Shown here: one piece after another, positions 1 to 64,000 of the stretch
Position numbering within the stretch: position 1 is the first letter of the stretch
How the letters are laid out: each line of letters starts with the position of its first letter
NCBI GenBank assembly: GCA_035549195.1
Contig: DASZRK010000040.1
Span: 1 to 64,000 of the forward strand
Length of the DNA stretch: 64,000 nt
Origin: a bacterium
GTDB taxonomy: Bacteria; Oederibacteriota; Muellerivitia; Muellerivitales; Muellerivitaceae
Direction of reading: 5' to 3'
Position numbers and translations under genes: made by a program
The notes under the pieces: generated by a model
Seen by the model: the letters and a program-made list of their open reading frames with translations, nothing else
The model's database searches: none
Told to the model about the DNA's origin: nothing

Positions 1-1
1 G

Positions 2-325
2 GGGGCGTCCTACGACGGCATCATCCTGGACCCGCCGCCGATCGCCAAAAGCGTGCACGATCTTCCCCAAGGCCGCACGGCCTTCAAGCGGCTCACGGCC
101 CAGGCCCTGGATATCCTGAACCCGGGCGGCTACCTGGTGGCGGCCAGTTGCTCCCACCATTTCTCCTGGACGGTCCTCGAAGGGGTCGTGCGGGAGGCGG
201 TGGAGGAGACGGGCCGGTCCTTCCGGCTGGTGGAACGGCTGACCCAGCCCCAGGACCATCCCATCGTGTTGTCCATCCCCGAGACGGAGTATCTGCGGGT
301 GCTGGTTTTAGAGGAAATTTCCTGA
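2..325 (+). CDS. Class I SAM-dependent rRNA methyltransferase, RlmI/RlmK-like (C-terminal part)
   Basis: Only the last 107 residues are present; the start lies before the window. Near the left edge the frame reads YDGIILDPPPIAKS. This is the DPPP-type motif IV of RlmI-like 23S rRNA cytosine-C5 methyltransferases, which also use a cysteine further on. The segment AASCSHHFSW resembles the catalytic SCS/CSH region of that family. The protein ends in the usual strand-rich tail (PETEYLRVLVLEE). Inference: it methylates 23S rRNA, but the missing PUA and SAM-binding parts prevent naming the exact site. The stop is 45 bp before the next gene, with a TAAAAT -10-like box in between, so the two may be transcribed separately. 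Confidence 0.72.
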   Translation, partial: GASYDGIILDPPPIAKSVHDLPQGRTAFKRLTAQALDILNPGGYLVAASCSHHFSWTVLEGVVREAVEETGRSFRLVERLTQPQDHPIVLSIPETEYLRVLVLEEIS

Positions 326-370
326 TCCCCATCCGGGGTAAAATGATCTCTCAAGGAGAATAGGGTCCTC

Positions 371-1519
371 ATGAAAATTCTCGTCACAGGTGCCGCGGGC
401 TTCATCGGTTCCCACGTCGTGGAACGTCTTTTGAAGGACGGCCATGAGGTGACCGGGGTCGATAATTTCGACGTTTATTATTCCCGCAGCCAAAAAGAGA
501 AGAACCTCATGTCGGTGCTCCTCGATCCCCGCTTCAAGCTGGTGGAGGACAACCTGTCCGAGATGGCCCTGGTGAAGGTGGTCAAGGGCACCGAAGCCAT
601 CGTGCACTTGGCCGGCCAGCCCGGCGTACGGGGCTCCTGGGGCTCCTCCTTCAACCGCTATATCGCCAACAACATCCAGACCACCCAAAAGCTCCTGGAG
701 GAATCCAAGGGGAACAAGCTCAAGCGTTTCGTTTATGCCTCTTCCTCGTCGGTCTATGGCGATATCCCCCCCAAGGAAGGCGAGGAAGTGGCCGTCCTGA
801 ACGAGGAAATGCGCTGCCGGCCCCGCAGCCCCTATGGGGTCACCAAGCTGGCCGCCGAGAACCTGGTGCAGATCTACCACCAGGAATACAAGATGCCCAC
901 GGTCGCCCTGAGGTTCTTCTCGGTCTATGGCCCGGGCCAGCGGCCCGACATGGCCTTCAACCGTTTCTGCCACAGCATCCTCCATGACGCGGCCCTGACC
1001 ATCTACGGCGACGGCCGCCAGGTGCGTGATTTCACCTATGTGGACGACGTGGTGGAGATCATCGCGGCCTCGGTCACCCACGAGCCCGCCGTGGGTCAAG
1101 TGGTCAACGTGGGGGGCGGTTCGCCCTGCACCCTTTTGGAAGCGGTGGCGATCCTGGAAGAGATCAGCGGCAAGACCTGCCCCAAAACCTTCCTGGAACG
1201 GCAGAAGGGCGACGTCTTCTCGACCCGGGCCGATACGACCCGTTTGGAACAGGTCTTCGGGACCAAGCCCTTGACCCCCCTGCGGGACGGTTTGCGCCGC
1301 CAATGGGAATGGATGGAAAAGTTCGTCCATGCCGAGGACGAGGAGCAATCCATCAAGGCCCAGGTGAAACCGCTGGAAGCGGTTGATGCGTCCGTGCTGG
1401 CCGAGGCCAAGGCCGACGAGAAGGCCCATAAGAAGGCCCAGCGCAAGTCCAAGGGTTCCAAGGCCGGGAAGAGCGACCAGATGCCGTTGGGGGAGGGACC
1501 CGATCCCCAGGGGACTTGA
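371..1519 (+). CDS. NAD-dependent nucleotide-sugar epimerase (UDP-glucuronate 4-epimerase-like)
   Basis: 382 residues, extended short-chain dehydrogenase. The N-terminus MKILVTGAAGFIGSHVVERL carries the GxxGxxG NAD(P)-binding motif. SSSSVYGD and the catalytic YGVTK pair (about residues 156-160) follow, then ALRFFSVYGPGQRPDMA, typical of UDP-glucuronate/UDP-glucose 4-epimerases. Such enzymes supply uronic acid or hexose donors for surface polysaccharide, which fits the glycosyltransferase starting 8 bp downstream. About 60 C-terminal residues beyond the usual fold are rich in Lys and Ala and look unstructured, an oddity. The ATG at 371 has AAGGAG about 10 bp upstream. UDP-glucose 4-epimerase is a possible alternative. 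Confidence 0.85.
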   Translation: MKILVTGAAGFIGSHVVERLLKDGHEVTGVDNFDVYYSRSQKEKNLMSVLLDPRFKLVEDNLSEMALVKVVKGTEAIVHLAGQPGVRGSWGSSFNRYIANNIQTTQKLLEESKGNKLKRFVYASSSSVYGDIPPKEGEEVAVLNEEMRCRPRSPYGVTKLAAENLVQIYHQEYKMPTVALRFFSVYGPGQRPDMAFNRFCHSILHDAALTIYGDGRQVRDFTYVDDVVEIIAASVTHEPAVGQVVNVGGGSPCTLLEAVAILEEISGKTCPKTFLERQKGDVFSTRADTTRLEQVFGTKPLTPLRDGLRRQWEWMEKFVHAEDEEQSIKAQVKPLEAVDASVLAEAKADEKAHKKAQRKSKGSKAGKSDQMPLGEGPDPQGT

Positions 1520-1526
1520 GGTCCAC

Positions 1527-2675
1527 TTGCCCAAAAAGATGAAGATCGCCCACATCATCACCCGCCTGGAACTGGGCGGAGCCCAGCAGAACACCCTCTA
1601 TTGCTGCGCCCATCACGACCGTAAAAAGTACGAGGTCCTTCTCATCAGCGGGGAGGGCGGCTACCTGGACGGGGCGGCCCAGAAGATCCCCGGTTGTAAG
1701 ACCTACTTCCTTCCGGAACTGAAGCACCCCATCCGGCCCTATTGGGACCACCAGGCTTTGCAACGGATCGAAGCCATCCTGCGGGCCGAAAAGGTGGACC
1801 TGGTCCACACCCACAGTTCCAAGGCGGGCATCCTGGGCCGCTTGGCCGCCAAGCGGGCGGGGGTGAAGGCCATCCTCCATACGGTCCATGGCTGGGGTTT
1901 TTACCCGGGCCAATTCCTTCCGGTGAAATGGCTCTATCAGGCCCTCGAGCGTTGGGCCGCCGGGTTCACCGATGTCCTGATCGCGGTCAGCCGGGAGAAT
2001 GTGGAAACGGGACTGAAAGCCGGTATCGGACGGCCGGAACAATATCGCGTCATCCACAGCGGCATCGATCCCAAGCTTTACCAGGCCGGCCGGGCGCAGG
2101 CGGCCCTGGCCCGCCGTGAGTTCAGGTCCGAAGGCCGCCCCACGGTCCTGGTGCTCTCCAATTTCAAGAAACAAAAATCTCCTTTCGAAGTGGTGGCCGT
2201 CGCCGAAAAATTAGCGAAGGAAGTGCCCAAGGCCCTTTTTCTTTGGGCGGGGGATGGTCCCATGATGGGAAAGGTCCGGGCTTCGATCCGGTCCAAAGGG
2301 TTGGAGGACAACTTCCGCTTGTTGGGTTGGCGGGAGGATGTGGGGGCCCTGTTGGGGGCTTGCGATGTCCTTCTCCTGACCTCCCTTTATGAAGGCTTGC
2401 CCCGGGTGGTCCTGCAGGCCATGGCGGCGGGGAAGCCCGTGGTGGCCACCGCGGTCTCGGGCACGCCCGAGGCGGTCCGCCATGGGATCACAGGTTTCCT
2501 CCATGCACCGGGTGAGCCGGGGGCCATGGCGGTCAGTTTATCGTTGCTCCTCAAGGACCCGGCCAAAGCCCGCAAGATGGGCCAAGCCGGGAAGCGGGCC
2601 CTAAAAGGCACATTTTTGATCCGGGAAATGCTCAAGGAAATCGAAGGGAACTATCGGCGGGTTTTCCTGCCCTGA
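1527..2675 (+). CDS. Glycosyltransferase family 4 (GT-B) protein
   Basis: About 382 residues. The N-terminal Rossmann domain begins KIAHIITRLELGGAQQN, the usual GT4 opening. VDLVHTHSSKAGILGRLAA is the loop before the acceptor site. The C-terminal donor domain has LLTSLYEGLPRVVLQAMAAG followed by a KPVVAT segment, the EX7E-type signature that binds the nucleotide-sugar phosphates. It probably transfers a sugar to a lipid-linked or surface polysaccharide in the cytoplasm. TTG 1527 is preferred because GAGG lies 5 bp upstream; ATG 1539 is the alternative. It is coupled to the upstream epimerase with an 8 bp gap. Donor and acceptor cannot be told from sequence. Confidence 0.88.
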   Translation: MPKKMKIAHIITRLELGGAQQNTLYCCAHHDRKKYEVLLISGEGGYLDGAAQKIPGCKTYFLPELKHPIRPYWDHQALQRIEAILRAEKVDLVHTHSSKAGILGRLAAKRAGVKAILHTVHGWGFYPGQFLPVKWLYQALERWAAGFTDVLIAVSRENVETGLKAGIGRPEQYRVIHSGIDPKLYQAGRAQAALARREFRSEGRPTVLVLSNFKKQKSPFEVVAVAEKLAKEVPKALFLWAGDGPMMGKVRASIRSKGLEDNFRLLGWREDVGALLGACDVLLLTSLYEGLPRVVLQAMAAGKPVVATAVSGTPEAVRHGITGFLHAPGEPGAMAVSLSLLLKDPAKARKMGQAGKRALKGTFLIREMLKEIEGNYRRVFLP

Positions 2676-2763
2676 ACCAGGCCTTTTTCCTCTTCCCTTC
2701 CGCCCCACAGGGCTGTTGAGGGTAAAATATCCGGGCCGCCCATTCCCGCCCTTGAGGTCCCCT

Positions 2764-5700
2764 TTGAACCCAGTTTCCTTGAATCGTTCCTGGTCCATCC
2801 TCCTGGCGGGACTCTTGTCCCTGTCCGCCGGGTTCCTTCAAGCCCAATCGGTCTTCACCGTGACCACCAGTGCCGGGGACCAAAGCGCCAATTCGCTCGG
2901 ATGGGCGGTCACTTCCCTCAACGCGGCCGGGGACGGCGCCATCAGTATCGATAACGGTTCGGCGAACGTGACCCTTACCCAGCCCCTCCCGGTCCTGGGT
3001 TCCTCCAATGTCACCCTCCAAGGCGATCCGCTGAACCTCTTCGGGCAGAACAGCGCCCAAAGCCAGTTCCTGGTCCAGGGGGCCCTCAATCAGCAGGACC
3101 ATTTCTTCTTCCAGGATACGGGAACCTCGGGATCCGGTCTCGACATGTCAGTGACCGCCGGCTCTTGGGTCCAGAACGGCAGTTATTTCACGAACCTCTG
3201 GGCGGGAAGCGTGACCGATACCACTCTTTCGGGGGGATCGGGTTTTACCGCGGGTGACGGCGGCAATAACGGGGTCACGATCGGTTTTCTCACGGTCAAC
3301 AATGGCTGGGTCATCAAGGGCGGCGCTGGGGGCGCGGTGACCGACACGAGTGGTTCCAATGACATGGGCGGCAACGGAGGGAACGCTTATCTAACAGGGA
3401 CTTCTTTGGTCATGGCAGGGAGCATCTTTCAGGTCCTGGGGGGCAACGGTGGGTCGGTGACCGACCTGGGGAGCGGGACGGGCCATCAGGGAGGGGACGG
3501 GGGGTCGGCCTCGGTCTCTTATGGTTTCGTGAACAGCGGGCCTTTCGGCAACTTCTATGTCCAGGCCGGCGATGGCGGGTCCGCCTTGACCGCGGGTAAC
3601 GGTGGCGCGGCCACGGCCCTGGTCGGGACCCTGGGGTTGACGCAGGGATTCAACGTCCTGGGCGGCCAGGGCGGGAATGGTCCCAGCCTTTCCGGGAACG
3701 GTGGTTCGGCTTTCGCCTCGATCGGTTCTTTCATCGGGACCGGTGGTTCCAACCTCAAGATCGCGGGAGGCAACGGAGGTGGGGCGGTCAATTCGGCCGG
3801 CCAGGGTGGGAACGCCACATTGGCCGGCGGGAGCATCACCATCAACGGCCCCGGTTCGAGTTTCCAGGTACTGGGCGGCAATGGGGGGAATTTGGCTCCC
3901 TTGGCCTCGGGCCCGGGCGGTGACGGCGGGAACGGTGGTTCGGCCTCGGTCTCCCTGACGGATCTCGAGATCCTGTCCGCTTCCACTTTCAAGGTCCTGG
4001 GTGGCGCGGGCGGTTCAGGCTCCTCGGGAGCGGGAATAGGCGATGGAGGCGCGGGCGGCGATACCACCTTCCATCTCGGGACCTTGGCCGTCGGCACCAA
4101 CACCATCCTGTCCTTATCCAGCGGGTTCGGCGGGGTCGGGGGAACGGCCAATAGCGGCGGGACCGGCGGAGCGGGAGGGAACGGCGGCGACCTATCCGTG
4201 ACCTTGGGAAGCCTGGCCTTGGGAACGGGTTCCAACCTGAACCTGACGGGCGGCACAGGCGGGGGCGGTGGGGCGGTGGCCTCCGGCGGAACGGGCGGTG
4301 ACGGAGGGTCGGGCGGGAACGTTACCCTTTCGGTGGGTTCGGTCACGCTGGCTTCGGGCAACGTCCTCAATATTTCCGGCGGCGCCGGTGGTTCGGGCGG
4401 TTTGGCCGGCACCAGCGGGAGCGCGGGGGCGAACGGCCAGGCTTTCGCCACCATCGGGAACTTGGACGGGTCGGGAAGCGTGAACATGGGCGGCAGCGCC
4501 GTCCTGCAAATATCCCAAGGGCTTTTCACGGGCACTCTGACGGGTTCGGAGAACCTCCAAAAGACCTCCGGGGCCACCCTTGTGCTGGGCGGCGCCAATA
4601 GTTATGGCGGGGGGACCTCGGTCTTGGCCGGGACCCTGGCGGTCGACACGGGAGGAACCCTGGGAGTGGGGATCGTCCAAGTGGGGAGTGGGTCGCTCCT
4701 GACCTACCTGAATTCGGCCAATGCCTCGGCCACGACCATCGTGAACAACGCGGGGGCTTCCTTGGTCTTCGCCAACTCCTCCAGCGCAGGAACGGCCTCA
4801 GTGACCAACAACTCGATCCTGGCCTTCACGGGGACTTCGACGGCGGGGTCCGCCCAGGTGGTGGACGCCGCCGGGGCCACGGTCCTTTTCACGGGAAGCG
4901 CTTCCGGCGGGACGGCCGCTTTCAACCTGCTTTCCAGCGGCACCCAGGGCATCCTGAACATCGGTGGCGCCACGGGGACCGTGACCATCGGGTCCTTGAC
5001 GGGGACGGGGGATGTCCTTTTGGGGACCGGAACCCTGGCCATCGGCTCCAATGGACAAAGCACCACTTTTGCGGGTCTCTTCCAACAATTGGGGTCGGTC
5101 GCCAAGGTGGGGACGGGGAACCTGGTCCTCACCGCCGCCAGCACCTTCACCGGTGGCACCTCCATCCTGGGAGGGACCCTGAGCCTGGGGTCCGCGAACG
5201 CCTTGGGAGGTGGAAATGTCTACAACGCAGCTCAATTGCGGACGACGGGCGGGCCCCTGACCGTCCAACTGGGCGCCGACTATACCCAGACGGCTTCGGG
5301 GACCTTGAACATGGGATTGGGCGGGTCCGGCATTTCTTCTTTCGACAAGATGACCGTCATTGGCGACATGTCCCTGGATGGGACCTTGTCCCTCTTTTCC
5401 TATGGTGGTTTGACGGCCGCGCCCATTGGGAACGCGGTCCTGCTCCTCGCCTCCGGTGGAACGGTCTCGGGCGAGTTTCAGGATGTGGTGGAGAACCTGA
5501 GCGCCGGGATCCGCCTGCTCCCCATCTATCTTTCCAACGCGGTGGAGCTCCTTTCCATCAATCCATCCTTCCGGACCGCGGCCCTCACCCCCAATCAGGC
5601 GGCCATCGGGGAGGACCTAGACCAGGTGGTCTTCAAGCCCCAGTTGAACGGCCTGATGTCTTTCCTGGGGACCTTGGCGGACCCGGACCTTCGCACCGCC

Positions 5701-6735
5701 CTGACCGAATTGTCGCCCGAGGATCTTGTCTCCCTTTATTCGATCGGGTTCCAGGGCGCGGCCGCCCGCTTCGACGCGGTAAGCCACCGTCTGGAGCAAT
5801 TGCGGCAGGATGTGGATGGGACCCTTTGGCTGCCCGGGTTTTCCTGGAATGGGGAAACCCTTTTCGCCGCCAACCTGCCGGCCACCCGGGAAAGGGCCTT
5901 GGCCGGCAAGAACCGTGAGGAATGGAGCGGCTTCGTCGCCGCCAATGGAGGCCTTTACCAGGTGGACGCCGACGCCAACGCCTCCGGCTACAAGACCACT
6001 TCCTTCGGCTTGACCGCGGCGGGGCTCGATATTCGCCTGTCCCGGGAGGCCGCCGCCGGATTCCTTTTGAGCTATCAGCATGGCGATGTGACCTTCGGGT
6101 CCGGCGGCACCCTGGCCGATGACGAGGTCCAGGGCGGGGTCTATGGCATGGTCTATTCGGAGGGGTTCTACGCCGAGGGATTGGCCGAGGGTGGGCTCCA
6201 CAACTACCGCACCAAGAGGACCGGCTACAACGGGATCGCGACCGGCACCCCCCAAGGGACCCAGTTCGACGGGGCCCTGGAACTGGGCTACGCCATCGAT
6301 ATGAAGCAGGTCCATTTGGGTCCCTATGGCGCCCTGCAATATACCTTGGTACAGGTGAACGCCTTCAGCGAGTCCGGCTCCCAGGCGCCCCTGACCTATC
6401 CCTCCCAATCCAATGATTCGTTGCTCGGCCAGGCCGGTTTACAGGCCAGCGGGGATCTCAAACTGGCGGGAGGCGCTGTCCTGACGCCGGGGATCAAGGT
6501 CGGCTACGAGCACGAGTTCGACTATCAGGGTGGCACCTTCCAGGCGGGGATGGGGACGGGCGACGTCTTCACCGTCGCCGGTCCCGTGGTCGGCAAGGAT
6601 GGGTTCCTGGCTTCGGCGGGCGCGGACCTGACGGTCCACAAGGACCTGCGGTTCTTCGCTGATTACCAGGGCCAGTTCGGCCGCGCGGGCCTGAGTTCCC
6701 ACCAGGTGGACCTGGGGAGCCGCATCGGCTTTTGA
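2764..6735 (+). CDS. Type V autotransporter with PGRS-like glycine-rich passenger
   Basis: About 1323 residues. TTG 2764 follows GAGG at a good spacing and gives a clean signal peptide ending FLQAQ; starts further upstream would bury it. Residues about 160-560 form a glycine-rich region built from imperfect units of roughly 40-50 residues with GGNGGS, GGDGGS and GGAGGS motifs alternating with hydrophobic strands, much like mycobacterial PGRS or beta-helix passengers. Two autotransporter-associated beta-strand motifs follow (GGGTSVLAGTLAV near 625, GGTSILGGTLSLG near 805). The last roughly 280 residues are an autotransporter beta-barrel ending in Phe (GSRIGF), the usual BAM signal. Expected to be secreted through the outer membrane and surface displayed. 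It lies between glycosyltransferase and O-antigen ligase genes. No protease or catalytic motif was recognised in the passenger. Confidence 0.87.
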   Translation: MNPVSLNRSWSILLAGLLSLSAGFLQAQSVFTVTTSAGDQSANSLGWAVTSLNAAGDGAISIDNGSANVTLTQPLPVLGSSNVTLQGDPLNLFGQNSAQSQFLVQGALNQQDHFFFQDTGTSGSGLDMSVTAGSWVQNGSYFTNLWAGSVTDTTLSGGSGFTAGDGGNNGVTIGFLTVNNGWVIKGGAGGAVTDTSGSNDMGGNGGNAYLTGTSLVMAGSIFQVLGGNGGSVTDLGSGTGHQGGDGGSASVSYGFVNSGPFGNFYVQAGDGGSALTAGNGGAATALVGTLGLTQGFNVLGGQGGNGPSLSGNGGSAFASIGSFIGTGGSNLKIAGGNGGGAVNSAGQGGNATLAGGSITINGPGSSFQVLGGNGGNLAPLASGPGGDGGNGGSASVSLTDLEILSASTFKVLGGAGGSGSSGAGIGDGGAGGDTTFHLGTLAVGTNTILSLSSGFGGVGGTANSGGTGGAGGNGGDLSVTLGSLALGTGSNLNLTGGTGGGGGAVASGGTGGDGGSGGNVTLSVGSVTLASGNVLNISGGAGGSGGLAGTSGSAGANGQAFATIGNLDGSGSVNMGGSAVLQISQGLFTGTLTGSENLQKTSGATLVLGGANSYGGGTSVLAGTLAVDTGGTLGVGIVQVGSGSLLTYLNSANASATTIVNNAGASLVFANSSSAGTASVTNNSILAFTGTSTAGSAQVVDAAGATVLFTGSASGGTAAFNLLSSGTQGILNIGGATGTVTIGSLTGTGDVLLGTGTLAIGSNGQSTTFAGLFQQLGSVAKVGTGNLVLTAASTFTGGTSILGGTLSLGSANALGGGNVYNAAQLRTTGGPLTVQLGADYTQTASGTLNMGLGGSGISSFDKMTVIGDMSLDGTLSLFSYGGLTAAPIGNAVLLLASGGTVSGEFQDVVENLSAGIRLLPIYLSNAVELLSINPSFRTAALTPNQAAIGEDLDQVVFKPQLNGLMSFLGTLADPDLRTALTELSPEDLVSLYSIGFQGAAARFDAVSHRLEQLRQDVDGTLWLPGFSWNGETLFAANLPATRERALAGKNREEWSGFVAANGGLYQVDADANASGYKTTSFGLTAAGLDIRLSREAAAGFLLSYQHGDVTFGSGGTLADDEVQGGVYGMVYSEGFYAEGLAEGGLHNYRTKRTGYNGIATGTPQGTQFDGALELGYAIDMKQVHLGPYGALQYTLVQVNAFSESGSQAPLTYPSQSNDSLLGQAGLQASGDLKLAGGAVLTPGIKVGYEHEFDYQGGTFQAGMGTGDVFTVAGPVVGKDGFLASAGADLTVHKDLRFFADYQGQFGRAGLSSHQVDLGSRIGF

Positions 6736-6782
6736 GCATTTCTTCCCTCGCCCGTCCCAAGGGAGCCCTTTAGAATAAGGGC

Positions 6783-8762
6783 ATGGCATCCTCCGCATCG
6801 CGAACGGCCCCCAAGGCCCCGACCCTTGGGATCGGGGGCCTTTTTCTCTTCCTCCTTCCTCTGGTCACCTTGGTGCCCTACGGCCCCATGCCTCTTTGGC
6901 TGACCCAGGACTTCCTTCTTCGCTGGGCCGCGGCCCTCTTTTTCATCGTCGTCATGGCCCACGCCCTGAAGGGCGTGAAAAGCCCTTTCCAGGTCCAGTT
7001 GGATTCCGCCGATATCCTCCTTTTTCTCCTCGCCGTCTGGGTGCTTTTGGCCGCTTTGACCTCGGCGACATCCTTCCAGGCTTTTTATTCCTTCCGCGGC
7101 TTCCTGGCCCTGTTGCTCTTCTGGTCCGGCCTGCGGCTCCTGTGGAGCGAAAAGCCCTGGATCTTCGAGCGGTTCGAGTGGCTCTTCTTCGGGACCGCCC
7201 TGGTGGCCGCCCTTTTCGTCCTGGCGGACGTGGTCGGCACCAACTTGCATCTGCTCCACATCGACGCCTTGAACCTCCTGCGGCAAGGGACCTTTCCGAA
7301 CCAGAACATCGCGGCAGGCTATCTCGGCATGGCGCTCCTTTGGGGGGCCTACCAAAAACTCCATGGGCGCCGGGTGCCTTGGTGGACCCTGGGTTTCCTC
7401 TTGGTCGTTTGGGGCTTGACCGAAAGCCGGGGGGCCTTCGCGGCCATGACCCTGGCGGTGGTGCTTTATCTCGTCCTGAACATGCGGGAGGTGGAACAGC
7501 ACTTGGTCCGCTGGAAAATGAAACAATGGTCCATCTTCGGGGGCGCGGTCCTTTTCTTAGGGGCCTCGGTGTCGTTGATGGTGAACCGTCTCTTGAACGG
7601 GGATGCCATCGACCCCCGCGCCTATTTCCGGCTGGATGTCTGGCTCAGCACCCTGAAGATGATCAAGGCCCAGCCCCTCTTCGGTTTCGGCCCCGGGACC
7701 TACGGGGATGTCTATCCTTATTTCCGTCCGGCCAGCCTTTGGAACACCTCCAACCCCTTCGCCCATAACGAGTTCCTGCAGGTGGCCGCCGAATGCGGTC
7801 TGCCGGCGCTCCTGCTGGTGCTGTTGCTTTTGGCGGTCCTGTTGGCGGCCTTCCGGCCCTCCGGGGGGGCCCGCCCCACCCACCGGCTCCTGACCTCCCG
7901 GGGCTCGACGGCCGAGTTCACCTTCTACCTCCTCGTTTTCGAGGCCCTCCACAATTGCGTGGACTTCACTTTCCACGAATGGTCCCACCGGCTGATCCTG
8001 CTGGGCTTCGTCACCTTCGCCCTGCGGGAGAAGGGGGCGGTCGAACCCATGTCGGCGGACCTGAAGTTCGCTCCCCTGCCCTTCTGGGGAATGACCACGG
8101 CCGCTTTCCTTTTCGTGTCCTGGGCCCTGGGGGTGGGCACGGTGCGGGACGGCCTCTCGCGCCTTTACGACCTCAGGAGCGTCCTCGCCCAGAACCGGGG
8201 GGATTGGGCGGGGGCCGAAGACTTCGCCCGGCGGAGCCTGGCCTTCCGGCCGAACAACGACGATCCCTGGAATTCCCTGGGAGCGGTGGAAGTCTATCGG
8301 GGCCTCTCGGCCAAGGACCATGACGAAAGGGAAAAATTCTTCAACGAAGCCGACGAGGATTTCCAGACGGCCCTCCATTACTCGCCCTATACCGAGGAGC
8401 CCAAGACCAACCGCATCCAAAGCCTGCTCCAGCGGGGGCGTTGGTCCCAGGCCCTGGAACTTCAGAAAAAATTGGTCGCGGAAGGCCCGCGGGTGCCCAC
8501 CCATTTCACCGAACTGGCCCGGATCCTCACCCGCCTGGGTCGGGCCAAGGAAGCGGTGGGGCCCGCCCAACAGGCCATCGACCAATTCCCCTATTTCCTC
8601 CCGGCCTATTTCGCCAAGGCCCAGGCCTTGGAAGCTTTGGGCCGCCGGACCGAGGCCCTGCACACCTATGAGGATGCCCGGCAAATGCTCAAGAACATCG
8701 ATCAAGAGGACCCCTCGGGCCAGGTCCAACCGAACATCGACCGGTTGCAGGGCCACCCTTGA
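6783..8762 (+). CDS. O-antigen ligase/Wzy-family polytopic membrane protein with C-terminal TPRs
   Basis: 659 residues. Residues 1-420 contain about ten hydrophobic segments. The Wzy_C-type core is recognisable: NQNIAAGYLGMALLWG, ESRGAFAAM, then the loop LFGFGPGTYGD and AHNEFLQVAAECGLPAL, all typical of O-antigen ligases and polymerases. The last roughly 230 residues carry tetratricopeptide helices (GDWAGAEDFARRSLAFRPN; GRAKEAVGPAQQAID). It likely joins O-polysaccharide to lipid A core, or polymerises a glycan, on the periplasmic face. A TAGAAT box ends only 6 bp before the ATG, which would leave almost no leader. The first codons overlap a terminator-like hairpin. The stop overlaps the next start. 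Confidence 0.88.
   Translation: MASSASRTAPKAPTLGIGGLFLFLLPLVTLVPYGPMPLWLTQDFLLRWAAALFFIVVMAHALKGVKSPFQVQLDSADILLFLLAVWVLLAALTSATSFQAFYSFRGFLALLLFWSGLRLLWSEKPWIFERFEWLFFGTALVAALFVLADVVGTNLHLLHIDALNLLRQGTFPNQNIAAGYLGMALLWGAYQKLHGRRVPWWTLGFLLVVWGLTESRGAFAAMTLAVVLYLVLNMREVEQHLVRWKMKQWSIFGGAVLFLGASVSLMVNRLLNGDAIDPRAYFRLDVWLSTLKMIKAQPLFGFGPGTYGDVYPYFRPASLWNTSNPFAHNEFLQVAAECGLPALLLVLLLLAVLLAAFRPSGGARPTHRLLTSRGSTAEFTFYLLVFEALHNCVDFTFHEWSHRLILLGFVTFALREKGAVEPMSADLKFAPLPFWGMTTAAFLFVSWALGVGTVRDGLSRLYDLRSVLAQNRGDWAGAEDFARRSLAFRPNNDDPWNSLGAVEVYRGLSAKDHDEREKFFNEADEDFQTALHYSPYTEEPKTNRIQSLLQRGRWSQALELQKKLVAEGPRVPTHFTELARILTRLGRAKEAVGPAQQAIDQFPYFLPAYFAKAQALEALGRRTEALHTYEDARQMLKNIDQEDPSGQVQPNIDRLQGHP
6812..6845 (+). 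terminator. Terminator-like hairpin inside the 5' end of the O-antigen ligase gene
   Basis: The arms AAGGCCCCGA and TCGGGGGCCTT flank CCCTTGGGA and are followed directly by TTTCTCTT. This has the form of an intrinsic terminator for the autotransporter gene ending at 6735, yet it lies within codons about 11-21 of the ligase. It may terminate some readthrough or attenuate the ligase mRNA. The encoded residues belong to the first membrane helix, so a much later start is unlikely. Confidence 0.5.
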
Positions 8763-10822
8763 GGTCGAAAGCCGCGAACTCCCCCAGGGCTTGGCCCTGG
8801 GTCCTCCCGCTTTTCACGGGGCTCGTCCTGCTGAATTCCTTCCTCGTTTCCCCCTTCATCGGCTGGTATGACACGGGTGAGATGGTGGGGACCACGGTCT
8901 GCCTCGGCATCTCCCACCCTTCGGGCCAGGTCCTTTTCCACCTCCTGGGCAAGGTCTTTCTTCTTCTCCCTTGGGGAACACCGGCCTGGAAGCTGGCCTT
9001 CCTTTCCGCGGTGCTCTCGTCCCTGGCTTCCTGTCTTTTCTTCCTGGTGGGGTCGCGGCTGATGGCCCTTTCCCGGGGACCTTTGAGCGGATGGACGCGT
9101 TCCCATCTCCTTTTATTGACCCTTTGCTGGAGCCTGAGCCTGCCCTGGTGGCGCTATTCCTTGACGCCCCTGGTCTATGCCCTCCATATCCTCTTGGGCA
9201 CGTTGCTGGTCTGGGTATTGGGGCTCCCAAGGCCGGGAAAGTGGTACTTGGCCGCCCTAGTGATGGGGACGGCCACGGTCTTCCGCCCGACCCAATTCTT
9301 CGCCCTGCCCTTCGTGGGACTGCTTTTCCTGTGGGAATGGTGGGGGAGGAAGGACCGTTCCTTCGCGCAGTTCCTCCGGCTGGCCCCCTTCTTCGCCTTG
9401 GGCCGAAGCACCGCCCTTTATCTGCCTTTGCGCTCGGCCCTGCATCCACCGATCGCTTTCGGGCCCGTGGCGACCCCCCTGGAATGGTTCCGCCATGTAT
9501 TCGCCCTGAAGTTCTCCAAATTCGTGGGGACGGTGACCCTGGATTCCATCGCCTCCACCCTCAAGCAGATGGCGTTGCACGCCTGGAACGACCTGACGCT
9601 TTTTGGGGTCCTCTTGCTGCTCGCCGGTCTCTTTCTCCTCTTCTCCCGCCGGGATAGGGTGCCGGGATTCCTCTGGGTGGCCCTGGGATGGGGAGGACTT
9701 GAAGGGCTCTTCGTCTTCACGATCCCTTATCCCACCTTCGAGTCCCACCAGACCCTTTTGGGATGGGTCTTCGCCGGCTGGTTGGCCTGCCTGGGCCTGG
9801 GATGGTTGGAAGGGCTGGGGTCGAAGGGGTCCTGGGGTTCCTTCGCGGCCAAGCTCCTTCTCCCCGCCTTCCTCCTGGCCCAATTGACCAACGCACCGGC
9901 GCTTTGGGAGAAAAAGAAAGAAAGGGGCGCGCAGGATTACGCCCAGGACCTCCTGACCATCCTGGAGCCCAAGGCCCTCTACGTGCCCACGGAGGAGAAC
10001 GAATATTTCCCGGTGGTGGGCTACCAGCAATCCTTCGGTTTCCGGGGAGATGTGGAAGTGTTGGAGCCGGGAACCGCTCCCGACCGGGTCAGGCCCAGGA
10101 TCGAGGAAGCGCTCCGCGAGGGAAGGCCCCTTTACGTCACACGGACCTGGGCCTTGCCGCCCCCATGGGGTTATCAGCCTTGGGGTCCGCTCTTGAAGGT
10201 CGTTCCGGCAGGCATGCGCGCCCCGGTGCTTCCCGCGCCCAAGACCGTGCCTTTGGCTTCCTGGGGCGGATTGGACCTGGTGGGCGTCGGGATCGTGCCC
10301 CAAAGGGTCAAGGCCGGGGGGATCGTGGAGATCCATTACCAATGGGTGAGGCGCCGGCCTTCCCCCCAGGACCGCACGGACCTGGTCGTCGGGCTCTTCA
10401 TCGACCGGCATGGGAGCTATTGGATGAAGAACGGCAATTTCTGGTTCCACGACCTGCATGAGCCGGCGGGTGAGGGCTTTGCCGCGATCCGCCCCGGCAC
10501 CTTGCGGGAAGAAAAACGCGTCCTGTTCATTCCCTCGGATTTCCCGCCGGGCGATTACGCCTTTTCCATCGGCCTTCAAAGGGTCCTTCCGCCCAAGGAA
10601 CAGGGCCAGGAGGCCTTCGACAAGGAATTCTATGAACGGACCGCCGCCCAGGACCTGGACAAGTTCATGGGCCGGGGGGAGGGGGGCGCGGTGGTCCAAT
10701 TCTCCATGGACAACTCCCGCGCCTGGAAAGACGCCCTTTGGCCGGCCACGAGGACGCGCTATCCCATTGCCGATCCGCGTTTTGTCCCCGCCTCGGTCCT
10801 GACCATCGAGCCCAACGACTGA
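8759..10822 (+). CDS. DUF2723-family polytopic membrane protein (glycosyltransferase-C-like)
   Basis: 687 residues. The N-terminal motif YDTGEMVGTTVCLGISHPSG matches the DUF2723 pattern: an acidic residue in the first periplasmic loop followed by H-P-x-G. About ten to eleven membrane helices run to residue ~390. FALGRSTALYLPLRS is a conserved DUF2723-type segment. The periplasmic C-terminal ~280 residues end in a beta-sandwich-like region (GLDLVGVGIVPQ; HYQWVRRRP). DUF2723 proteins are related to GT-C transferases using polyprenyl-linked sugars, so a role in protein or lipid glycosylation is inferred; no substrate can be assigned. TTG 8759 overlaps the stop of the upstream ligase, indicating translational coupling. 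Confidence 0.8.
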   Translation: MRSKAANSPRAWPWVLPLFTGLVLLNSFLVSPFIGWYDTGEMVGTTVCLGISHPSGQVLFHLLGKVFLLLPWGTPAWKLAFLSAVLSSLASCLFFLVGSRLMALSRGPLSGWTRSHLLLLTLCWSLSLPWWRYSLTPLVYALHILLGTLLVWVLGLPRPGKWYLAALVMGTATVFRPTQFFALPFVGLLFLWEWWGRKDRSFAQFLRLAPFFALGRSTALYLPLRSALHPPIAFGPVATPLEWFRHVFALKFSKFVGTVTLDSIASTLKQMALHAWNDLTLFGVLLLLAGLFLLFSRRDRVPGFLWVALGWGGLEGLFVFTIPYPTFESHQTLLGWVFAGWLACLGLGWLEGLGSKGSWGSFAAKLLLPAFLLAQLTNAPALWEKKKERGAQDYAQDLLTILEPKALYVPTEENEYFPVVGYQQSFGFRGDVEVLEPGTAPDRVRPRIEEALREGRPLYVTRTWALPPPWGYQPWGPLLKVVPAGMRAPVLPAPKTVPLASWGGLDLVGVGIVPQRVKAGGIVEIHYQWVRRRPSPQDRTDLVVGLFIDRHGSYWMKNGNFWFHDLHEPAGEGFAAIRPGTLREEKRVLFIPSDFPPGDYAFSIGLQRVLPPKEQGQEAFDKEFYERTAAQDLDKFMGRGEGGAVVQFSMDNSRAWKDALWPATRTRYPIADPRFVPASVLTIEPND

Positions 10823-10843
10823 GCCGCTCCGGCCATTAGGGTT

Positions 10844-10871
10844 TTGAATTCCCGGTCGCCTGCCCTACAAT
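10844..10871 (+). promoter_or_regulatory. Sigma-70-type promoter for the HemQ-family gene
   Basis: TTGAAT at 10844-10849 and TACAAT at 10866-10871 are separated by 16 bp. The box ends 31 bp before the ATG at 10903. This also marks the end of the polysaccharide block. Confidence 0.6.
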
Positions 10872-10902
10872 ACGGCCTCCAAAAAAAATCCCGAGGTTTC
10901 CC

Positions 10903-11601
10903 ATGGCCGAACCCATGAAGCGCCAATTCGTTTCCTTCGCCTTCTACAAACTAAGCGAGGATTTCCAAAAGCTCCCCGCCGCCGAGAAGGAGAAAGCCAA
11001 AAAGTCGTTCCTGGAGGCGGCCGAAAGCTTCAAGAAGGACGGGATCCTGCTCTCCTATTCGACCTTGGGCTTCCGCGCCGACGTGGACCTGATGCTCTGG
11101 CGCATCAGCTATGACCTGGACGTCATCCAGGCCCAAAGTTCCGCGCTGGCCAAGAGCGCCCTGGGACCCTATCTCAAGACCCCGGCCTCCTATCTTTCCA
11201 TGACCAAACGAAGCACCTACATCGACAAGCACCAGCATGTGGGCGGGAGCGAGGAATCGCGCACCAATATCTACCCCGGCCGGTTCAAGTACATCTTCAT
11301 CTATCCCTTCGTGAAGACCCGGGAATGGTACCTGCTCTCCAAGGAAGCCCGCCAAAGGGTCATGGACGAACATATCCGGGTGGGGAACATGTACCCTTCA
11401 GTGAAGTTGAACACCACTTATTCTTTCGGCCTGGACGACCAGGATTTCGTGGTCGCCTTCGAGACCGACCTGCCCGGGGATTTCCTGGACCTGGTCATGG
11501 CCCTGCGGGAGACCGAGGGGTCCAAATACACCGTCCGGGATACCCCCATCTACACCTGCCGGCTCATGGAACTGAAGGAAGCCCTCGACCTGTTGGGTTG
11601 A
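10903..11601 (+). CDS. Chlorite dismutase family heme protein (HemQ/coproheme decarboxylase-like)
   Basis: 232 residues, the usual length for the dimeric alpha/beta-barrel fold. Family marks: SYSTLGFRADVDLMLWR in the first repeat, the PFVKTREWYLL segment that in HemQ carries substrate-contacting Lys and Trp/Tyr residues, and RVMDEHIRVG, where the His matches the proximal heme ligand. FETDLPGDFLDLVMALR near the end is also conserved. Most bacterial members convert coproheme to heme b; true chlorite dismutases have a distal Arg that I cannot place securely here. It has its own promoter and no heme-pathway gene nearby. Start at ATG 10903; a second Met at codon 5 is possible. Confidence 0.82.
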   Translation: MAEPMKRQFVSFAFYKLSEDFQKLPAAEKEKAKKSFLEAAESFKKDGILLSYSTLGFRADVDLMLWRISYDLDVIQAQSSALAKSALGPYLKTPASYLSMTKRSTYIDKHQHVGGSEESRTNIYPGRFKYIFIYPFVKTREWYLLSKEARQRVMDEHIRVGNMYPSVKLNTTYSFGLDDQDFVVAFETDLPGDFLDLVMALRETEGSKYTVRDTPIYTCRLMELKEALDLLG

Positions 11602-11602
11602 G

Positions 11603-11630
11603 GTAACCTTCCCACCCCCCGGGCCGTAAC
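11603..11630 (+). promoter_or_regulatory. Candidate ECF-sigma autoregulated promoter (GTAACC-N16-CGTA)
   Basis: GTAACC at 11603-11608 and CGTAAC at 11625-11630 are separated by exactly 16 bp, just ahead of the ECF sigma gene. The Caulobacter SigF regulon, where SigF is paired with NrsF, uses a GTAACC-N16-CGAA promoter. The match suggests this sigma factor transcribes its own gene. The elements begin immediately after the stop of the upstream gene. Confidence 0.6.
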
Positions 11631-11644
11631 GCCAAGGAGCCCAT

Positions 11645-12202
11645 TTGAAAGCCAGTCCTTCCCAATGGCGGTCCTGGGCCGAGATGATGAAAAGGGTCCA
11701 GGCGGGCGACGAGGAAGCCTACCGGACCCTTCTCGATGAGATCGGCCCCCTGCTTTACGGCTATGTGCGGCGCCGGGTGTTCCGGAAGTCCCTGGTGGAC
11801 GACGTCTACCAGGAAGTGCTCTTCACCTTCCACCGGGCCCGCCACAGCTACATGACGGACCGGCCCTTCGCCCCCTGGCTCTTCACCCTGGCCCACCACG
11901 CCTTTTTGGACGCCATTGGCCGCGACCGGAAATTCGCCGAACGGGAACTGCAGGTGGAATCCCTTCCCGAGGCGCCGGCCCGGGAAAAAGAGGACGGGGA
12001 ACTGGGGGACGAGCTCCAGGGAGCCCTGGCCCAATTGCCCGAGACCCTGCGGGTCCCGGTGGTGATGCTGAAGCTGGAGGGACGCACCGCCGAGGAAGGG
12101 GCGAAGTCCTTGGGGATCTCCCTGAGCGCCTTCAAGGTGAGGGCCCACCGGGGTTACGCCCGATTGAAACAGATCCTTTTGAAGGAACGGTTGGACCGAT
12201 GA
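11645..12202 (+). CDS. ECF (sigma-70 family) RNA polymerase sigma factor, SigF-type
   Basis: 185 residues. Region 2 spans about 15-85, with SLVDDVYQEVLFTFHRARHS matching the DD-Q core-binding motif and FAPWLFTLAHHAFLDAIG matching region 2.4. Region 4 spans about 125-180, with LPETLRVPVVMLKLEGRT and a helix-turn-helix ending SAFKVRAHRGYARLKQIL. There is no region 3, as expected for ECF factors. TTG 11645 has AAGGAG about 6 bp upstream. The stop overlaps the start of the anti-sigma gene by 4 bp (ATGA), so the two should be made in fixed ratio. Likely released under an envelope, redox or metal stress that the sequence does not reveal. Confidence 0.92.
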   Translation: MKASPSQWRSWAEMMKRVQAGDEEAYRTLLDEIGPLLYGYVRRRVFRKSLVDDVYQEVLFTFHRARHSYMTDRPFAPWLFTLAHHAFLDAIGRDRKFAERELQVESLPEAPAREKEDGELGDELQGALAQLPETLRVPVVMLKLEGRTAEEGAKSLGISLSAFKVRAHRGYARLKQILLKERLDR

Positions 12203-12882
12203 AGAAGAAAAAGAAACCCTCGTTCCCCATGCCCGCCGCCCACCGGAAACTGGTGGACCGCCTGTCCCGCGACCTGAAGCCCGTCCCCCCGCCGGTTTCC
12301 CTGACCTTCCAATGGATGGTCTGGGCCATCCTCAACATCGCCCTGCTCGGGCTTTTCCTGGCCCAGTTCCATCTTCGAAGCGACCTGGGGGCCCTTTCCT
12401 TTTGGGGGGCCATCCTGCTCATGCTCGTCGGGGCGGGTTTGGCGGCCTATGGGGCCCTGGAGGCCGGGGTTCCGGGCGAGGAGGGACGGGGCCGGTGGAA
12501 ATTCTGGGCGGCAGTTTTCGCCTGGGGATGCGCCCTGGCCTGGACCTTCCTAGCCTTGCCGGGCGAATGGAAGGTCTATACCCCCGTTCTTTCCCCCGAT
12601 TCCTGCTTCGCGGTGGTCCTGGAGATGGGAGTTCTTTTCGGGGCCATCCTTTTCTTCTTCCTCAAGAAGACCGCGCCTTTGCGGCCTTTCCGGGCGGGAC
12701 TTTGGGCGGGGGCTTCGGCCTTCCTGATGGGGCTTGCCGCGGTCAGCCTGCATTGCCCGAGCGGGAACCTGTTCCATATCCTGATGGAACATTTCCTGCC
12801 GGTCCTGGTCTATGCCTTCTTGGTGGCCTTGCTCACGGCGGGGTGGCTTTCCAAATGGCGGAAGAAACCCCTCTCGAATTGA
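12199..12882 (+). CDS. NrsF-like (DUF1109) membrane anti-sigma factor
   Basis: 227 residues. The short basic N-terminus, the cytoplasmic segment HRKLVDRLSRDLKPVPPP and six predicted membrane helices match the NrsF/DUF1109 family, which holds its ECF partner at the membrane. Two cysteines can be seen in extracytoplasmic or helix-end positions (SPDSCFAV and SLHCPSG, about residues 136 and 194). In Caulobacter NrsF a conserved cysteine pair senses metal or oxidative stress, so the same is plausible here. The overlap with the sigma gene and the ECF-type promoter upstream support the pairing. The stop is about 10 bp from the convergent Nudix-GNAT gene. Confidence 0.85.
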   Translation: MKKKKKPSFPMPAAHRKLVDRLSRDLKPVPPPVSLTFQWMVWAILNIALLGLFLAQFHLRSDLGALSFWGAILLMLVGAGLAAYGALEAGVPGEEGRGRWKFWAAVFAWGCALAWTFLALPGEWKVYTPVLSPDSCFAVVLEMGVLFGAILFFFLKKTAPLRPFRAGLWAGASAFLMGLAAVSLHCPSGNLFHILMEHFLPVLVYAFLVALLTAGWLSKWRKKPLSN

Positions 12883-12892
12883 AAGGAGAAGG

Positions 12893-13906
12893 TCAGATCC
12901 GGTAAAGCTGATACCGCATGCCCACCCACTTGGCCCGGAAGCCGGTCTGCTGCTCCTTAAGGCTCTTGGGGACCATGGGCGGATCGGTCAGCACGAAATT
13001 GACCGGCAGGAAGTAGGCGGGGGTCGGGGTCAATAACCAGAGCTTGTCATTGAGGATGACCTTCCCCTCGGTCAATTTCTTGCGTTTCAAGGGGCTGGTC
13101 CATTGGTCGCAGGCGTATTCCACCATGGCATGCCCCAGTCCCTTTCCCCGGAAAAGGGGATCCACGGTCAATCCGGTCAATTCGGCGCAGTCATCGTGGC
13201 TGGTGATGCCCACCGTCCCGGAGGACAACCCCTGGACCTCGGCGATCCACCAGAAGGTCCGGCTGGGGTCCGCTACCGCGATCTTGTTGGCCAGCAGCGA
13301 ATGGGCGATGCCGGGCATGTCCTTGGGGCCGCCCTCCCGCAGGCTCAAGGGATTGTCCAGGGCCCATAAGGTGGCGGCCGTCAGATCGCCCCGGTAGATG
13401 AGCCCCCCGTTCCCGGTCTCCTTGAGCATGGTCACCATGGATTGCAGGTGTTCCCGTCCCACCCATTTGGTGTCCCGGACCTCCTTGAGGTCCGTGGGTT
13501 TGAGCTGGGTGTCCTTCGTGGTGGCGTGGAAGACGTAGGTGTCCCAGGTGGCCACTTCCTTCTCGAAGCTGATGTCCAGCGTCACGTGGAGCAGGAACCG
13601 CTTGAGTTCGCATCGAAGTCCGGTCTCCTCCATGGCTTCCCGAAGGGCGCCTTGGACGAAATCCTCGCCCGGGTGCACACCGCCCGAGGGGGAGCGGAAG
13701 ATGCCGGGGGGATAGCTGTGCTTGCTCATGAGGGCGAAGCGGCCGTCGGGACCCTCGATGAGGAGGGTCACATCGTGGGTGCGTTTTTGGGAGAGGCTCT
13801 TTTGGACCAGGTTCCAACCGGCACGGTCGAATTCCTGGGTCATCCATTGGTGATAGGGGTATCCGAAGCGGGCGCGGATGGAGGATAATTGGGGCCGCAA
13901 GTGCAA
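12893..13906 (-). CDS. Nudix hydrolase fused to a GNAT acetyltransferase
   Basis: 337 residues with two domains. The Nudix domain covers about 40-170; its box reads GGVHPGEDFVQGALRE followed by AMEETGL, a complete GX5EX7REUXEEXGU motif with all metal-binding glutamates. The GNAT domain covers about 185-337 and has LTVDPLFRGKGLGHAMVEYA, containing the R-G-x-G-x-G acetyl-CoA pyrophosphate loop. The protein could hydrolyse a nucleotide or CoA-linked substrate and acetylate a related product; the substrates are unknown. TTG 13906 is chosen because GGAG lies about 8 bp upstream. It is divergent from the GH92 gene and convergent with the NrsF gene. Confidence 0.85.
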   Translation of the reverse strand: MHLRPQLSSIRARFGYPYHQWMTQEFDRAGWNLVQKSLSQKRTHDVTLLIEGPDGRFALMSKHSYPPGIFRSPSGGVHPGEDFVQGALREAMEETGLRCELKRFLLHVTLDISFEKEVATWDTYVFHATTKDTQLKPTDLKEVRDTKWVGREHLQSMVTMLKETGNGGLIYRGDLTAATLWALDNPLSLREGGPKDMPGIAHSLLANKIAVADPSRTFWWIAEVQGLSSGTVGITSHDDCAELTGLTVDPLFRGKGLGHAMVEYACDQWTSPLKRKKLTEGKVILNDKLWLLTPTPAYFLPVNFVLTDPPMVPKSLKEQQTGFRAKWVGMRYQLYRI

Positions 13907-14068
13907 GAGGGCTCTCCCCGAAGGAATTCCGGCTCGAACTAGGGACGAATAATGATCTTAGGCACCCGCCGTCCGGGCGCTTTCCAAAGGGGCGACGCCC
14001 CCGGCGGGAAGTTCCGGACCTCTGACCGACCTGAAACGCCGATTCATTTTAAGCCCCCCTCCCGGCGA

Positions 14069-16348
14069 TTGGGAAAGAAAAACCTGGCCAGCAGGTCCCT
14101 CGCCCTTTTGTTGAACGTTCTGGTGATCGTTCCGGCTTGTCTTCTCGCGGCCCCGGCCCCGGTCTGCGACCGCGTGGATCCCTTCATCGGCACCGCGAAC
14201 GGGGGCAACACTTTTCCCGGCGCCCTGGTGCCCTGGGGCATGGTCTCCGTTTCACCGCACAACGATCCCCAAGCGCCGTCGGGTTATGTTCAGGGCCGTC
14301 CGTTCCTTTATGGGTTCGGGCAACTCCACTTGAGCGGAACGGGATGTCCCGACCTGGGGAACGTCCTTTTGACGGCCAACGTGGGTCCGGTCCGACCGGG
14401 CGCGTCGAACTGGGGAACGGCTTATGGCGGGGAAATGGCGTCGCCCGGTTATTATTCGGTCCTGTTGAAGGACAGCGGCATCCAGGTCCAGGCGACGGCC
14501 ACCGAAAGGGTGGGATTGCTCCTTTTCAGTTTCCCGGCCCGCAAGGGCGACGCCAACATCCTTTTGGACGCGGGCCACCGCTTGACCACCGATCCGGTCA
14601 CCCTGAAAAGCCCGACCTTCGAGTCGAGCGTCAAGGTGGTCTCGCCCACCCTGGTCGAGGGTTATTCGGAAAGCGGCGATTTTTGCAGCGTTTATTCCGG
14701 CAACAAGCAGCGGATCTATTTTTGTGTCCAGTTCAGCAAGGCGGCCCAGTCCTTCGAGACCTGGAGCGGGGAACGGATGGGAGGGGATCAGGAACGGACC
14801 GGGCCTTCAACGGGCGCCGTCTTCCATTTTTCCACCGCCGCCCAGGAGCCCGTCCTGGCCAAGGTGGGGATCTCTTTCGTGAGCGTGGAGAACGCCGAAC
14901 TCAACCTCCAGACCGAATGCCCCGGATGGGATTTCGAGGGGGTCCGCGCCCAGGCCCGCCAAAAATGGGAGAAGGAACTCTCCGAATTCCAGATCACCGG
15001 GGGCACCCCCCGGCAGCTGCGCATCTTCTACACGGCCCTTTACCACTCCCTGATCCACCCCAGCCTCTTTTCCGACGTGAACGGGCAATATCCGTCCATG
15101 GGCCACAAGGGGGTCAAGGTCGCCGACGGCTACAATCGTTACCACATCTTCTCCCTCTGGGACACCTACCGGAACCTCCACCCCTTTTTGGGCCTTTTCT
15201 ATCCCACGCGGGCCTTGGATATGGTCAAAAGCCTCGTTGCCATGCAGCAGGAAAGCGGCTGGCTGCCGAAATGGGAACTGGCGGGCAACGAGACCAGCGT
15301 CATGGTGGGGTGTCCGGCCGTACCGGTGATCCTGGACGCCTTCCGGCAAGGGCTCAAGCGTTTCGACCAGGACGCGGCCTATCAGGCGATGGCGAAGAGC
15401 CTGGACCCGGAGGGGAACAAGACCTATGGGGGGCTTCGGTCCCTTTTGAAGTTCGGCTATATCCCCAAGGACGATGATTCGGGGGACTGGATCTGGGGCT
15501 CGGTCTCCACGGGCCTGGAGTATTCCTATGCCTATTGGTGCCTGGCCCAAATGGCCAAGGACCTGGGACATGACGAGGACTCGAAGGGTTACATGGTCCT
15601 TTCGGGCGATTACCGCAACTATTACAACCCGGCCACCGGGTTCCTGCAGGCACGCAAAAGGGACGGGAGTTGGATCGCGCCCTTCGATCCCCAGGCCTCC
15701 TGTTGCGACCAGAGCTGGCCGGGCAACGGCGGGCCGGGTTACGTGGAGGGGACGGCCTGGCAATATCTTTTCTACGCCCCCCAGGACCTGGACGGCCTGC
15801 AGATGCTCTTGGGCGGGCCCGAGGCCTTCGTGGCCAGGCTCCAGGAATGCTTCGAGAAGGGCCATTACGATGCCGCCAACGAGCCCGACCTTTCCTGGCC
15901 CTATCTTTTCGATTCCGTCCCGGGCGAAGCCTGGCGGACCCAGCAACAGGTCCGGGCCCTGATGGAAAGTTCCTATAAGGACACGCCCGACGGCATCCCG
16001 GGCAACGACGATTGCGGGACCATGTCGGCTTGGTACCTCTTTTCCGCGCTCGGGTTCTATCCGGTCTGTCCGGGCAGCGATCGGTATTTCCTGGGAAGCC
16101 CCCTCTTCCAACAGGTGGACATCCATTTGAACAACCGCGTCTATCCGGGCGCGCGGCTGGTCCTCAAGACCATCAACGGGTCACCCCGGAACGTCTATGT
16201 GCACTCGGTGCGGAAGGACGGGATGGAATACAAAAAATCCTGGATCGGCCATGAGGACCTGGTCTATGGAAGGACCCTGGTCTTCCAGATGACGGGGGAA
16301 CCACCCCATGGGTTGTTGGCGCCCCCCACGCCTGGCCCAACCCCTTAA
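14069..16348 (+). CDS. GH92 alpha-mannosidase, secreted
   Basis: About 759 residues from the proposed TTG. The N-terminus is a signal peptide (NLASRSLALLLNVLVIVPA) with a cysteine after VPA that could make it a lipoprotein. The mature part starts with DRVDPFIGTANGGNTFPGAL, the GH92 hallmark, and the C-terminal domain has GNDDCGTMSAWYLFSALGFY, which contains the conserved acid. GH92 enzymes are calcium-dependent, inverting exo-alpha-mannosidases acting on N-glycans or mannans. An ATG at 13952 would add 39 residues before the signal peptide, so it is less likely, but TTG 14069 has no strong ribosome binding site. It stands alone, with rpsB's promoter just after it. Confidence 0.9.
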   Translation: MGKKNLASRSLALLLNVLVIVPACLLAAPAPVCDRVDPFIGTANGGNTFPGALVPWGMVSVSPHNDPQAPSGYVQGRPFLYGFGQLHLSGTGCPDLGNVLLTANVGPVRPGASNWGTAYGGEMASPGYYSVLLKDSGIQVQATATERVGLLLFSFPARKGDANILLDAGHRLTTDPVTLKSPTFESSVKVVSPTLVEGYSESGDFCSVYSGNKQRIYFCVQFSKAAQSFETWSGERMGGDQERTGPSTGAVFHFSTAAQEPVLAKVGISFVSVENAELNLQTECPGWDFEGVRAQARQKWEKELSEFQITGGTPRQLRIFYTALYHSLIHPSLFSDVNGQYPSMGHKGVKVADGYNRYHIFSLWDTYRNLHPFLGLFYPTRALDMVKSLVAMQQESGWLPKWELAGNETSVMVGCPAVPVILDAFRQGLKRFDQDAAYQAMAKSLDPEGNKTYGGLRSLLKFGYIPKDDDSGDWIWGSVSTGLEYSYAYWCLAQMAKDLGHDEDSKGYMVLSGDYRNYYNPATGFLQARKRDGSWIAPFDPQASCCDQSWPGNGGPGYVEGTAWQYLFYAPQDLDGLQMLLGGPEAFVARLQECFEKGHYDAANEPDLSWPYLFDSVPGEAWRTQQQVRALMESSYKDTPDGIPGNDDCGTMSAWYLFSALGFYPVCPGSDRYFLGSPLFQQVDIHLNNRVYPGARLVLKTINGSPRNVYVHSVRKDGMEYKKSWIGHEDLVYGRTLVFQMTGEPPHGLLAPPTPGPTP

Positions 16349-16377
16349 ATGAGCCTTGTTTTTAAGGTCCCGGGCCC

Positions 16378-16406
16378 TTGTGACCCCATAAACCCCATGC
16401 TATAAC
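16378..16406 (+). promoter_or_regulatory. Strong sigma-70 promoter of the rpsB operon
   Basis: TTGTGA at 16378-16383 and TATAAC at 16401-16406 have an exact 17 bp spacer. The box is about 180 bp before the rpsB ATG, leaving a long leader. Confidence 0.75.
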
Positions 16407-16438
16407 TACACGGCTTTCGGACCTTGTTTCCCCGAAGC

Positions 16439-16461
16439 GGGATGGCCTTCGGGCCTCCCAT
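16439..16461 (+). promoter_or_regulatory. Hairpin in the rpsB leader (possible S2 autoregulation site)
   Basis: GGATGGCC and GGCCTCCC surround a TTCG tetraloop, forming a stable stem about 35 nt after the predicted transcription start. rpsB leaders are autoregulated by S2 in many bacteria. Whether this stem is part of such a site is inference; I could not match the full consensus. Confidence 0.35.
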
Positions 16462-16587
16462 CTCTCACGCTTCACCCAAGTCCTTTTCAGTGGCCCCGAG
16501 CGCGTTCTTTGCGGTCGAGGGGTTGGGAAAGGGCCCGCGGAACGCGCGGTCGGTGGAAGCGGTGGAATAACTTAAAGGAGCCGCATC

Positions 16588-17535
<948 letters not shown>

Positions 17536-17573
17536 GACCCCCAGGGCCCAACCCCGATCAAAGGAACCATGAC

Positions 17574-18164
17574 ATGGAGATCACCGCTTCTGCCGTGAAG
17601 GACCTGCGCGAGAAGACCGGCGCGGGCATGATGGACTGCAAGAAGGCCCTGGCGGAGACCAAGGGCGATTTCGAGAAGGCTGTGGTGTGGCTGCGGGAGA
17701 AGGGCATGGCCCAAGTGGCCAAGCGCTCGGGCCGCAGCGCCAATCAGGGCGTCATCGGCAGCTACATCCATAGCGGCAAGGTGGGTGTGCTGGTGGAGGT
17801 GAACTGCGAGACCGATTTCGTGTCCGCCACCGACGATTTCCAGTCCCTGGCCAAGGAACTGGCCATGCAGGTCGCCGCTTCCGTGCCCAAGTACGTGAGC
17901 CGTGACGAGGTCCCGGCCGACGAGGTGGAGAAGGAAAAGGCCATCTATATGAACGAGGCCAAGCAGTCGGGGAAGCCCGAAGCGGTGCAGGCCAAGATCG
18001 CCGAAGGGAAGATCGAGAGCTACTACAAGCAGGTCTGCCTGATGGACCAGCCCTACATCCGTGAGCCCAAGAAGAGCGTGAAGGATTACGTCACCGAAGT
18101 GGCCGCCAAGCTGGGTGAGAACGTGGTGATCCGCCGCTTCAGCCGCATGCAGCTGGGGGAATAG
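17574..18164 (+). CDS. tsf: Translation elongation factor Ts
   Basis: 196 residues, the short form also seen in Thermus; E. coli EF-Ts has 283. The UBA-like N-terminus has [18 protein letters not shown], followed by [10 protein letters not shown]. The core has [14 protein letters not shown], the TDFV motif that inserts into EF-Tu to release GDP. The C-terminal [10 protein letters not shown] is the conserved strand before the end. The second half of the dimerisation core is shortened compared with proteobacteria. It lies 38 bp after rpsB, in the classic order. AAGGAAC lies about 8 bp before the ATG. Confidence 0.98.
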
Positions 18165-18215
18165 TCCCCGGTTGCTCTGTTTGGCCGTTCAATGAAGACC
18201 TGGAATAGGAAAGCC

Positions 18216-18956
18216 ATGGCCCGGACCCCTGCCCGTCCCAAAACCAAGCCCCGCTACCGGCGGGTGTTGTTGAAGATATCCGGCGAGGCCCTGGGCGGGG
18301 ACGGCCAACACCGCATCGACGAGAAGGTCGTGCGTTCCATCGCCAAGGCCGTCTTTGAGGTCCAGCGGTCGGGCGTGGAGATCGCCCTGGTCATCGGCGG
18401 CGGTAACATCTATCGCGGCGCCGACGGCGAGCGCATGGGGATGGACCGGGTCTCCTCCGACTACATGGGCATGTTGGCTACCCTCATCAATGCCCTGGCC
18501 CTCCAGAACGCCTTGGAGCAGCAGGGGGCCCATACTCGGGTCCAGAGCGCCATCGAGATGTCCAAGGTGGCCGAGCCCTTCATCCGCCGCCGGGCCCTGC
18601 GCCACATGGAAAAGGGCCGCATCGTCATTTTCGCCGGAGGAACGGGCAACCCCTATTTCACCACCGATACGGCGGCGGCCCTTCGGGCCATCGAGATCGG
18701 GGCCGACGCCATCCTGAAGGCCACCAACGTGGACGGCATCTACAGCGCCGACCCGAAGAAGGACCCCAAGGCCAAGAAGTTCACCAACATCACCTACATC
18801 GACGCCATCAACAAGCGCCTGAAGGTGATGGATACCACCGCCCTTACGCTTTGCATGGAGAACAAGCTCCCCATCGTGGTCTTCGACCTGCGCAAACCGG
18901 GGAACATCCACCGCGCTGTTTTGGGCGAGCCGATCGGGACCGTCGTCAAGAGCTAA
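18216..18956 (+). CDS. pyrH: UMP kinase
   Basis: 246 residues. [14 protein letters not shown] is the N-terminal phosphate-binding segment, [10 protein letters not shown] the glycine-rich loop, and [20 protein letters not shown] the UMP-binding region of bacterial PyrH. It phosphorylates UMP with ATP; GTP activates and UTP inhibits the family. ATG 18216 is preferred over ATG 18192 because AGGAAA lies just upstream and the extra eight residues are not family-like. It sits between tsf and frr as in most bacteria. Confidence 0.97.
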
Positions 18957-18977
18957 TCCAGTCCATCGAGGTTGACC

Positions 18978-19535
18978 GTGGCCGACGCGAACCAGATCCT
19001 CAACGAGACCGAAGCGAAGATGAAGAAGGCCATCGAGGCCACCAAGCGGGATTTCGCCACCGTGCGAACGGGCCGCGCCTCCGCCGCCCTGGTGGAGCAC
19101 GTCAAGGTGGAGTATTACGGCTCCCTGGTCCCCTTGAACCAGGTCGCCAGTGTTTCCGTGCCCGACGCCCGGACCCTCGAGATGAAGCCCTGGGACCCCC
19201 AGGCCCTGGTCGAGATCGAGAAGGCCCTCCAGAAGAGCGACATCGGCATTTCCCCCAACAACGACGGCAAGGTCATCCGGCTTTCCATGCCGCCCCTGAC
19301 CGAGGAACGCCGCAAGGACTTCGTCAAGCTGGTCCACAAGCATGCCGAGACGGGACGGGTGGCCTTGCGGGGCATCCGCCAGGAAGCCAACAAGTCCCTG
19401 GACCAGATCAAGAAAGAGGTCCCGGAGGACGAGTTCAAGAAGCTCCACGAACGGGTGCAGAAAATGACCGATTCCCACACCCAGGAGATCGGGAAGCTCG
19501 CCGAGCATAAAGAAAAAGAGATCCTGGAGTTCTAA
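18978..19535 (+). CDS. frr: Ribosome recycling factor
   Basis: 185 residues, family length. KRDFATVRTGRASAALVEHV is the conserved domain I/II hinge, SVPDARTLEMKPWD and GISPNNDGKVIRLSMPPLTE are diagnostic. The start is GTG 18978 with GAGG six bases upstream; the in-frame TTG at 18972 touches the ribosome binding site and is unlikely. It releases mRNA and subunits with EF-G after termination. It lies 21 bp after pyrH and 9 bp before uppS. Confidence 0.98.
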   Translation: MADANQILNETEAKMKKAIEATKRDFATVRTGRASAALVEHVKVEYYGSLVPLNQVASVSVPDARTLEMKPWDPQALVEIEKALQKSDIGISPNNDGKVIRLSMPPLTEERRKDFVKLVHKHAETGRVALRGIRQEANKSLDQIKKEVPEDEFKKLHERVQKMTDSHTQEIGKLAEHKEKEILEF

Positions 19536-19544
19536 AGGCCTCCC

Positions 19545-20327
19545 TTGCCAACCGCCCCCAAAGACGCCCTTCTCAAACGCTACCGCCTCCAGGACAACCT
19601 TCCCCGGCACGTGGCCATCATCATGGACGGCAACGGCCGATGGGCCCAAAAGCGGCACCTGCCCCGCATCGCCGGGCACCGGGCCGGGGCCCACTCCATC
19701 CGCGAGATCGTGCGCACCTCGGGCGAATTGGGACTGGAAGCCCTGACCCTCTATGCCTTCTCCACGGAGAACTGGAAGCGCCCGGCCACCGAAGTGCGGC
19801 TCCTCATGGCCCTTTTGCGCCAATATCTCAAGAGCGAGGTGCCGGAGCTGATCCGCAACAACGTCCAACTGCGCACCATCGGCAATTCAGGCGACCTGCC
19901 CCGGGAGATCCAGCGGGAGCTCAAGAACTCCATCCAAAGGACCTCCCATTGCACCGGGTTGAAGCTGGTCCTGGCCCTGTCCTATAGCGGCCGGGCGGAC
20001 CTGGCCCGGGCGGCCAGGTCCCTGGCCGAACAGGTCCTCAAGAAGAAGCTCCGGCCCCAGGCCATCAACGAAAAAGCCCTGTCGGGCGCCTTGTCCACCC
20101 GGGACCTGCCGGAAGTGGACCTGCTGGTCCGCACCTCGGGCGAGATGCGGGTCTCCAACTTCCTGCTCTGGGAACTGGCCTATTCGGAATTCCACATCAC
20201 CAAGACCCTCTGGCCCGACTTCCGCACCCCCCATCTCATGGAGGCCCTGCGGGATTTCCAGGGGCGGCAACGCCGCTTCGGCGGGGTCGAGAACATCACC
20301 GGGAGCGTGACCTCATGGGCGCGTTGA
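19545..20327 (+). CDS. uppS: Undecaprenyl diphosphate synthase (cis-prenyltransferase)
   Basis: 260 residues. VAIIMDGNGRWAQKR carries the catalytic Asp and P-loop of cis-prenyl synthases, GHRAGAHSIREIVR and LYAFSTENWKRP follow, and LLVRTSGEMRVSNFLLWELA is the C-terminal signature. It makes C55-PP from FPP and IPP, the carrier for peptidoglycan and O-antigen, which links it to the surface-glycan genes at the start of the window. TTG 19545 follows AAGG. The 3' end overlaps cdsA by 13 bp, so translation is probably coupled. Confidence 0.96.
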   Translation: MPTAPKDALLKRYRLQDNLPRHVAIIMDGNGRWAQKRHLPRIAGHRAGAHSIREIVRTSGELGLEALTLYAFSTENWKRPATEVRLLMALLRQYLKSEVPELIRNNVQLRTIGNSGDLPREIQRELKNSIQRTSHCTGLKLVLALSYSGRADLARAARSLAEQVLKKKLRPQAINEKALSGALSTRDLPEVDLLVRTSGEMRVSNFLLWELAYSEFHITKTLWPDFRTPHLMEALRDFQGRQRRFGGVENITGSVTSWAR

Positions 20328-21139
20328 CCAAGCGGATCGTGGTGGCGGTGCCGGCCATCGCCCTTTTGATTTTCGCCACCTTCTGGGAACACACATCGCT
20401 CTTCAAGCTCCTGGCGGTGGTGGGCCTGGGGTTGGCCCTTTTGGAATACCTGACCCTCGTCCAAGCCCGGCAGAAGGGGAAGGTCCTGAGGGTGGAAGGG
20501 ATGATCGCGCTCCTTCTTATCCTCCTGCCCTGGGTCTTGAAGCCGATGGTCGATTGGGAAGGCTGGGGGACGCTCCTGGCGGGGCTTTGGATCCTGACCC
20601 TTTCCTTCCTTTGGTCCGACCGGGGCGTGAAGGATATGATCCCTTCGGTGGCCGCCACCTTCTTCGGCGTCGCCTACTTCGGGCTCCTGGGGGTCTATTT
20701 TTTCAGGCTCCGCGAACTGCCGAACGGCTCCTGGCACCTGCTCCTGGTCTTCGCGGCGACCTGGGCCTATGACACGGGTGGATTCTTCGTGGGTGGCCGC
20801 TGGGGAAGGCACAAACTGGCGCCCCAGGCCTCGCCGAAGAAATCCTGGGAAGGCTGCGCCGGCGGGGTGGCCCTGGCGTTCCTCGCCCTGGCGGGCCTTT
20901 GGGCCTGGGTCCCCTTCTTCCACGGCTTCTTCACACTGGCGGACATGGCGGTCCTGGCGGTCCTCCTTTCCGTCTTCGGCCAGTTGGGCGACCTGGTGGA
21001 ATCGGCCATCAAGCGCAGCCTCAACGCCAAGGATTCGGGGTCCTTCTTCCCCGGCCATGGCGGCCTGTTCGACCGTATCGATAGCCTGCTCTTCAACGCC
21101 CCCTTGTTGTTCTATTACCTGAGCCTTTTCAAGCACTGA
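20315..21139 (+). CDS. cdsA: Phosphatidate cytidylyltransferase
   Basis: 274 residues with about eight membrane helices. The C-terminal signature reads SAIKRSLNAKDSGSFFPGHG then GLFDRIDSLLF, an exact match to the CdsA pattern S-x(3)KR-x(4)KD-x(5)PGHGG-x(2)DR-x-D. It makes CDP-diacylglycerol, the donor for all phospholipid head groups, including the phosphoinositide route suggested by the genes at 57.7-59.4 kb. The dxr and rseP genes that often follow cdsA are absent; a GHMP kinase comes next. Confidence 0.95.
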   Translation: MGALTKRIVVAVPAIALLIFATFWEHTSLFKLLAVVGLGLALLEYLTLVQARQKGKVLRVEGMIALLLILLPWVLKPMVDWEGWGTLLAGLWILTLSFLWSDRGVKDMIPSVAATFFGVAYFGLLGVYFFRLRELPNGSWHLLLVFAATWAYDTGGFFVGGRWGRHKLAPQASPKKSWEGCAGGVALAFLALAGLWAWVPFFHGFFTLADMAVLAVLLSVFGQLGDLVESAIKRSLNAKDSGSFFPGHGGLFDRIDSLLFNAPLLFYYLSLFKH

Positions 21140-21194
21140 GCCCGGGCATTCCCGGTCCCTTGCCCAAGAAGGTTCGACCCCTTTTGGAGGACCT

Positions 21195-22400
21195 ATGGCC
21201 TTGGCAGACCTGATCAAGAAAGCCCATTCCACTTTCCTGCACCAATACGGCGATTCGGGAAAGAAGGTCACCTTGGTGGCCGCCCCCAGCCGGCTGGTGC
21301 TCCTGGGCGGGGAATACACGGAGGCGGTGGACGGCCATTCGCTCCTGGCCGCGGGGAACCACACGGTGGTGGTGGCCGCCCAGCGCCGGGGCGACAAGAT
21401 GGCCTTCATCCATTCGCTCCAATACGACGAGAAGATCAAGGTCTCCCTGGCCACCCTCAAGTTCGACCGCGCGGACGGATGGGCCAACTATCCCAAGGGC
21501 GTCCTTTATTTCTACGAGCGCACGGGCCGCAAGATGGAGGGGATCCAGATGGTGGTGGCGGGGGACATGCCCGAGGGCGTGGGGCTGGGCGCTTCGGCGG
21601 CCATCACGGTGGCCACGGCGGTGGCCTGCAATATCCTGGGCACGAACCCCGTGGATGACGCCACTTTGGCCAAGCTCTGCCAAAGGGTGGAGACCCAGTT
21701 CATGGCATTGAAGGGGGATTATTTCTCCCCCTACGCGGTGAAGTTCGCCAAAAAGGACCAACTGGTGGCCTTCGACGCGCGGACCTTCAAGCCCGACTAC
21801 ATGCCCTTCGATTCCAAGAACTACAAGCTGGTGGTGGTGGACAGCGGCGTCCGCAAGAAGGAACGGGAAGAGGAGTTCAAGAAACGCATCGCCCTCTTCG
21901 GCCAATTGCTGACCGAGATCCGCAAGTTCGTGCCCAAGGTGATCTCGCTCCGGGATGTGGGCGGGGAGGCCTACGACACGGCCCGCAAGAACCTGGACAT
22001 CATCCTGCGCAAACGCCTGGACCATGTGGTCTATGAGAACGAAAGGGTCAAGAAGGCCAAGGAGATACTGGCCCAAGGGGACTACCCGGGCTTCGGGAGG
22101 CTCCTGAGCGAATCCCACGACTCCCTGGCCGACAAGCTGAAGGTGACCTGCCAGGAGGTGGACATCCTGACCCAAGTGGTCCGGGCCCAACCCGGCTGCC
22201 TGGGTTCCCGGATGATGGGGATCGGGTGGGGCGGGGCCCTGGTCTGCCTGGTCAAGGCGGAGGAAGCGGCGTCCTTCATGGACCGGGTCCGGGGCGACTA
22301 TAAGAAGCAGGTCAACATCTCCCCCCAGGTCTTCCTCAACGAGCCGCAGGAGGGGGCCCGGGAGGTCGAATCCCCGGTTTCCACCTCCACGATGGGCTGA
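21195..22400 (+). CDS. GHMP-family sugar kinase (galactokinase-like)
   Basis: 401 residues. PSRLVLLGGEYTEAVDG corresponds to the galactokinase substrate motif PGRVNLIGEHTDY, with Glu kept but His replaced by Tyr. MPEGVGLGASAAITVATAVA is the ATP-binding motif 2, with GASA in place of the usual SSSA. The C-terminal GSRMMGIGWGGALVCLV is motif 3 (GAGWGG). Overall length and order match GalK. Since both signature motifs deviate, the substrate may be another sugar. No Leloir-pathway gene is adjacent. It is 55 bp after cdsA, with GGAGG near the ATG. Confidence 0.82.
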   Translation: MALADLIKKAHSTFLHQYGDSGKKVTLVAAPSRLVLLGGEYTEAVDGHSLLAAGNHTVVVAAQRRGDKMAFIHSLQYDEKIKVSLATLKFDRADGWANYPKGVLYFYERTGRKMEGIQMVVAGDMPEGVGLGASAAITVATAVACNILGTNPVDDATLAKLCQRVETQFMALKGDYFSPYAVKFAKKDQLVAFDARTFKPDYMPFDSKNYKLVVVDSGVRKKEREEEFKKRIALFGQLLTEIRKFVPKVISLRDVGGEAYDTARKNLDIILRKRLDHVVYENERVKKAKEILAQGDYPGFGRLLSESHDSLADKLKVTCQEVDILTQVVRAQPGCLGSRMMGIGWGGALVCLVKAEEAASFMDRVRGDYKKQVNISPQVFLNEPQEGAREVESPVSTSTMG

Positions 22401-22472
22401 GAAAAAAACCGTGTTTTTCCTGGGGGCTTGGAAAAAACCGTTAAACCTGGCGAGGACCGAAAATCATTTTCC

Positions 22473-22500
22473 TAGACGGGTTTTCTATAAACTTTATAAT
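22473..22500 (+). promoter_or_regulatory. Sigma-70 promoter for the TPR/beta-barrel gene
   Basis: TAGACG at 22473-22478 and a perfect TATAAT at 22495-22500 with a 16 bp spacer. The surrounding 100 bp is AT-rich against the GC-rich background, and the leader is about 60 nt. The best -10 box in the window, so the product is likely abundant. Confidence 0.7.
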
Positions 22501-22566
22501 GACCATTGCTTTTCGGCTTTTTTCCGTTCCCGTCCTGTCCCATCACCCGCTTTTTTGGAGGCCTTC

Positions 22567-24003
22567 ATGAGAGGTTTTAAGACCTTAGGATCCTGTCTGG
22601 CGTTCGCCATCCTGGTGATGGCGGTCTTCCCCGGACCAGGTTTCTCCCAAGGCGCCTCGGAGGCCCAATACATCGCAGCGGGGACCAAGATGTACCAGGC
22701 CCGCAACTACAACCAAGCCCTCCAGTATTACAACGCCGCCATGAAGTTGAACCCCAACGATCCGGCGGCCTATCAGGGGATCGGCTATTGCTACTACGCC
22801 ATGGGCAACAAGCAATATGCCCTGGCCTACCTGCAGAAGGCCTACCAGTTGAACCCCAACAACGCTCAGTTGGCCCAAGCCATCCAGAGCCTGCGGGCCC
22901 AGACCGGCGGCGGGGCCGTCGCCCCCGGCGCGTCCGTGGCCGGCGGGTCGAGCTACCTGAACGGCGGGATGACCCTTTTCCAGCGAAAACAATATGCCCA
23001 GGCCATCCAGTACTTCAACGCGGCCATCCAACAGAACCCCTCCGATTACCGGGGCTACTATTACGCCGGATATTCCTATTACATGATGGGCAACGCCAAG
23101 AGTGCGGCCCTCTATTTCGCCATCGCCAACGCCAAACAGCCCAACGCCTCCATCAAGGCCTATGGGGACCGGGTGAAGGCCGGTCTTTCCCCGGATGACC
23201 AGCAATGGGTGGATAACCAGCTCTCCCGTTACACGGGCGGTGCCGCCTATGCCGGGGGGGGAAGCCCATCCAAGCCCGCCAAGATCAGCTTCGGCTTCCA
23301 CCTCTTGGGCGGCATGGAATATGTCTTCGCCGATCCCAGCCAGATCAAGCAATATGTGACCGCGGCCGGAAGCGTCTCCCTGAACGGGGTGACCCCCAAT
23401 ATGGTGGCCCTCCCCGAGTTCGTTCCTTTCGTCCAGTTGGGTGACAGTTTCGAGATCAACTTGGCCATCGGTTATTTCCCGGTGGGGAACCTCTCCTATA
23501 CCACCTATGACTACGCCACTTCCGGTCCGACGGGGACCCCGGACGTCTGGAAATACACCTTCAACACGACCATCATCACCACCGACCTGGGCATCAAACT
23601 CCTCTTCGGGGACCAGGATGTGAAGGGTTACCTGGGCTTGGGGGCCGGCATTTCCCCCGTCAGCGTTTCCTTCACCAAGGTCCAATATGACAGTACCGCC
23701 ACGACGGTCCAATCCACGGACACCGCCGCCAGCGGGGACTACAGCACCGTGGCCTTCAATGGGCAGATGGTCCTGGGGATCGACTTCATCCTGGACAAGG
23801 GCCTGTCCCTCGGGCCTTACATCGGTTACCGCTACCTGAGCGCGAATAACTTCCAGCGGAGCGGCAATTCCCTGGTGGTGGATACGTCCAAGGGTTCCGT
23901 GGGTCTGGCCGGGACGAACAACGTTTCCCCGACCAGCACAACCCCGCTCCAGCTCGATTTCAGCGGCTTGGAGGCCGGTTTGGACCTGTCCTTCTCCTTC
24001 TGA
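22567..24003 (+). CDS. Outer-membrane protein: signal peptide, TPRs and C-terminal beta-barrel
   Basis: 478 residues from ATG 22567, which has GGAG six bases upstream and begins a signal peptide (MRGFKTLGSCLAFAILVMAV, ending near GFSQG). Residues ~35-105 and ~130-200 hold TPR units (ARNYNQALQYYNAAMKLNPN; RKQYAQAIQYFNAAIQQNP). Residues ~235-478 alternate polar and aromatic residues in strands and end LDLSFSF, with the C-terminal Phe expected of a BAM substrate. I do not recognise a named family. Periplasmic TPRs on an outer-membrane barrel suggest a scaffold or secretion role, as inference only. It has its own strong promoter and an intrinsic terminator. Confidence 0.75.
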   Translation: MRGFKTLGSCLAFAILVMAVFPGPGFSQGASEAQYIAAGTKMYQARNYNQALQYYNAAMKLNPNDPAAYQGIGYCYYAMGNKQYALAYLQKAYQLNPNNAQLAQAIQSLRAQTGGGAVAPGASVAGGSSYLNGGMTLFQRKQYAQAIQYFNAAIQQNPSDYRGYYYAGYSYYMMGNAKSAALYFAIANAKQPNASIKAYGDRVKAGLSPDDQQWVDNQLSRYTGGAAYAGGGSPSKPAKISFGFHLLGGMEYVFADPSQIKQYVTAAGSVSLNGVTPNMVALPEFVPFVQLGDSFEINLAIGYFPVGNLSYTTYDYATSGPTGTPDVWKYTFNTTIITTDLGIKLLFGDQDVKGYLGLGAGISPVSVSFTKVQYDSTATTVQSTDTAASGDYSTVAFNGQMVLGIDFILDKGLSLGPYIGYRYLSANNFQRSGNSLVVDTSKGSVGLAGTNNVSPTSTTPLQLDFSGLEAGLDLSFSF

Positions 24004-24030
24004 TCAAGCGCCGGTCCAGTTTTTGAACGA

Positions 24031-24060
24031 ACGGGCCCCTAAGGGGCCCGTTTTCTTTTT
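24031..24060 (+). terminator. Intrinsic terminator after the TPR/beta-barrel gene
   Basis: ACGGGCCCC and GGGGCCCGT form a 9 bp stem around TAA, followed by TTTTCTTTTT. The T-tract runs into the ribosome binding site of the next gene, so the next gene depends on readthrough or a promoter I cannot see. Confidence 0.9.
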
Positions 24061-24069
24061 GGGGGAACC

Positions 24070-25149
24070 TTGCGGAAGACCTTCCTTTGCCTTTCGGCGC
24101 TTTTCATCACGGCCCGGGTCCTGGCCCTGGACCTTTCCTGGGATAACCGTTTCTTTTTCTACGGGGATAATTCCGAATTCTTCGAGCCCTATCGGACCGG
24201 CGAGACCCTCCTGGGCCAGCAGGGGAACAGTTATTTCGAGGCCGCACTGGGCCCCCGGACCTTCCTGCAGTTCGGCGTCTTCGGCGATTTCCGAAGCACC
24301 AGCACCCAGGACCCGGCGGTGGACGTGAAGCCGCTCCTGTCCTTCCAATACCGGGAAGGGGGATCGCGGTTCGTTATGGGTACCCTGGTCGCCGACGACC
24401 GGCATGGCTTCCTGGAGCCCCTGGAGGTCACGACCCTTGAGATCACACGGCCCGTGGAATACGGCTTCCAGTGGATCGAGAACGATCCCGGCTTCCAATG
24501 CGACCTTTTCCTGGATTGGCACCAATTGAACGTCGGCCTCCAGCCCGAGGAGTTCGACTACGGAGGGGTCCTTCGCAAGCCCTTGGACGACGATCTGGAG
24601 TTGGAAGGGCAGTTCCACGGCTTCCATATGGGGGGGCAACTTTCCTACACCATCGTCTTCAACAATTGGGTCCCGGCACTGGGGTTCCGTTGGAAGGTCC
24701 CCGGGTTGCTGGGCATGACCCGCTTCTCGGCCTTCGGCGTCGGGGCCGGCCACCTGGAAGGCGGGGCCACCGGTTCCACCCAATGGGGCGGGGGGGGATA
24801 TTTGAAGACCGAGGTCCATCCGGACGACCTATTGGACCTCTTCGGGATCGGTTGGGTGGGGAGGGACTTTTATTCGCAGGAAGGGGACGCCAATTACGCC
24901 TCCTATTCCACGCCCGACAGTGCCAGCCTGGACCAACTCCATGGCTTCGTGAAGAGCGAGAGGACCTATTTCGAACTGGGCGCCCTCCGTGATTTCCCCA
25001 TGGACGGGGGCGCGGTCTTCCGGGCTGAGTTCCGGGTCCATTTCATGGACGACACCTCGGCCTATTCCTATAAACTGAGCGTCCGGGCCCCCCTGGACAT
25101 CGACCTGGGGAACCTGAAAAGCGGCTCCGCCCCCGCGGAAGACCGTTGA
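24070..25149 (+). CDS. Predicted outer-membrane beta-barrel protein, unknown function
   Basis: 359 residues. TTG 24070 sits behind GGGGGAA and opens a signal peptide, RKTFLCLSALFITARVLA, with cleavage before LDLSWDN. The mature part is rich in aromatic and acidic residues in alternating patterns (SWDNRFFFYGDNSEFF; QLSYTIVFNNWVPALGF), suggesting a beta-barrel of about 14-16 strands. It does not end in the classical Phe; a short charged tail (SAPAEDR) follows. It has no recognisable family. It lies 9 bp after a terminator T-tract and 28 bp before the tRNA-modification gene. Confidence 0.65.
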   Translation: MRKTFLCLSALFITARVLALDLSWDNRFFFYGDNSEFFEPYRTGETLLGQQGNSYFEAALGPRTFLQFGVFGDFRSTSTQDPAVDVKPLLSFQYREGGSRFVMGTLVADDRHGFLEPLEVTTLEITRPVEYGFQWIENDPGFQCDLFLDWHQLNVGLQPEEFDYGGVLRKPLDDDLELEGQFHGFHMGGQLSYTIVFNNWVPALGFRWKVPGLLGMTRFSAFGVGAGHLEGGATGSTQWGGGGYLKTEVHPDDLLDLFGIGWVGRDFYSQEGDANYASYSTPDSASLDQLHGFVKSERTYFELGALRDFPMDGGAVFRAEFRVHFMDDTSAYSYKLSVRAPLDIDLGNLKSGSAPAEDR

Positions 25150-25177
25150 AACCTCGCCGGAGCGGGATGCGGAAGCC

Positions 25178-26488
25178 ATGGACGCGTTGACCAGACCGAA
25201 GATCGCCTTCACGACCCTGGGTTGCCGGGTCAACCAATACGACGGCCAGGCCCTGAAGGAACAGGCCGAACGGGCCTCTTTCGACGCCGTTCCCTTCGAT
25301 GAGAAGGCCGACATCTACGTCATCAATACCTGCACGGTGACCTCCGCAGCGGATTCGGAAGGGAAGCAACTGGTCCGCCGGGCCAAGGGCCGCAACCCCG
25401 ATTCCTTCGTGGTGGTGACCGGGTGCCTCGCCCAGGACCGCCCCGAGGAGATCGCCGCCCTGGCCGGGGTGGACCTGGTGGTGGGGAACGCGGAAAAGTC
25501 CCTTCTGGTCCCCCGGATCCTGGAGCGCTTTTCCAGGCCGCTTTCCACTCCATCCGCATTACCTGATCCGTCCCCTTGGCTGGACGGCATTACCCGTTTC
25601 GACGGACATCAAAGGGCGACCGTCAAGGTCCAGGACGGATGCAATTTCGGTTGTTCCTTCTGCCTCATCCCCCGGGTGAGGGGAACGATGGTCTCCCGCC
25701 CGGTCCTGGAGATCGTGGAGGAAGGGAAGCGCCTGGCGTCCCATGGGGTCAAGGAGCTGGTCCTGGCGGGCATTCAGCTCTCCTCTTATGGAAGGGACTG
25801 GGGCCTCAAGGCATCCGAGCCCCGCCTGGCCCCGGTCCTGGAGAAACTCCTGTCCGTTCCCGGCATCCAACGGGTGCGGCTTTCCTCCTATGCGGTGGCC
25901 GATTTCGAAGAGGCCCTCCTGCCGCTTTGGGAGAGTGGACAGGCCCTTTGCGCCCATCTTCACCTGCCCCTGCAGAGCGGGGACGAAGGGGTCCTCCGGG
26001 CCATGCGGCGTCCCTATTCCCTGGCGCAGTTCGCCGCGGTCGTGGAGAAGGTTCGCCGAGCCGCGCCTCAGGTAGGCTTGACCACCGACCTTATCGCCGG
26101 TTTTCCCGGTGAGACGGAACAGGCCTTCCGGAACACCGAGGCCCAGGTCCGCGAGTTCGGTTTCGTGGACCTCCATCCCTTCCCCTATTCGGACCGGCCC
26201 GATACACCGGGTGCGGCCTTGGTCCCGAAGGTCCATCCGGCGGTGATCCGGGAAAGAATGGACCGTCTTTGGGCCCTGAAGCGGGAGGTCCTGGCGCGAG
26301 CGGCCGAAAGGGCCGTGGGCCGGGAATTCCGTGTCATCGTGGAGCGCTACGACGATCAACGGCAATCGGGCCTCACCGACGAGGGATTGCGGGTGGTCTT
26401 TCCAAGGATGGCGGAACGCCTGGGCCAGGAGGCCAGGGTGCGGGTGACCGGAGCGGGTCCCAAGACCGCGCTGGCCCAGTGGGCCTGA
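25178..26488 (+). CDS. mtaB: MtaB-type tRNA t6A37 C2-methylthiotransferase
   Basis: 436 residues. The N-terminal UPF0004 domain has TLGCRVNQYD, INTCTVTSAADS and VVTGCLAQ, giving the three cysteines of the auxiliary [4Fe-4S] cluster. The radical SAM core has DGCNFGCSFCLIPRVRG with the CX3CX2C triad, then VGLTTDLIAGFPGETE. A TRAM-like tail ends the protein. GCRVNQ and NTCTVT rather than GCQMN point to MtaB (ms2t6A) rather than MiaB, inference from motif type. The enzyme modifies A37 of tRNAs reading ANN codons. Start at ATG 25178; it is followed after 2 bp by a methyltransferase. Confidence 0.9.
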   Translation: MDALTRPKIAFTTLGCRVNQYDGQALKEQAERASFDAVPFDEKADIYVINTCTVTSAADSEGKQLVRRAKGRNPDSFVVVTGCLAQDRPEEIAALAGVDLVVGNAEKSLLVPRILERFSRPLSTPSALPDPSPWLDGITRFDGHQRATVKVQDGCNFGCSFCLIPRVRGTMVSRPVLEIVEEGKRLASHGVKELVLAGIQLSSYGRDWGLKASEPRLAPVLEKLLSVPGIQRVRLSSYAVADFEEALLPLWESGQALCAHLHLPLQSGDEGVLRAMRRPYSLAQFAAVVEKVRRAAPQVGLTTDLIAGFPGETEQAFRNTEAQVREFGFVDLHPFPYSDRPDTPGAALVPKVHPAVIRERMDRLWALKREVLARAAERAVGREFRVIVERYDDQRQSGLTDEGLRVVFPRMAERLGQEARVRVTGAGPKTALAQWA

Positions 26489-26490
26489 CC

Positions 26491-27105
26491 TTGCCCGGCC
26501 CCTTGAGCCTTCTGGACCGGCTCTATCTCCGCTTCTTCTACCGGATGAAATCCTGGAAGTTCGACCTGCCCGAGAACCGGGTGGGTTGGCGTTCCCGCCA
26601 GAACCAGGAGATCCGTTTCGAGATGCTGGCTTCCATCGGGGACCTGCGTGGAAAAAAGATCCTGGATGCAGGCTGTGGGCTCGGCTGTTTTTACGGCTAC
26701 CTGAAGGACCGGGGTTGGGACGGGGACTACACGGGCTTCGACCTGCTCGGGTTCATGGTGAAAGGCGCCCGCCGGCGTTTTCCGGACGCCCGGTTCCTGG
26801 AAGGCGACGTGGCGGAGAGGTTCCCCGAAGGGGAATGGGATTACGTCTTCGTCAACGGGATCTTCAACCACCGGGTGAAGGACAACTGGGAATGGATGCG
26901 GCGGGGGCTCGCTCAGTGCACGGCCCACGCCAAGGAAGGGGTGGCCTTGACCCTCCTGAACGCCGAGGGCGGCTGGATGGATCCGGACCTTTTTTACGCC
27001 CATCCCCGCCAAGTGGAAGAAAAGATAAGGCAATGGCACGGTGGTAAATATAAGATAGTGGGGCAATACCTGCCGGAGGATATGACGGTCCATCTCTATC
27101 GGTGA
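26491..27105 (+). CDS. Class I SAM-dependent methyltransferase
   Basis: About 204 residues. ILDAGCGLGCFYGYL is motif I, TGFDLLGFMV the acidic loop (motif II), and EWDYVFVNGIFNHRVKDN motif IV/V. The substrate is unknown. An N-terminal basic and aromatic segment (RLYLRFFYRMKSWKF) precedes the fold. TTG 26491 is chosen because it starts 2 bp after the mtaB stop; ATG 26545 is possible. It is sandwiched between mtaB and a HIT protein with short gaps, suggesting one operon. Confidence 0.78.
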   Translation: MPGPLSLLDRLYLRFFYRMKSWKFDLPENRVGWRSRQNQEIRFEMLASIGDLRGKKILDAGCGLGCFYGYLKDRGWDGDYTGFDLLGFMVKGARRRFPDARFLEGDVAERFPEGEWDYVFVNGIFNHRVKDNWEWMRRGLAQCTAHAKEGVALTLLNAEGGWMDPDLFYAHPRQVEEKIRQWHGGKYKIVGQYLPEDMTVHLYR

Positions 27106-27116
27106 GGGGGATCCCC

Positions 27117-27455
27117 ATGAGCCATTGCGTCTTCTGCAAGATCGTCCACAAGGAGATCCCGTCCAACGTGGTCTATGAGGACGAGAAAATCCTGGCCTTC
27201 ACCGATATCCATCCGGCGGCTCCCACCCACGTGCTCATCATCCCCAAGGAGCATATCGAGAGCGTCGAGGAGGTCCCGGCGGGAAGCCCCCTGGTGTCCC
27301 TGCTGACGGAAAAGGCCGTCCAGATCGCCAAACAGCTGAACCTTCGCGAGGGTTTCCGCCTGGTCATCAACAACGGCGACAATGGCGGCCAGACGGTCTA
27401 CCACCTCCATCTGCACCTCCTGGGCGGCCGTTTCATGACCTGGCCTCCGGGCTGA
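27117..27455 (+). CDS. HIT-family nucleotide hydrolase (HinT-like)
   Basis: 112 residues, typical HinT length. CVFCKIVHKEIPSNVVYEDE opens the domain, with CxxC in place for zinc. THVLIIPKEHI and the catalytic triad YHLHLHLLGGR (H-x-H-x-H) close it. HinT proteins hydrolyse aminoacyl-AMP and nucleoside phosphoramidates. ATG 27117 has GAGGGGG about six bases upstream. It ends the mtaB operon and is followed by an intrinsic terminator. Confidence 0.93.
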   Translation: MSHCVFCKIVHKEIPSNVVYEDEKILAFTDIHPAAPTHVLIIPKEHIESVEEVPAGSPLVSLLTEKAVQIAKQLNLREGFRLVINNGDNGGQTVYHLHLHLLGGRFMTWPPG

Positions 27456-27475
27456 GGGTCCTTCGGCCCTTTTTC
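27453..27475 (+). terminator. Intrinsic terminator after the HIT gene
   Basis: AGGGTC and GGCCCT pair around CTTC, followed by TTTTCC. The stem begins on the stop codon. It insulates rpsU from the mtaB operon. Confidence 0.75.
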
Positions 27476-27510
27476 CGCATAATCCACGCCCTTCCGCCTT
27501 TTCCCCTTGC

Positions 27511-27539
27511 TTGACGCCCCCAGGCCGAACCTCTAAACT
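27511..27539 (+). promoter_or_regulatory. Sigma-70 promoter of rpsU
   Basis: TTGACG at 27511-27516 and TAAACT at 27534-27539 have a 17 bp spacer; the leader is about 65 nt. Confidence 0.8.
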
Positions 27540-27609
27540 CCTCCTCCCTGGCAAAAGGCCAGGCCAATAAGGGATCCCGGGAAGGCCCGCGGAACCCACA
27601 GAGGGGAGC

Positions 27610-27819
27610 GTGACCCAAGTGGTCGAAGTCCGACTGGAAGAGAATGAACCGATCGAGAACGCTTTGAAGCGTTTCAAGAAAGTGGTGCAGAACTCGGGGT
27701 TGATCTCGGAGATGAAGAAGCGGGAGTTCTACGAGAAGCCCAGTGAGCGCCGCAAGAAGCGCGAAGCCGCCGCCCGCAAAAAGGCCCGGCGCCGCCAGAT
27801 GAAGCTGAACCGCGATTAG
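27610..27819 (+). CDS. rpsU: 30S ribosomal protein S21
   Basis: 69 residues. VRLEENEPIENALKRFKKVV and FYEKPSERRKKREAAARKKA are the standard S21 sequence, with a basic tail. S21 helps bind the anti-Shine-Dalgarno region. GTG 27610 follows GAGGGG. As in the macromolecular synthesis operon of many bacteria, it heads the region containing dnaG and rpoD, but here a terminator and a palindromic repeat separate it from the genes downstream. Confidence 0.97.
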   Translation: MTQVVEVRLEENEPIENALKRFKKVVQNSGLISEMKKREFYEKPSERRKKREAAARKKARRRQMKLNRD

Positions 27820-27825
27820 CGAACC

Positions 27826-27858
27826 GGGGCTCGTTTCAACGACGGGCCCCTTTTTATT
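27826..27858 (+). terminator. Intrinsic terminator after rpsU
   Basis: GGGGCTCGT (27826-27834) pairs with ACGGGCCCC (27842-27850) around a 7 nt loop, followed by TTTTTATTT. In the classical E. coli operon a similar terminator between rpsU and dnaG tunes primase level. Confidence 0.88.
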
Positions 27859-27883
27859 TGGCTGTTCCGTCCTGATGATCGCC

Positions 27884-27986
27884 CCAGAATTCTTAATTTT
27901 TAATGCTTAATTTTGAATGACGGTCGATTTCCGCGACGCGGAAATTCCCGTCAATTAAGAATCAAGAATTAAGAACTCAAAATTGG
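27884..27986. repeat. AT-rich palindromic intergenic element
   Basis: The outer arms are AT-rich imperfect inverted repeats built on TTCTTAATT and AATTAAGAA. Inside, TGACGG (27918-27923) pairs with CCGTCA (27948-27953), and ATTTCCGC (27927-27934) pairs exactly with GCGGAAAT (27938-27945) around GAC. The base composition stands out from the GC-rich surroundings. It resembles small palindromic intergenic repeats found in many environmental genomes. It lies between the rpsU terminator and yqeY. Confidence 0.7.
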
Positions 27987-28000
27987 TTTGGAGGTCTCCC

Positions 28001-28453
28001 ATGAGCGCATCCCCCCTGTTCGACAAGATCAATGCCGACCTGATCACGGCCATGAAGGCCAAGGACGAGGCGTCCACCTCGGCCCTGCGCATGCTCAAGT
28101 CCGCCCTGAAATACAAGGAAGTGGACCTGAAACGCGAGCTGAAGGACGAGGACGTCATCGACGTGCTTTCCAAACAGGCCAAGCAACGCAAGGAATCCAT
28201 CGAAGGGTTCGAGAAGGGCGGCCGCTCCGACATGGCCGACAAGGAAAAGGCCGAATTGGCCCTCATCGAGAAATTCCTGCCCGCCGGTCTTTCCGACGAC
28301 GAACTGGCGAAGCTCATCGCCGAGGCCATCCAGTCCAGCGGAGCCGCCGGCCCGAAGGACATGGGGAAGGTCATGGGGGTGCTGACGCCCAAGATCAAGG
28401 GCCGGGCCGACATGGGCAAGGTCAGCGGGATGGTCAAGGCCAAGCTGGGCTGA
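28001..28453 (+). CDS. yqeY: GatB/YqeY domain protein
   Basis: 150 residues, family length. ASTSALRMLKSALKYKEVDL, DEDVIDVLSKQAKQRKESIE and EKFLPAGLSDDELAKLIAEA follow the YqeY pattern, with GPKDMGKVMGVLTPKIKGRA near the end. The domain resembles the tRNA-binding tail of GatB. Its precise function is not established; it often lies next to rpsU and dnaG, as here. ATG 28001 has GGAGG seven bases upstream; an in-frame upstream ATG at 27983 has no such site. Confidence 0.93.
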   Translation: MSASPLFDKINADLITAMKAKDEASTSALRMLKSALKYKEVDLKRELKDEDVIDVLSKQAKQRKESIEGFEKGGRSDMADKEKAELALIEKFLPAGLSDDELAKLIAEAIQSSGAAGPKDMGKVMGVLTPKIKGRADMGKVSGMVKAKLG

Positions 28454-28469
28454 CGTTGATCCGACGCCG

Positions 28470-29105
28470 ATGATCCTACCTTCTTCCTTCTACTCCCGTT
28501 CCACCCGGCAGGTCGCGCGGGCCCTTTTGGGCCAAGTCCTCGTCCACGAAACCCCCTCCGGCCTTGCCGCAGGGCGCATCGTGGAAGTGGAAGCCTATCT
28601 CCCCCAGGGCGATCCCGGTTGCCACGCCGCCCGAGGAATGACCCCCCGCAACGAGGTGATGTTCGGCCCCGCGGGCCACGCCTATGTCTATTTCTGTTAC
28701 GGGAACCATTTCATGTTCAACGTGGTGACGGAGAAGCAGGGCGTTCCGGGAGCCGTCCTGGTAAGGGCCTTGGAGCCGGTGAAGGGTGAATACCTCATGG
28801 CCAGGCGCCGAAGGGGCGAGGTCGGACAGAAGAACCTGACCAACGGCCCGGGGAAGTTGGCCCAGGCTTTGGGGCTGGACCGAGGGCAGAACCGGCTTCC
28901 GGTCTTCCGGAAGCCCCTGACCATCCTGTCCGCCGAAAGGCGGGAACCCGTCGGTGTCACGACCCGGATCGGCCTGACCGAAGGGTCCGACCTTCCCCTG
29001 CGTTTCTACCTGCAGGGCAATCCCTATGTCTCCGTCAAGCCGGGGTTGGATAGGCCGTCGCCGGGAAAAAAGAAGCAACAGACCAAGGTCTTTCGCCGCC
29101 CCTAA
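28470..29105 (+). CDS. AAG/MPG-family DNA-3-methyladenine glycosylase
   Basis: 211 residues. GRIVEVEAYLPQGDPGCHAA contains the catalytic Glu of human AAG-type glycosylases, followed by RGMTPRNEVMFGPAGHAYVY and CYGNHFMFNVVTE, the family signature. It removes alkylated purines and hypoxanthine in base-excision repair. It starts 16 bp after yqeY and is likely co-transcribed. No strong ribosome binding site precedes ATG 28470. Its presence beside mutS2 makes this a repair insertion in the macromolecular-synthesis cluster. Confidence 0.92.
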   Translation: MILPSSFYSRSTRQVARALLGQVLVHETPSGLAAGRIVEVEAYLPQGDPGCHAARGMTPRNEVMFGPAGHAYVYFCYGNHFMFNVVTEKQGVPGAVLVRALEPVKGEYLMARRRRGEVGQKNLTNGPGKLAQALGLDRGQNRLPVFRKPLTILSAERREPVGVTTRIGLTEGSDLPLRFYLQGNPYVSVKPGLDRPSPGKKKQQTKVFRRP

Positions 29106-29170
29106 ATAAGAGAAACTTCGGCCGGTTGGGATTAAAATCCTCTTCCACCCATTTTCCGGAAAGGCCCCTT

Positions 29171-31561
29171 TTGAGCTCCCCCGCCTTGCGCCAATTCCTG
29201 GACGCGATCGAGTTCCCCAAGCTTTTGGGGGTACTGGCCCGTTCCTGCCAGACCCCGGCGGGGCGCGATTACATGACCAGTTTCGGCCCCCTTTTGGAGA
29301 CGGGAGCGATCGAGATCCGCCTCCAAAGGACCCGGGAACTCGAACGCCATTCGGCCAAACACAAGTTGCCCGCCATTCCCGATCCCCAGCATTTCGTCGA
29401 ATCCCTGGAGAAAGCCCGTTCCCGGGGCCAGGTCCTGTCCGGCAAGGAATTGGCCGCCCTCCTCCTTTACTTGGGGGAAGTGGGACGCTTGCGCCAGGGG
29501 CTCTCGGTCGAAGAAGTGAAACCCAAGGCCTTCGAGGAATGGTTGGGACGGTTGAACGCCCTGCCGGATCTGTCCCGGTTCCTGAAGGATCGCCTGTCGG
29601 AGAAGGGCGAGGTCCTGGATTCGGCTTCCCCGGCCCTTTCGAGCGCCCGGGATCGATTGCGCCATCTGCGTTCCGAGATCCAAAAATTCTACCAATCCTT
29701 CCTCCAGCAAGCGGGCAACGCCGAAGCCTTGCAGGAGAGGATCGTGACGGAGAGGGAAGGCCGCTTGGTCGTTCCCGTCAAACGGGACCATCAGTCCCAG
29801 GTATCCGGGTTCGTCCACGGAATGTCCGCCTCGGGAGCGACCCTTTTCGTCGAACCCCGGGAGATGGTGGAGAACAACAACCAAGTCCGGGAAGCGATCC
29901 TGCAGGAGGACGAGGAAGTGCGCAAGATCCTGCGGGAATCCACCCAAGAGGTGTTGAAGAACGGCGAAGCCCTGGAAACGACCTTGATCGCCTGCGCCGA
30001 GATCGACGCCCACCAGGCCCTGGCCTCCTTCGCGTCCCGTTTCGACGGGGCCTTCCTGAAGCCCGATCCCCAGGCACCCCTGGTCCTTCGGACCGCGCGG
30101 CACCCCTTGTTGGCCTTGGAGGCTGGGCCCGCTTTCCGAGAGAAGGTCATTCCCCTGGAGGTGGAAATGGGTCCCGGGGTCCAGGTCCTCCTCATTTCGG
30201 GCCCCAACGCCGGGGGGAAGACCGTGGCCCTGAAGACCCTGGGTCTTTCCTGCGTCCTGGCCCAGTCGGGCCTTCCGGTGCTGGCCAGTGAACAAAGCCA
30301 AGTGCCCCTCCTTGGGCATTTCGACACCGACCTCAAGGACGAGCAGGACCTGGGGGACCACCTGAGCACCTACGCGGCCAAGCTCAAGGCCCTCAAGCGC
30401 ATGATCGACCATTGCGGCCCCGGGACGCTCTTCCTGCTGGACGAATTGGGCGCGGGCACCGATCCCCGGGAAGGGGGGGCCTTGGGGCTTGCCTGTCTGG
30501 AACATTTCCGCGAGAAGGGCAGTTGGGTCATGGCCAACACCCATCAGCCGCTCCTGAAGCTCTTGACCCAGGAAGAGAAGGGCATGGCCAATGCCGCCAT
30601 GGTCTTCGACGAGGGGACCGGCAAGCCGACCTTCCGCTTGGTGCCAGGCATTCCAGGCCAGTCCTATGCCCTGACCCTGGCCCGCCAGATGGGGTTCGGC
30701 GATGAACTGCTCGAAAAGGCCAAGTCCCACCTGCCCCAGGGCGAGGCGGATCTTTCGGAACTACTGACCCAATTGGGCCAGGAAAAACAGGCGGCCCAAA
30801 AGGCCCGGCAGGAGGCCGAGGCCATCCGGGACAAGGCCCGCAAGACCGCCCAGGAGCTCGAGGTCGCACGGCGTCAGATCAAGGACGAGGCCCGTCGCAT
30901 CAAGAAAGAGGCCCAGGTCGAGGCCGAAGGCCTGCTCAAGAACACCCGTCGGAAGATGGAACATCTCATCCAGGGGGTGCAGACCAAGGACGGGGGGCCG
31001 AACAAGGGCCGCATCAAGGACGCCCGGCAGGAAGTGAACCAAAAACTGCGGAATATCGCCCCGAAGCCCCAAAAACAGGTGGTCGAGGTCCGGGACCTGA
31101 AAGAAGGGGATACGGTCTTCCATAAGAAGGCCCAGGTGGACGTCAAGGTGGTCGGTGTGGACGAGGACAGGGAAGAGGCCGAGATCCTCATGGAGAACGG
31201 GATGAAGATGACCTGCCAATGGGCCGACCTGGGGCGGGTCACGGTGACCGCGCCCAAACCGGTGGTCCGGCCCCAGGTCACCAACGTGATGAACGCCAAG
31301 GCCCTGGAGGACAAGGGAAAGCTGGAGATCGACATCCGGGGCAAGATGGTGGACCAGGCGCTGCCCTTGATCGACAAATTCCTGGACGACGCCATGCTGA
31401 TGAACCTTCCTTTCGTTCGGATCATCCACGGCAAGGGGACCGGGGCCTTGAAAGAGGCCATCCACAAGCATCTGCCCAGCGCCCATCCGGGGCTGGAATT
31501 CACCCTGGCCGAGCCCAATATGGGCGGAGCCGGCGCGACGGTCGTCAAGTTCAAGAAATAA
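29171..31561 (+). CDS. mutS2: Endonuclease MutS2 / ribosome-rescue ATPase with Smr domain
   Basis: 796 residues. The core domain has GPNAGGKTVALKT (Walker A) and LFLLDELGAGTDPREGG (Walker B and signature), followed by a long coiled coil (about 520-640). The last ~80 residues form the Smr domain: LEIDIRGKMVDQAL and VRIIHGKGTGALKEAIHKHL. MutS2 lacks the mismatch-binding domain and acts in recombination control or in splitting collided ribosomes. TTG 29171 follows GGAAAGG. A TAAAAT box lies 33 bp before the start. Confidence 0.95.
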   Translation: MSSPALRQFLDAIEFPKLLGVLARSCQTPAGRDYMTSFGPLLETGAIEIRLQRTRELERHSAKHKLPAIPDPQHFVESLEKARSRGQVLSGKELAALLLYLGEVGRLRQGLSVEEVKPKAFEEWLGRLNALPDLSRFLKDRLSEKGEVLDSASPALSSARDRLRHLRSEIQKFYQSFLQQAGNAEALQERIVTEREGRLVVPVKRDHQSQVSGFVHGMSASGATLFVEPREMVENNNQVREAILQEDEEVRKILRESTQEVLKNGEALETTLIACAEIDAHQALASFASRFDGAFLKPDPQAPLVLRTARHPLLALEAGPAFREKVIPLEVEMGPGVQVLLISGPNAGGKTVALKTLGLSCVLAQSGLPVLASEQSQVPLLGHFDTDLKDEQDLGDHLSTYAAKLKALKRMIDHCGPGTLFLLDELGAGTDPREGGALGLACLEHFREKGSWVMANTHQPLLKLLTQEEKGMANAAMVFDEGTGKPTFRLVPGIPGQSYALTLARQMGFGDELLEKAKSHLPQGEADLSELLTQLGQEKQAAQKARQEAEAIRDKARKTAQELEVARRQIKDEARRIKKEAQVEAEGLLKNTRRKMEHLIQGVQTKDGGPNKGRIKDARQEVNQKLRNIAPKPQKQVVEVRDLKEGDTVFHKKAQVDVKVVGVDEDREEAEILMENGMKMTCQWADLGRVTVTAPKPVVRPQVTNVMNAKALEDKGKLEIDIRGKMVDQALPLIDKFLDDAMLMNLPFVRIIHGKGTGALKEAIHKHLPSAHPGLEFTLAEPNMGGAGATVVKFKK

Positions 31562-31573
31562 CAAGGTCCCCGA

Positions 31574-33361
31574 ATGAAGTATTCCGACGAGATCATCCAA
31601 AGGGTCAAGGACGCCACGGACATCGTGGCCGTCATCAGCGAATACGTGCCCTTGAAGAAGGCCGGGTCCAGCTACAAGGGTCTTTGCCCATTCCATAGCG
31701 AAAAATCCCCCAGTTTCATGGTGTCCCCGTCACGCAACAGCTTCCATTGCTTCGGCTGCGGCAAGGGCGGCAACGTCATCACCTTCCTGATGGAGATGGG
31801 GAAGATGACCTTCCCCGAGGCCCTGCGTACCCTGGCGGAGAAGGCGGGCATCGCTCTTCCCAAACCCCGGGAAGAGGAACGGGACACCGAGGCGGAGAGG
31901 GCCCGGGAACGGATGCAGGCCATCAACGATTTCGCAGGCAAGTTCTTCCAGGAACGGCTGCTTTCCGCCGAGGGGCAATCGGCACGGGATTATTTCAAGA
32001 AACGCGGGTTCACCAAAGAGGATGCCCTCAAGCACCAGATCGGGCTGGCCCCGGAAGGATGGGATGCCTTCAAGAACGCAGCGGCCAAGGCGGGCTTCGA
32101 GATGGAGGAACTGGTGGCGGCCGGTCTCTTGGTGAAGAACGAGGAGAAAAAGACCTTTTACGACAAGTTCCGCAACCGTCTCATGTTCCCGGTCAAGAAC
32201 AACTACGAGAAGATCATCGCTTTCGGGGGCCGGACGCTTGCCGACGAAGAACAAGGACCCAAATACCTGAACTCTCCCGAGACCCTGCTTTTCAAGAAGA
32301 GCGAGTGTCTTTACCTCCTCAATGCCGCCCGGGAGGCCATCCGGGCCAAGGGTTATGTCCTGGTGGTGGAGGGCTACTTCGACGCCCTCGCCCTGCACCA
32401 CCACGGGTTCGAGAACGCGGTGGCGACCCTGGGCACCGCCTTGACCCCCCAGCATGGGCGGATGCTCAAGCGTTATACGACGGAGGTGGTCTTTTCCTAC
32501 GATACGGATACGGCGGGCCAGGCGGCGGTGCAGCGGGGCTTCGAGCCCCTCGTGCAGGCGGGGCTCAACATCAAGGTCCTGGTCATGCCCGATGCCAAGG
32601 ACCCGGACGAGTTCCTGACCAAACACCCCAGGGAAGAATTGGAAGCCCTTATCGAGAAGGCGCCCAGTTTTTTCCGCTGGTGGGCCCATAACCTCAAACC
32701 CAAGATCCAGGGCCTTCCGGTGGAGGAGAAGACCCGGGCCTTGCAGGCCTTCGTCCCCATGATCCTGCAGATCCCCGACGAAGTCTCGGTCCAGGCGGCC
32801 TGTTCGGCCATCGAATCCGAACTGGCCCTCGACAACCGGGACCTTTTGACCATCGTGAACAGCGAGCGGAAAAAAGCCGGGCGGTCCGCTTTGGCGCCCC
32901 GGGGCACCCCGGAGGAACCGGCCAAGGCCGCGGCTTCCGCCGCCCCCGATGGTTCACGGATGGAGGCCGACTTCCTGGCCCTCCTGACCGAACAGAACGG
33001 GGAGTTCGTGCCCTGGGCCGTGAACGAACTCTCGCCCGAGGTTTTTCAACGCGAGGATTTCCGTAAATATTTCGAGCGTTTGAGCGCGGGAGAGATGAAG
33101 CCGGAGGAGTTGACCCAGGTCCCGGACCTGCAGGCCTCCTTCCTGTTCATCGAGAGCCGTACCGAACCCAAACACCGGGAAGCCATGCTGAACGACCTCG
33201 CGTCGGCCTTGAAAAAACGTCATTTAAGGCGCCAAATGTCCGAGCTGAAGGCCCGGCAAACCCAGGCCGAAAAGGACGGGCTGGCGGATACGGCCCTCCG
33301 GTTGGCCCAGGAAATGGTGCTTTTGAAGCGCCAATTCGAGCAAGAAGGCGTGAACCCATGA
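31574..33361 (+). CDS. dnaG: DNA primase
   Basis: 595 residues. The zinc-binding domain has [15 protein letters not shown] and [16 protein letters not shown] (CHC2 type). The core has [17 protein letters not shown], the TOPRIM motif [14 protein letters not shown], and [13 protein letters not shown] with the metal-binding Asp residues. The C-terminal ~150 residues are the helicase-binding region. It synthesises RNA primers at the replication fork. The start is 12 bp after mutS2 and the stop overlaps rpoD by 4 bp. Confidence 0.97.
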
Positions 33362-35157
33362 CAACCGAGAACCGGTCCCAAGAACACGTCCAAAAGATCC
33401 TCCAGGCGGGCAAGGAAAAGGGCTATATCACCTATAAACAGGTGAACGACATCCTGCCCGAAGAGGTCGTTTCCTCCGACGAGATCGACGACATCCTGGT
33501 GATGCTGGGCGAGAACGACATCAAGATCGTGGACCAGGAGGAAAAGGCCGCCGTCCTCACCGATGGCGACAAGGAAAACCCCGCCGAGGCCCCGGGCGCG
33601 GCCATCGTCAAGGAAGAGGAAGAAGAGGAAGAGGATTTCGAGAAGGGTCCCGAGTCGGGCGGCGAGCACCGCATGGTGGACCCGGTGAAGATGTACCTCC
33701 ATGAGATGGGCCGCATCTCGCTGCTGAACCGGGAGCAGGAGATCGCCATCGCCAAGCGCATCGAGGCGGGCGAATTCAAGGTGCTGAAGGCGGTCCTGGG
33801 CAGCGCGCTGGGGCTCCAGCAGTTGAACGGGCTTTTCAGCGACATCCTCCACGCCAAGCGGACCCTCCAGGAGACCATGGACCTGGAACCCTATTCGGAA
33901 ATGCCTGAAGTCCCGGAAAAGCAGATCCTCGCCAAATTGAAGAAGAACCAGGCCAAGTTCAAGAAGCTCGAAAAGACCGTCAAGGACCTGCAACACAAGG
34001 CGTCCCAGAAGTCCCTTTCCCTCGAGAAAAAGAAGGTGGTCCTGGAACAATTGGACGTCCGGCTGGTGGACCTCATCTGGCTGGTGAAAGATTGCCAGTT
34101 CCATAAGAAGGTCCGGGAGCACCTCATCGCCTCGTTGCGGGAAAAAGCGGAGGCGGTGGAGGAGCAGGAGCACCTCATGCACCTGCAAGAGCGCCACCTA
34201 GCCTTGGGCCCGGAAAGCTACCTCAAACTTCCCAGTTTGCTCAAGCAAGAGACCTCCGCGGCCCTCCGGGACCTGGAGAAGAAGGCCGGTTTGAAGGGCG
34301 AGTCCTTCCTGAGCGCCGCCCGCCATTGGGAGAAGGCGCGCGCCGCGATCAAGACGCTCGAGAAAGAGGCCGTGGCCGGCCGGGACCTGTTGCGGCACCT
34401 GATGCGCAATATCCGCATTGGCGAAAAGGAGGCTTACCAAGCGCGTATGGAGCTGGTGGAAGCCAACCTGCGCCTGGTCATCTCCATCGCCAAGAAATAC
34501 ACGAACCGGGGACTGCCTTTCCTGGACCTGATCCAGGAAGGCAACATCGGCCTCATGCGGGCGGTCGAGAAGTTCGAATACCGCCGGGGCTATAAGTTCT
34601 CCACCTACGCCACCTGGTGGATCCGCCAGGCCATCACCCGGGCCATCGCGGACCAGGCCCGCACCATCCGGATCCCGGTGCACATGATCGAGACCATCAA
34701 CAAGTCCATCAAGGTTTCCCGGGACATGGTGCAGGAGTTGGGACGGGAACCGACCGTGGACGAGATCGCCGAGAGGCTGGAACTGCCGGTGGAGAAGGTC
34801 CGGGCGGTCCTGAAGGTGGCCCAGGAGCCCATTTCGTTGGAGACGCCCATCGGTGAGGAGAAGGACAGCAGTTTGGGGGATTTCCTCGAGGACAAGGAGG
34901 CGGTCTCGCCCGCCTATGCGACGGCCTTTGTCCTGCTCCAGGAGCAGATCACCGAGGTCCTGGGGACCTTGAAGGAACGGGAGGCCGAGGTCCTGCGCCT
35001 AAGGTTCGGCCTGGAGGACGGGCATCCCCATACGCTGGAAGAAGTAGGGAACACCTTCAAGGTGACCCGGGAAAGGGTCCGTCAGATCGAAGCCAAGGCC
35101 CTTCGCAAGCTGCGTCATCCTTCGCGCAGCCGCAAATTGAAGGGTTTCCTCGAATAG
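33358..35157 (+). CDS. rpoD: Primary RNA polymerase sigma factor (sigma-70)
   Basis: 599 residues. Region 1.1 spans about 1-70 ([20 protein letters not shown]); region 1.2 has [20 protein letters not shown]; a long lysine-rich non-conserved region follows. Region 2 has [19 protein letters not shown] then [20 protein letters not shown], region 3 [19 protein letters not shown], and region 4 ends [20 protein letters not shown]. The consensus -35 and -10 boxes seen across this window fit its activity. ATG 33358 overlaps the dnaG stop (ATGA), the classical dnaG-rpoD coupling. Confidence 0.98.
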
Positions 35158-35188
35158 GTTTTCAGTCCAAAATACGCAGTCTGTAAAT

Positions 35189-35264
35189 GGGGCATTAGCT
35201 CAGCGGTTAGAGCAGGGCACTCATAATGCCTTGGTCCCTGGTTCGAATCCAGGATGCCCCACCA
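35189..35264 (+). tRNA. tRNA with CAT anticodon, most likely tRNA-Ile2 (lysidine-type)
   Basis: 76 nt including an encoded CCA. Acceptor GGGGCAT pairs with ATGCCCC; the D-arm is GCTC/GAGC, the anticodon stem GGGCA/TGCCT with loop CTCATAA, and the T-arm CCTGG/CCAGG around TTCGAAT. G1-C72 pairs, so it is not an initiator tRNA. The body from TTAGCTCAG through CTCATAAT and CTTGGTC is nearly the same as E. coli tRNA-Ile2, whose C34 is changed to lysidine by TilS to read AUA. Elongator tRNA-Met is the alternative. It lies 31 bp after rpoD. Confidence 0.93.
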
Positions 35265-35334
35265 ACCTATCTTCGACTTGTCCTTTTTCATGAATTTCCA
35301 ATCGAAACCATTGTTTAACAGGTAAAAAGGCCGA

Positions 35335-35373
35335 TTGTGTTCACTTTAGAAGCGACTTATTATTAAACCGGTT
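35335..35373 (+). promoter_or_regulatory. xylA promoter with LacI-type operator
   Basis: TTGTGT (35335-35340) and TATTAT (35358-35363) have a 17 bp spacer. The perfect palindrome AACCGGTT lies at 35366-35373, right after the -10 box at the expected transcription start, with a central CG as in LacI-family operators (flanks TTA and CCA). Binding by the LacI-type regulator encoded after xylA would block initiation; this is inference from position and family. Confidence 0.65.
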
Positions 35374-35410
35374 CCAATAAATTACATAACTTTTGCATGA
35401 AGGAGTCAGA

Positions 35411-36577
35411 ATGGCCTCTTTTACCCCCAAGAAAGAACACCGCTTCTCGTTCGGCCTCTGGACCACCGCCAACCGCGGCCGCGATCCCTTCGGCGAGGAG
35501 ACCCGGGCCCGTCTCGATCCCATCACCAATATCAAGGAACTGGGCAAGCGCAACGTCTACGGCTTCAACTTCCACGATGACGACCTGATCCCCTTCGGCG
35601 CCTCCCTTCAACTGCGCAACAAGATCATCAAAGAGACCAAGAAGGCCATGAAGGACTACAAGATCGCCTGCGCCATGGCGACCACCAACCTTTTCTACCA
35701 CCGCATCTTCAAGGACGGCGCCTTCACCAGCCACGACCCGAAGGTGCGCGCCTTCGCCCTGCAGAAGGTCATGAAGAACATGGACCTGGGGGCGGAACTG
35801 GGCGCCACCGTCTATGTCTTCTGGGGCGGCCGGGAAGGCACCGAAGTGGACGCCTCCAAGACCCCGGAGGAGGCCCTCAAGCGCTACCGGGAATGCATGA
35901 ACTACCTCTGCGCCTACGCGCGCCACAACGGCTACAACTTCAAGTTCGCCATCGAACCCAAGCCCAATGAGCCCCGGGGCGACATCTTCCTGGCCACCGC
36001 GGGCCACGTGCTGGCCTTCATCGAGACCCTGGACCATCCCGAGATGGTGGGGGTGAACCCGGAGATCGAGCACTCGCGCATGGCGGGGCTCAACACCTAC
36101 CACGACTTCGCCCAGGCCATGGAAGCGGGCAAGCTCTATCACGTGGACCTGGGGGCCCAAAAGCCCAACCGCTTCGACCAGGACCTGCGGTTCGGGAGCG
36201 AGGACCTGAAGGAGACCTTCTTCGTGGTCAAGCTGCTCGAGGACAACCACTGGGCGGGCACCCGCAACTTCGACGAGCATCCCTACCGGAGCGAGGACGA
36301 GAAGGGCGTCTGGGACTTCGTGGAAGGGTCCATGCGCACTTACCTCATCCTTTGGGAGAAGGTGAAACAGTTCAATTCGGACAAGAAGATCCAACAGATC
36401 CTCAAGGACATCCATGGGTCCGACCCGGGCCTGGAGGGGATCATGCGCCGCTACACGCCCGAGGGCGCCGACCAACTGAGGAAGAGGGTCTTCGACCCGA
36501 TGGCCATCTCCAAGAAGCGCCTTCCTTACGAGGAACTGGACCAGCGCCTGCAGGAACTGTTGCTGGGCGTCCTTTAA
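35411..36577 (+). CDS. xylA: Xylose isomerase, class I (short form)
   Basis: 388 residues, like the Streptomyces/Actinoplanes enzymes and about 50 shorter than class II. RFSFGLWTTANRGRDPFGEE, GVTFHDDD-equivalent FNFHDDDLIPFG (catalytic His), VYVFWGGREGTE, and the metal-binding segment FAIEPKPNEPRGD are all present, with HVDLGAQKPNRFDQDLRFG near the end. It converts D-xylose to D-xylulose using two divalent metals. ATG 35411 has AAGGAG seven bases upstream. It leads a locus with a regulator, a binding protein and xylulokinase. Confidence 0.95.
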   Translation: MASFTPKKEHRFSFGLWTTANRGRDPFGEETRARLDPITNIKELGKRNVYGFNFHDDDLIPFGASLQLRNKIIKETKKAMKDYKIACAMATTNLFYHRIFKDGAFTSHDPKVRAFALQKVMKNMDLGAELGATVYVFWGGREGTEVDASKTPEEALKRYRECMNYLCAYARHNGYNFKFAIEPKPNEPRGDIFLATAGHVLAFIETLDHPEMVGVNPEIEHSRMAGLNTYHDFAQAMEAGKLYHVDLGAQKPNRFDQDLRFGSEDLKETFFVVKLLEDNHWAGTRNFDEHPYRSEDEKGVWDFVEGSMRTYLILWEKVKQFNSDKKIQQILKDIHGSDPGLEGIMRRYTPEGADQLRKRVFDPMAISKKRLPYEELDQRLQELLLGVL

Positions 36578-36668
36578 GAAGGGCGGGGCAGGGGCCCCAC
36601 CGCGCCTTGAAATGGAACGGAATTAAAAAAGGAACAGGAATTCAAATTCATTTTTTCGGAGGTCGTGG

Positions 36669-37661
36669 ATGGGTGTGACGATCCAACAAATAGCGGCCAA
36701 AGCGGGGGTCTCCAAGGCCACCGTGTCCCGCGTGTTGAACGGTTTGGCGGTCAAGTACGAGACCGAACAACGCGTGAAGGACATTATGCTGCAGATGCAG
36801 TACCGACCCCACCGCTTCGCGCGGGGCTTGGCGGCCCAGCAGACCGGGTTCCTGGGCGTGGTGACGCCTTCCATGGACCCCTTCATCGCCTCCGTCATCA
36901 TGGGGATGGAACAGGAGGCCCGCCGCTACGGGAAGCTCCTGACCCTGGGCGTGGTCCAGGAGAACGGGGAACCGGAGGCGGAGCGGGAAGTGATCCGCAC
37001 CATGACCGAACCCCCGGTGGTGGACGGCCTGCTTTTCTTCCTGCCCACGACCGCCACCGAGAACCTCCTGAAGAACCTCATCCGCAAGGGATTCCCCCTG
37101 GTGGTCCTCTGCGAGAGGCGTTTCGAGAGCCTGGCTTCCTCGGTGGTCATCGACAACTTCGACGGGGCCCAACAGGCCGTCAAACACCTGATCTCCAAGG
37201 GCCATAAGCGCATCGGGTTCGTCGGAGGTCGCCCCGAACTGAGCGATTCCACCGAGCGGTTGGAAGGCTATAAGGCCGCCTTGGGCGAGGCGGGGATCCC
37301 GATCGATAACTCCCTCATCCTGCCCGGGCAATATATGGTGAAGTCGGGCCTGGAGGCGGGGGAGAAGTTCCTGGCCATGGCCAATCCGCCGACCGCGGTC
37401 TTCGCCGCCAACGACGCCACCGCCATCGGGGTGCTGAAGGCCCTGCGGGAGCGCAAGAAGGAAGGGACCATGGCGGTCGTCGGGTTCGATGACATCGAGA
37501 TGGCCTCCCTGGTGAGCCCGACCCTGACCACCGTGAGCTACGACCTCCATGAACTGGGCCGGAACGCCGTTCACAAGCTCATGCGGCTCGTGACGGGCGA
37601 GGAGAAGAACCGTTCGGTGCTGCAACTGAAGCCGAATCTAGTGGTCAGGGAATCGGCGTAA
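36669..37661 (+). CDS. LacI/GalR-family transcriptional regulator
   Basis: 330 residues. The N-terminal helix-turn-helix is TIQQIAAKAGVSKATVSRVL, followed by hinge PHRFARGLAAQQTGFLGVV. The periplasmic-binding-protein-like core has VVIDNFDGAQQAVKHLISKG, RIGFVGGRPELSDSTERLEG and FAANDATAIGVLKALRER. It probably binds the AACCGGTT operator before xylA and senses xylose or a phosphorylated derivative. It lies 91 bp after xylA. The ATG is preceded by CGGAGG. Confidence 0.93.
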   Translation: MGVTIQQIAAKAGVSKATVSRVLNGLAVKYETEQRVKDIMLQMQYRPHRFARGLAAQQTGFLGVVTPSMDPFIASVIMGMEQEARRYGKLLTLGVVQENGEPEAEREVIRTMTEPPVVDGLLFFLPTTATENLLKNLIRKGFPLVVLCERRFESLASSVVIDNFDGAQQAVKHLISKGHKRIGFVGGRPELSDSTERLEGYKAALGEAGIPIDNSLILPGQYMVKSGLEAGEKFLAMANPPTAVFAANDATAIGVLKALRERKKEGTMAVVGFDDIEMASLVSPTLTTVSYDLHELGRNAVHKLMRLVTGEEKNRSVLQLKPNLVVRESA

Positions 37662-37675
37662 ACCAAACCTATTCG

Positions 37676-37754
37676 CCACCGATGAAGGGGATGAACGCCG
37701 ATACGACAAAAGCCTTTTGATCTTCGCCATTCCATTCATCTCGTTCATCGGTGG
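37676..37754. repeat. Inverted-repeat element between lacI-type and SBP genes
   Basis: CCACCGATGAA (37676-37686) is the exact reverse complement of TTCATCGGTGG (37744-37754), and the pairing continues with three mismatches to about 21 bp. A related GTTCATCCC follows at 37771. Such GATGAA-type palindromes are common small intergenic repeats. Confidence 0.65.
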
Positions 37755-37788
37755 CTGACCAGCCTTTGACGTTCATCCCGGAGGGGTT

Positions 37789-39072
37789 ATGAAAAAAACA
37801 ACCGTGGTTCTTTGGGCGGTCCTTTCAGCGGTCCTGTTGGCGGGTTGTTCCAAGAACAACGGCCAAACGGTCCGGCTCGCCCAGTTCCTCACCGATCCGG
37901 TGCTCATCGAAAAAATGACCCGGGTCGTTCACGATATCGAGGCGCGGCATCCGGGCCTGCATATCCAGGTCGATAACATCCCCTACAACGAATACCAGCA
38001 GAAGATCACCACCCAACTGGCGGCCGGCAACGCCCCCGACGTCATCTTCGTGGAGGTGAACAACTTCGTGGACCTCTATCTGCGCGGGGTCTTCGAGGAC
38101 CTGACGCCCTATTGCCAGAAGGACGGGGTGGACCTGAAGGGCTATTACGAAGGGCTCGTCCGCCGCTTCAGCCCCGACGGTAAGACCTACGTCCTGCCCC
38201 AGGACACGGCCCCTTCGGGGCTCGTTTTCTACAACAAGAAGCTCTTCCGCGAGGCAGGGCTGGACTATCCGACCGCCAAGTGGTCCTGGCCCGAACCCTT
38301 CCTCACGATCTGCAAGAAACTCACCAAGACCGACGCCGCCGGGAACGTGACCCGCTGGGCCTTCACCGACGCCTATTCGACCCAATACGATAATTTTCTC
38401 TACAGCAACGGGTCGAACTATGTGGACGACGAGGCCCATCCGACCCGCTTGATCCTGGACGATCCGAAGGCCATCGAGGCCATCACCTTTCGTTGGGCCC
38501 TGATTCAGAAACACCACGTGTCGCCCGACCCGTCCCAGATCCAGACCATCAGCCCTGCGGCGGGGCAGATGGACATGTTCCTCAACGGGCGGGTCGCCAT
38601 GCTTTGCTCGGGGATCTGGCAGACCCCCCGGTTCCTGGAGAAGAAGGACCTGGACTTCGACGTCGTCGAGTTCCCCCGCGGCCCCCAGGGGATCCAGGGT
38701 TGGGGCACGGGCGGGTCGGGCTACGCGGTCTCCAAGAGCTCCAAGAACAAGGACCTGGCCTGGCTGGTGGCCAAGGAGATGACCACGGCCGCCTCGCTCA
38801 CCCAGATGACCCAGACGGGCATGATGCAGCCGGCCCTGAAGAGCCTGGCCGAGTCGGACATCTTCTTGAAGGCGCCGGGAGCGGAGCACAAGGCCATCCT
38901 CCTCAAGATGCCGGCACACGCCCATTACCAGCCTTTCCTGGCCAGTTGGCCTGAGATCTTCTACGGGACCCTCACCCCGGCCTTGGATTCGGTCTGGATG
39001 AGCCAGACGGGTCCGGCCGATGTGCTGCCGGGGCTGACCAAGAAGATCAACGAGAAGTATTTCAAAAAATAA
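37789..39072 (+). CDS. Sugar ABC transporter substrate-binding lipoprotein, family 1
   Basis: 427 residues. The signal VVLWAVLSAVLLAGC ends in a lipobox, so the mature protein starts with a lipidated Cys. The fold is recognised from ITTQLAAGNAPDVIFVEVNN, LVFYNKKLFREAGLDYPTAK and FLNGRVAMLCSGIWQ, all typical of maltose-binding-like SBP family 1. Ligand is unknown but context suggests xylose or xylo-oligosaccharides. No permease or ATPase gene lies in the locus, so its transporter must be encoded elsewhere. A CGGAGG site precedes the ATG. Confidence 0.93.
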   Translation: MKKTTVVLWAVLSAVLLAGCSKNNGQTVRLAQFLTDPVLIEKMTRVVHDIEARHPGLHIQVDNIPYNEYQQKITTQLAAGNAPDVIFVEVNNFVDLYLRGVFEDLTPYCQKDGVDLKGYYEGLVRRFSPDGKTYVLPQDTAPSGLVFYNKKLFREAGLDYPTAKWSWPEPFLTICKKLTKTDAAGNVTRWAFTDAYSTQYDNFLYSNGSNYVDDEAHPTRLILDDPKAIEAITFRWALIQKHHVSPDPSQIQTISPAAGQMDMFLNGRVAMLCSGIWQTPRFLEKKDLDFDVVEFPRGPQGIQGWGTGGSGYAVSKSSKNKDLAWLVAKEMTTAASLTQMTQTGMMQPALKSLAESDIFLKAPGAEHKAILLKMPAHAHYQPFLASWPEIFYGTLTPALDSVWMSQTGPADVLPGLTKKINEKYFKK

Positions 39073-39082
39073 ATAGCTATTC

Positions 39083-39178
39083 ACCACAGAGGGCACAGAG
39101 AACACAGAGAGAAGCTATTGGGTTTGAAGCCGTAACACCATCCGTGTTTTCTCTGCGACCTCTGTGTTCTCTGTGGTT
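39083..39178. repeat. CACAGAG-type inverted repeat element
   Basis: The left arm ACCACAGAGGGCACAGAGAA continues ACACAGAGAG; the right arm TTTTCTCTGCGACCTCTGTG continues TTCTCTGTGGTT and is its near reverse complement. About 30 nt arms flank a 33 nt centre. This CACAGAG(G/A) family is widespread in intergenic regions of unrelated environmental bacteria. The element ends 2 bp before the ribosome binding site of the next gene. Confidence 0.8.
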
Positions 39179-39192
39179 CAAGAGGGGTTGCC

Positions 39193-40263
39193 TTGGAATT
39201 AAAGATAAAACTCCAACGCCTTCGTGGTTTGATCCGGGAACATCGGTTGCAGGGGATCCTCCTTTCCAATCGGGCCAATTTCTCCTGGCTCACGGGCGGG
39301 CATACCAGCCATATCAGGTCCGACGTGGAGAAGGGGGTGGCCGCCCTCTGGGTGACCCCCGCGAACGTGGAACTTTGGTGCAACTCCATCGAGGAGAAGC
39401 GGTTCCGGGAGGAAGAGGCAAAGGGGCTTCCTTTCGCCTACCGGACCCATCCTTGGTACGAGCCCGCAAAGCCCAGGCGCAAGAAAGCCGCTTCCGATGA
39501 CGGGGCCTATGGGCTTCCGTCCTTGAAGGATGAGATCGCCCGTTTGCGGTGGTCCCTTTTACCGGAGGAAATGACCCGCTACCGCCGGGTGGGAAAGCTT
39601 TCCGGCGAGGCCATGGAGATCGTAGGCAAGAAGGTCCGTCAAGGCTGGCGCGAGAACCAGGTGGCCGCCGAGCTCTCCAAAGAGCTGGTGGACCGGGGCC
39701 TGGAAGCGACCGTCATCCTGGTCGGTTCTGATGAGCGCCTGAAACGTTATCGTCACCCACTGCCCACCACTAAGAAGATCCAGAACAGGGTCATGATGGT
39801 CATCTGCGCCAAGGGTCATGGGCTCATCGCCAATCTTACCCGTATCGTCCATTTCGGGCCGATGCCTATGGACCTCCGGCTTCGCCACCGGGCTTGCCTG
39901 CAGGTGGAATGCGCCATGTGGGACAAGACGGCCATTGGGATAGAGGCCCGAGAAGTTTTCCAAGCTGGCGTTTCGGAGTATGCCGCCCAAGGTTTCGACG
40001 GCGAGTGGAAGAAGCACCACCAAGGCGGTCCCACGGGTTATGAAACCCGGGACTATTTGGCTACCCCTAGTTGTAAAGAAAAGCTGGTGGCGAACCAGGC
40101 CCTTGCCTGGAACCCTTCCATTACGGGAACCAAAAGCGAGGACACGGTCCTTTTAACGAAGAAGGGGTTGGAAGTCCTGACCTCGACCCCGAATTGGCCG
40201 ATGGTGGAAGTGAAGTGTAGCGGGAAGACCTTTGAACGGCCCGATATTCTTGAAGCGAAATAA
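39193..40263 (+). CDS. M24 (aminopeptidase P/creatinase-like) protein lacking metal ligands
   Basis: 356 residues. The N-terminal domain (1-110) resembles the creatinase fold (RLRGLIREHRLQGILLSNRA); the C-terminal pita-bread domain starts at about 120. Expected dinuclear-metal ligands are missing: the VDxG position reads VICAKG, the SDxTR position reads ANLTR (Asn for Asp). GGPTGYETRDY stands where HGIGxxxHE is usual. Known family biology: metal-free relatives such as creatinase act on other amide or N-methyl substrates, and similar proteins occur near sugar genes. Activity cannot be assigned. TTG 39193 has AGAGGGG about five bases upstream; it lies between the SBP and xylB. Confidence 0.75.
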   Translation: MELKIKLQRLRGLIREHRLQGILLSNRANFSWLTGGHTSHIRSDVEKGVAALWVTPANVELWCNSIEEKRFREEEAKGLPFAYRTHPWYEPAKPRRKKAASDDGAYGLPSLKDEIARLRWSLLPEEMTRYRRVGKLSGEAMEIVGKKVRQGWRENQVAAELSKELVDRGLEATVILVGSDERLKRYRHPLPTTKKIQNRVMMVICAKGHGLIANLTRIVHFGPMPMDLRLRHRACLQVECAMWDKTAIGIEAREVFQAGVSEYAAQGFDGEWKKHHQGGPTGYETRDYLATPSCKEKLVANQALAWNPSITGTKSEDTVLLTKKGLEVLTSTPNWPMVEVKCSGKTFERPDILEAK

Positions 40264-40278
40264 AAGACGGAGGATCCT

Positions 40279-41811
40279 ATGTCTTTCGTGATCGGTTGTG
40301 ATGTCGGCACTTCGGGGACCAAGGCCATCGTGGTCTCGGAGTCGGGCAAGATCCTTTCCAAGGTGACCGTCGAATATCCCCTCTCCACGCCGCATCCAGG
40401 TTGGGCCGAGCAAGACCCGGACATATGGGTCAGAGCCTCTTTTCAAGCCATTGCCGGGGCGGTGAAAAAGGCCCGCGTAAAGCCTTCGGACGTGAAGGCC
40501 CTCGGTTTTTCGGGCCAGATGCACTCCTCGGTCTTTCTCGATAAGCAGGGCAAGGTCCTGCGCCCGGCGCTCCTTTGGTGCGATACCCGCACCCATGAGG
40601 AATGCCTGGAGATCACCCGAAAGGTTGGGGAGAGCCACCTACGCCAATGGGTCTCCAATCCCGCTCTCGAAGGTTTTACCCTTCCTAAGATCCTTTGGGT
40701 CAAGAAGCACGAACCCAAGACCTACGCCAAGATCGCCCAGGTCCTCATGCCCAAGGATTACGTGCGCTACAAGCTGACCGGGGCCTTGGCCACCGAAGTT
40801 TCCGACGCCGCCGGGACCCTTTATTTCGATGTGAAGAACCGGCGTTGGTCCAAGGAACTCCTGGGCAAGTTGGGGATCCCCTTGGCTTGGTTCCCGCAAG
40901 TCGTGGAGTCCCAGCAGATCTGCGGGCGCCTGACGGCCCAAGTCGCCAAGCAGCTGGGCCTTCGGGAAGGTTGCCCTGTGGTCGGAGGCGGCGCGGACAA
41001 CACATGCGGAGCGGTGGGGAACGGGATCATCAAATCCGGGGACGTCATGGCGAGCTTGGGCACTTCCGGGGTCTTCTTTGCCCACTCGGACAAGGTCAAG
41101 GTCGATCCGGGCCTGCGGGTCCACAGCTTTTGCCACAGCGTGCCGGACAAGTGGTATTTGATGGGTGTCATCCTCTCGGCGGGCTTCTCCTTGCAATGGT
41201 ATCGGGACACCTTGGGCTTGAGCGAAAAGGACCTTGGGAAAAGGACCGGGACCAGCGCCTATAAGATCCTGAGCCAGATGGCCGGAAGGGTCGCTCCGGG
41301 AAGCGAAGGACTCCTGTTCCTACCCTATCTCATGGGCGAAAGGACGCCCCATAAGGATGCTTACGCCCGGGGGGCTTTCGTGGGGATGAGCGCCCGGCAC
41401 GGGAGGGCCCATTTCGCCAGGGCCGTCTTCGAGGGCATCACCTTTGCCATGCGGGATTCGCTCGAGATCTTCCGGGAATTGAAGGTGCCGATCCGCCGGG
41501 TGGTGGCGACGGGTGGCGGGGCCGCCAATCCCTTCCAGCGCCAGATGCAGGCGGACATCTATGGGGAAGAAGTGGTCACGGTGAACAGTGAGGAAGGGCC
41601 GGCCTATGGGGCGGCCATCCTGGCCATGGTGGGGGCTAAACTATATCCTTCGGTCCCCGCGGCCTGCTCCAAGCTCATCCGGGTGGTCACCCGGACCCAA
41701 CCCAACACGAAGAGGGTCAAGGAATACGACGTTTGGTATGGGGAATACCGGGAACTTTATCCGGCCTTGAAAGGTTCCTTCCGGTCCATCGGGGAAAGGC
41801 TGAAAACCTGA
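40279..41811 (+). CDS. xylB: Xylulokinase (FGGY family)
   Basis: 510 residues. IGCDVGTSGTKAIVVSESG is the phosphate-1 loop, LGFSGQMHSSVFLD contains the conserved xylulokinase motif with sugar-contacting residues, and VGGGADNTCGAVGNG bears the catalytic Asp. RRVVATGGGAANPFQRQMQ closes the C-terminal domain. It phosphorylates D-xylulose at O5, feeding the pentose phosphate pathway and completing the xylA route. ATG 40279 has GGAGG-type spacing (ACGGAGGATCCT). It is the last gene of the locus, 15 bp after the M24-like gene. Confidence 0.95.
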   Translation: MSFVIGCDVGTSGTKAIVVSESGKILSKVTVEYPLSTPHPGWAEQDPDIWVRASFQAIAGAVKKARVKPSDVKALGFSGQMHSSVFLDKQGKVLRPALLWCDTRTHEECLEITRKVGESHLRQWVSNPALEGFTLPKILWVKKHEPKTYAKIAQVLMPKDYVRYKLTGALATEVSDAAGTLYFDVKNRRWSKELLGKLGIPLAWFPQVVESQQICGRLTAQVAKQLGLREGCPVVGGGADNTCGAVGNGIIKSGDVMASLGTSGVFFAHSDKVKVDPGLRVHSFCHSVPDKWYLMGVILSAGFSLQWYRDTLGLSEKDLGKRTGTSAYKILSQMAGRVAPGSEGLLFLPYLMGERTPHKDAYARGAFVGMSARHGRAHFARAVFEGITFAMRDSLEIFRELKVPIRRVVATGGGAANPFQRQMQADIYGEEVVTVNSEEGPAYGAAILAMVGAKLYPSVPAACSKLIRVVTRTQPNTKRVKEYDVWYGEYRELYPALKGSFRSIGERLKT

Positions 41812-41817
41812 TATCGG

Positions 41818-41838
41818 ACCACGAAGGGCACGAAGAAC
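41818..41838. repeat. ACGAAG-type repeat, single arm
   Basis: ACCACGAAGGGCACGAAGAA is the arm of a widespread intergenic repeat family related in pattern to the CACAGAG element. No matching right arm lies nearby, so this is a degenerate or half copy. Confidence 0.5.
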
Positions 41839-41870
41839 GGCCAATGATCCGGTAAAAGTCCCGGAAATAA

Positions 41871-41904
41871 AAAAGCCCCTGAAGCTTTCGCTCCAGGGGC
41901 TTTT
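41871..41904. terminator. Bidirectional terminator between xylB and the cold shock gene
   Basis: AAAAGCCCCTG and CAGGGGCTTTT pair around the AAGCTTTCGCTC centre. T-rich tails stand on both sides, so it can end xylB (+) and the cold shock gene (-). Confidence 0.85.
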
Positions 41905-41922
41905 GATTATCGAAAGACCTTG

Positions 41923-42123
41923 TTAGATCTTAACGACGTTCTCGGCCTTGAGGCCCTTGTCGCCGCGAGTGACGTTGAATTCAACACGGTCACCCTCGTT
42001 CAACGTTTTGTAGCCGTCCATCTGAATAGACGAGTGGTGCACGAAAACATCCTCGCCACCGTCTTGGGAGATGAAACCAAAACCCTTCTCGTTCTTGAAC
42101 CACTTCACTGTACCTTGAGCCAT
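41923..42123 (-). CDS. Cold shock protein (CspA family)
   Basis: 66 residues. [20 protein letters not shown] contains RNP1 (KGFGFI), and [18 protein letters not shown] contains RNP2 (VFVHHS). Single-stranded nucleic acid chaperone. The ATG lies behind AGAGG at a 10 bp spacing. About 150 nt of sequence separates it from the next minus-strand gene, enough for a structured cold-responsive leader, but I see no clear cold-box. Confidence 0.97.
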
Positions 42124-42271
42124 TTGCTTGAAACCTCTGCTTCTTAAAAATTTAACTGCACCATCACGGTCCTTGGTGGCCCCGTTCAGGAGTGGTTAAT
42201 CTACAAACAAAGACGGCAAAAAAGAAGGGATAAGTTCAAAAATGAGGCCAGGGACCCTAAAAAGCCTTGGT

Positions 42272-43012
42272 TTAGGGCTTTACTTTGAGCAAAGGCGTCG
42301 AGCCGAGACCCCGCCATTGGGCCTTGGCGAAGCCCTCGAAGGCGGGCCGGTCCAGGAAGAGGCCGTAGGCGTTCTTGCCCGACTTTTGGGCCGCGAGCCT
42401 GACCAGTTCCTGGTGGGTGGCGGGCATGGAGGCATTGGCCAACTTCCCGGGGGGGAAGGGCTCGAAGGTCGAGAGGCGCACGATGCTTCCATGGGCGAGA
42501 TCGGCGTAAAGGGAGGTCCACCAGTCCTTCCCTTCGTGGACGCCGACCAGGAAAGAACAGTCGGGTTCCAGTTTTTCCTTCACGAAGCGGCGACTGCGCT
42601 CGAAATAGTGGTAGTAATCGTAGGCTTCCCGCGGCGGGTGGATCAGGAATCCGTTGCCCTGGGTATCCTTCAGGGCCTGGGCCCTTTCCTTGAACTCGTA
42701 ACCCGTCAATTCCTCGGCCTTTTTCAGGTCTAAGGCTTCCCGGTAATAACCCATCAGGCCTTCCCGGTCGATCAGTTGGACCTCGTCCACCCCATGGGCC
42801 TTTCGGAGGGTTTCGGCCAGTTCCCGGGAAGGTTCTAGGATTTCCTTCAGGAGGACCCTCCCTTTCCGGCTGTCCCAAGCCTTCACGACCCTGCCTTTTT
42901 CATGGAGCACATAGAGCGTCCGGGGGTTGGGTTGGGCGATCTTGGAGATGTCCACGAAGCGGCGGGCTTGTTCGATATCGATGTGCTCGAACTTGACGTC
43001 CGGATGGATCAT
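42272..43012 (-). CDS. Conserved unknown protein coupled to a GH35-like galactosidase
   Basis: 246 residues from the ATG at 43012, chosen because GGAG lies about seven bases upstream and the ATG overlaps the upstream stop as ATGA. It has no signal peptide or membrane helix. The sequence is rich in aromatic and charged residues (REAYDYYHYFERSRRFVKE; SFLVGVHEGKDWWTSLYADL). I do not recognise a family. Tight coupling to the galactosidase suggests a partner role in glycan use. The gene ends about 150 bp before the cold shock gene. Confidence 0.75.
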   Translation of the reverse strand: MIHPDVKFEHIDIEQARRFVDISKIAQPNPRTLYVLHEKGRVVKAWDSRKGRVLLKEILEPSRELAETLRKAHGVDEVQLIDREGLMGYYREALDLKKAEELTGYEFKERAQALKDTQGNGFLIHPPREAYDYYHYFERSRRFVKEKLEPDCSFLVGVHEGKDWWTSLYADLAHGSIVRLSTFEPFPPGKLANASMPATHQELVRLAAQKSGKNAYGLFLDRPAFEGFAKAQWRGLGSTPLLKVKP

Positions 43013-45000
43013 GGGCGCAGCTCCCAAACGGTGACCGACCAGGGTTCCAGGACTAGGTGGCCTTGCTTGAGGGGTTTATCCTCGGGGATCCCGTAAAGTG
43101 GGGCGAGCTTCTGGGAGACCTCGAAACCGGCCGGGGCATCCTGGGCGTTGGCCAGGAACACCATGGTCTTGCCATCCTTATGGAACCGGGTGGCCAGGAC
43201 CTGGTTCGGCAGGCCTTCCAGGACGGGGTTCACCCCGGCTGAGGCCAGGGTTCGGAGCAGTTTTCCCTCATCGAACTCCCTTATCAGGACCACCCTGCCT
43301 TTTCCGACCTTGGCTTCGGGCGCCGAGTGGAGTTCCGGAAAGGCGCAGTAGGGTTTGTAGTCGGCGTCCAAGGAAGGGACCAGGGGTCCCATCAGGACCG
43401 TGCCTCCTTCCTCGGCGTAGCGGCGCAGGTTGTCCTGGGCCTCCTTATCCAAGGCCTCGAAGGTCGGGACCCAGACCACCTTGTGGCCGCGCAAGCGTTC
43501 CAGGGGGGCCACTGTATCCGAACAGCGCAAGGGCAGATGGTTCCGAAGGGCGAACGACCATGACCCGTCGGACCAACGGGGGACCTCCTCCTCGACGCGG
43601 TAGGGAAAAAGCCCCTGCTCCTCTTCGTAACCGATCTCTTCGGGCAGGAAGTGGACGAAATGGTTCTCCACCTTCTTGAGGGCCTTCAGGAGGCGGTCCT
43701 GGTCGTAGTTGGCCAGGAGCAGGAGGTCCGCCTGCAGGTCCCATTCGTGGAAATGATGGCGTTTCAGGAAGGCGTTCCAGTGACGGTACATTTCGAAATA
43801 GGGGGTACGGATCTTGTTGTCCTGGGTGATGGGGCTTCCCATCCAGCGGTCCCGCTCCACCAGCATGTAGTAGTTGACGGCCTTGAGGCCGAACATGAAA
43901 AGAAGGGGGGTCGTGAACCGCTCGTCCGTGACCGTGAAGGTGTTCTCCCAAAGGGGCAGGGACCAGCAACCGGACCCGAACTCGGGGATGAAGGGGAGTT
44001 TGGAGGTGCCCGCCAAGTAGCTGGCGATGCGGGAGGTGGCCAGGAACTGCTCTTTGCGGGGGTAATTGTCGATGCCCACCACGTCGAGGCCGAATCCCCC
44101 CCATTCCGCTTGGTTGGTGTTGTAGGGGCTGGTCAAAGGCCCGAAGAAGTTGTGGAAGAAGGGGATCCCGTCCACACCCCTTTCCTTCCACATTTCCCCC
44201 ACCTGCTTGAGGCATTGGTTGATCTGCCATTCCTTGTAGCGGCTCCAGTCCAGGTAATAGGGAAGGTCCTTCCGTTCCTTTCCGTCGAAGGAACGGGGCG
44301 GTTCGATCTCCTGGAAGGACCGGTAGGTGGTGCCGTAGGTCCGGTTCAGGGCCTCCAGGGAACCGTGGCGCATTTCCAGGAAGGTCCGGTACCAGAGGAG
44401 GGAATCGTTGCCGTAGTCCAAGAGATAGGCGCCGGTGCGGAAGAAATAACCGGTCTCATTGTCCACCTGCAGGGCCACGATGGGGCCTTCCGGATGGAGG
44501 TTGCGCTTGAGGATGGGGGCCAGGGCGTCAAACCAAAGGGCGGTCTCGGCGTAGAGCTTGCCCGAGGCGTAGCTGGGATTCGGGAAGGCCTTGGGATAGG
44601 CGTCATGGATGGAAAAGGCTCCGGAGGCTTCCTGGGCGGCGACCTCGGGGTCGTAAAGGACGCGGGCGGGGTAGCCGAAAAAGGTCAGCTCGGCGTTGAT
44701 GTGGGGCCCGGGCCGAACGATGAGCTTCAGGTCGGCCTGGTGGACCTTCTGGATGAAGCCTTCCAGGTTCTTGTTGGGGTCGGTCCCGCCGAAATCGAAG
44801 CGTCCCCGCTCGACCTCGTGGACGGCCCAGGGGATGTAGGTCTCCACCATGGAAAAGCCCATGGCCTTGATGTTGGCCAGTACATCGGCCCAAAGCTCAT
44901 GTTGGACGCGCCAATAGTGGAAGGTGCCGCTGATCCAGGGTTCGGGGCCTTGCCCCGAATAGACGAGACCCCGTTGCTCTTGGACGGTCACCCTGGACAT
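43009..45000 (-). CDS. Glycoside hydrolase, GH35-like beta-galactosidase
   Basis: 663 residues. The barrel opens SGTFHYWRVQHELWADVLAN then MGFSMVETYIPWAVHE, the GH35 pattern. VRPGPHINAELTFFGYPA replaces the usual GPYICAEW segment. QVDNETGY has the acid/base Glu, PFIPEFGSGCW the likely nucleophile Glu. A Rossmann-like domain (GGTVLMGPLVPS) and a beta tail follow. No signal peptide, so it acts in the cytoplasm. Divergence from classical GH35 motifs leaves GH42 or another clan A family possible. ATG 45000 follows AAAGGA. Confidence 0.82.
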   Translation of the reverse strand: MSRVTVQEQRGLVYSGQGPEPWISGTFHYWRVQHELWADVLANIKAMGFSMVETYIPWAVHEVERGRFDFGGTDPNKNLEGFIQKVHQADLKLIVRPGPHINAELTFFGYPARVLYDPEVAAQEASGAFSIHDAYPKAFPNPSYASGKLYAETALWFDALAPILKRNLHPEGPIVALQVDNETGYFFRTGAYLLDYGNDSLLWYRTFLEMRHGSLEALNRTYGTTYRSFQEIEPPRSFDGKERKDLPYYLDWSRYKEWQINQCLKQVGEMWKERGVDGIPFFHNFFGPLTSPYNTNQAEWGGFGLDVVGIDNYPRKEQFLATSRIASYLAGTSKLPFIPEFGSGCWSLPLWENTFTVTDERFTTPLLFMFGLKAVNYYMLVERDRWMGSPITQDNKIRTPYFEMYRHWNAFLKRHHFHEWDLQADLLLLANYDQDRLLKALKKVENHFVHFLPEEIGYEEEQGLFPYRVEEEVPRWSDGSWSFALRNHLPLRCSDTVAPLERLRGHKVVWVPTFEALDKEAQDNLRRYAEEGGTVLMGPLVPSLDADYKPYCAFPELHSAPEAKVGKGRVVLIREFDEGKLLRTLASAGVNPVLEGLPNQVLATRFHKDGKTMVFLANAQDAPAGFEVSQKLAPLYGIPEDKPLKQGHLVLEPWSVTVWELRP

Positions 45001-45092
45001 GGATTCCTTTCCCCGCTCGATTCATGGAAAGCGACCCCAGCATAACTTTTATGTTTCCGATTCAAAAATGGTTTTACGGCTTTTGTTATGAT

Positions 45093-45122
45093 GGGACATC
45101 TTTTGTGAAACCCCGTTAAACT
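45093..45122 (+). promoter_or_regulatory. Possible promoter for the polytopic membrane gene
   Basis: GGGACA (45093-45098) and TAAACT (45117-45122) are 18 bp apart; the -10 lies 32 bp before TTG 45154. The -35 is weak. The same TAAACT box serves rpsU. Confidence 0.4.
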
Positions 45123-45153
45123 TTGCAACTCGAGTTTCGCGCGCGAGGTTCCT

Positions 45154-46197
45154 TTGACCACCGACCGGCTGAACTATCTCAATATCCTTTTGATGGTCTT
45201 GTCGGCCGGTTTGGCCTTGATGTTCCCTTTCGAGCTTTTTCTATTTTCATATGGCGTATTGGGACCGTTGCACTACCTCACGGAGATCTCCTGGCTCCAC
45301 GACCGGGATTTTTATGTGAAGGGCAGGTCCGACCCATGGGTCCTGCTGGCCATCGCGGCGTTGATCACACTTCTCTTCCTCGGGGCCATTCCCCAACCTT
45401 CGGGCGGAGGTTGGGGAGAGGCGCTGGTCACCCTGTCCTTCTGGATCGCTTTCGGTTCGGTCGCCTTGAAGGACCATCCCTCCCGTTGGCTCTTGGCCGG
45501 GGCCGGGGCCTTGGCCCTTTTCCTTTTCGGGTTGCCTTTTCCCCTCAAGATCGCCTTCGGCATGTTCCTGCCGACGCTGGTCCATGTGTTCCTCTTCACC
45601 GGGATCTTCATCCTCTTGGGCGCTTTGAAGGGACGGAGCCTCTCCGGCATCCTTTCATTGGCCGTTTTCGGGGCCATGATGCTGTTGTTCCTCTGGGTCC
45701 ACCCGGGCGCATCCTATAGTCCCAGCCCTTATGTGCAGGATAGTTATGGGGTCCTGACCGAAGGAGGCGGTGGCACCAGCCCTTTCATCCTCATCAACCG
45801 GTTCCTGGCGCACCGTCTGGGATTCCCTGGCTCCGAGGTCCTCACGGGCGGCTCCCAGGCGGCCAACCATTACCTCTATTCCCATCCGGCGGCCCTGTCC
45901 CTCATGGCTTTCATCGCCTTTGCCTATACCTACCACTACCTCAATTGGTTCTCGAAGACCTCGGTCATCGGATGGCATGAGATCCCCCGGCGACGGGCTT
46001 GGGTCATCTTGGCCCTATGGGCCCTTTCGATAGGTCTTTACGCCTGGAATTACTTATGGGGCCTGAAATGGCTTTTTTTCCTCAGCTTTGCCCATGTCCT
46101 GTTGGAATTCCCCCTGGATCAGCTGACTTTCCTTTCCATTGGGCGGGAATTGGTCTCCCTGGCCCGGTTGCGGGACAGAGCCGCCCGGGGTCGTTGA
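45154..46197 (+). CDS. Polytopic membrane protein with conserved-looking membrane histidines
   Basis: 347 residues with about nine hydrophobic segments. Histidines sit inside or at the end of several helices: H40 in GVLGPLHYLTE, H144 in TLVHVFLFTG, H261 in AYTYHYLNWF and H314 in SFAHVLLEFP, with acidic Glu near two of them. This arrangement recalls the histidine-ligated di-iron Brp/Blh-type membrane oxygenases, a resemblance I cannot prove. A polar loop of ~60 residues (183-245) faces one side. TTG 45154 lacks a strong ribosome binding site. It is divergent from the GH35-like gene and has no obvious partner. Confidence 0.6.
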   Translation: MTTDRLNYLNILLMVLSAGLALMFPFELFLFSYGVLGPLHYLTEISWLHDRDFYVKGRSDPWVLLAIAALITLLFLGAIPQPSGGGWGEALVTLSFWIAFGSVALKDHPSRWLLAGAGALALFLFGLPFPLKIAFGMFLPTLVHVFLFTGIFILLGALKGRSLSGILSLAVFGAMMLLFLWVHPGASYSPSPYVQDSYGVLTEGGGGTSPFILINRFLAHRLGFPGSEVLTGGSQAANHYLYSHPAALSLMAFIAFAYTYHYLNWFSKTSVIGWHEIPRRRAWVILALWALSIGLYAWNYLWGLKWLFFLSFAHVLLEFPLDQLTFLSIGRELVSLARLRDRAARGR

Positions 46198-46224
46198 GCC
46201 CCTGCAACTTTTCAGAGGTAAACT
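46194..46224 (+). promoter_or_regulatory. Possible promoter for the lysine-rich small protein
   Basis: TTGAGC (46194-46199) overlaps the upstream stop, and TAAACT (46219-46224) follows after 19 bp. The leader would be about 60 nt. Spacing is long, so moderate support. Confidence 0.4.
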
Positions 46225-46289
46225 TCGTCTTATTCGCAAGGGACGAAGGTCCCTTAATTCAAAGGCCCGAAAGGGCCCGGAGGAAATCC

Positions 46290-46493
46290 ATGAAAAAGTC
46301 GATCTTAGTTCTGTTGGCGGCCCTGTTCTTGGGCAGCACCGGTTTGGTCTTGGCGCAAGAAACGGCCCCGGCTTCCACGCCCGTGGCGAAAGTGAGCCAC
46401 AAGGCCAAGCGAGCCAAGAAGATGAAGAAAATGAAGAAGGCCAAGAAGGTCGAAGCCGCTCCGGCGACGACTTCCACCACGCCGACCAACTGA
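46290..46493 (+). CDS. Small secreted lysine-rich protein
   Basis: 67 residues. MKKSILVLLAALFLGSTGLV then LAQ forms a clear Sec signal peptide; the mature part (~44 residues) has the basic core KAKRAKKMKKMKKAKK flanked by Ala/Thr/Pro-rich ends. It would be a very basic periplasmic peptide, similar in composition to Asr acid-shock or histone-tail-like proteins, but with no shared motif I can name. GGAGG lies six bases before the ATG. Two strong hairpins follow, so it is transcribed alone and likely abundant. Confidence 0.8.
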   Translation: MKKSILVLLAALFLGSTGLVLAQETAPASTPVAKVSHKAKRAKKMKKMKKAKKVEAAPATTSTTPTN

Positions 46494-46497
46494 TCGA

Positions 46498-46558
46498 ATC
46501 GGGGATCTTATCCCCGATCACGACAAAAGCCCTTGGGAATTGTCCCGGGGGCTTTTTT
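46498..46558 (+). terminator. Tandem hairpins ending the lysine-rich gene
   Basis: ATCGGGGAT/ATCCCCGAT forms a 9 bp stem with a CTT loop (46498-46518). AAAAGCCCTTGGGA and TCCCGGGGGCTTTT form a 14 bp stem around ATTG (46525-46556), followed by T's. The second is an intrinsic terminator; the first may protect the mRNA 3' end. Confidence 0.9.
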
Positions 46559-46912
46559 ATTTCGCGGGACAAGTTCGAGCCATATTTTCCCAAGCGTTAT
46601 CCGGGGAATGTCAGGCCCCGGCCACTTCCGGGCGGTATGTGCGGGTAAAAGAAGGTGTTTTGTTCCCATTCCCTGTTCGGCAGTCATGGGGTTCGGGGGG
46701 CGGATGGAGCGAGAAGAACCTCAACAACGAGACCCCGGCAGATGTACCCCCACCTAACAAGAGCCCAACTAATGGATAAAGTGGTGTCTTTTTCGTGGCG
46801 GCCTTCTTGGGCCGTTAAAAACCCTGATATTTCCCTTCAATCTGACGGCTGTCATAGGAGCGTTGAAAAAAGGCGGGAAAATCCTTTGGCCCCACGTCTT
46901 TGCGGCCGCGCC
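46559..46912. other. Gene-free gap, nothing recognised
   Basis: About 350 bases without a credible coding region: short open frames here have no ribosome binding site and no family-like sequence. I looked for tmRNA, SRP RNA, RNase P RNA and 6S RNA signatures and found none I could support. Some GC-rich potential stems and a T-run near 46790 are visible. Confidence 0.5.
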
Positions 46913-46941
46913 TTGAGTTCCATGGGGTGGGGGCCTATACT
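46913..46941 (+). promoter_or_regulatory. Sigma-70 promoter for the zinc-ribbon gene
   Basis: TTGAGT (46913-46918) and TATACT (46936-46941) have a 17 bp spacer. The leader is about 60 nt and AT-rich. Confidence 0.75.
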
Positions 46942-47006
46942 TACCGCTCCCCCAAAATCAATAAAATTATTCAACTTTTTTGGGTCGTGTCGGAGAAGGA
47001 GTTTTC

Positions 47007-47279
47007 ATGAAGTACGCTCAAAGCATTCACTGCCATGTTTGCGAAGGCAGCGTGAAGATGGTGAACGGCCGTACCGTGGCCGCCAAGGCGAAAGCCGCTT
47101 CCCAGGTCGAGATCGACGTGCTCTGTGTCGATTGCGGGACCCGAGGGAGCGTCGTTAGGGACATCGAGACCCTTCCGTTCAGCGAGAGGGAATTTTGCCA
47201 GGAGAAGGGCCTCTTGAACTTCAAGGCCCAGGTCCAGGGCAAGGGTGTCTATGTGAATATGAGGCTCACCCGCCGCTAA
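47007..47279 (+). CDS. Small zinc-ribbon protein, unknown function
   Basis: 90 residues. Two CxxC pairs, IHCHVCEGS near the start and VLCVDCGTRG near residue 45, form a likely zinc ribbon, with a basic loop (GRTVAAKAKAA) between them. No named family is recognised. ATG 47007 has AAGGAG six bases upstream. A strong promoter precedes it and a methyltransferase follows after 25 bp. Confidence 0.75.
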   Translation: MKYAQSIHCHVCEGSVKMVNGRTVAAKAKAASQVEIDVLCVDCGTRGSVVRDIETLPFSEREFCQEKGLLNFKAQVQGKGVYVNMRLTRR

Positions 47280-47304
47280 AATCCAATTCGCCGCATCCCT
47301 GACC

Positions 47305-48066
47305 ATGCCCGAACCTAAAGGCGCGTCCCTTTACGATGGTCCCTTCGCGTCCTTTTACGACCGTCATTTCGGGAATCATGCCCGCGAACTCGCCCCTCGC
47401 TTGCTCCGTTTCTGGGCCGATCCTTCCAACCAGCCGCCTTTAAAAGAGATATTGGACCTGGGATGTGGTCCCGGCCATTTGGCCCTGCCTCTTTTGGAAG
47501 CCGGTTACCGGGTCACGGGTCTCGACCTCTCGGAAGAAATGCTGGCCTTGGCCAAGGTCCGTTGTGCCCGTTATCTTCCGACCGGTCAGGCCCAGTTCCT
47601 CGCCATGGACATGACCCGATCCCTCCCCGGCCGTCACTTCGGGACCGCGGTCTCTTCCTATAACAGTGTGAACCATTTGAAGGATCCGGGACAATTGAGG
47701 GAGTGCTTTCGTTCGGTCAAGAATTCCCTCCATCCCCTGGGGGCCTTCCTGTTCGATTTCCATACCCTCCAAGGACTCCGAGCCTGGGCCCGGCCGGAAA
47801 AGGGGTCGGTGGCCGGGGAAGAGCTGGAGGTTTCCGGGGGCTTCGAAGAAGGGGAAGGACAGGCTTGGATGCGCTTAAGGGGCCGGCAGGACGGGGAATC
47901 TTTCGAAGGGACGATCTGGAACCGGTCCTATCCACTGGCCCAGGTCGTCCAATGGCTCCAAGCCGAAGGTTTCAGGAAAGTGACCCTCTCGGGATTTGGA
48001 ACGATCGGGGAACCATTGCCCGATCCGGGGTCCGTGGATCGGGTCCTGTTCGTCGCGCGCCCTTGA
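47305..48066 (+). CDS. Class I SAM-dependent methyltransferase
   Basis: 253 residues. ILDLGCGPGHLALPLLEAGY is motif I and VTGLDLSEEMLALA motif II. FGTAVSSYNSVNHLKDPGQL and GAFLFDFHTLQGL follow. The second half has an extra beta-rich insertion. The opening, SLYDGPFASFYDRHFG, is typical of type-11/25 small-molecule methyltransferases with unknown substrate. It may share transcription with the zinc-ribbon gene. Confidence 0.85.
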   Translation: MPEPKGASLYDGPFASFYDRHFGNHARELAPRLLRFWADPSNQPPLKEILDLGCGPGHLALPLLEAGYRVTGLDLSEEMLALAKVRCARYLPTGQAQFLAMDMTRSLPGRHFGTAVSSYNSVNHLKDPGQLRECFRSVKNSLHPLGAFLFDFHTLQGLRAWARPEKGSVAGEELEVSGGFEEGEGQAWMRLRGRQDGESFEGTIWNRSYPLAQVVQWLQAEGFRKVTLSGFGTIGEPLPDPGSVDRVLFVARP

Positions 48067-48127
48067 AATCCCCTCCCGCCGCTCCCAAGATTGATTTTCC
48101 CACCACCCAATTTTCAAGGAGACGATC

Positions 48128-48658
48128 GTGAAGATCAGGTTGACCGAAGAAGCCACCGCCCGGCTGAAGGCCCAAAGCCAGGCTTGGCCTATCCCCCAAA
48201 AAGCCAAGGCTTTCGCCCAAGGGGATATCCGCCTCACGGCCGTTCTTCGTCATTGTCCGCGGCGGATGTGGTCCTTCACGCTTAAAAAGACCCACTGGAC
48301 CATCGCCCAGGTCCTTTGGCATTTGGCGGACCAGGAGGCGAACCTTTATGTCCGCTTGCGGTTGGCGGCGGCCCAACCCGGCTCCTTCGTGTCCTCCTAC
48401 GACCAGGAAATATGGGCGGACCGATTGGCCTATCCCAAAGCCCCGGCCGAACAAGCGCGGGACCTGATCCTCCTTCTGCGCAAGGCGAACTCGGACCTTT
48501 TGGCCCGGATCCCCCGCAGGGCCTGGAAGGGGAAGGTCGAACATCCCGAGTGGGGGACCAAGGACCTGGAGTACATGGTGGCCCTGAACATTTGGCACCT
48601 GGAACATCATTTGCGGCAAATGGAAAGGCGCCTGAGGGAGTGGAAGGCCGGGAAGTAG
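48128..48658 (+). CDS. DinB-superfamily protein
   Basis: 176 residues, a predicted four-helix bundle. WTIAQVLWHLADQEANLYVR and the late helix ALNIWHLEHHLRQMERRLRE place the histidines where DinB/YfiT proteins bind a metal. Relatives include bacillithiol S-transferases and mycothiol-dependent enzymes; DinB itself has no settled function. GTG 48128 has AAGGAG about six bases upstream. It stands 61 bp after the methyltransferase. Confidence 0.72.
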   Translation: MKIRLTEEATARLKAQSQAWPIPQKAKAFAQGDIRLTAVLRHCPRRMWSFTLKKTHWTIAQVLWHLADQEANLYVRLRLAAAQPGSFVSSYDQEIWADRLAYPKAPAEQARDLILLLRKANSDLLARIPRRAWKGKVEHPEWGTKDLEYMVALNIWHLEHHLRQMERRLREWKAGK

Positions 48659-48681
48659 CGTCGTAGCCGGGGATTCCATCG

Positions 48682-48711
48682 TTGATTTTGAAGGCTTCGG
48701 TAGTGTACAAA
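48682..48711 (+). promoter_or_regulatory. Likely promoter of the nitrite/sulfite reductase gene
   Basis: TTGATT (48682-48687) and TACAAA (48706-48711) are 18 bp apart. This supports ATG 48753 over ATG 48711, which would fall in the -10 box. Confidence 0.45.
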
Positions 48712-48752
48712 TGACCCTCATTCTTCAAGGAAAGAACAGGAAATCGGTCCCC

Positions 48753-51023
48753 ATGACCCAACCCAAGAATTGGAAAGAAAAGCTCCAAGACAGCATGCCC
48801 CCCGATTGGGCCCGCGAGGTCGATGAGTTCGAGGCCCAGATCGGCCTCAACAAGCAGGGGAAGATCGAGCCCCGCATATTCGCCGAGACCCGTTTGCGCC
48901 GGGGGGCCTATGGCCAGCGCTATGACAACGGGCACCGTAATGACGGCAAGCAGATCCGCCACCTGAAATACCCCTCGGACGGGACCTGGAAGGGTCCCGA
49001 CACCCATTGGGACGCTCCCGGCATGCAGCGGATCAAGTTCCCTTGGGGGGGACTGACCGCCGACCAGATGGATGTCCTGGCCGACCTGGCCGAGGAATAT
49101 TCCGACGGCATCGCCCACATCACCACCCGGCAGGATTTCCAGCTCCACTTCATCCACGTGGAGGATACCCCCAACATCATGCGCCGCCTGGCCTCGGTCA
49201 ACATCACCACCCGGGAAGCCTGCGGCAATTCGGTGCGCAACGTGACGGCTTGCCCCATCGCGGGGGTCTGCAAGACCGAATCCTTCGACGTGACGCCCTA
49301 CTCCAAGGCCATCTTCAAGTTCATGCTGGGGCACCCCGACGCCCAGGACTTCGGCCGGAAGTTCAAGATCGCCTTCTCGGGTTGCGCGGGCGAGGCCTGC
49401 GGCCTGGTCAACATGCACGACATGGGTTTCATCGCCAAGAAGGCCATGGTCCAGGGCAAGGCGACCCGGGCCTTCGATGTCTTCGTGGGCGGCGGGTTGG
49501 GGCCGGTCCCCTACAACGCCAAGCTCCTGTTCCAGGACCTGCCGGTGGAGGAGATGCTCCCCATCACCCAGGCGGTGGCCCGGGTCTATGGCCGGCTGGG
49601 CGAAAAGAAGATCCGCGGCATGGCCCGCATCAAGTTCCTGGTGGCCAAGCTGGGCATCGACGAATTCCGAAAACTGGTCGAGGAAGAACGCAAGATCCTT
49701 CCCCATGACGACCGTTGGACCAGCCTGATCACCCAGTACCTGAAAGAGGAGGAAAAACCCGTCAAGCCCGGGGCCAGCCTGCGCGCTTCCTCCCTCCCGA
49801 AGGGTTTCCTGGACTGGAAAAAGACCAATGTGGTCACCCAGCCCCAATTCGGTTTTGTCTCCGTCTATGTGAAGGTTCCTTTGGGGGACCTGACCTCGAC
49901 GCAGTTGCGGGGTCTTGCCCGCCTGGCGCGCCAATATGTGAAGGACTCGGTCCGCACCACGGTGGAGCAGAATCTGCTCTTCCGCTGGGTCAGCGAGGCC
50001 GACCTGCCCGCCTTCTTCGAGGAACTGCAGGCCATTGGGCTCGCCCAGGGAGGCGCCAACACCATCTCGGACATCACGTCCTGTCCCGGGACCGATACCT
50101 GCAAGCTGGGCATTTCCGCTTCACGCGGTCTGGCCCGGGAACTTTCCCAACGCATGGACGCCATGCTTTCCCAACTTCCCCCCGAGGTGAGGGACCTCAA
50201 GATCAAGGTGAGCGGCTGTCCCAATTCCTGCGGACAGCATCACATCTCCGACCTGGGTTTCTACGGGGTCTCCCGCAAGGCGGGGTCCTATACCGTTCCC
50301 CATTTCCAACTGGTGCTGGGCGGGCAATGGAAGAACAACGGCGGGTCCTACGGCCTGGCCGTGGCGGCGGTCCCCTCCAAGCGCATCCCGGAGACGGTGA
50401 AGCGTCTGACCGACAAGTTCGTGAAGGAACGCAAGAAGGACGAGGATTTCCAGGCTTTTGTCCAACGCATCGGCAAGGTGGCCATCAAGGAACTGCTGGC
50501 GGACCTGTCGGTCATCCCCTCCCACGACGCCGAGCCAGCCCTTTTCACCGACTGGGGCGATGTGCGGGAATACACCATCGCCGACATCGGTAAGGGCGAA
50601 TGCGCGGGCGAGGTGGTGACGCCGGCCGAGTTCTCCCTGACCGCCTCCGAGGCTAAGGTCTTCGAGGCCCAGGTAAAGCTGGACGAAAAGGACCTGAAAG
50701 CCGCCGTGGCATTGGCCTACGAGGCCATGATCTTCGCGGCCGAGGGCGTGGTGCGCACCCGCGACCGGGAATGGGTGGGCAAGTCGGACGCCACCGTCGC
50801 CGAGTTCCGCAAGCACTTTTTCGATACCGGCGAGTTCGTGAAGCATGTCAACAATACCCAGTTCGCGGCCTTCCTTTTCAAGGCCCATGAGAACCGGCTG
50901 GAGAACCCCAACCACGATGAAGCCCATCGCCGGGTGGAGGAAGCCCAGCTGTTCCTGGAGGCCGCCCACAGCTACGTCGCCAATGCCGCCCCCGTCCCGG
51001 CCCCGTTGCCGGGCGTGAAGTAA
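48753..51023 (+). CDS. Siroheme nitrite/sulfite reductase with C-terminal helical domain
   Basis: 756 residues. Two ferredoxin-like/siroheme repeats: ITTRQDFQLHFIHVEDTPNI and VRTTVEQNLLFRWVSEADLP. Near residues 444-493 are CPGTDTC and GCPNSCG, the CX5C...CX3C ligands of the [4Fe-4S]-siroheme centre. The N-terminal repeat also keeps cysteines (TACPIAGVC; FSGCAGEACG, about 167-216). A C-terminal ~170-residue helical, HEPN-like part is extra. It reduces sulfite to sulfide or nitrite to ammonia with ferredoxin; which one is undecided. A conserved unknown gene starts 9 bp later. Confidence 0.88.
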   Translation: MTQPKNWKEKLQDSMPPDWAREVDEFEAQIGLNKQGKIEPRIFAETRLRRGAYGQRYDNGHRNDGKQIRHLKYPSDGTWKGPDTHWDAPGMQRIKFPWGGLTADQMDVLADLAEEYSDGIAHITTRQDFQLHFIHVEDTPNIMRRLASVNITTREACGNSVRNVTACPIAGVCKTESFDVTPYSKAIFKFMLGHPDAQDFGRKFKIAFSGCAGEACGLVNMHDMGFIAKKAMVQGKATRAFDVFVGGGLGPVPYNAKLLFQDLPVEEMLPITQAVARVYGRLGEKKIRGMARIKFLVAKLGIDEFRKLVEEERKILPHDDRWTSLITQYLKEEEKPVKPGASLRASSLPKGFLDWKKTNVVTQPQFGFVSVYVKVPLGDLTSTQLRGLARLARQYVKDSVRTTVEQNLLFRWVSEADLPAFFEELQAIGLAQGGANTISDITSCPGTDTCKLGISASRGLARELSQRMDAMLSQLPPEVRDLKIKVSGCPNSCGQHHISDLGFYGVSRKAGSYTVPHFQLVLGGQWKNNGGSYGLAVAAVPSKRIPETVKRLTDKFVKERKKDEDFQAFVQRIGKVAIKELLADLSVIPSHDAEPALFTDWGDVREYTIADIGKGECAGEVVTPAEFSLTASEAKVFEAQVKLDEKDLKAAVALAYEAMIFAAEGVVRTRDREWVGKSDATVAEFRKHFFDTGEFVKHVNNTQFAAFLFKAHENRLENPNHDEAHRRVEEAQLFLEAAHSYVANAAPVPAPLPGVK

Positions 51024-51032
51024 GGGGGGATC

Positions 51033-51608
51033 ATGAACCTGCAAAAGATCGGCGTGAAATTCTTCCTGGGGTCGGGGACCGAGATCCCGCTCTCTTCCTT
51101 CATCCCCGTATTCCACCATTGGATCCAGGACGACCTGTTGGAAGGCCTGCTGGTGGACGTGGCCGAGTACACCCATGTGCACCAGGGACCGGGGGTCCTG
51201 GTGGTGGCCCATGAGGCCAACTACAGCTTGGATGAGGAATTGGGAAAGCGTGGCTTCCTTTACACCCAGAAGCGGCCGCCGGAGAAATCCTCCCAGGAGC
51301 ACTTGGCCACCGCCTTCCGCCGGGTCTTGAAGGGATGCCAATTATTGGAGAAGGACACGGCGGTGGGCGGGGTCAAGTTCGATACGACCCGTTTCCAGGT
51401 CTTCGTCAATGACCGCGCCGAAGCCCCGTTCAATTCGGAAAGTTTGGGGGCTTTGGAGAGCGAATTGAACCCCTTCCTGTCCTCCCTATTGGCCGGGGAA
51501 AAGTTCCAGTTGATCCCCGAGAAGGACCCCCAGAGGCGCGTCGGGTTCGAAGTGAAGGTCCCGAAGCCCGAGAGCTTGGAGACCCTGGCCGGGCGCCTGC
51601 CGGCCTAA
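51033..51608 (+). CDS. Conserved unknown protein downstream of nitrite/sulfite reductase
   Basis: 191 residues, soluble, no signal peptide. The first half has IPLSSFIPVFHHWIQDDLLE, LLVDVAEYTHVHQGPGVLVV and HEANYSLDE, a well-ordered pattern with several histidines; the second half is more variable. I recall similar proteins beside siroheme reductases, but no function is known to me. The gene follows the reductase by 9 bp with GGGGG before the ATG and overlaps the convergent flavin reductase gene by 4 bp. Confidence 0.75.
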   Translation: MNLQKIGVKFFLGSGTEIPLSSFIPVFHHWIQDDLLEGLLVDVAEYTHVHQGPGVLVVAHEANYSLDEELGKRGFLYTQKRPPEKSSQEHLATAFRRVLKGCQLLEKDTAVGGVKFDTTRFQVFVNDRAEAPFNSESLGALESELNPFLSSLLAGEKFQLIPEKDPQRRVGFEVKVPKPESLETLAGRLPA

Positions 51609-52084
51609 CCTCCGTATTGCCAGCCGGTCGTTGAGAGCAACAAGGGCCCTTCCAAGGGTCCTTCCTCCGCACCCACCACCTCCGCCAAGACCACCACATG
51701 GTCCCCCTGGTCCAGCTTGCCCGTGACCTTGCATTCCACATGACCCGCCATGCCCGGAAAGAAGGGCGTTTTGAGCGCGGCGCTTTCCTGGAAAGCTTCC
51801 CCGGCCAGGGTGTTCCCCTGGGGTTCCACGTGCTTGAAGAATTTCTGGGCGGTCTCCTTTTGGTCCTTCCCCAGGAAGTTCAGGACGAAGGTCCCGGATT
51901 CCGAGACCACCTGGTAGGTGTGGGAGTCCTTCTTGATGCCGGTCGCGATGAGGGGCGGCTGGAAGGAGGCCTGGGTCACCCAACTGACGGTGGAAGCGGC
52001 GACCTTGTCGCCGGCCCGGGAGGTCAGCACATAGAGCGCGTGGGGGATCATCCGAAGGTTCTTCTTCTTCGCCGCTTCGTTCAT
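51605..52084 (-). CDS. Flavin reductase family protein (FMN-binding split barrel)
   Basis: 159 residues. MIPHALYVLTSRAGDKVAAS and VSWVTQASFQPPLIATGIKK are the N-terminal FMN-binding segments of the HpaC/DIM6-NTAB family; FVLNFLGKDQKETAQKFF and HVECKVTGKLDQGDH follow. Such proteins bind FMN and pass electrons from NAD(P)H or act as flavoredoxins. Convergent placement beside the siroheme reductase suggests, but does not show, an electron-transfer link. Confidence 0.88.
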   Translation of the reverse strand: MNEAAKKKNLRMIPHALYVLTSRAGDKVAASTVSWVTQASFQPPLIATGIKKDSHTYQVVSESGTFVLNFLGKDQKETAQKFFKHVEPQGNTLAGEAFQESAALKTPFFPGMAGHVECKVTGKLDQGDHVVVLAEVVGAEEGPLEGPLLLSTTGWQYGG

Positions 52085-52221
52085 GGGGCACCTCGTTCCA
52101 CAGGATGGGTCCTTTTAGCCCAAAGGCCGGGCCGAAGGCAACGGCCCATTTTGGGGGAAGGCAATCCCGATGGGCCATGTTAAACTTTCGGAACTTGCCC
52201 GGCCCCTGAAAGGACCTCCCT

Positions 52222-52926
52222 TTGCATCCCGCCGATATCCTCGAAAAATTGATCCAGGTGCAACATACGGACTCGGGACGGGACGAGCTGGAGCGCCTGA
52301 AAAAGGACCAGTTGGCCCAGATCGCGGCCCTGGACAAAAAGGTGGCCGAACTGAAGGCCCGCATCGCCGCCGAGAAGAAGGTCCTGGAGGACCAGGCCAA
52401 GGCCCGCAAGACCCTCGAGATCGAGGTCGGGACCCTGGAGACCAAGATCAAGAAATACCAGGGCCAGGAGGGCGAGGTCAAAAGCAACGAGCAAATGCTC
52501 GCCCTCCAGCACGAGACCGCGAAGGCGAAAGAGGACAGGTCCAAGGCCGAGGAAAAGGCGTTGGAGGGGCTTTTCCGGGAGGACACTTTGAAGGCCGGGA
52601 TCCAAGGGCTCCAGGAGCAGCTGGACCGGGACGAGCAAAGGGCCGAACAGGAAAAAAAGGAGATCCGCTCCAAGATCGGGGAGTTGGACAAGGCCCTGGC
52701 CGAGAAACTATCCGAACGGTCCGCCCAGCTGATGGAATTGCCGGAGGATTTCCGGGAAGGTTACGAGAAGCTCCGGAACACCAACAAGAAGATCGCGGTG
52801 GCCAAGGTGTCCGACGACCGGATCTGCGAAGGCTGTCATATGAACGTCCCTCCCCAGCTCCTGAACGAAGTGAAGAAGGGCATCGCGATCCACCGTTGCG
52901 ATTGCGGCCGATATCTCTATCTCTAA
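52222..52926 (+). CDS. Coiled-coil protein with C4 zinc ribbon (CT398/zf-RING_7-like)
   Basis: 234 residues. Residues ~25-170 form a long antiparallel coiled coil with heptads (KKVAELKARIAAEKKVLEDQ). The C-terminus has CEGCHMNVPPQLLNEVKKG and HRCDCGRYLYL, a C4 zinc ribbon. The family (CT398 in Chlamydia) has been linked to sigma-54 and export ATPases, but function in general is unsettled; rpoN is at the other end of this region. TTG 52222 follows AAAGGACC. A TAAACT box lies 36 bp upstream. The gene precedes kdsD by 9 bp. Confidence 0.85.
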   Translation: MHPADILEKLIQVQHTDSGRDELERLKKDQLAQIAALDKKVAELKARIAAEKKVLEDQAKARKTLEIEVGTLETKIKKYQGQEGEVKSNEQMLALQHETAKAKEDRSKAEEKALEGLFREDTLKAGIQGLQEQLDRDEQRAEQEKKEIRSKIGELDKALAEKLSERSAQLMELPEDFREGYEKLRNTNKKIAVAKVSDDRICEGCHMNVPPQLLNEVKKGIAIHRCDCGRYLYL

Positions 52927-52935
52927 AAGGGAACC

Positions 52936-53904
52936 ATGAGCGCCAAGACCGCCAAACGAGTCCTCCGCATCGAGGCCCAAGGGTTGCTCCGCTTGGCCCG
53001 ACTGACCGGGGCTTCTTTCGGGGCCGCCGTGAAGCTGGTCCTTAGGTCCAAGGGCCGGGTGTTGGTGACGGGCGTCGGCAAATCGGGCCTGGTCGGCCAG
53101 AAGATCGCCGCCACCCTTTCCTCCACCGGGACCCCCGCCCTTTTCCTGGGCGCCTCGGAGGCCATGCACGGGGACCTGGGCAAGGCGTCCAAGGGTGACG
53201 TGGTCCTGGCCCTTTCCAACAGCGGTGAAAGCGACGAACTCAAGACCCTGATCCCTCATTTGAAGCGCATGGGCTGCCGTATCATCCTTTTCACCGGCAA
53301 TGCCCGCTCGGCCCTGGCCCGTCTTTCGGATGTGGTGGTCTATGCGGGGGTCGAAAAGGAAGCCTGTCCTTTGCGCTTGGCCCCCACGGCCAGCACCACG
53401 GCCGCGTTGGCTTTGGGGGACGCCCTGGCCGTCGCCCTGATGGAGGCGCAGGGTTTCACCGAAAAGGATTTCGCCCTTTTCCATCCCGCGGGGGAGCTGG
53501 GCCGCCGGCTCCATTTGAAGGTGGGGGATATCATGCGGCAGGGTTCCCGGGTGCCCAAGGTGGCGATGGGGGCATCCTTCCCGGCCATCGTTCGGGAGAT
53601 CAACGCCAAGAGGGTGGGGTGCGCCTGCGTAACGGGCAAGGCGGGACGCCTGGAGGGCATCATCGTGGATGGAGACCTGCGTCGGGCCATGCTGAAGGAT
53701 CCCGACATCCGCCGGTGGAACGCCTCGAACCTCCGAACGCCCAAGCCTTCCACCATCCCGGAAGGGGCCACCCTGGCCCAGGCTTTGCAAACCATGGAGC
53801 AAAGGTCCATCTTCCAGTTGATCGTGGTGGACGGGAAGAAAAGGCCCGTCGGACTGGTCCACTTGCACGACTTGTTGGGGCGGGGTGCCGTCAAGATCGT
53901 TTGA
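52936..53904 (+). CDS. kdsD: D-arabinose 5-phosphate isomerase
   Basis: 322 residues. The SIS domain has RVLVTGVGKSGLVGQKIAAT, TPALFLGASEAMHGDLG and VLALSNSGESDELK, typical KdsD/KpsF motifs. FALFHPAGELGRRLHLKVGD links to two CBS domains (residues ~200-322). It converts ribulose-5-P to arabinose-5-P, the first step to Kdo in lipopolysaccharide. kdsC follows directly, with the cognate lipid A genes. ATG 52936 begins 10 bp after the coiled-coil gene. Confidence 0.95.
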   Translation: MSAKTAKRVLRIEAQGLLRLARLTGASFGAAVKLVLRSKGRVLVTGVGKSGLVGQKIAATLSSTGTPALFLGASEAMHGDLGKASKGDVVLALSNSGESDELKTLIPHLKRMGCRIILFTGNARSALARLSDVVVYAGVEKEACPLRLAPTASTTAALALGDALAVALMEAQGFTEKDFALFHPAGELGRRLHLKVGDIMRQGSRVPKVAMGASFPAIVREINAKRVGCACVTGKAGRLEGIIVDGDLRRAMLKDPDIRRWNASNLRTPKPSTIPEGATLAQALQTMEQRSIFQLIVVDGKKRPVGLVHLHDLLGRGAVKIV

Positions 53905-53917
53905 AAGCGAGAGCGAT

Positions 53918-54460
53918 ATGGCCATCAAGGACATCGAGCTGTTCCTCACCGACGTGGATGGATGCCTGACCGACGGGAAGGTCTATCTGGGGGTCGGGGA
54001 GGAACTGAGCGCCTTCGACATCCAGGACGGCATTGGGCACCGCTTGGCCGTTTATGGCGGCCTGCGGATCGGCTGGCTCTCGGGACGCATCTCCAAGCCG
54101 GTGGCCCGTCGCGCCAAGCATTTGAAGGTCCCCTACCTGTTCCAGGGCAAGCTGGATAAGCTCATCGCCGCCCAAGCCCTTTGCAAGAAACTGAAGCTGG
54201 ACCTTTCGCGGGTCGCCTACATGGGGGACGACCTGATCGACATCCCCCTGCTTTCACGCGTCGGCTTCTCCGCCACCAACCCCTACGGCCGTCCCGAGGT
54301 GAAGAAGGTCGTCGATTACGTGACGAAAGCCCCTGCCGGGGGAGGCGCCTTCCGCGAGGTGGTGGAACATATCCTCAAGGGTCAAGGCCGCTGGAAGAAG
54401 GCCCTGGACCTTTTCCACCGGAACAATGTCCGGATAGGTTCCGGCGCCATGCTGGTCTGA
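53918..54460 (+). CDS. kdsC: Kdo-8-phosphate phosphatase (HAD superfamily)
   Basis: 180 residues, KdsC length. FLTDVDGCLTDGKVYL holds the HAD nucleophile DVDG motif with the KdsC-specific LTDG. DGIGHRLAVYGGLRIGWLSG and VAYMGDDLIDIPLL (GDD, motif IV) complete the active site, while VTKAPAGGGAFREVVEHIL is the C-terminal KdsC tail. Releases Kdo from Kdo-8-P. ATG 53918 is chosen; an in-frame upstream start would overlap kdsD. The stop is 2 bp before the acyltransferase start. Confidence 0.95.
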   Translation: MAIKDIELFLTDVDGCLTDGKVYLGVGEELSAFDIQDGIGHRLAVYGGLRIGWLSGRISKPVARRAKHLKVPYLFQGKLDKLIAAQALCKKLKLDLSRVAYMGDDLIDIPLLSRVGFSATNPYGRPEVKKVVDYVTKAPAGGGAFREVVEHILKGQGRWKKALDLFHRNNVRIGSGAMLV

Positions 54461-54462
54461 CC

Positions 54463-55398
54463 TTGCCCCTCGCCGCCGCTCCCGAACGTCCGGTCAAATT
54501 CAAGCACCAGGTCATCTATCATTGCGCCCGTGGCCTGATGGCCCTGCTCCAGGCCCTGCCCTACGAAAAGGTCGGGCGCCTGGGCCTCCTTTTCGGGTCG
54601 GTGGTCTTCGCCCTCTCCGAACGGGAAGCGGCCAAGACCCTTCGCAACCTCAAGACCGCCTACGGGGACGACCTGACCTCCGCCGAGAGGCTCCGGTTGG
54701 CCCGGCGGGTCTGGCGCAATTTCGGGCGGAACATCTTCGAGGCGGTCCATTGGTTGCGTTGGACGACCGAAAGGATCCGTTCCCAGGTGGCGGTTGTTTA
54801 CGGGGAAGAGGAGCTCAAGGCGGCCTTCGCCCGGGGAAAGGGCGTCTTCGTGGTCTCGGCCCACTTGGGGAACTGGGAACTGCTGGCCTCCCATGTTTCG
54901 GGCTTGGGGCCCACTTCCGGATTGGCCCAGAACCTCTATGACCCGCGCTTCGACAGCCTGGTGACGGACTTCCGCGTGAAGAACCTGGGGCTGGTCCAGA
55001 TGATCAAACGGGGTTTCGCGTTGCGCGGCATCCTGGAGGCCCTGGGCCAGGGGCATTTCATGATGGCCCTCGTGGACCAGGACACGGGGAAGGACGGGGT
55101 CTTCGTGCCCTTCTACGGGAAAATGGCCTGGACCCAGTCCGGGGTGGCCCGGATCGCCCAGAGAACGGGGGCTTCCCTGGTGCCGGCCTTCATGGTCCGA
55201 GGGCGGGACGGCCGCTATGAGATGCACGTCGAAAAGGCGATCCTGGTACCCGCCGAAGGGGACAAGGAAAAGAACGTGCTGGAGGCCGTGACGGACCTGA
55301 CCCGGACCATCGAGAAATACGTGAGGGAATACCCGGATCAATGGGTCTGGATGCACGATCGTTGGAAAACCAGGCCGGATGACGAGAACAAGGTTTAA
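54463..55398 (+). CDS. Lipid A-type lysophospholipid acyltransferase (LpxL/HtrB family)
   Basis: 311 residues. GVFVVSAHLGNWELLASHVS has the catalytic HX4E motif of lipid A acyltransferases. GHFMMALVDQDTGKDGVFVP and MAWTQSGVARIAQRTGASLV are the acceptor-site and core segments. A short hydrophobic N-terminal stretch (LMALLQALPY) should anchor it to the inner membrane. It likely adds a secondary acyl chain to Kdo-lipid A. TTG 54463 follows the kdsC stop by 2 bp. It belongs to the kdsD-kdsC-acyltransferase-lpt operon. Confidence 0.9.
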   Translation: MPLAAAPERPVKFKHQVIYHCARGLMALLQALPYEKVGRLGLLFGSVVFALSEREAAKTLRNLKTAYGDDLTSAERLRLARRVWRNFGRNIFEAVHWLRWTTERIRSQVAVVYGEEELKAAFARGKGVFVVSAHLGNWELLASHVSGLGPTSGLAQNLYDPRFDSLVTDFRVKNLGLVQMIKRGFALRGILEALGQGHFMMALVDQDTGKDGVFVPFYGKMAWTQSGVARIAQRTGASLVPAFMVRGRDGRYEMHVEKAILVPAEGDKEKNVLEAVTDLTRTIEKYVREYPDQWVWMHDRWKTRPDDENKV

Positions 55399-55409
55399 AA
55401 TAGAAGCCT

Positions 55410-56075
55410 ATGCCCAAACGATCGACCCCCCTGGTCCCTATTCCTGAACCTATCCCCATGGCGTTGGGGGAGGAACCAGCCGTGGTCAAACGGCGGCGCT
55501 ACACCTGGATCGTCGGGGTTTCCCTGGCCCTCATCGGGTTCGTGGCCTGGGGGATCTGGAAGGACCGGGCTCCCGTGGCCGTCCCCGAGACCTTCTCCGA
55601 GGGGGAGAACTCACCGGACGCCCTGATCCAGAAGTTCCACCTGGTCTCCACCGTGCAAGGACGCAAGACCTGGGAGTTCTATGCCAACGAGGCCCGGCTC
55701 TACCAGAACAAGAAAGAGGCCTACACCGACACGATCTACGCCGAGTATTACCGCAAGGACAAGCTGGTCTCCACCCTGACGGCGGACAAGGCGGTGGTGA
55801 ACACCGAGACCAATGCCACCGAGGCCAGCGGACACGTGGAGCTCATCGTCCAGAACGGCTCGAAACTGGAGACCGAGAAGTTGAGCTGGGACCCGGACAC
55901 CGACCTCATCCACACCGACGGGCATGTGCATGTCTTCAAGGGGAAGGACGACATCAGCGCCGACGGTATGGTGGCCGACACCCAGCTCAACAACATCAAG
56001 TTCACCCGGAACGTCCAAACGCAGGTCCGTGACACGAAGGAGATCCAGACCTTCAGCAAACCGAAGCCTTTTTGA
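55410..56075 (+). CDS. lptC: LPS export protein LptC
   Basis: 221 residues. A proline-rich cytoplasmic N-terminus and one membrane helix (RRRYTWIVGVSLALIGFVAW) precede a periplasmic beta-jellyroll: WEFYANEARLYQNKKEAYTD, LVSTLTADKAVVNTETNATE and LSWDPDTDLIHTDGHVHVFK. These match the LptC OstA-like repeats that pass LPS from LptB2FG to LptA. A TAAAAT box lies 8 bp before the ATG, so the transcript may have little leader. The stop region overlaps possible lptA starts. Confidence 0.88.
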   Translation: MPKRSTPLVPIPEPIPMALGEEPAVVKRRRYTWIVGVSLALIGFVAWGIWKDRAPVAVPETFSEGENSPDALIQKFHLVSTVQGRKTWEFYANEARLYQNKKEAYTDTIYAEYYRKDKLVSTLTADKAVVNTETNATEASGHVELIVQNGSKLETEKLSWDPDTDLIHTDGHVHVFKGKDDISADGMVADTQLNNIKFTRNVQTQVRDTKEIQTFSKPKPF

Positions 56076-56083
56076 GGGGCGCG

Positions 56084-56881
56084 ATGCTTTCTGAACGGGG
56101 GAGGGGAATGGAGCGGGCAGGATGGCTTGGGTTGGCCGTTCTGGTGGCGCCCCTATGGGCCTATGACATCGACCAGGGAAAGGTCCAGCAGGTCTCGTCC
56201 CAAAAGCCGGTGCGCATCTCGGCCGACGAGCTGACCTTCGACAAACCCAAGGGGCTGACCCTTTTTACCGGCGATGTGAAGGCCGTTCACGACCAGATCA
56301 CTCTCCTGAGCGCGAAGTTACAGGCCCTGGAGGACAACCGGGAAGCCTCGGCGGAGGGACACGTGCGGGTCATGGATATGGGCCAAGGGATCACCCTCAC
56401 CTGCGGCAACCTGGAATATGAGGACCGGATGAACCTGATGACCGCCCACGACCACCCGGTCATGACCACGTTGGACGAGAATGGGAAACCCATCTCGGTC
56501 ACGGGCCGCCAGATGGAAATGGATTCGGACAAGAAGACCGTCACCATCAACCAGAACGTCCTCATCCAGAACGCGGACGGGAAGGCGGAGGCCCAAAAGG
56601 CCACTTTCCTATCGCAGAAAGACCAGTTCGTCCTGGAGGATGATCCCCGGTTCACTACTCCCAGCGCCCTTCTGACCGGAAGGCGGATCCTCTCCAACCT
56701 TTCGGGGGACCGCGGGGTCATCGTCGAGGGAATGGCCGAGGGCTATTTCAATCCGACGGGAGGTCCCGTCTCTCCGGCTTCCAGGATCCCGACGACCCAA
56801 CGCCCGGGACCCATACTTCCTTTATCTTCCGTTACACCGGTGGCTACGCCCGGCGGTCCCACATCGCCCTTCAACCGGTGA
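56084..56881 (+). CDS. lptA: Periplasmic LPS-bridge protein LptA
   Basis: About 265 residues. WLGLAVLVAPLWA is the signal peptide. KPVRISADELTFDKPKGLTL and FTGDVKAVHDQITLLSAKLQ mark the OstA fold, with repeats continuing to ~230. The tail is Pro/Ser/Thr-rich and longer than E. coli LptA. It bridges LptC and LptD across the periplasm. The ATG at 56084 has GAGGGG upstream; ATG 56108, behind GGAGGGG, is an equal choice. LptD, LptE, LptF and LptG are not in the window. Confidence 0.85.
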   Translation: MLSERGRGMERAGWLGLAVLVAPLWAYDIDQGKVQQVSSQKPVRISADELTFDKPKGLTLFTGDVKAVHDQITLLSAKLQALEDNREASAEGHVRVMDMGQGITLTCGNLEYEDRMNLMTAHDHPVMTTLDENGKPISVTGRQMEMDSDKKTVTINQNVLIQNADGKAEAQKATFLSQKDQFVLEDDPRFTTPSALLTGRRILSNLSGDRGVIVEGMAEGYFNPTGGPVSPASRIPTTQRPGPILPLSSVTPVATPGGPTSPFNR

Positions 56882-56934
56882 CGGGTGGGCGGGTTTAGGC
56901 CATAATGGCCCGACCATTCCATGAGGAGCGCCGC

Positions 56935-57672
56935 TTGAAGACCCTTCGCACCGAGAACCTCATCAAGGTTTACAACAAGAAGCGGGTGGTGAACCAGGTC
57001 TCCATCGAGGTCCACCAGGGCGAGGTGGTCGGGCTCCTCGGGCCCAATGGCGCCGGCAAGACCACGACCTTCTACATGACCACCGGCTTCATCTCGCCCG
57101 ACGCGGGGGCCGTTTATTTCCAGGACGAGACAAGGGCCCAGGACATCAGCGAGCTTCCCATGTACAAGCGGGCGCGCCTAGGGATCGCCTACCTTCCCCA
57201 GGAACCTTCCATCTTCCGCAAGCTCACCGTCGAGGAGAACCTGCTGGCCATCCTGGAATTGACGCCCCTCTCCAAGGTGGACCGGGAAAAACGCAAAAAG
57301 GAACTGCTCGAGGAGTTCAAGGTCTCCCACCTGGCCAAGCAGAAGGCCTATACCCTCTCGGGCGGCGAGCGCCGCCGGGTGGAGATCGCCCGGGCCCTGG
57401 TGCTCCAACCCACTTTCATCCTGCTGGACGAGCCCTTCGTGGGCATCGACCCCATCGCGGTGCAGGACATCCAGGCCATCATCCGCTACCTCAAGAAAAA
57501 GAAGATCGGCATCCTCATCACCGACCACAATGTCCGCGAGACCCTCTCCATCGTGGACCGGGCCTACATCATGTTCGAAGGGAAGATCCTGCTCGCCGGC
57601 ACCGCCTCCAAGCTCGCCACCAACAAGAAGGCCAAGGAGATCTACCTGGGCGAGCGGTTCTCGCTGAAGTAG
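56935..57672 (+). CDS. lptB: LPS export ATP-binding protein LptB
   Basis: 245 residues. [20 protein letters not shown] is Walker [20 protein letters not shown] the ABC signature, [15 protein letters not shown] Walker B with the LptB-specific FVGIDP, and [19 protein letters not shown] the H-loop. All match LptB. It powers LPS extraction as LptB2FG. TTG 56935 has GAGGAG six bases upstream; the earlier ATG at 56905 gives a poorly matching extension. A CATAAT box at 56901 suggests an additional promoter. Confidence 0.96.
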
Positions 57673-57676
57673 ACCT

Positions 57677-58273
57677 GTGTCCCCCCGGAAATACACCGTC
57701 AAAGGCTGGATCGACGACCATTGGAGGCCCGTGACCCGGGGCCTCGCCCGGATGGGCTTGAGCCCCAACCTGGTCACCGGGATGGGCGTGGTCGTCTCCT
57801 TGATGGTCCCCTATGAACTGCTCCAGGACCGTTCCGTCGCCGCGGGGCTCTGGCTTTTCGCTTGCGGATTCTTCGATGTTCTCGACGGTTCCATCGCCCG
57901 CAATGAAAAGCTTCGGACCTCCTTCGGGGCCTTCTGGGATTCGACCTTGGACCGGTTTTCGGAGGCGGTCGTTTTTGGGGGATTCGTTCTTTATTACAGC
58001 CGCCACTCGGATGAGACCGGTGTCCTGCTCTCTTTCTCGGTCTTCACCCTCTCCCTTTTGGTCTCCTATACCCGGGCCCGGGCGGAAGGGCTAGGGATCG
58101 AGTGCGAGGTCGGGGTCCTGCCCCGCACGGGTCGCATCCTGATGCTCATCGCTGGGCTCCTCTTCCACCAGTTGATCCCAGTGCTTTGGCTGATAGGGTT
58201 TTTTTCATTAATTACGGTGGGTCAGAGGGTCCATCGAGTTTGGGTATCGCTCAAGACCCGTAAAAAGCGGTAG
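57677..58273 (+). CDS. CDP-alcohol phosphatidyltransferase (probable phosphatidylinositol phosphate synthase)
   Basis: 198 residues, about five to six membrane helices. FDVLDGSIARNEKLRTSFGA followed by FWDSTLDRFSE contains the complete DGX2ARX8GX3DX3D motif. It condenses CDP-diacylglycerol with an alcohol phosphate. The next gene makes inositol-3-phosphate, so the product is probably phosphatidylinositol phosphate, as in archaea and actinobacteria; this is inferred from context. GTG 57677 is 4 bp after lptB. Confidence 0.85.
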   Translation: MSPRKYTVKGWIDDHWRPVTRGLARMGLSPNLVTGMGVVVSLMVPYELLQDRSVAAGLWLFACGFFDVLDGSIARNEKLRTSFGAFWDSTLDRFSEAVVFGGFVLYYSRHSDETGVLLSFSVFTLSLLVSYTRARAEGLGIECEVGVLPRTGRILMLIAGLLFHQLIPVLWLIGFFSLITVGQRVHRVWVSLKTRKKR

Positions 58274-58303
58274 AATCGTCCCAATTCCCGGAGGTTGTCC
58301 TTT

Positions 58304-59404
58304 ATGCCGAAGATCCGAGTGGCCATCGTGGGCGTGGGGTGCTGCGCCTCTTCCCTGTTACAGGGCGTCCAGTTCTACCGCAATGCCGAGGAAGACGGGT
58401 TCGTCCCGGGCCTCATGCACGTGCGCTTGGGCCAATACCATGTGGGCGACCTCGAGTTCTCCGCCGCTTTCGACGTGGATATCAACAAGGTCGGCAAGGA
58501 CCTCGGCGAAGCCATCTTCACCCCCATCAATAACACCATCAAATTCTCCGATGTGCCCAAGCTGGGAGTGACGGTCCAGCGAGGTCCGACCTTGGACGGT
58601 TTGGGGAAGTATTACCGCGAGGTCGTGACCGAAGCCCCCGGGAAACCCGTGGACGTGGCCCAGGTCCTGAAGGACACCCGGACGGACGTGCTCATCAATT
58701 ACCTGCCGGTGGGCAGTGAGGAAGCCACCAAGTTCTACATGGCCGAGGCCCTGAAAGCGGGGGTCGGTGTGGTCAATTGCATGCCGGTCTTCATCGCCTC
58801 CAACCCGGGCTGGGCCAAGAAGTTCGAGCAGGCAGGCCTGCCGATCCTGGGGGACGACATCAAGGCCCAGGTGGGGGCCACCATCATCCACCGGGTCCTG
58901 GCCAAGCTCTTCTCGGACCGGGGCGTGACGCTCGATCACACCTCCCAGCTCAATTTCGGCGGCAATATGGACTTCAAGAACATGCTGGAACGGGAGCGGC
59001 TGGAGTCCAAGAAGATCTCCAAGACCGGTTCGGTCGTGAGCCAGTTGTCCCACCCCATCGACCCCAAGGACATCTATATCGGCCCCTCCGATTACGTGCC
59101 CTGGTTGAACGACCGCAAGTGGGCCCATATCCGGCTCGAGGGCCGGGAGTTCGGGAATATCCCGGTCTCGGTCGAGCTGAAGCTGGAGGTCTGGGATTCG
59201 CCCAACAGCGCCGGCGTGGCCATCGACGCCATCCGCTGCTGCAAGCTGGCGCTCGATTCCAAATTGGCCGGTGCCCAGGAAGGTCCGTCCTCTTATTTCT
59301 TCAAGACCCCGCCTGTTCAATATTCCGATGCCGAGGCCTATGAGTTGGTGGAACAGTTCATCGCCAAGTACGCCAAGCCGGGAGTTCCGGTCAAGACGAT
59401 TTGA
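58304..59404 (+). CDS. ino1: Inositol-3-phosphate synthase
   Basis: 366 residues, the short archaeal/actinobacterial form. [20 protein letters not shown] is the NAD-binding loop with extra cysteines typical of this form; [36 protein letters not shown] and [14 protein letters not shown] are hallmark segments, and [19 protein letters not shown] holds the catalytic Lys region. It converts glucose-6-P to inositol-3-P. ATG 58304 has GGAGG nine bases upstream. A TAGAAT box lies at 58271. The stop overlaps the next start. Confidence 0.95.
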
Positions 59405-60231
59405 GGTTTCTCTTTCTTTCGATCCTACTTTTATTCCCTCGACAGGTAAGTGCATGGGGCGCTGTGGGCCATGAGACCGTCGCCCTGATCGCCCAGGACC
59501 GGATCACGCCAAGGGCCCGGCAGGCCATTCAAGAGATATTGGAGCGGGAGACCCTTTCCTTCGTTTCCACCTGGGCCGACCGAATGGCCCACGACAAACC
59601 CGAAACGGCCCCGTGGCACTACTTCAACCTGGATATCCGCCAGCCGCAAACCGCCTATGACATGGCCGATGCCTGTCCCAACCACGATTGCGTGGTGGAA
59701 CAGATCGAAAGGGACCTTTCGGTCCTTTCCAATGGGAATGCCTCCCTCGGGGAAAAAAGGGAAGCCCTGAAATACCTGGTGCATTTCGTGGGGGACATCC
59801 ATCAACCCCTCCATTGCGCCGATGACCAGGACCGGGGCGGGAACGACAAGTGGTTCCGCTGGCATGGCCCCAATGGCACCGCCCAACGCTACAAATGGGT
59901 GAACCTTCACTCCTTGTGGGATGACTTGCTCCAACCGAACCGACGTCCTAATCCCCATTTCTTGGCCCGAAAACTGGAAAAAGAAATAACGCCCCAGGAA
60001 GAGCGGGATTGGTGTAAGGGCAAGGCGGAAGACTGGGGTTGGGAGAGTTTTCGCATCGCTCAAAACGATATTTACCCCGGCCTGCCCTCGGGGCCCTTGC
60101 CGGACAAGAACCGGTGGGGAAGGGACCTGCCGGAAAAGTTCTATTCCCCTACAATGAAGGCCACGGCCTACCGCCAATTGGAAAAGGCCGGGGTCCGTTT
60201 AGCCTGGCTGTTGAACGGCATCTTTAAATAA
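59401..60231 (+). CDS. Secreted S1/P1-type zinc nuclease
   Basis: 276 residues. TTG 59401 opens a signal peptide ending RQVSA, leaving mature [14 protein letters not shown]: the N-terminal Trp and His6 are zinc ligands in P1 nuclease. Further ligands are in [30 protein letters not shown] and VNLHSLWDD, so all sites of the trinuclear zinc centre appear present. The enzyme cleaves single-stranded DNA/RNA and removes 3'-phosphates; likely periplasmic or extracellular phosphate or nucleotide scavenging. The start overlaps the inositol synthase stop. Confidence 0.92.
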
Positions 60232-60236
60232 GTAAA

Positions 60237-60393
60237 TCTGTCATTGCGAGGAGTGACCACTGAATAGGTGGTCAAAAACGACGAAGCAACCTCAGTTCCA
60301 AATATATTTCCTTGGGAAGAGGCTTATTTAAACTGGGATTGCTTCAGGCAGATACGGTTCCCTATTCGGGAACCAAGCCCTCGCAATGACAGA
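60237..60393. repeat. Four-armed palindromic element (GTCATTGCGAGG family)
   Basis: TCTGTCATTGCGAGG (60237-60251) is the exact reverse complement of CCTCGCAATGACAGA (60379-60393). Within it, GAAGCAACCTCAGTT (60283-60297) pairs imperfectly with AACTGGGATTGCTTC (60331-60345). Each arm carries its own small hairpin: GACCAC/GTGGTC (60255-60273) with loop TGAATAG, and GGTTCCC/GGGAACC (60356-60374) with loop TATTC; the loops are complementary. The GTCATTGCGAGG ends are widespread in bacterial intergenic repeats, and the structure suggests a miniature mobile element. No direct repeat target site is evident. Confidence 0.85.
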
Positions 60394-60411
60394 AAATTCT
60401 TAGGAATTTGA

Positions 60412-61653
60412 ATGCTCCAAGTCCACACCGCCATCGAGAACGTCACCCTTTACGACGGGGTCAAGGACAAGCCCTTGTCCCGTGCGACCCTTCTCGTTTC
60501 CGGCGAAAAACTGGAATATGTAGGGCTTCATTCCAAGGCGCCCGCCTACGAGGCCCGGACCGCCGTGGATGGGCAGGGTCTTTTCGTCCTTCCGGGCCTC
60601 ATCGACCTGCATGTCCACGGCCTGGTGGACGAGACCACCTTGGAAAGCTTCCTTCGAAACGGCGTCACCACCGTCCGGGACTTGGCCAGCGACCTCTTCG
60701 AGGGCATGGCCTGGAAGGCCCGGGAACGCTCCGGTCTCATCGCCTCGCCCCGGCTTTACATTTCCGGTCCTGTCCTGACCTGTCCGCAGGGTTATCCCGA
60801 GAACGTCTGGGGGCCCAAGGTCTCCGCCCCCGTGCAGGGCCGTTACCAATCCCAGGACAAGGTGAAGAGGATCGTCGGGATGGGCGTGGATGTGGTGAAG
60901 ATCGGGATGGAACACGAGCTGGGGCCGGTCCTTTCCGAGACCGAGGTCGTTTCCATCGTGAAGGCGGCCAAGGAACTTTCCAAAAGGGTGACCGCCCATA
61001 TCACCAACGAACAGGATTTCGAGGTCTGCCTCAAGTCGGGTGTGGGGGAATTGGCCCATATCCCCGCGCGCCCTGTCTCCGACGACCTTTGGAAGGAGGC
61101 GGTGAGGAAAAAGGTCCTCATCCTTCCCACCATCCATGCCCACGCGGGTTGGGCCGAGGAATGGAAGCGCAAGGCCGACCATCCCTTCGGCCAGTTCTGT
61201 CAGCACGGTTTCAAGGCCGGGCACCACCAGTGCCAAAAGAACCTGGAACGCTTCCTGGAACTGGGCGGCAAGGTGGCCTATGGGACCGACGCGGGCAATC
61301 CCCACATGCCTTTCGGCGTTTCCACCAAGGAATGGCGGGACCTGCAAAGCACGGGGATCACTCCCAGCCAATGCTTGAAGATGGCCACCTCGGAAGCGGC
61401 CAAGGTGCTGGGGGAGGAAGAACGGTTGGGGTCCCTTGAAAAGGGGAAGTTCGCGGACCTGGCCCTTTACCAGCACGATCCCCTCAAGGACCCTCAGAAT
61501 TTCCGGACGCTGAAAATGGTGTATAAAGGGGGTCGGGCCTACGCGCCGGGAGACCTGGAATTCCCCCAGCCTTTCGACCTGGATTTTTGGATCCGGCAAT
61601 GGGACCGGACCAAGTTCGAACCCGGATGGCAGGAAGCTTTTGGAGGAAAGTAG
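60412..61653 (+). CDS. Amidohydrolase (imidazolonepropionase/dipeptidase-like)
   Basis: 413 residues. FVLPGLIDLHVHGLVDETTL has the HxH metal motif; GVDVVKIGMEHELG has a Lys that could be carboxylated; RVTAHITNEQDFE and KVAYGTDAGNPHMPFGVSTK supply the later His and Asp. EAAKVLGEEERLGSLEKGKF then ADLALYQHDPL is the usual C-terminal segment. Substrate is not predictable; hydantoinases, prolidase-like dipeptidases and secondary metabolite hydrolases share this fold. No signal peptide. ATG 60412 is 19 bp after the palindromic element; no strong ribosome binding site is seen. Confidence 0.85.
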   Translation: MLQVHTAIENVTLYDGVKDKPLSRATLLVSGEKLEYVGLHSKAPAYEARTAVDGQGLFVLPGLIDLHVHGLVDETTLESFLRNGVTTVRDLASDLFEGMAWKARERSGLIASPRLYISGPVLTCPQGYPENVWGPKVSAPVQGRYQSQDKVKRIVGMGVDVVKIGMEHELGPVLSETEVVSIVKAAKELSKRVTAHITNEQDFEVCLKSGVGELAHIPARPVSDDLWKEAVRKKVLILPTIHAHAGWAEEWKRKADHPFGQFCQHGFKAGHHQCQKNLERFLELGGKVAYGTDAGNPHMPFGVSTKEWRDLQSTGITPSQCLKMATSEAAKVLGEEERLGSLEKGKFADLALYQHDPLKDPQNFRTLKMVYKGGRAYAPGDLEFPQPFDLDFWIRQWDRTKFEPGWQEAFGGK

Positions 61654-61655
61654 CC

Positions 61656-61985
61656 ATGCCGATCTATTCCACTTATAAGGAGCACCACGGCAACAAGCGC
61701 TTGTGGGAGGGAGTGGGCATCACCTTCGCCATCATGGGCTCGGTCTTCCTGTTGGCCTATGCCTGCTTCATCTCCTGGTCCCAATGGGGACCGAACGGCC
61801 CGACCAGTGCCTGGACCAATATCCCCCTGACCCTGCTGGCCTTTTACGGGGCGACCCAATGGGTCTTCGTCCTGCCGGCCTATTGGTTCTACCGGAAGAA
61901 GAATTTCAAATACACCGCCAAGGGTCTTTTGTGGGCCGCGGGGACCATCACCCTGGGGAATCTCGTCCTCTATTTCGCCCTTTGA
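61656..61985 (+). CDS. Small inner-membrane protein, unknown function
   Basis: 109 residues with three likely membrane helices (ITFAIMGSVFLLAYACFISW; LTLLAFYGATQWVFVLPAYW; GLLWAAGTITLGNLVLYFAL). The N-terminus is polar and His-rich (STYKEHHGNKRLW). No family recognised. ATG 61656 has GGAGGAAAG about six bases upstream and follows the amidohydrolase stop by 2 bp, suggesting co-translation. Confidence 0.75.
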   Translation: MPIYSTYKEHHGNKRLWEGVGITFAIMGSVFLLAYACFISWSQWGPNGPTSAWTNIPLTLLAFYGATQWVFVLPAYWFYRKKNFKYTAKGLLWAAGTITLGNLVLYFAL

Positions 61986-62092
61986 CGCTTTTGGCCGTTC
62001 CAATCTTTTAATCTACGACCACTATCCCCAACCGGTATAATTCTTGCTACCGGCTACCCCACACCCCGAGCCCGCCTGAGGAAGGTCCTTCG

Positions 62093-63622
62093 ATGCGTCA
62101 GCAGATGGGTATGAACCAAAAGATGTCCCAACGCATGGTCATGACGCCCATGCTGCAACAGGCCATGAAGATCCTCCAACTCTCCACCCTGGAGCTCAAT
62201 GAGTGGATCGACCGCGAGATGCTCGAGAACCCGACCCTCGAGGAAGAGGCCGAAGAGACCACCGCCGAGACCACCGATAAGGCCGACCCCACCGAACCCA
62301 TGGACGCTCCCCCCTCGGACGTCCCCAATCCCGAGAACGACAAGATCATGGAACTGGCCCGGGACCGCCACACCACCGATCTGGTCGAGAACATGCAGGA
62401 AGGGGACCGGTTCCAAAAAGAGACCTGGGACATGTACCAGGAAGGCCAGGAATACGACGAAGCTTCCGAAGGGTCCTATGGCGGACGGGAAAGCAGCGCG
62501 GCCGAACAGGAAAAAAGGGATTTCGTGGAGGCCTCCATCACCCGCCCCGAGACCCTGGCCGACAGCCTGGAGTGGCAGTTTTCCCTGGTGGCCAAGGACG
62601 AGAAGGAGACGGCGCTGGGCAAGGTGCTCATCGGCAACCTGGACGAGAACGGTTACTTGACCGCCAAGGTCGAGGAGATCGCCGCCTCGCAGGGGGTGGA
62701 CCCCCACGAAGTGGAAAGGGTCCTGGCCATCCTCCAGGGCTTCGACCCGCCGGGCGTCGCCGCCCGGAACCTCAGGGAGTGCCTCCTGCTCCAATTGGAG
62801 AACAAGACGGGCGAGACGGCGCGACGCGCCTACCAGGTCATCCACGATCATTTCGAGGATATGGAGAAACGCCGCTTCGCCGTGATCACCAAGGCCCTCT
62901 CGTGCACCGATGAGCAATTGCGGGAGGCGATGGCACTGGTCGCCACCCTGGAACCCAAACCGGGACGGGCCTACCAGGAATCGGACACCAAATACGTCAC
63001 ACCGGACGTCTATGTGCGTTTCATCGAGGGGGACTATGTGGTGGTCCTCAACGACGACCCGCTCCCGAAACTGCGGATCTCCCCCTATTACCGGAGGATG
63101 CTCAAGGACAAGAAGGCCCTGGACGGCAAGGAGGCCAAGAAGTTCCTCGAGGGAAAGATCCAGTCGGCCATGTGGCTCATCAAGAACATCGAACAGCGGC
63201 GAAAGACCATCTACCGGGTGACCGAGGCCATCTTCCGCATTCAGCGGGATTTCCTGGACATCGGCATCAGCGCCCTCAAGCCCCTGACCCTCAAGCAGGT
63301 GGCGGACATGATCGGCATGCACGAATCCACCGTCAGCCGGGTGACCACCCAGAAATACGTGCAGACCCCCCGGGGTCTTTTCGAGCTGAAGTTCTTCTTC
63401 ACCAGTGGATTGGAGTCCACCGACGGCCTGGACGTGTCGTCCCTCTCGGTCAAGGAGAAGATCAAGGAGTTGGTGGCCCAGGAACCGGGCCAGCATCCCC
63501 TCTCCGACCAGAAGATCATGCAGGTCCTCAATGAGCAGGGGCTGAACATCGCCCGCCGGACCATCGCCAAGTACCGGGAAGAGCTCCGGATCCCCCCGGC
63601 TTCGCAACGAAAGAAATTCTGA
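62093..63622 (+). CDS. rpoN: RNA polymerase sigma-54 factor
   Basis: 509 residues. Region I is QKMSQRMVMTPMLQQAMKIL; an acidic region II follows. Region III has DENGYLTAKVEEIAASQGVD and LKPLTLKQVADMIGMHESTV, and the RpoN box is RRTIAKYREELRIPPASQRK. It needs enhancer-binding ATPases and recognises -24/-12 promoters. A TATAAT box is at 62036-62041, with no good -35. It is followed by hpf, a pairing common to many bacteria. Confidence 0.97.
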   Translation: MRQQMGMNQKMSQRMVMTPMLQQAMKILQLSTLELNEWIDREMLENPTLEEEAEETTAETTDKADPTEPMDAPPSDVPNPENDKIMELARDRHTTDLVENMQEGDRFQKETWDMYQEGQEYDEASEGSYGGRESSAAEQEKRDFVEASITRPETLADSLEWQFSLVAKDEKETALGKVLIGNLDENGYLTAKVEEIAASQGVDPHEVERVLAILQGFDPPGVAARNLRECLLLQLENKTGETARRAYQVIHDHFEDMEKRRFAVITKALSCTDEQLREAMALVATLEPKPGRAYQESDTKYVTPDVYVRFIEGDYVVVLNDDPLPKLRISPYYRRMLKDKKALDGKEAKKFLEGKIQSAMWLIKNIEQRRKTIYRVTEAIFRIQRDFLDIGISALKPLTLKQVADMIGMHESTVSRVTTQKYVQTPRGLFELKFFFTSGLESTDGLDVSSLSVKEKIKELVAQEPGQHPLSDQKIMQVLNEQGLNIARRTIAKYREELRIPPASQRKKF

Positions 63623-63713
63623 AGACAAATCACCTTGCTACAAATCATATTTCCCAGGCGGCGGGTGGTGCAGGATGGGAAGGAAAGGAGGCGCGGGGCG
63701 GAAAGCCCCTTGA

Positions 63714-63741
63714 TTGACTTCCGAACCTCGAATGTTAGAAT
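63714..63741 (+). promoter_or_regulatory. Sigma-70 promoter of hpf
   Basis: TTGACT (63714-63719) and TAGAAT (63736-63741) have a 16 bp spacer, about 53 bp before the hpf ATG. Confidence 0.72.
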
Positions 63742-63761
63742 AACTGCTCTTTCTAGGGCTT

Positions 63762-63782
63762 TTTCGCCAAGAGAGGGCGAAA
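63762..63782 (+). promoter_or_regulatory. Hairpin in the hpf leader
   Basis: TTTCGCC (63762-63768) pairs exactly with GGCGAAA (63776-63782). The stem ends at the ribosome binding site GGGAG (63783-63787) and could limit ribosome access or stabilise the mRNA. Confidence 0.4.
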
Positions 63783-63794
63783 GGGAGCCTCCCC

Positions 63795-64000
63795 ATGACG
63801 ACCTCCACAGGAACCGGAATGAAAGTCCATATCACCAGCCGCCACCAGAAACTCACCGAAGGCCTCAGCACCCATATCGAGGAGAAGATCCAGAGGGTCG
63901 AACGCTACGTCGGCAAGATCAAGGAAGCCCACGTGGTGTTGAACTTCGAGAAGAAGGTCCACCTCTGCGAGATCACCCTCACCGCCAAGAACCTCAAGCT
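63795..64000 (+). CDS. hpf: Ribosome hibernation promoting factor (N-terminal part)
   Basis: 68 residues are present; the gene runs past the window. MKVHITSRHQKLTEGLSTHI then EEKIQRVERYVGKIKEAHVV match the HPF/YfiA domain that binds the 30S decoding centre and promotes 100S dimers. The total length, and so long or short form, cannot be seen. ATG 63795 has GGGAG seven bases upstream; the inner ATG at 63819 is the alternative and starts the conserved domain. It follows rpoN by 172 bp. Confidence 0.92.
   Translation, partial: MTTSTGTGMKVHITSRHQKLTEGLSTHIEEKIQRVERYVGKIKEAHVVLNFEKKVHLCEITLTAKNLK

Follow-up and report, generated by a model that had tools for sequence, protein, structure and literature searches.

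A putative metal-free aldose mutarotase built on the M24 peptidase fold in a bacterial xylose locus

The window, meaning the whole 64,000-nucleotide stretch of DNA analysed here, contains a xylose utilization locus with five genes on one strand in the order xylA, lacI, a sugar-binding lipoprotein gene, a gene for an M24-fold protein and xylB. The features of the locus are as follows.

35393..36577, + strand, xylA, xylose isomerase (TIGR02631, E = 5e-144, above cut-off)
36669..37661, + strand, LacI-family regulator (profile matches in Pfam and NCBIfam)
37789..39072, + strand, sugar-binding lipoprotein (SBP_bac_1, Pfam)
39193..40263, + strand, M24-fold protein gene, TTG start, 356 aa, predicted xylose mutarotase
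40279..41811, + strand, xylB, xylulokinase (TIGR01312, E = 2e-180, above cut-off)
41871..41904, no strand assigned, terminator-like hairpin of 15 pairs, 3' of xylB (reported for the − strand, nearly symmetrical)

The M24-fold gene's stop codon and the start of xylB are 15 bases apart, and the hairpin probably marks the end of the transcription unit. The earlier note had placed the M24-fold gene between a xylose-binding lipoprotein and xylulokinase. The position was correct, and the position of the lipoprotein gene suggests xylose as its substrate. The locus contains no sugar dehydrogenase, and no Aldose_epim (PF01263) gene was found in the window's genome. The latter absence says little, since GalM is rare across the wider phylum: Aldose_epim was present in 2 of 44 same-phylum relatives (genomes G000–G044).

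The gap between the lipoprotein gene and the M24-fold gene (39083–39177) contains an imperfect inverted repeat with 31-nt arms, 81% complementary. It is built of CACAGAG units, the pair of which occurs nowhere else within the window, and looks like a dispersed intergenic repeat. Past the xyl locus, the opposite strand (42272–45000, −) carries a GH35/GH42-like glycosidase (43009–45000) and then a 251-aa protein for which neither Pfam nor NCBIfam gave a significant hit.

The M24-fold protein matched Peptidase_M24 (48.7 bits against a cut-off of 23, E = 1e-12) and Creatinase_N (E = 1e-5), each passing its curated threshold. These were its only Pfam domains, with no match to Aldose_epim (PF01263), and no NCBIfam equivalog was matched. 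Both Pfam and the fold search indicated a creatinase-type layout, with a creatinase N-terminal domain followed by an M24 domain. The gene is present in a single copy in the window's genome. The AlphaFold model had a pLDDT of 97.3 and a pTM of 0.94, and the best Foldseek matches in the PDB were prolidases, creatinase and the ectoine hydrolase DoeA (TM about 0.75, identity 11–20%), with Spt16 N-terminal domains also among the matches. Retention of the fold, as claimed in the earlier note, is thus borne out by the Pfam match, the model and the top PDB matches. With identities of at most 20%, no member of the family itself appears in the Foldseek PDB list. By sequence, the closest solved relatives are prolidases (family profile versus Pyrococcus horikoshii 1wy2, E = 2e-21); creatinase 1chm matched the family profile weakly (E = 0.061).

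Nine ordinary M24 proteins, drawn from the genome searches as controls, were aligned with 117 sequences of the family to examine the metal site. The segments concerned are listed below.

39754..39756, + strand, codon of H188, an invariant His (117/117) also found in ordinary M24 proteins; candidate acid/base
39799..39843, + strand, VICAKGHGLIANLTR (residues 203–217), deletion of the first metal Asp, N214 in place of the second
40015..40029, + strand, HHQGG (residues 275–279), G279 in place of the metal-ligand His; H276 and Q277 invariant
40105..40143, + strand, AWNPSITGTKSED (residues 305–317), N307 in place of the metal Glu; K314 and E316 invariant

The family retains one of the five dinuclear-metal ligands, whereas 9/9 controls have all five. 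In the alignment, the first Asp was removed by a two-residue deletion before C205. The position of the second, Asp in 9/9 controls, is N214 here and across the family holds Ser (67), Asn (31), Ala (13), Cys (4) or, once each, Phe and Tyr. The His of HxxGH is Gly in 117/117 members versus His in 9/9 controls, and the Glu of EPG is Asn in 117/117 members versus Glu in 9/9 controls. The fifth ligand, the Glu of (R/K)xED, corresponds to E316 and is the only one kept (117/117). The second-shell catalytic His of M24 enzymes is R286 in 117/117 members.

These results agree in most respects with the earlier note, which had described a protein without metal ligands. The motifs it quoted (VICAKG and ANLTR for the lost Asp ligands, GGPTGY for the HGIG region) are all present, with both Asp ligands gone and Gly at the position of the His ligand; the description stands for four ligands and fails for E316. 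Because four of five ligands are lost, the canonical dinuclear site, judged from the aligned sequences, cannot form in this family, and the protein is most likely metal-free. Nine pocket residues are invariant in the 117 aligned members (E67, R182, H188, H276, Q277, R286, N307, K314 and E316), and all nine are included among the 22 invariant positions of an 87-row alignment. Chance and gene decay were ruled out as explanations, since the pattern of ligand loss is fixed across a large, intact family spanning many phyla, with an invariant pocket.

A family scan yielded at least 564 confirmed loci. Homologues with 67–77% identity occur in relatives, including candidate division FCPU426. Those with 33–45% identity come from other members of the phylum, from many phyla besides it, from haloarchaea and from plasmids of Thermus and Pantoea. 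Public records annotate family members as M24 metallopeptidase or aminopeptidase P. One homologue, in relative G003 (L006:470–1525), contains a single in-frame TAG, which is either a sequencing error or the mark of a pseudogene.

Across the family, the gene recurs in operons for different sugars. Beyond the window, it adjoins xylA/xylB on Thermus plasmids (xylF-permease-ATPase-ROK-xylA-xylB-[M24-fold gene]-Gfo/Idh) and lies at four Bacillales xylA/xylB loci. Another 18 Bacillales loci carry it in galK-galT-galE operons with many gene orders. In Bacillus sp. NTK071, the operon reads LacI-galK-galT-GH42-galE-[M24-fold gene], galE overlaps the M24-fold gene by a few bases, and Aldose_epim (PF01263) is absent from the genome. 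Fucose/rhamnose-type isomerase/FGGY-kinase loci hold members in Chloroflexota and other groups. A role restricted to xylose is ruled out by these galactose and fucose/rhamnose contexts together with uronate ones. The suggestion of the earlier note that the protein is a non-peptidase tied to sugar use is supported.

Neighbour enrichment was calculated over metagenome and genome loci and the window, with the remaining ORFs of each locus as background. FGGY kinases clustered by the M24-fold gene (11 within 3 kb, 1 further; p = 4e-5), as did galactokinases (7 within 3 kb, 2 further; p = 0.008), and Pfam tallies of adjoining genes agreed with both enrichments. SMC genes were also clustered next to the M24-fold gene, which we take as lineage synteny in WS1/Zipacnadia.

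In the family tree, sugar context was assigned to all but 71 of the 117 sequences. The subclades follow the context, with galactose in Bacillota, fucose/rhamnose in Chloroflexota and a separate uronate group. Parsimony gave three xylose lineages (FCPU426, Thermus and Bacillales), of which supported branches force one. The uronate-linked subclade comprises loci L070, L084, L164, L168 and L169; in the first of these, from Tepidanaerobacter, the M24-fold gene adjoins genes for 5-deoxyglucuronate isomerase (iolB) and tagaturonate reductase. A divergent Aldose_epim gene lies about 6 kb from the M24-fold gene at a uronate locus of one Bacillales genome (G134). At L050, L058, L071, L073, L093 and other loci, the neighbours of the M24-fold gene are SMC/FtsY (WS1/Zipacnadia) or further genes unrelated to sugars, so that an operon-bound function may not hold for the family everywhere.

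The relationship between the family and the mutarotase GalM was analysed in 250 genomes of Bacillales, the order of Bacillus sp. NTK071. The M24-fold family was found in 31 of them, Aldose_epim in 155, galactokinase in 140 and xylose isomerase in 94. At 150 listed galK loci, GalM was present within 9 kb at 55 and the M24-fold protein at 18, with no locus having both (Fisher's test, p = 1.6e-4, kinship ignored); GalM was counted here among the matches listed, down to near E = 2e-40. A direct tblastn search of 97 galK loci gave the same picture (GalM 37, M24-fold protein 18, both 0).

The contrast extended to whole genomes. Where the M24-fold gene lay in a gal operon, GalM occurred anywhere in the genome in 7/18 cases, compared with 113/122 for the remaining galK genomes (Fisher's test, p = 5e-7, relatedness ignored), and at E < 1e-40 in 3/18 versus 107/122 (p = 2e-9, relatedness ignored). 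All 13 genomes with the M24-fold gene in a non-gal context had GalM. No genome-level GalM anticorrelation was seen over all Bacillales carriers whatever the context; it appeared only with gal-operon placement. On the galK tree, the association takes 8 changes, at least 5 of them forced by supported branches. Part of the exclusivity at galK loci reflects shared ancestry, since GalM-linked galK genes in Bacillales fall mostly into one large clade. Tree-corrected pairs pointed in the same direction (2.6 versus 0.3 of 5), with too few pairs for significance. At Bacillales xylA loci, the counts were 36 for GalM, 4 for the M24-fold protein and 0 for both; with so few cases this is not significant alone.

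The second set consisted of 181 genomes of Chloroflexota, the phylum of locus L107, of which 29 carried the M24-fold family, 104 galK and 57 Aldose_epim. The M24-fold gene lay within 6 kb of galK in 4 of the 23 genomes having both, against a chance expectation of about 0.1 estimated from genome size, and the gap was about 49 bases in one genome (G480) and about 27 in another (G365). GalM adjoining galK was not found in this set, nor was a clear genome-level GalM anticorrelation.

At xyl and gal loci, the M24-fold gene occupies the mutarotase place of sugar operons. Operons that handle a free sugar usually carry a mutarotase gene, namely galM, fucU, rhaM or xylM, and a free reducing sugar is common to the xylose, galactose and fucose/rhamnose pathways. 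We propose that the protein of the window is a putative metal-free aldose mutarotase of the M24 fold, acting here on xylose, and assign this reading a probability of roughly 0.6. With slightly less confidence, we favour the broader view that the family is a large mutarotase class derived from the M24 peptidase fold by metal loss, spread over many phyla and haloarchaea, with subclades that follow the sugar and replacement of GalM in whole lineages.

In the window's organism, the protein would interconvert α- and β-D-xylopyranose and would thereby supply xylose isomerase (xylA) with the usable anomer, before the xylulokinase (xylB) step. Candidate acid/base residues in the old metal cavity are the invariant H188, H276 and E316, while R182, R286, K314, N307 and Q277 may hold sugar hydroxyls. 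Proton transfer between O1 and O5 would open the ring, which would then close on the other face. Creatinase, which is metal-free, relies on one His and one Glu of this cavity, and H188 and E316 are the natural candidates here.

XylM was first found in the xylan operon of L. lactis, and for some xylose isomerases the addition of a xylose epimerase made the use of xylose better and faster (PMC10629123). RhaM supplies the less-favoured anomer of rhamnose (PMC3870299). In the Moorella thermoacetica cluster xylAB-xynR-xylM-xylFGH, xylM was called a mutarotase in 2025 with no family given (PMC12285236); it could be a member of the present family. No description of an M24-fold mutarotase was found in the literature searched, which is no proof of novelty.

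Three other functions, each considered unlikely, were weighed against mutarotation. A sugar lactonase would hydrolyse aldonolactones produced by nearby sugar dehydrogenases in oxidative pentose or fucose routes. Such a role would suit the Gfo/Idh/MocA and SDR oxidoreductases adjoining the member in Thermus, the Pantoea gene order (ROK, MFS, GMC oxidoreductase, [M24-fold gene], SDR), the oxidative pentose-type genes near the Halobacterium member and the aldo/keto reductase adjoining the gene in some Chloroflexota. However, the tightest linkage of the family is to galK-galT-galE, xylA-xylB and fucI-kinase pathways, which yield no lactone. The dehydrogenase-free locus of the window also argues against a lactonase, which moreover leaves the replacement of GalM unexplained. 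The lactonase-like or hydrolase role raised in the earlier note has less support.

A second improbable alternative is another metal-free hydrolase, similar to creatinase or DoeA, whose substrate would be a sugar that is damaged or conjugated, such as a glycosylamine or an early glycation adduct. Metal-free C–N hydrolases exist within the M24/creatinase fold, the nearest folds include creatinase and DoeA, and repair of glycation would suit any free aldose. On the other hand, no recurring amine-handling genes were seen beside the M24-fold gene, and such an activity would again not account for the loss of GalM to this protein in gal operons. Mutarotation fits all contexts better than either lactonase or hydrolase activity.

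It is similarly doubtful that the protein is a non-catalytic sugar-binding pseudoenzyme, serving as a sensor or assisting the sugar kinase or isomerase as a chaperone, in the manner of Spt16 or EBP1, which use the fold without catalysis. The lost catalytic metals, the Spt16 domains among the fold matches and the adjoining FGGY kinases are consistent with this, but the invariance of many charged pocket residues across a phylum-wide family suggests catalysis, and such operons already contain regulators (LacI, ROK). An ordinary M24 aminopeptidase or prolidase whose ligands have moved, the reading of public records and one compatible with the Pfam match, is barely conceivable and was rejected on the alignment of 117 members and nine controls, in which every member lacks four of five ligands, and the catalytic second-shell His is Arg throughout. 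The condition set by the earlier note for refutation, five ligands preserved elsewhere, found no support in the sequence alignments: the four positions hold a gap, N/S, G and N, while the conserved residues of the pocket are different ones.

If the mutarotase reading is true, the family represents a previously undescribed kind of mutarotase, a new fold for this activity that fills the missing xylose and galactose step in organisms without GalM. It would also offer engineers a further xylose epimerase and show that the scaffold of a peptidase can be adapted to the chemistry of sugars. The peptidase annotations of its members in public databases are probably wrong.

Among the known systems nearest to the family is M24B prolidase (Xaa-Pro dipeptidase): the family profile and P. 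horikoshii 1wy2 are homologous over the full length, both have the two-domain pita-bread fold (TM about 0.77), and the His corresponding to H188 is conserved in both, as is the last of the Glu ligands. The family differs from prolidase in the loss of the other four ligands, the change of the catalytic His to Arg286 and the sugar operon setting. Creatinase (1chm) and DoeA (6twk) have the same fold and are examples of metal-free use of the M24 scaffold, but the M24-fold protein is only 11–14% identical to them and, unlike them, is set in sugar operons. RbsD/FucU and RhaM are small proteins of other folds with no sequence relation to the family in Pfam, and they likewise perform mutarotation in pathway-specific operons. 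The aldose 1-epimerases GalM and XylM (PF01263) are β-sandwich proteins, unrelated in sequence and never found together with the M24-fold protein at one Bacillales galK or xylA locus; what they share with it is the proposed reaction and the place in gal and xyl operons.
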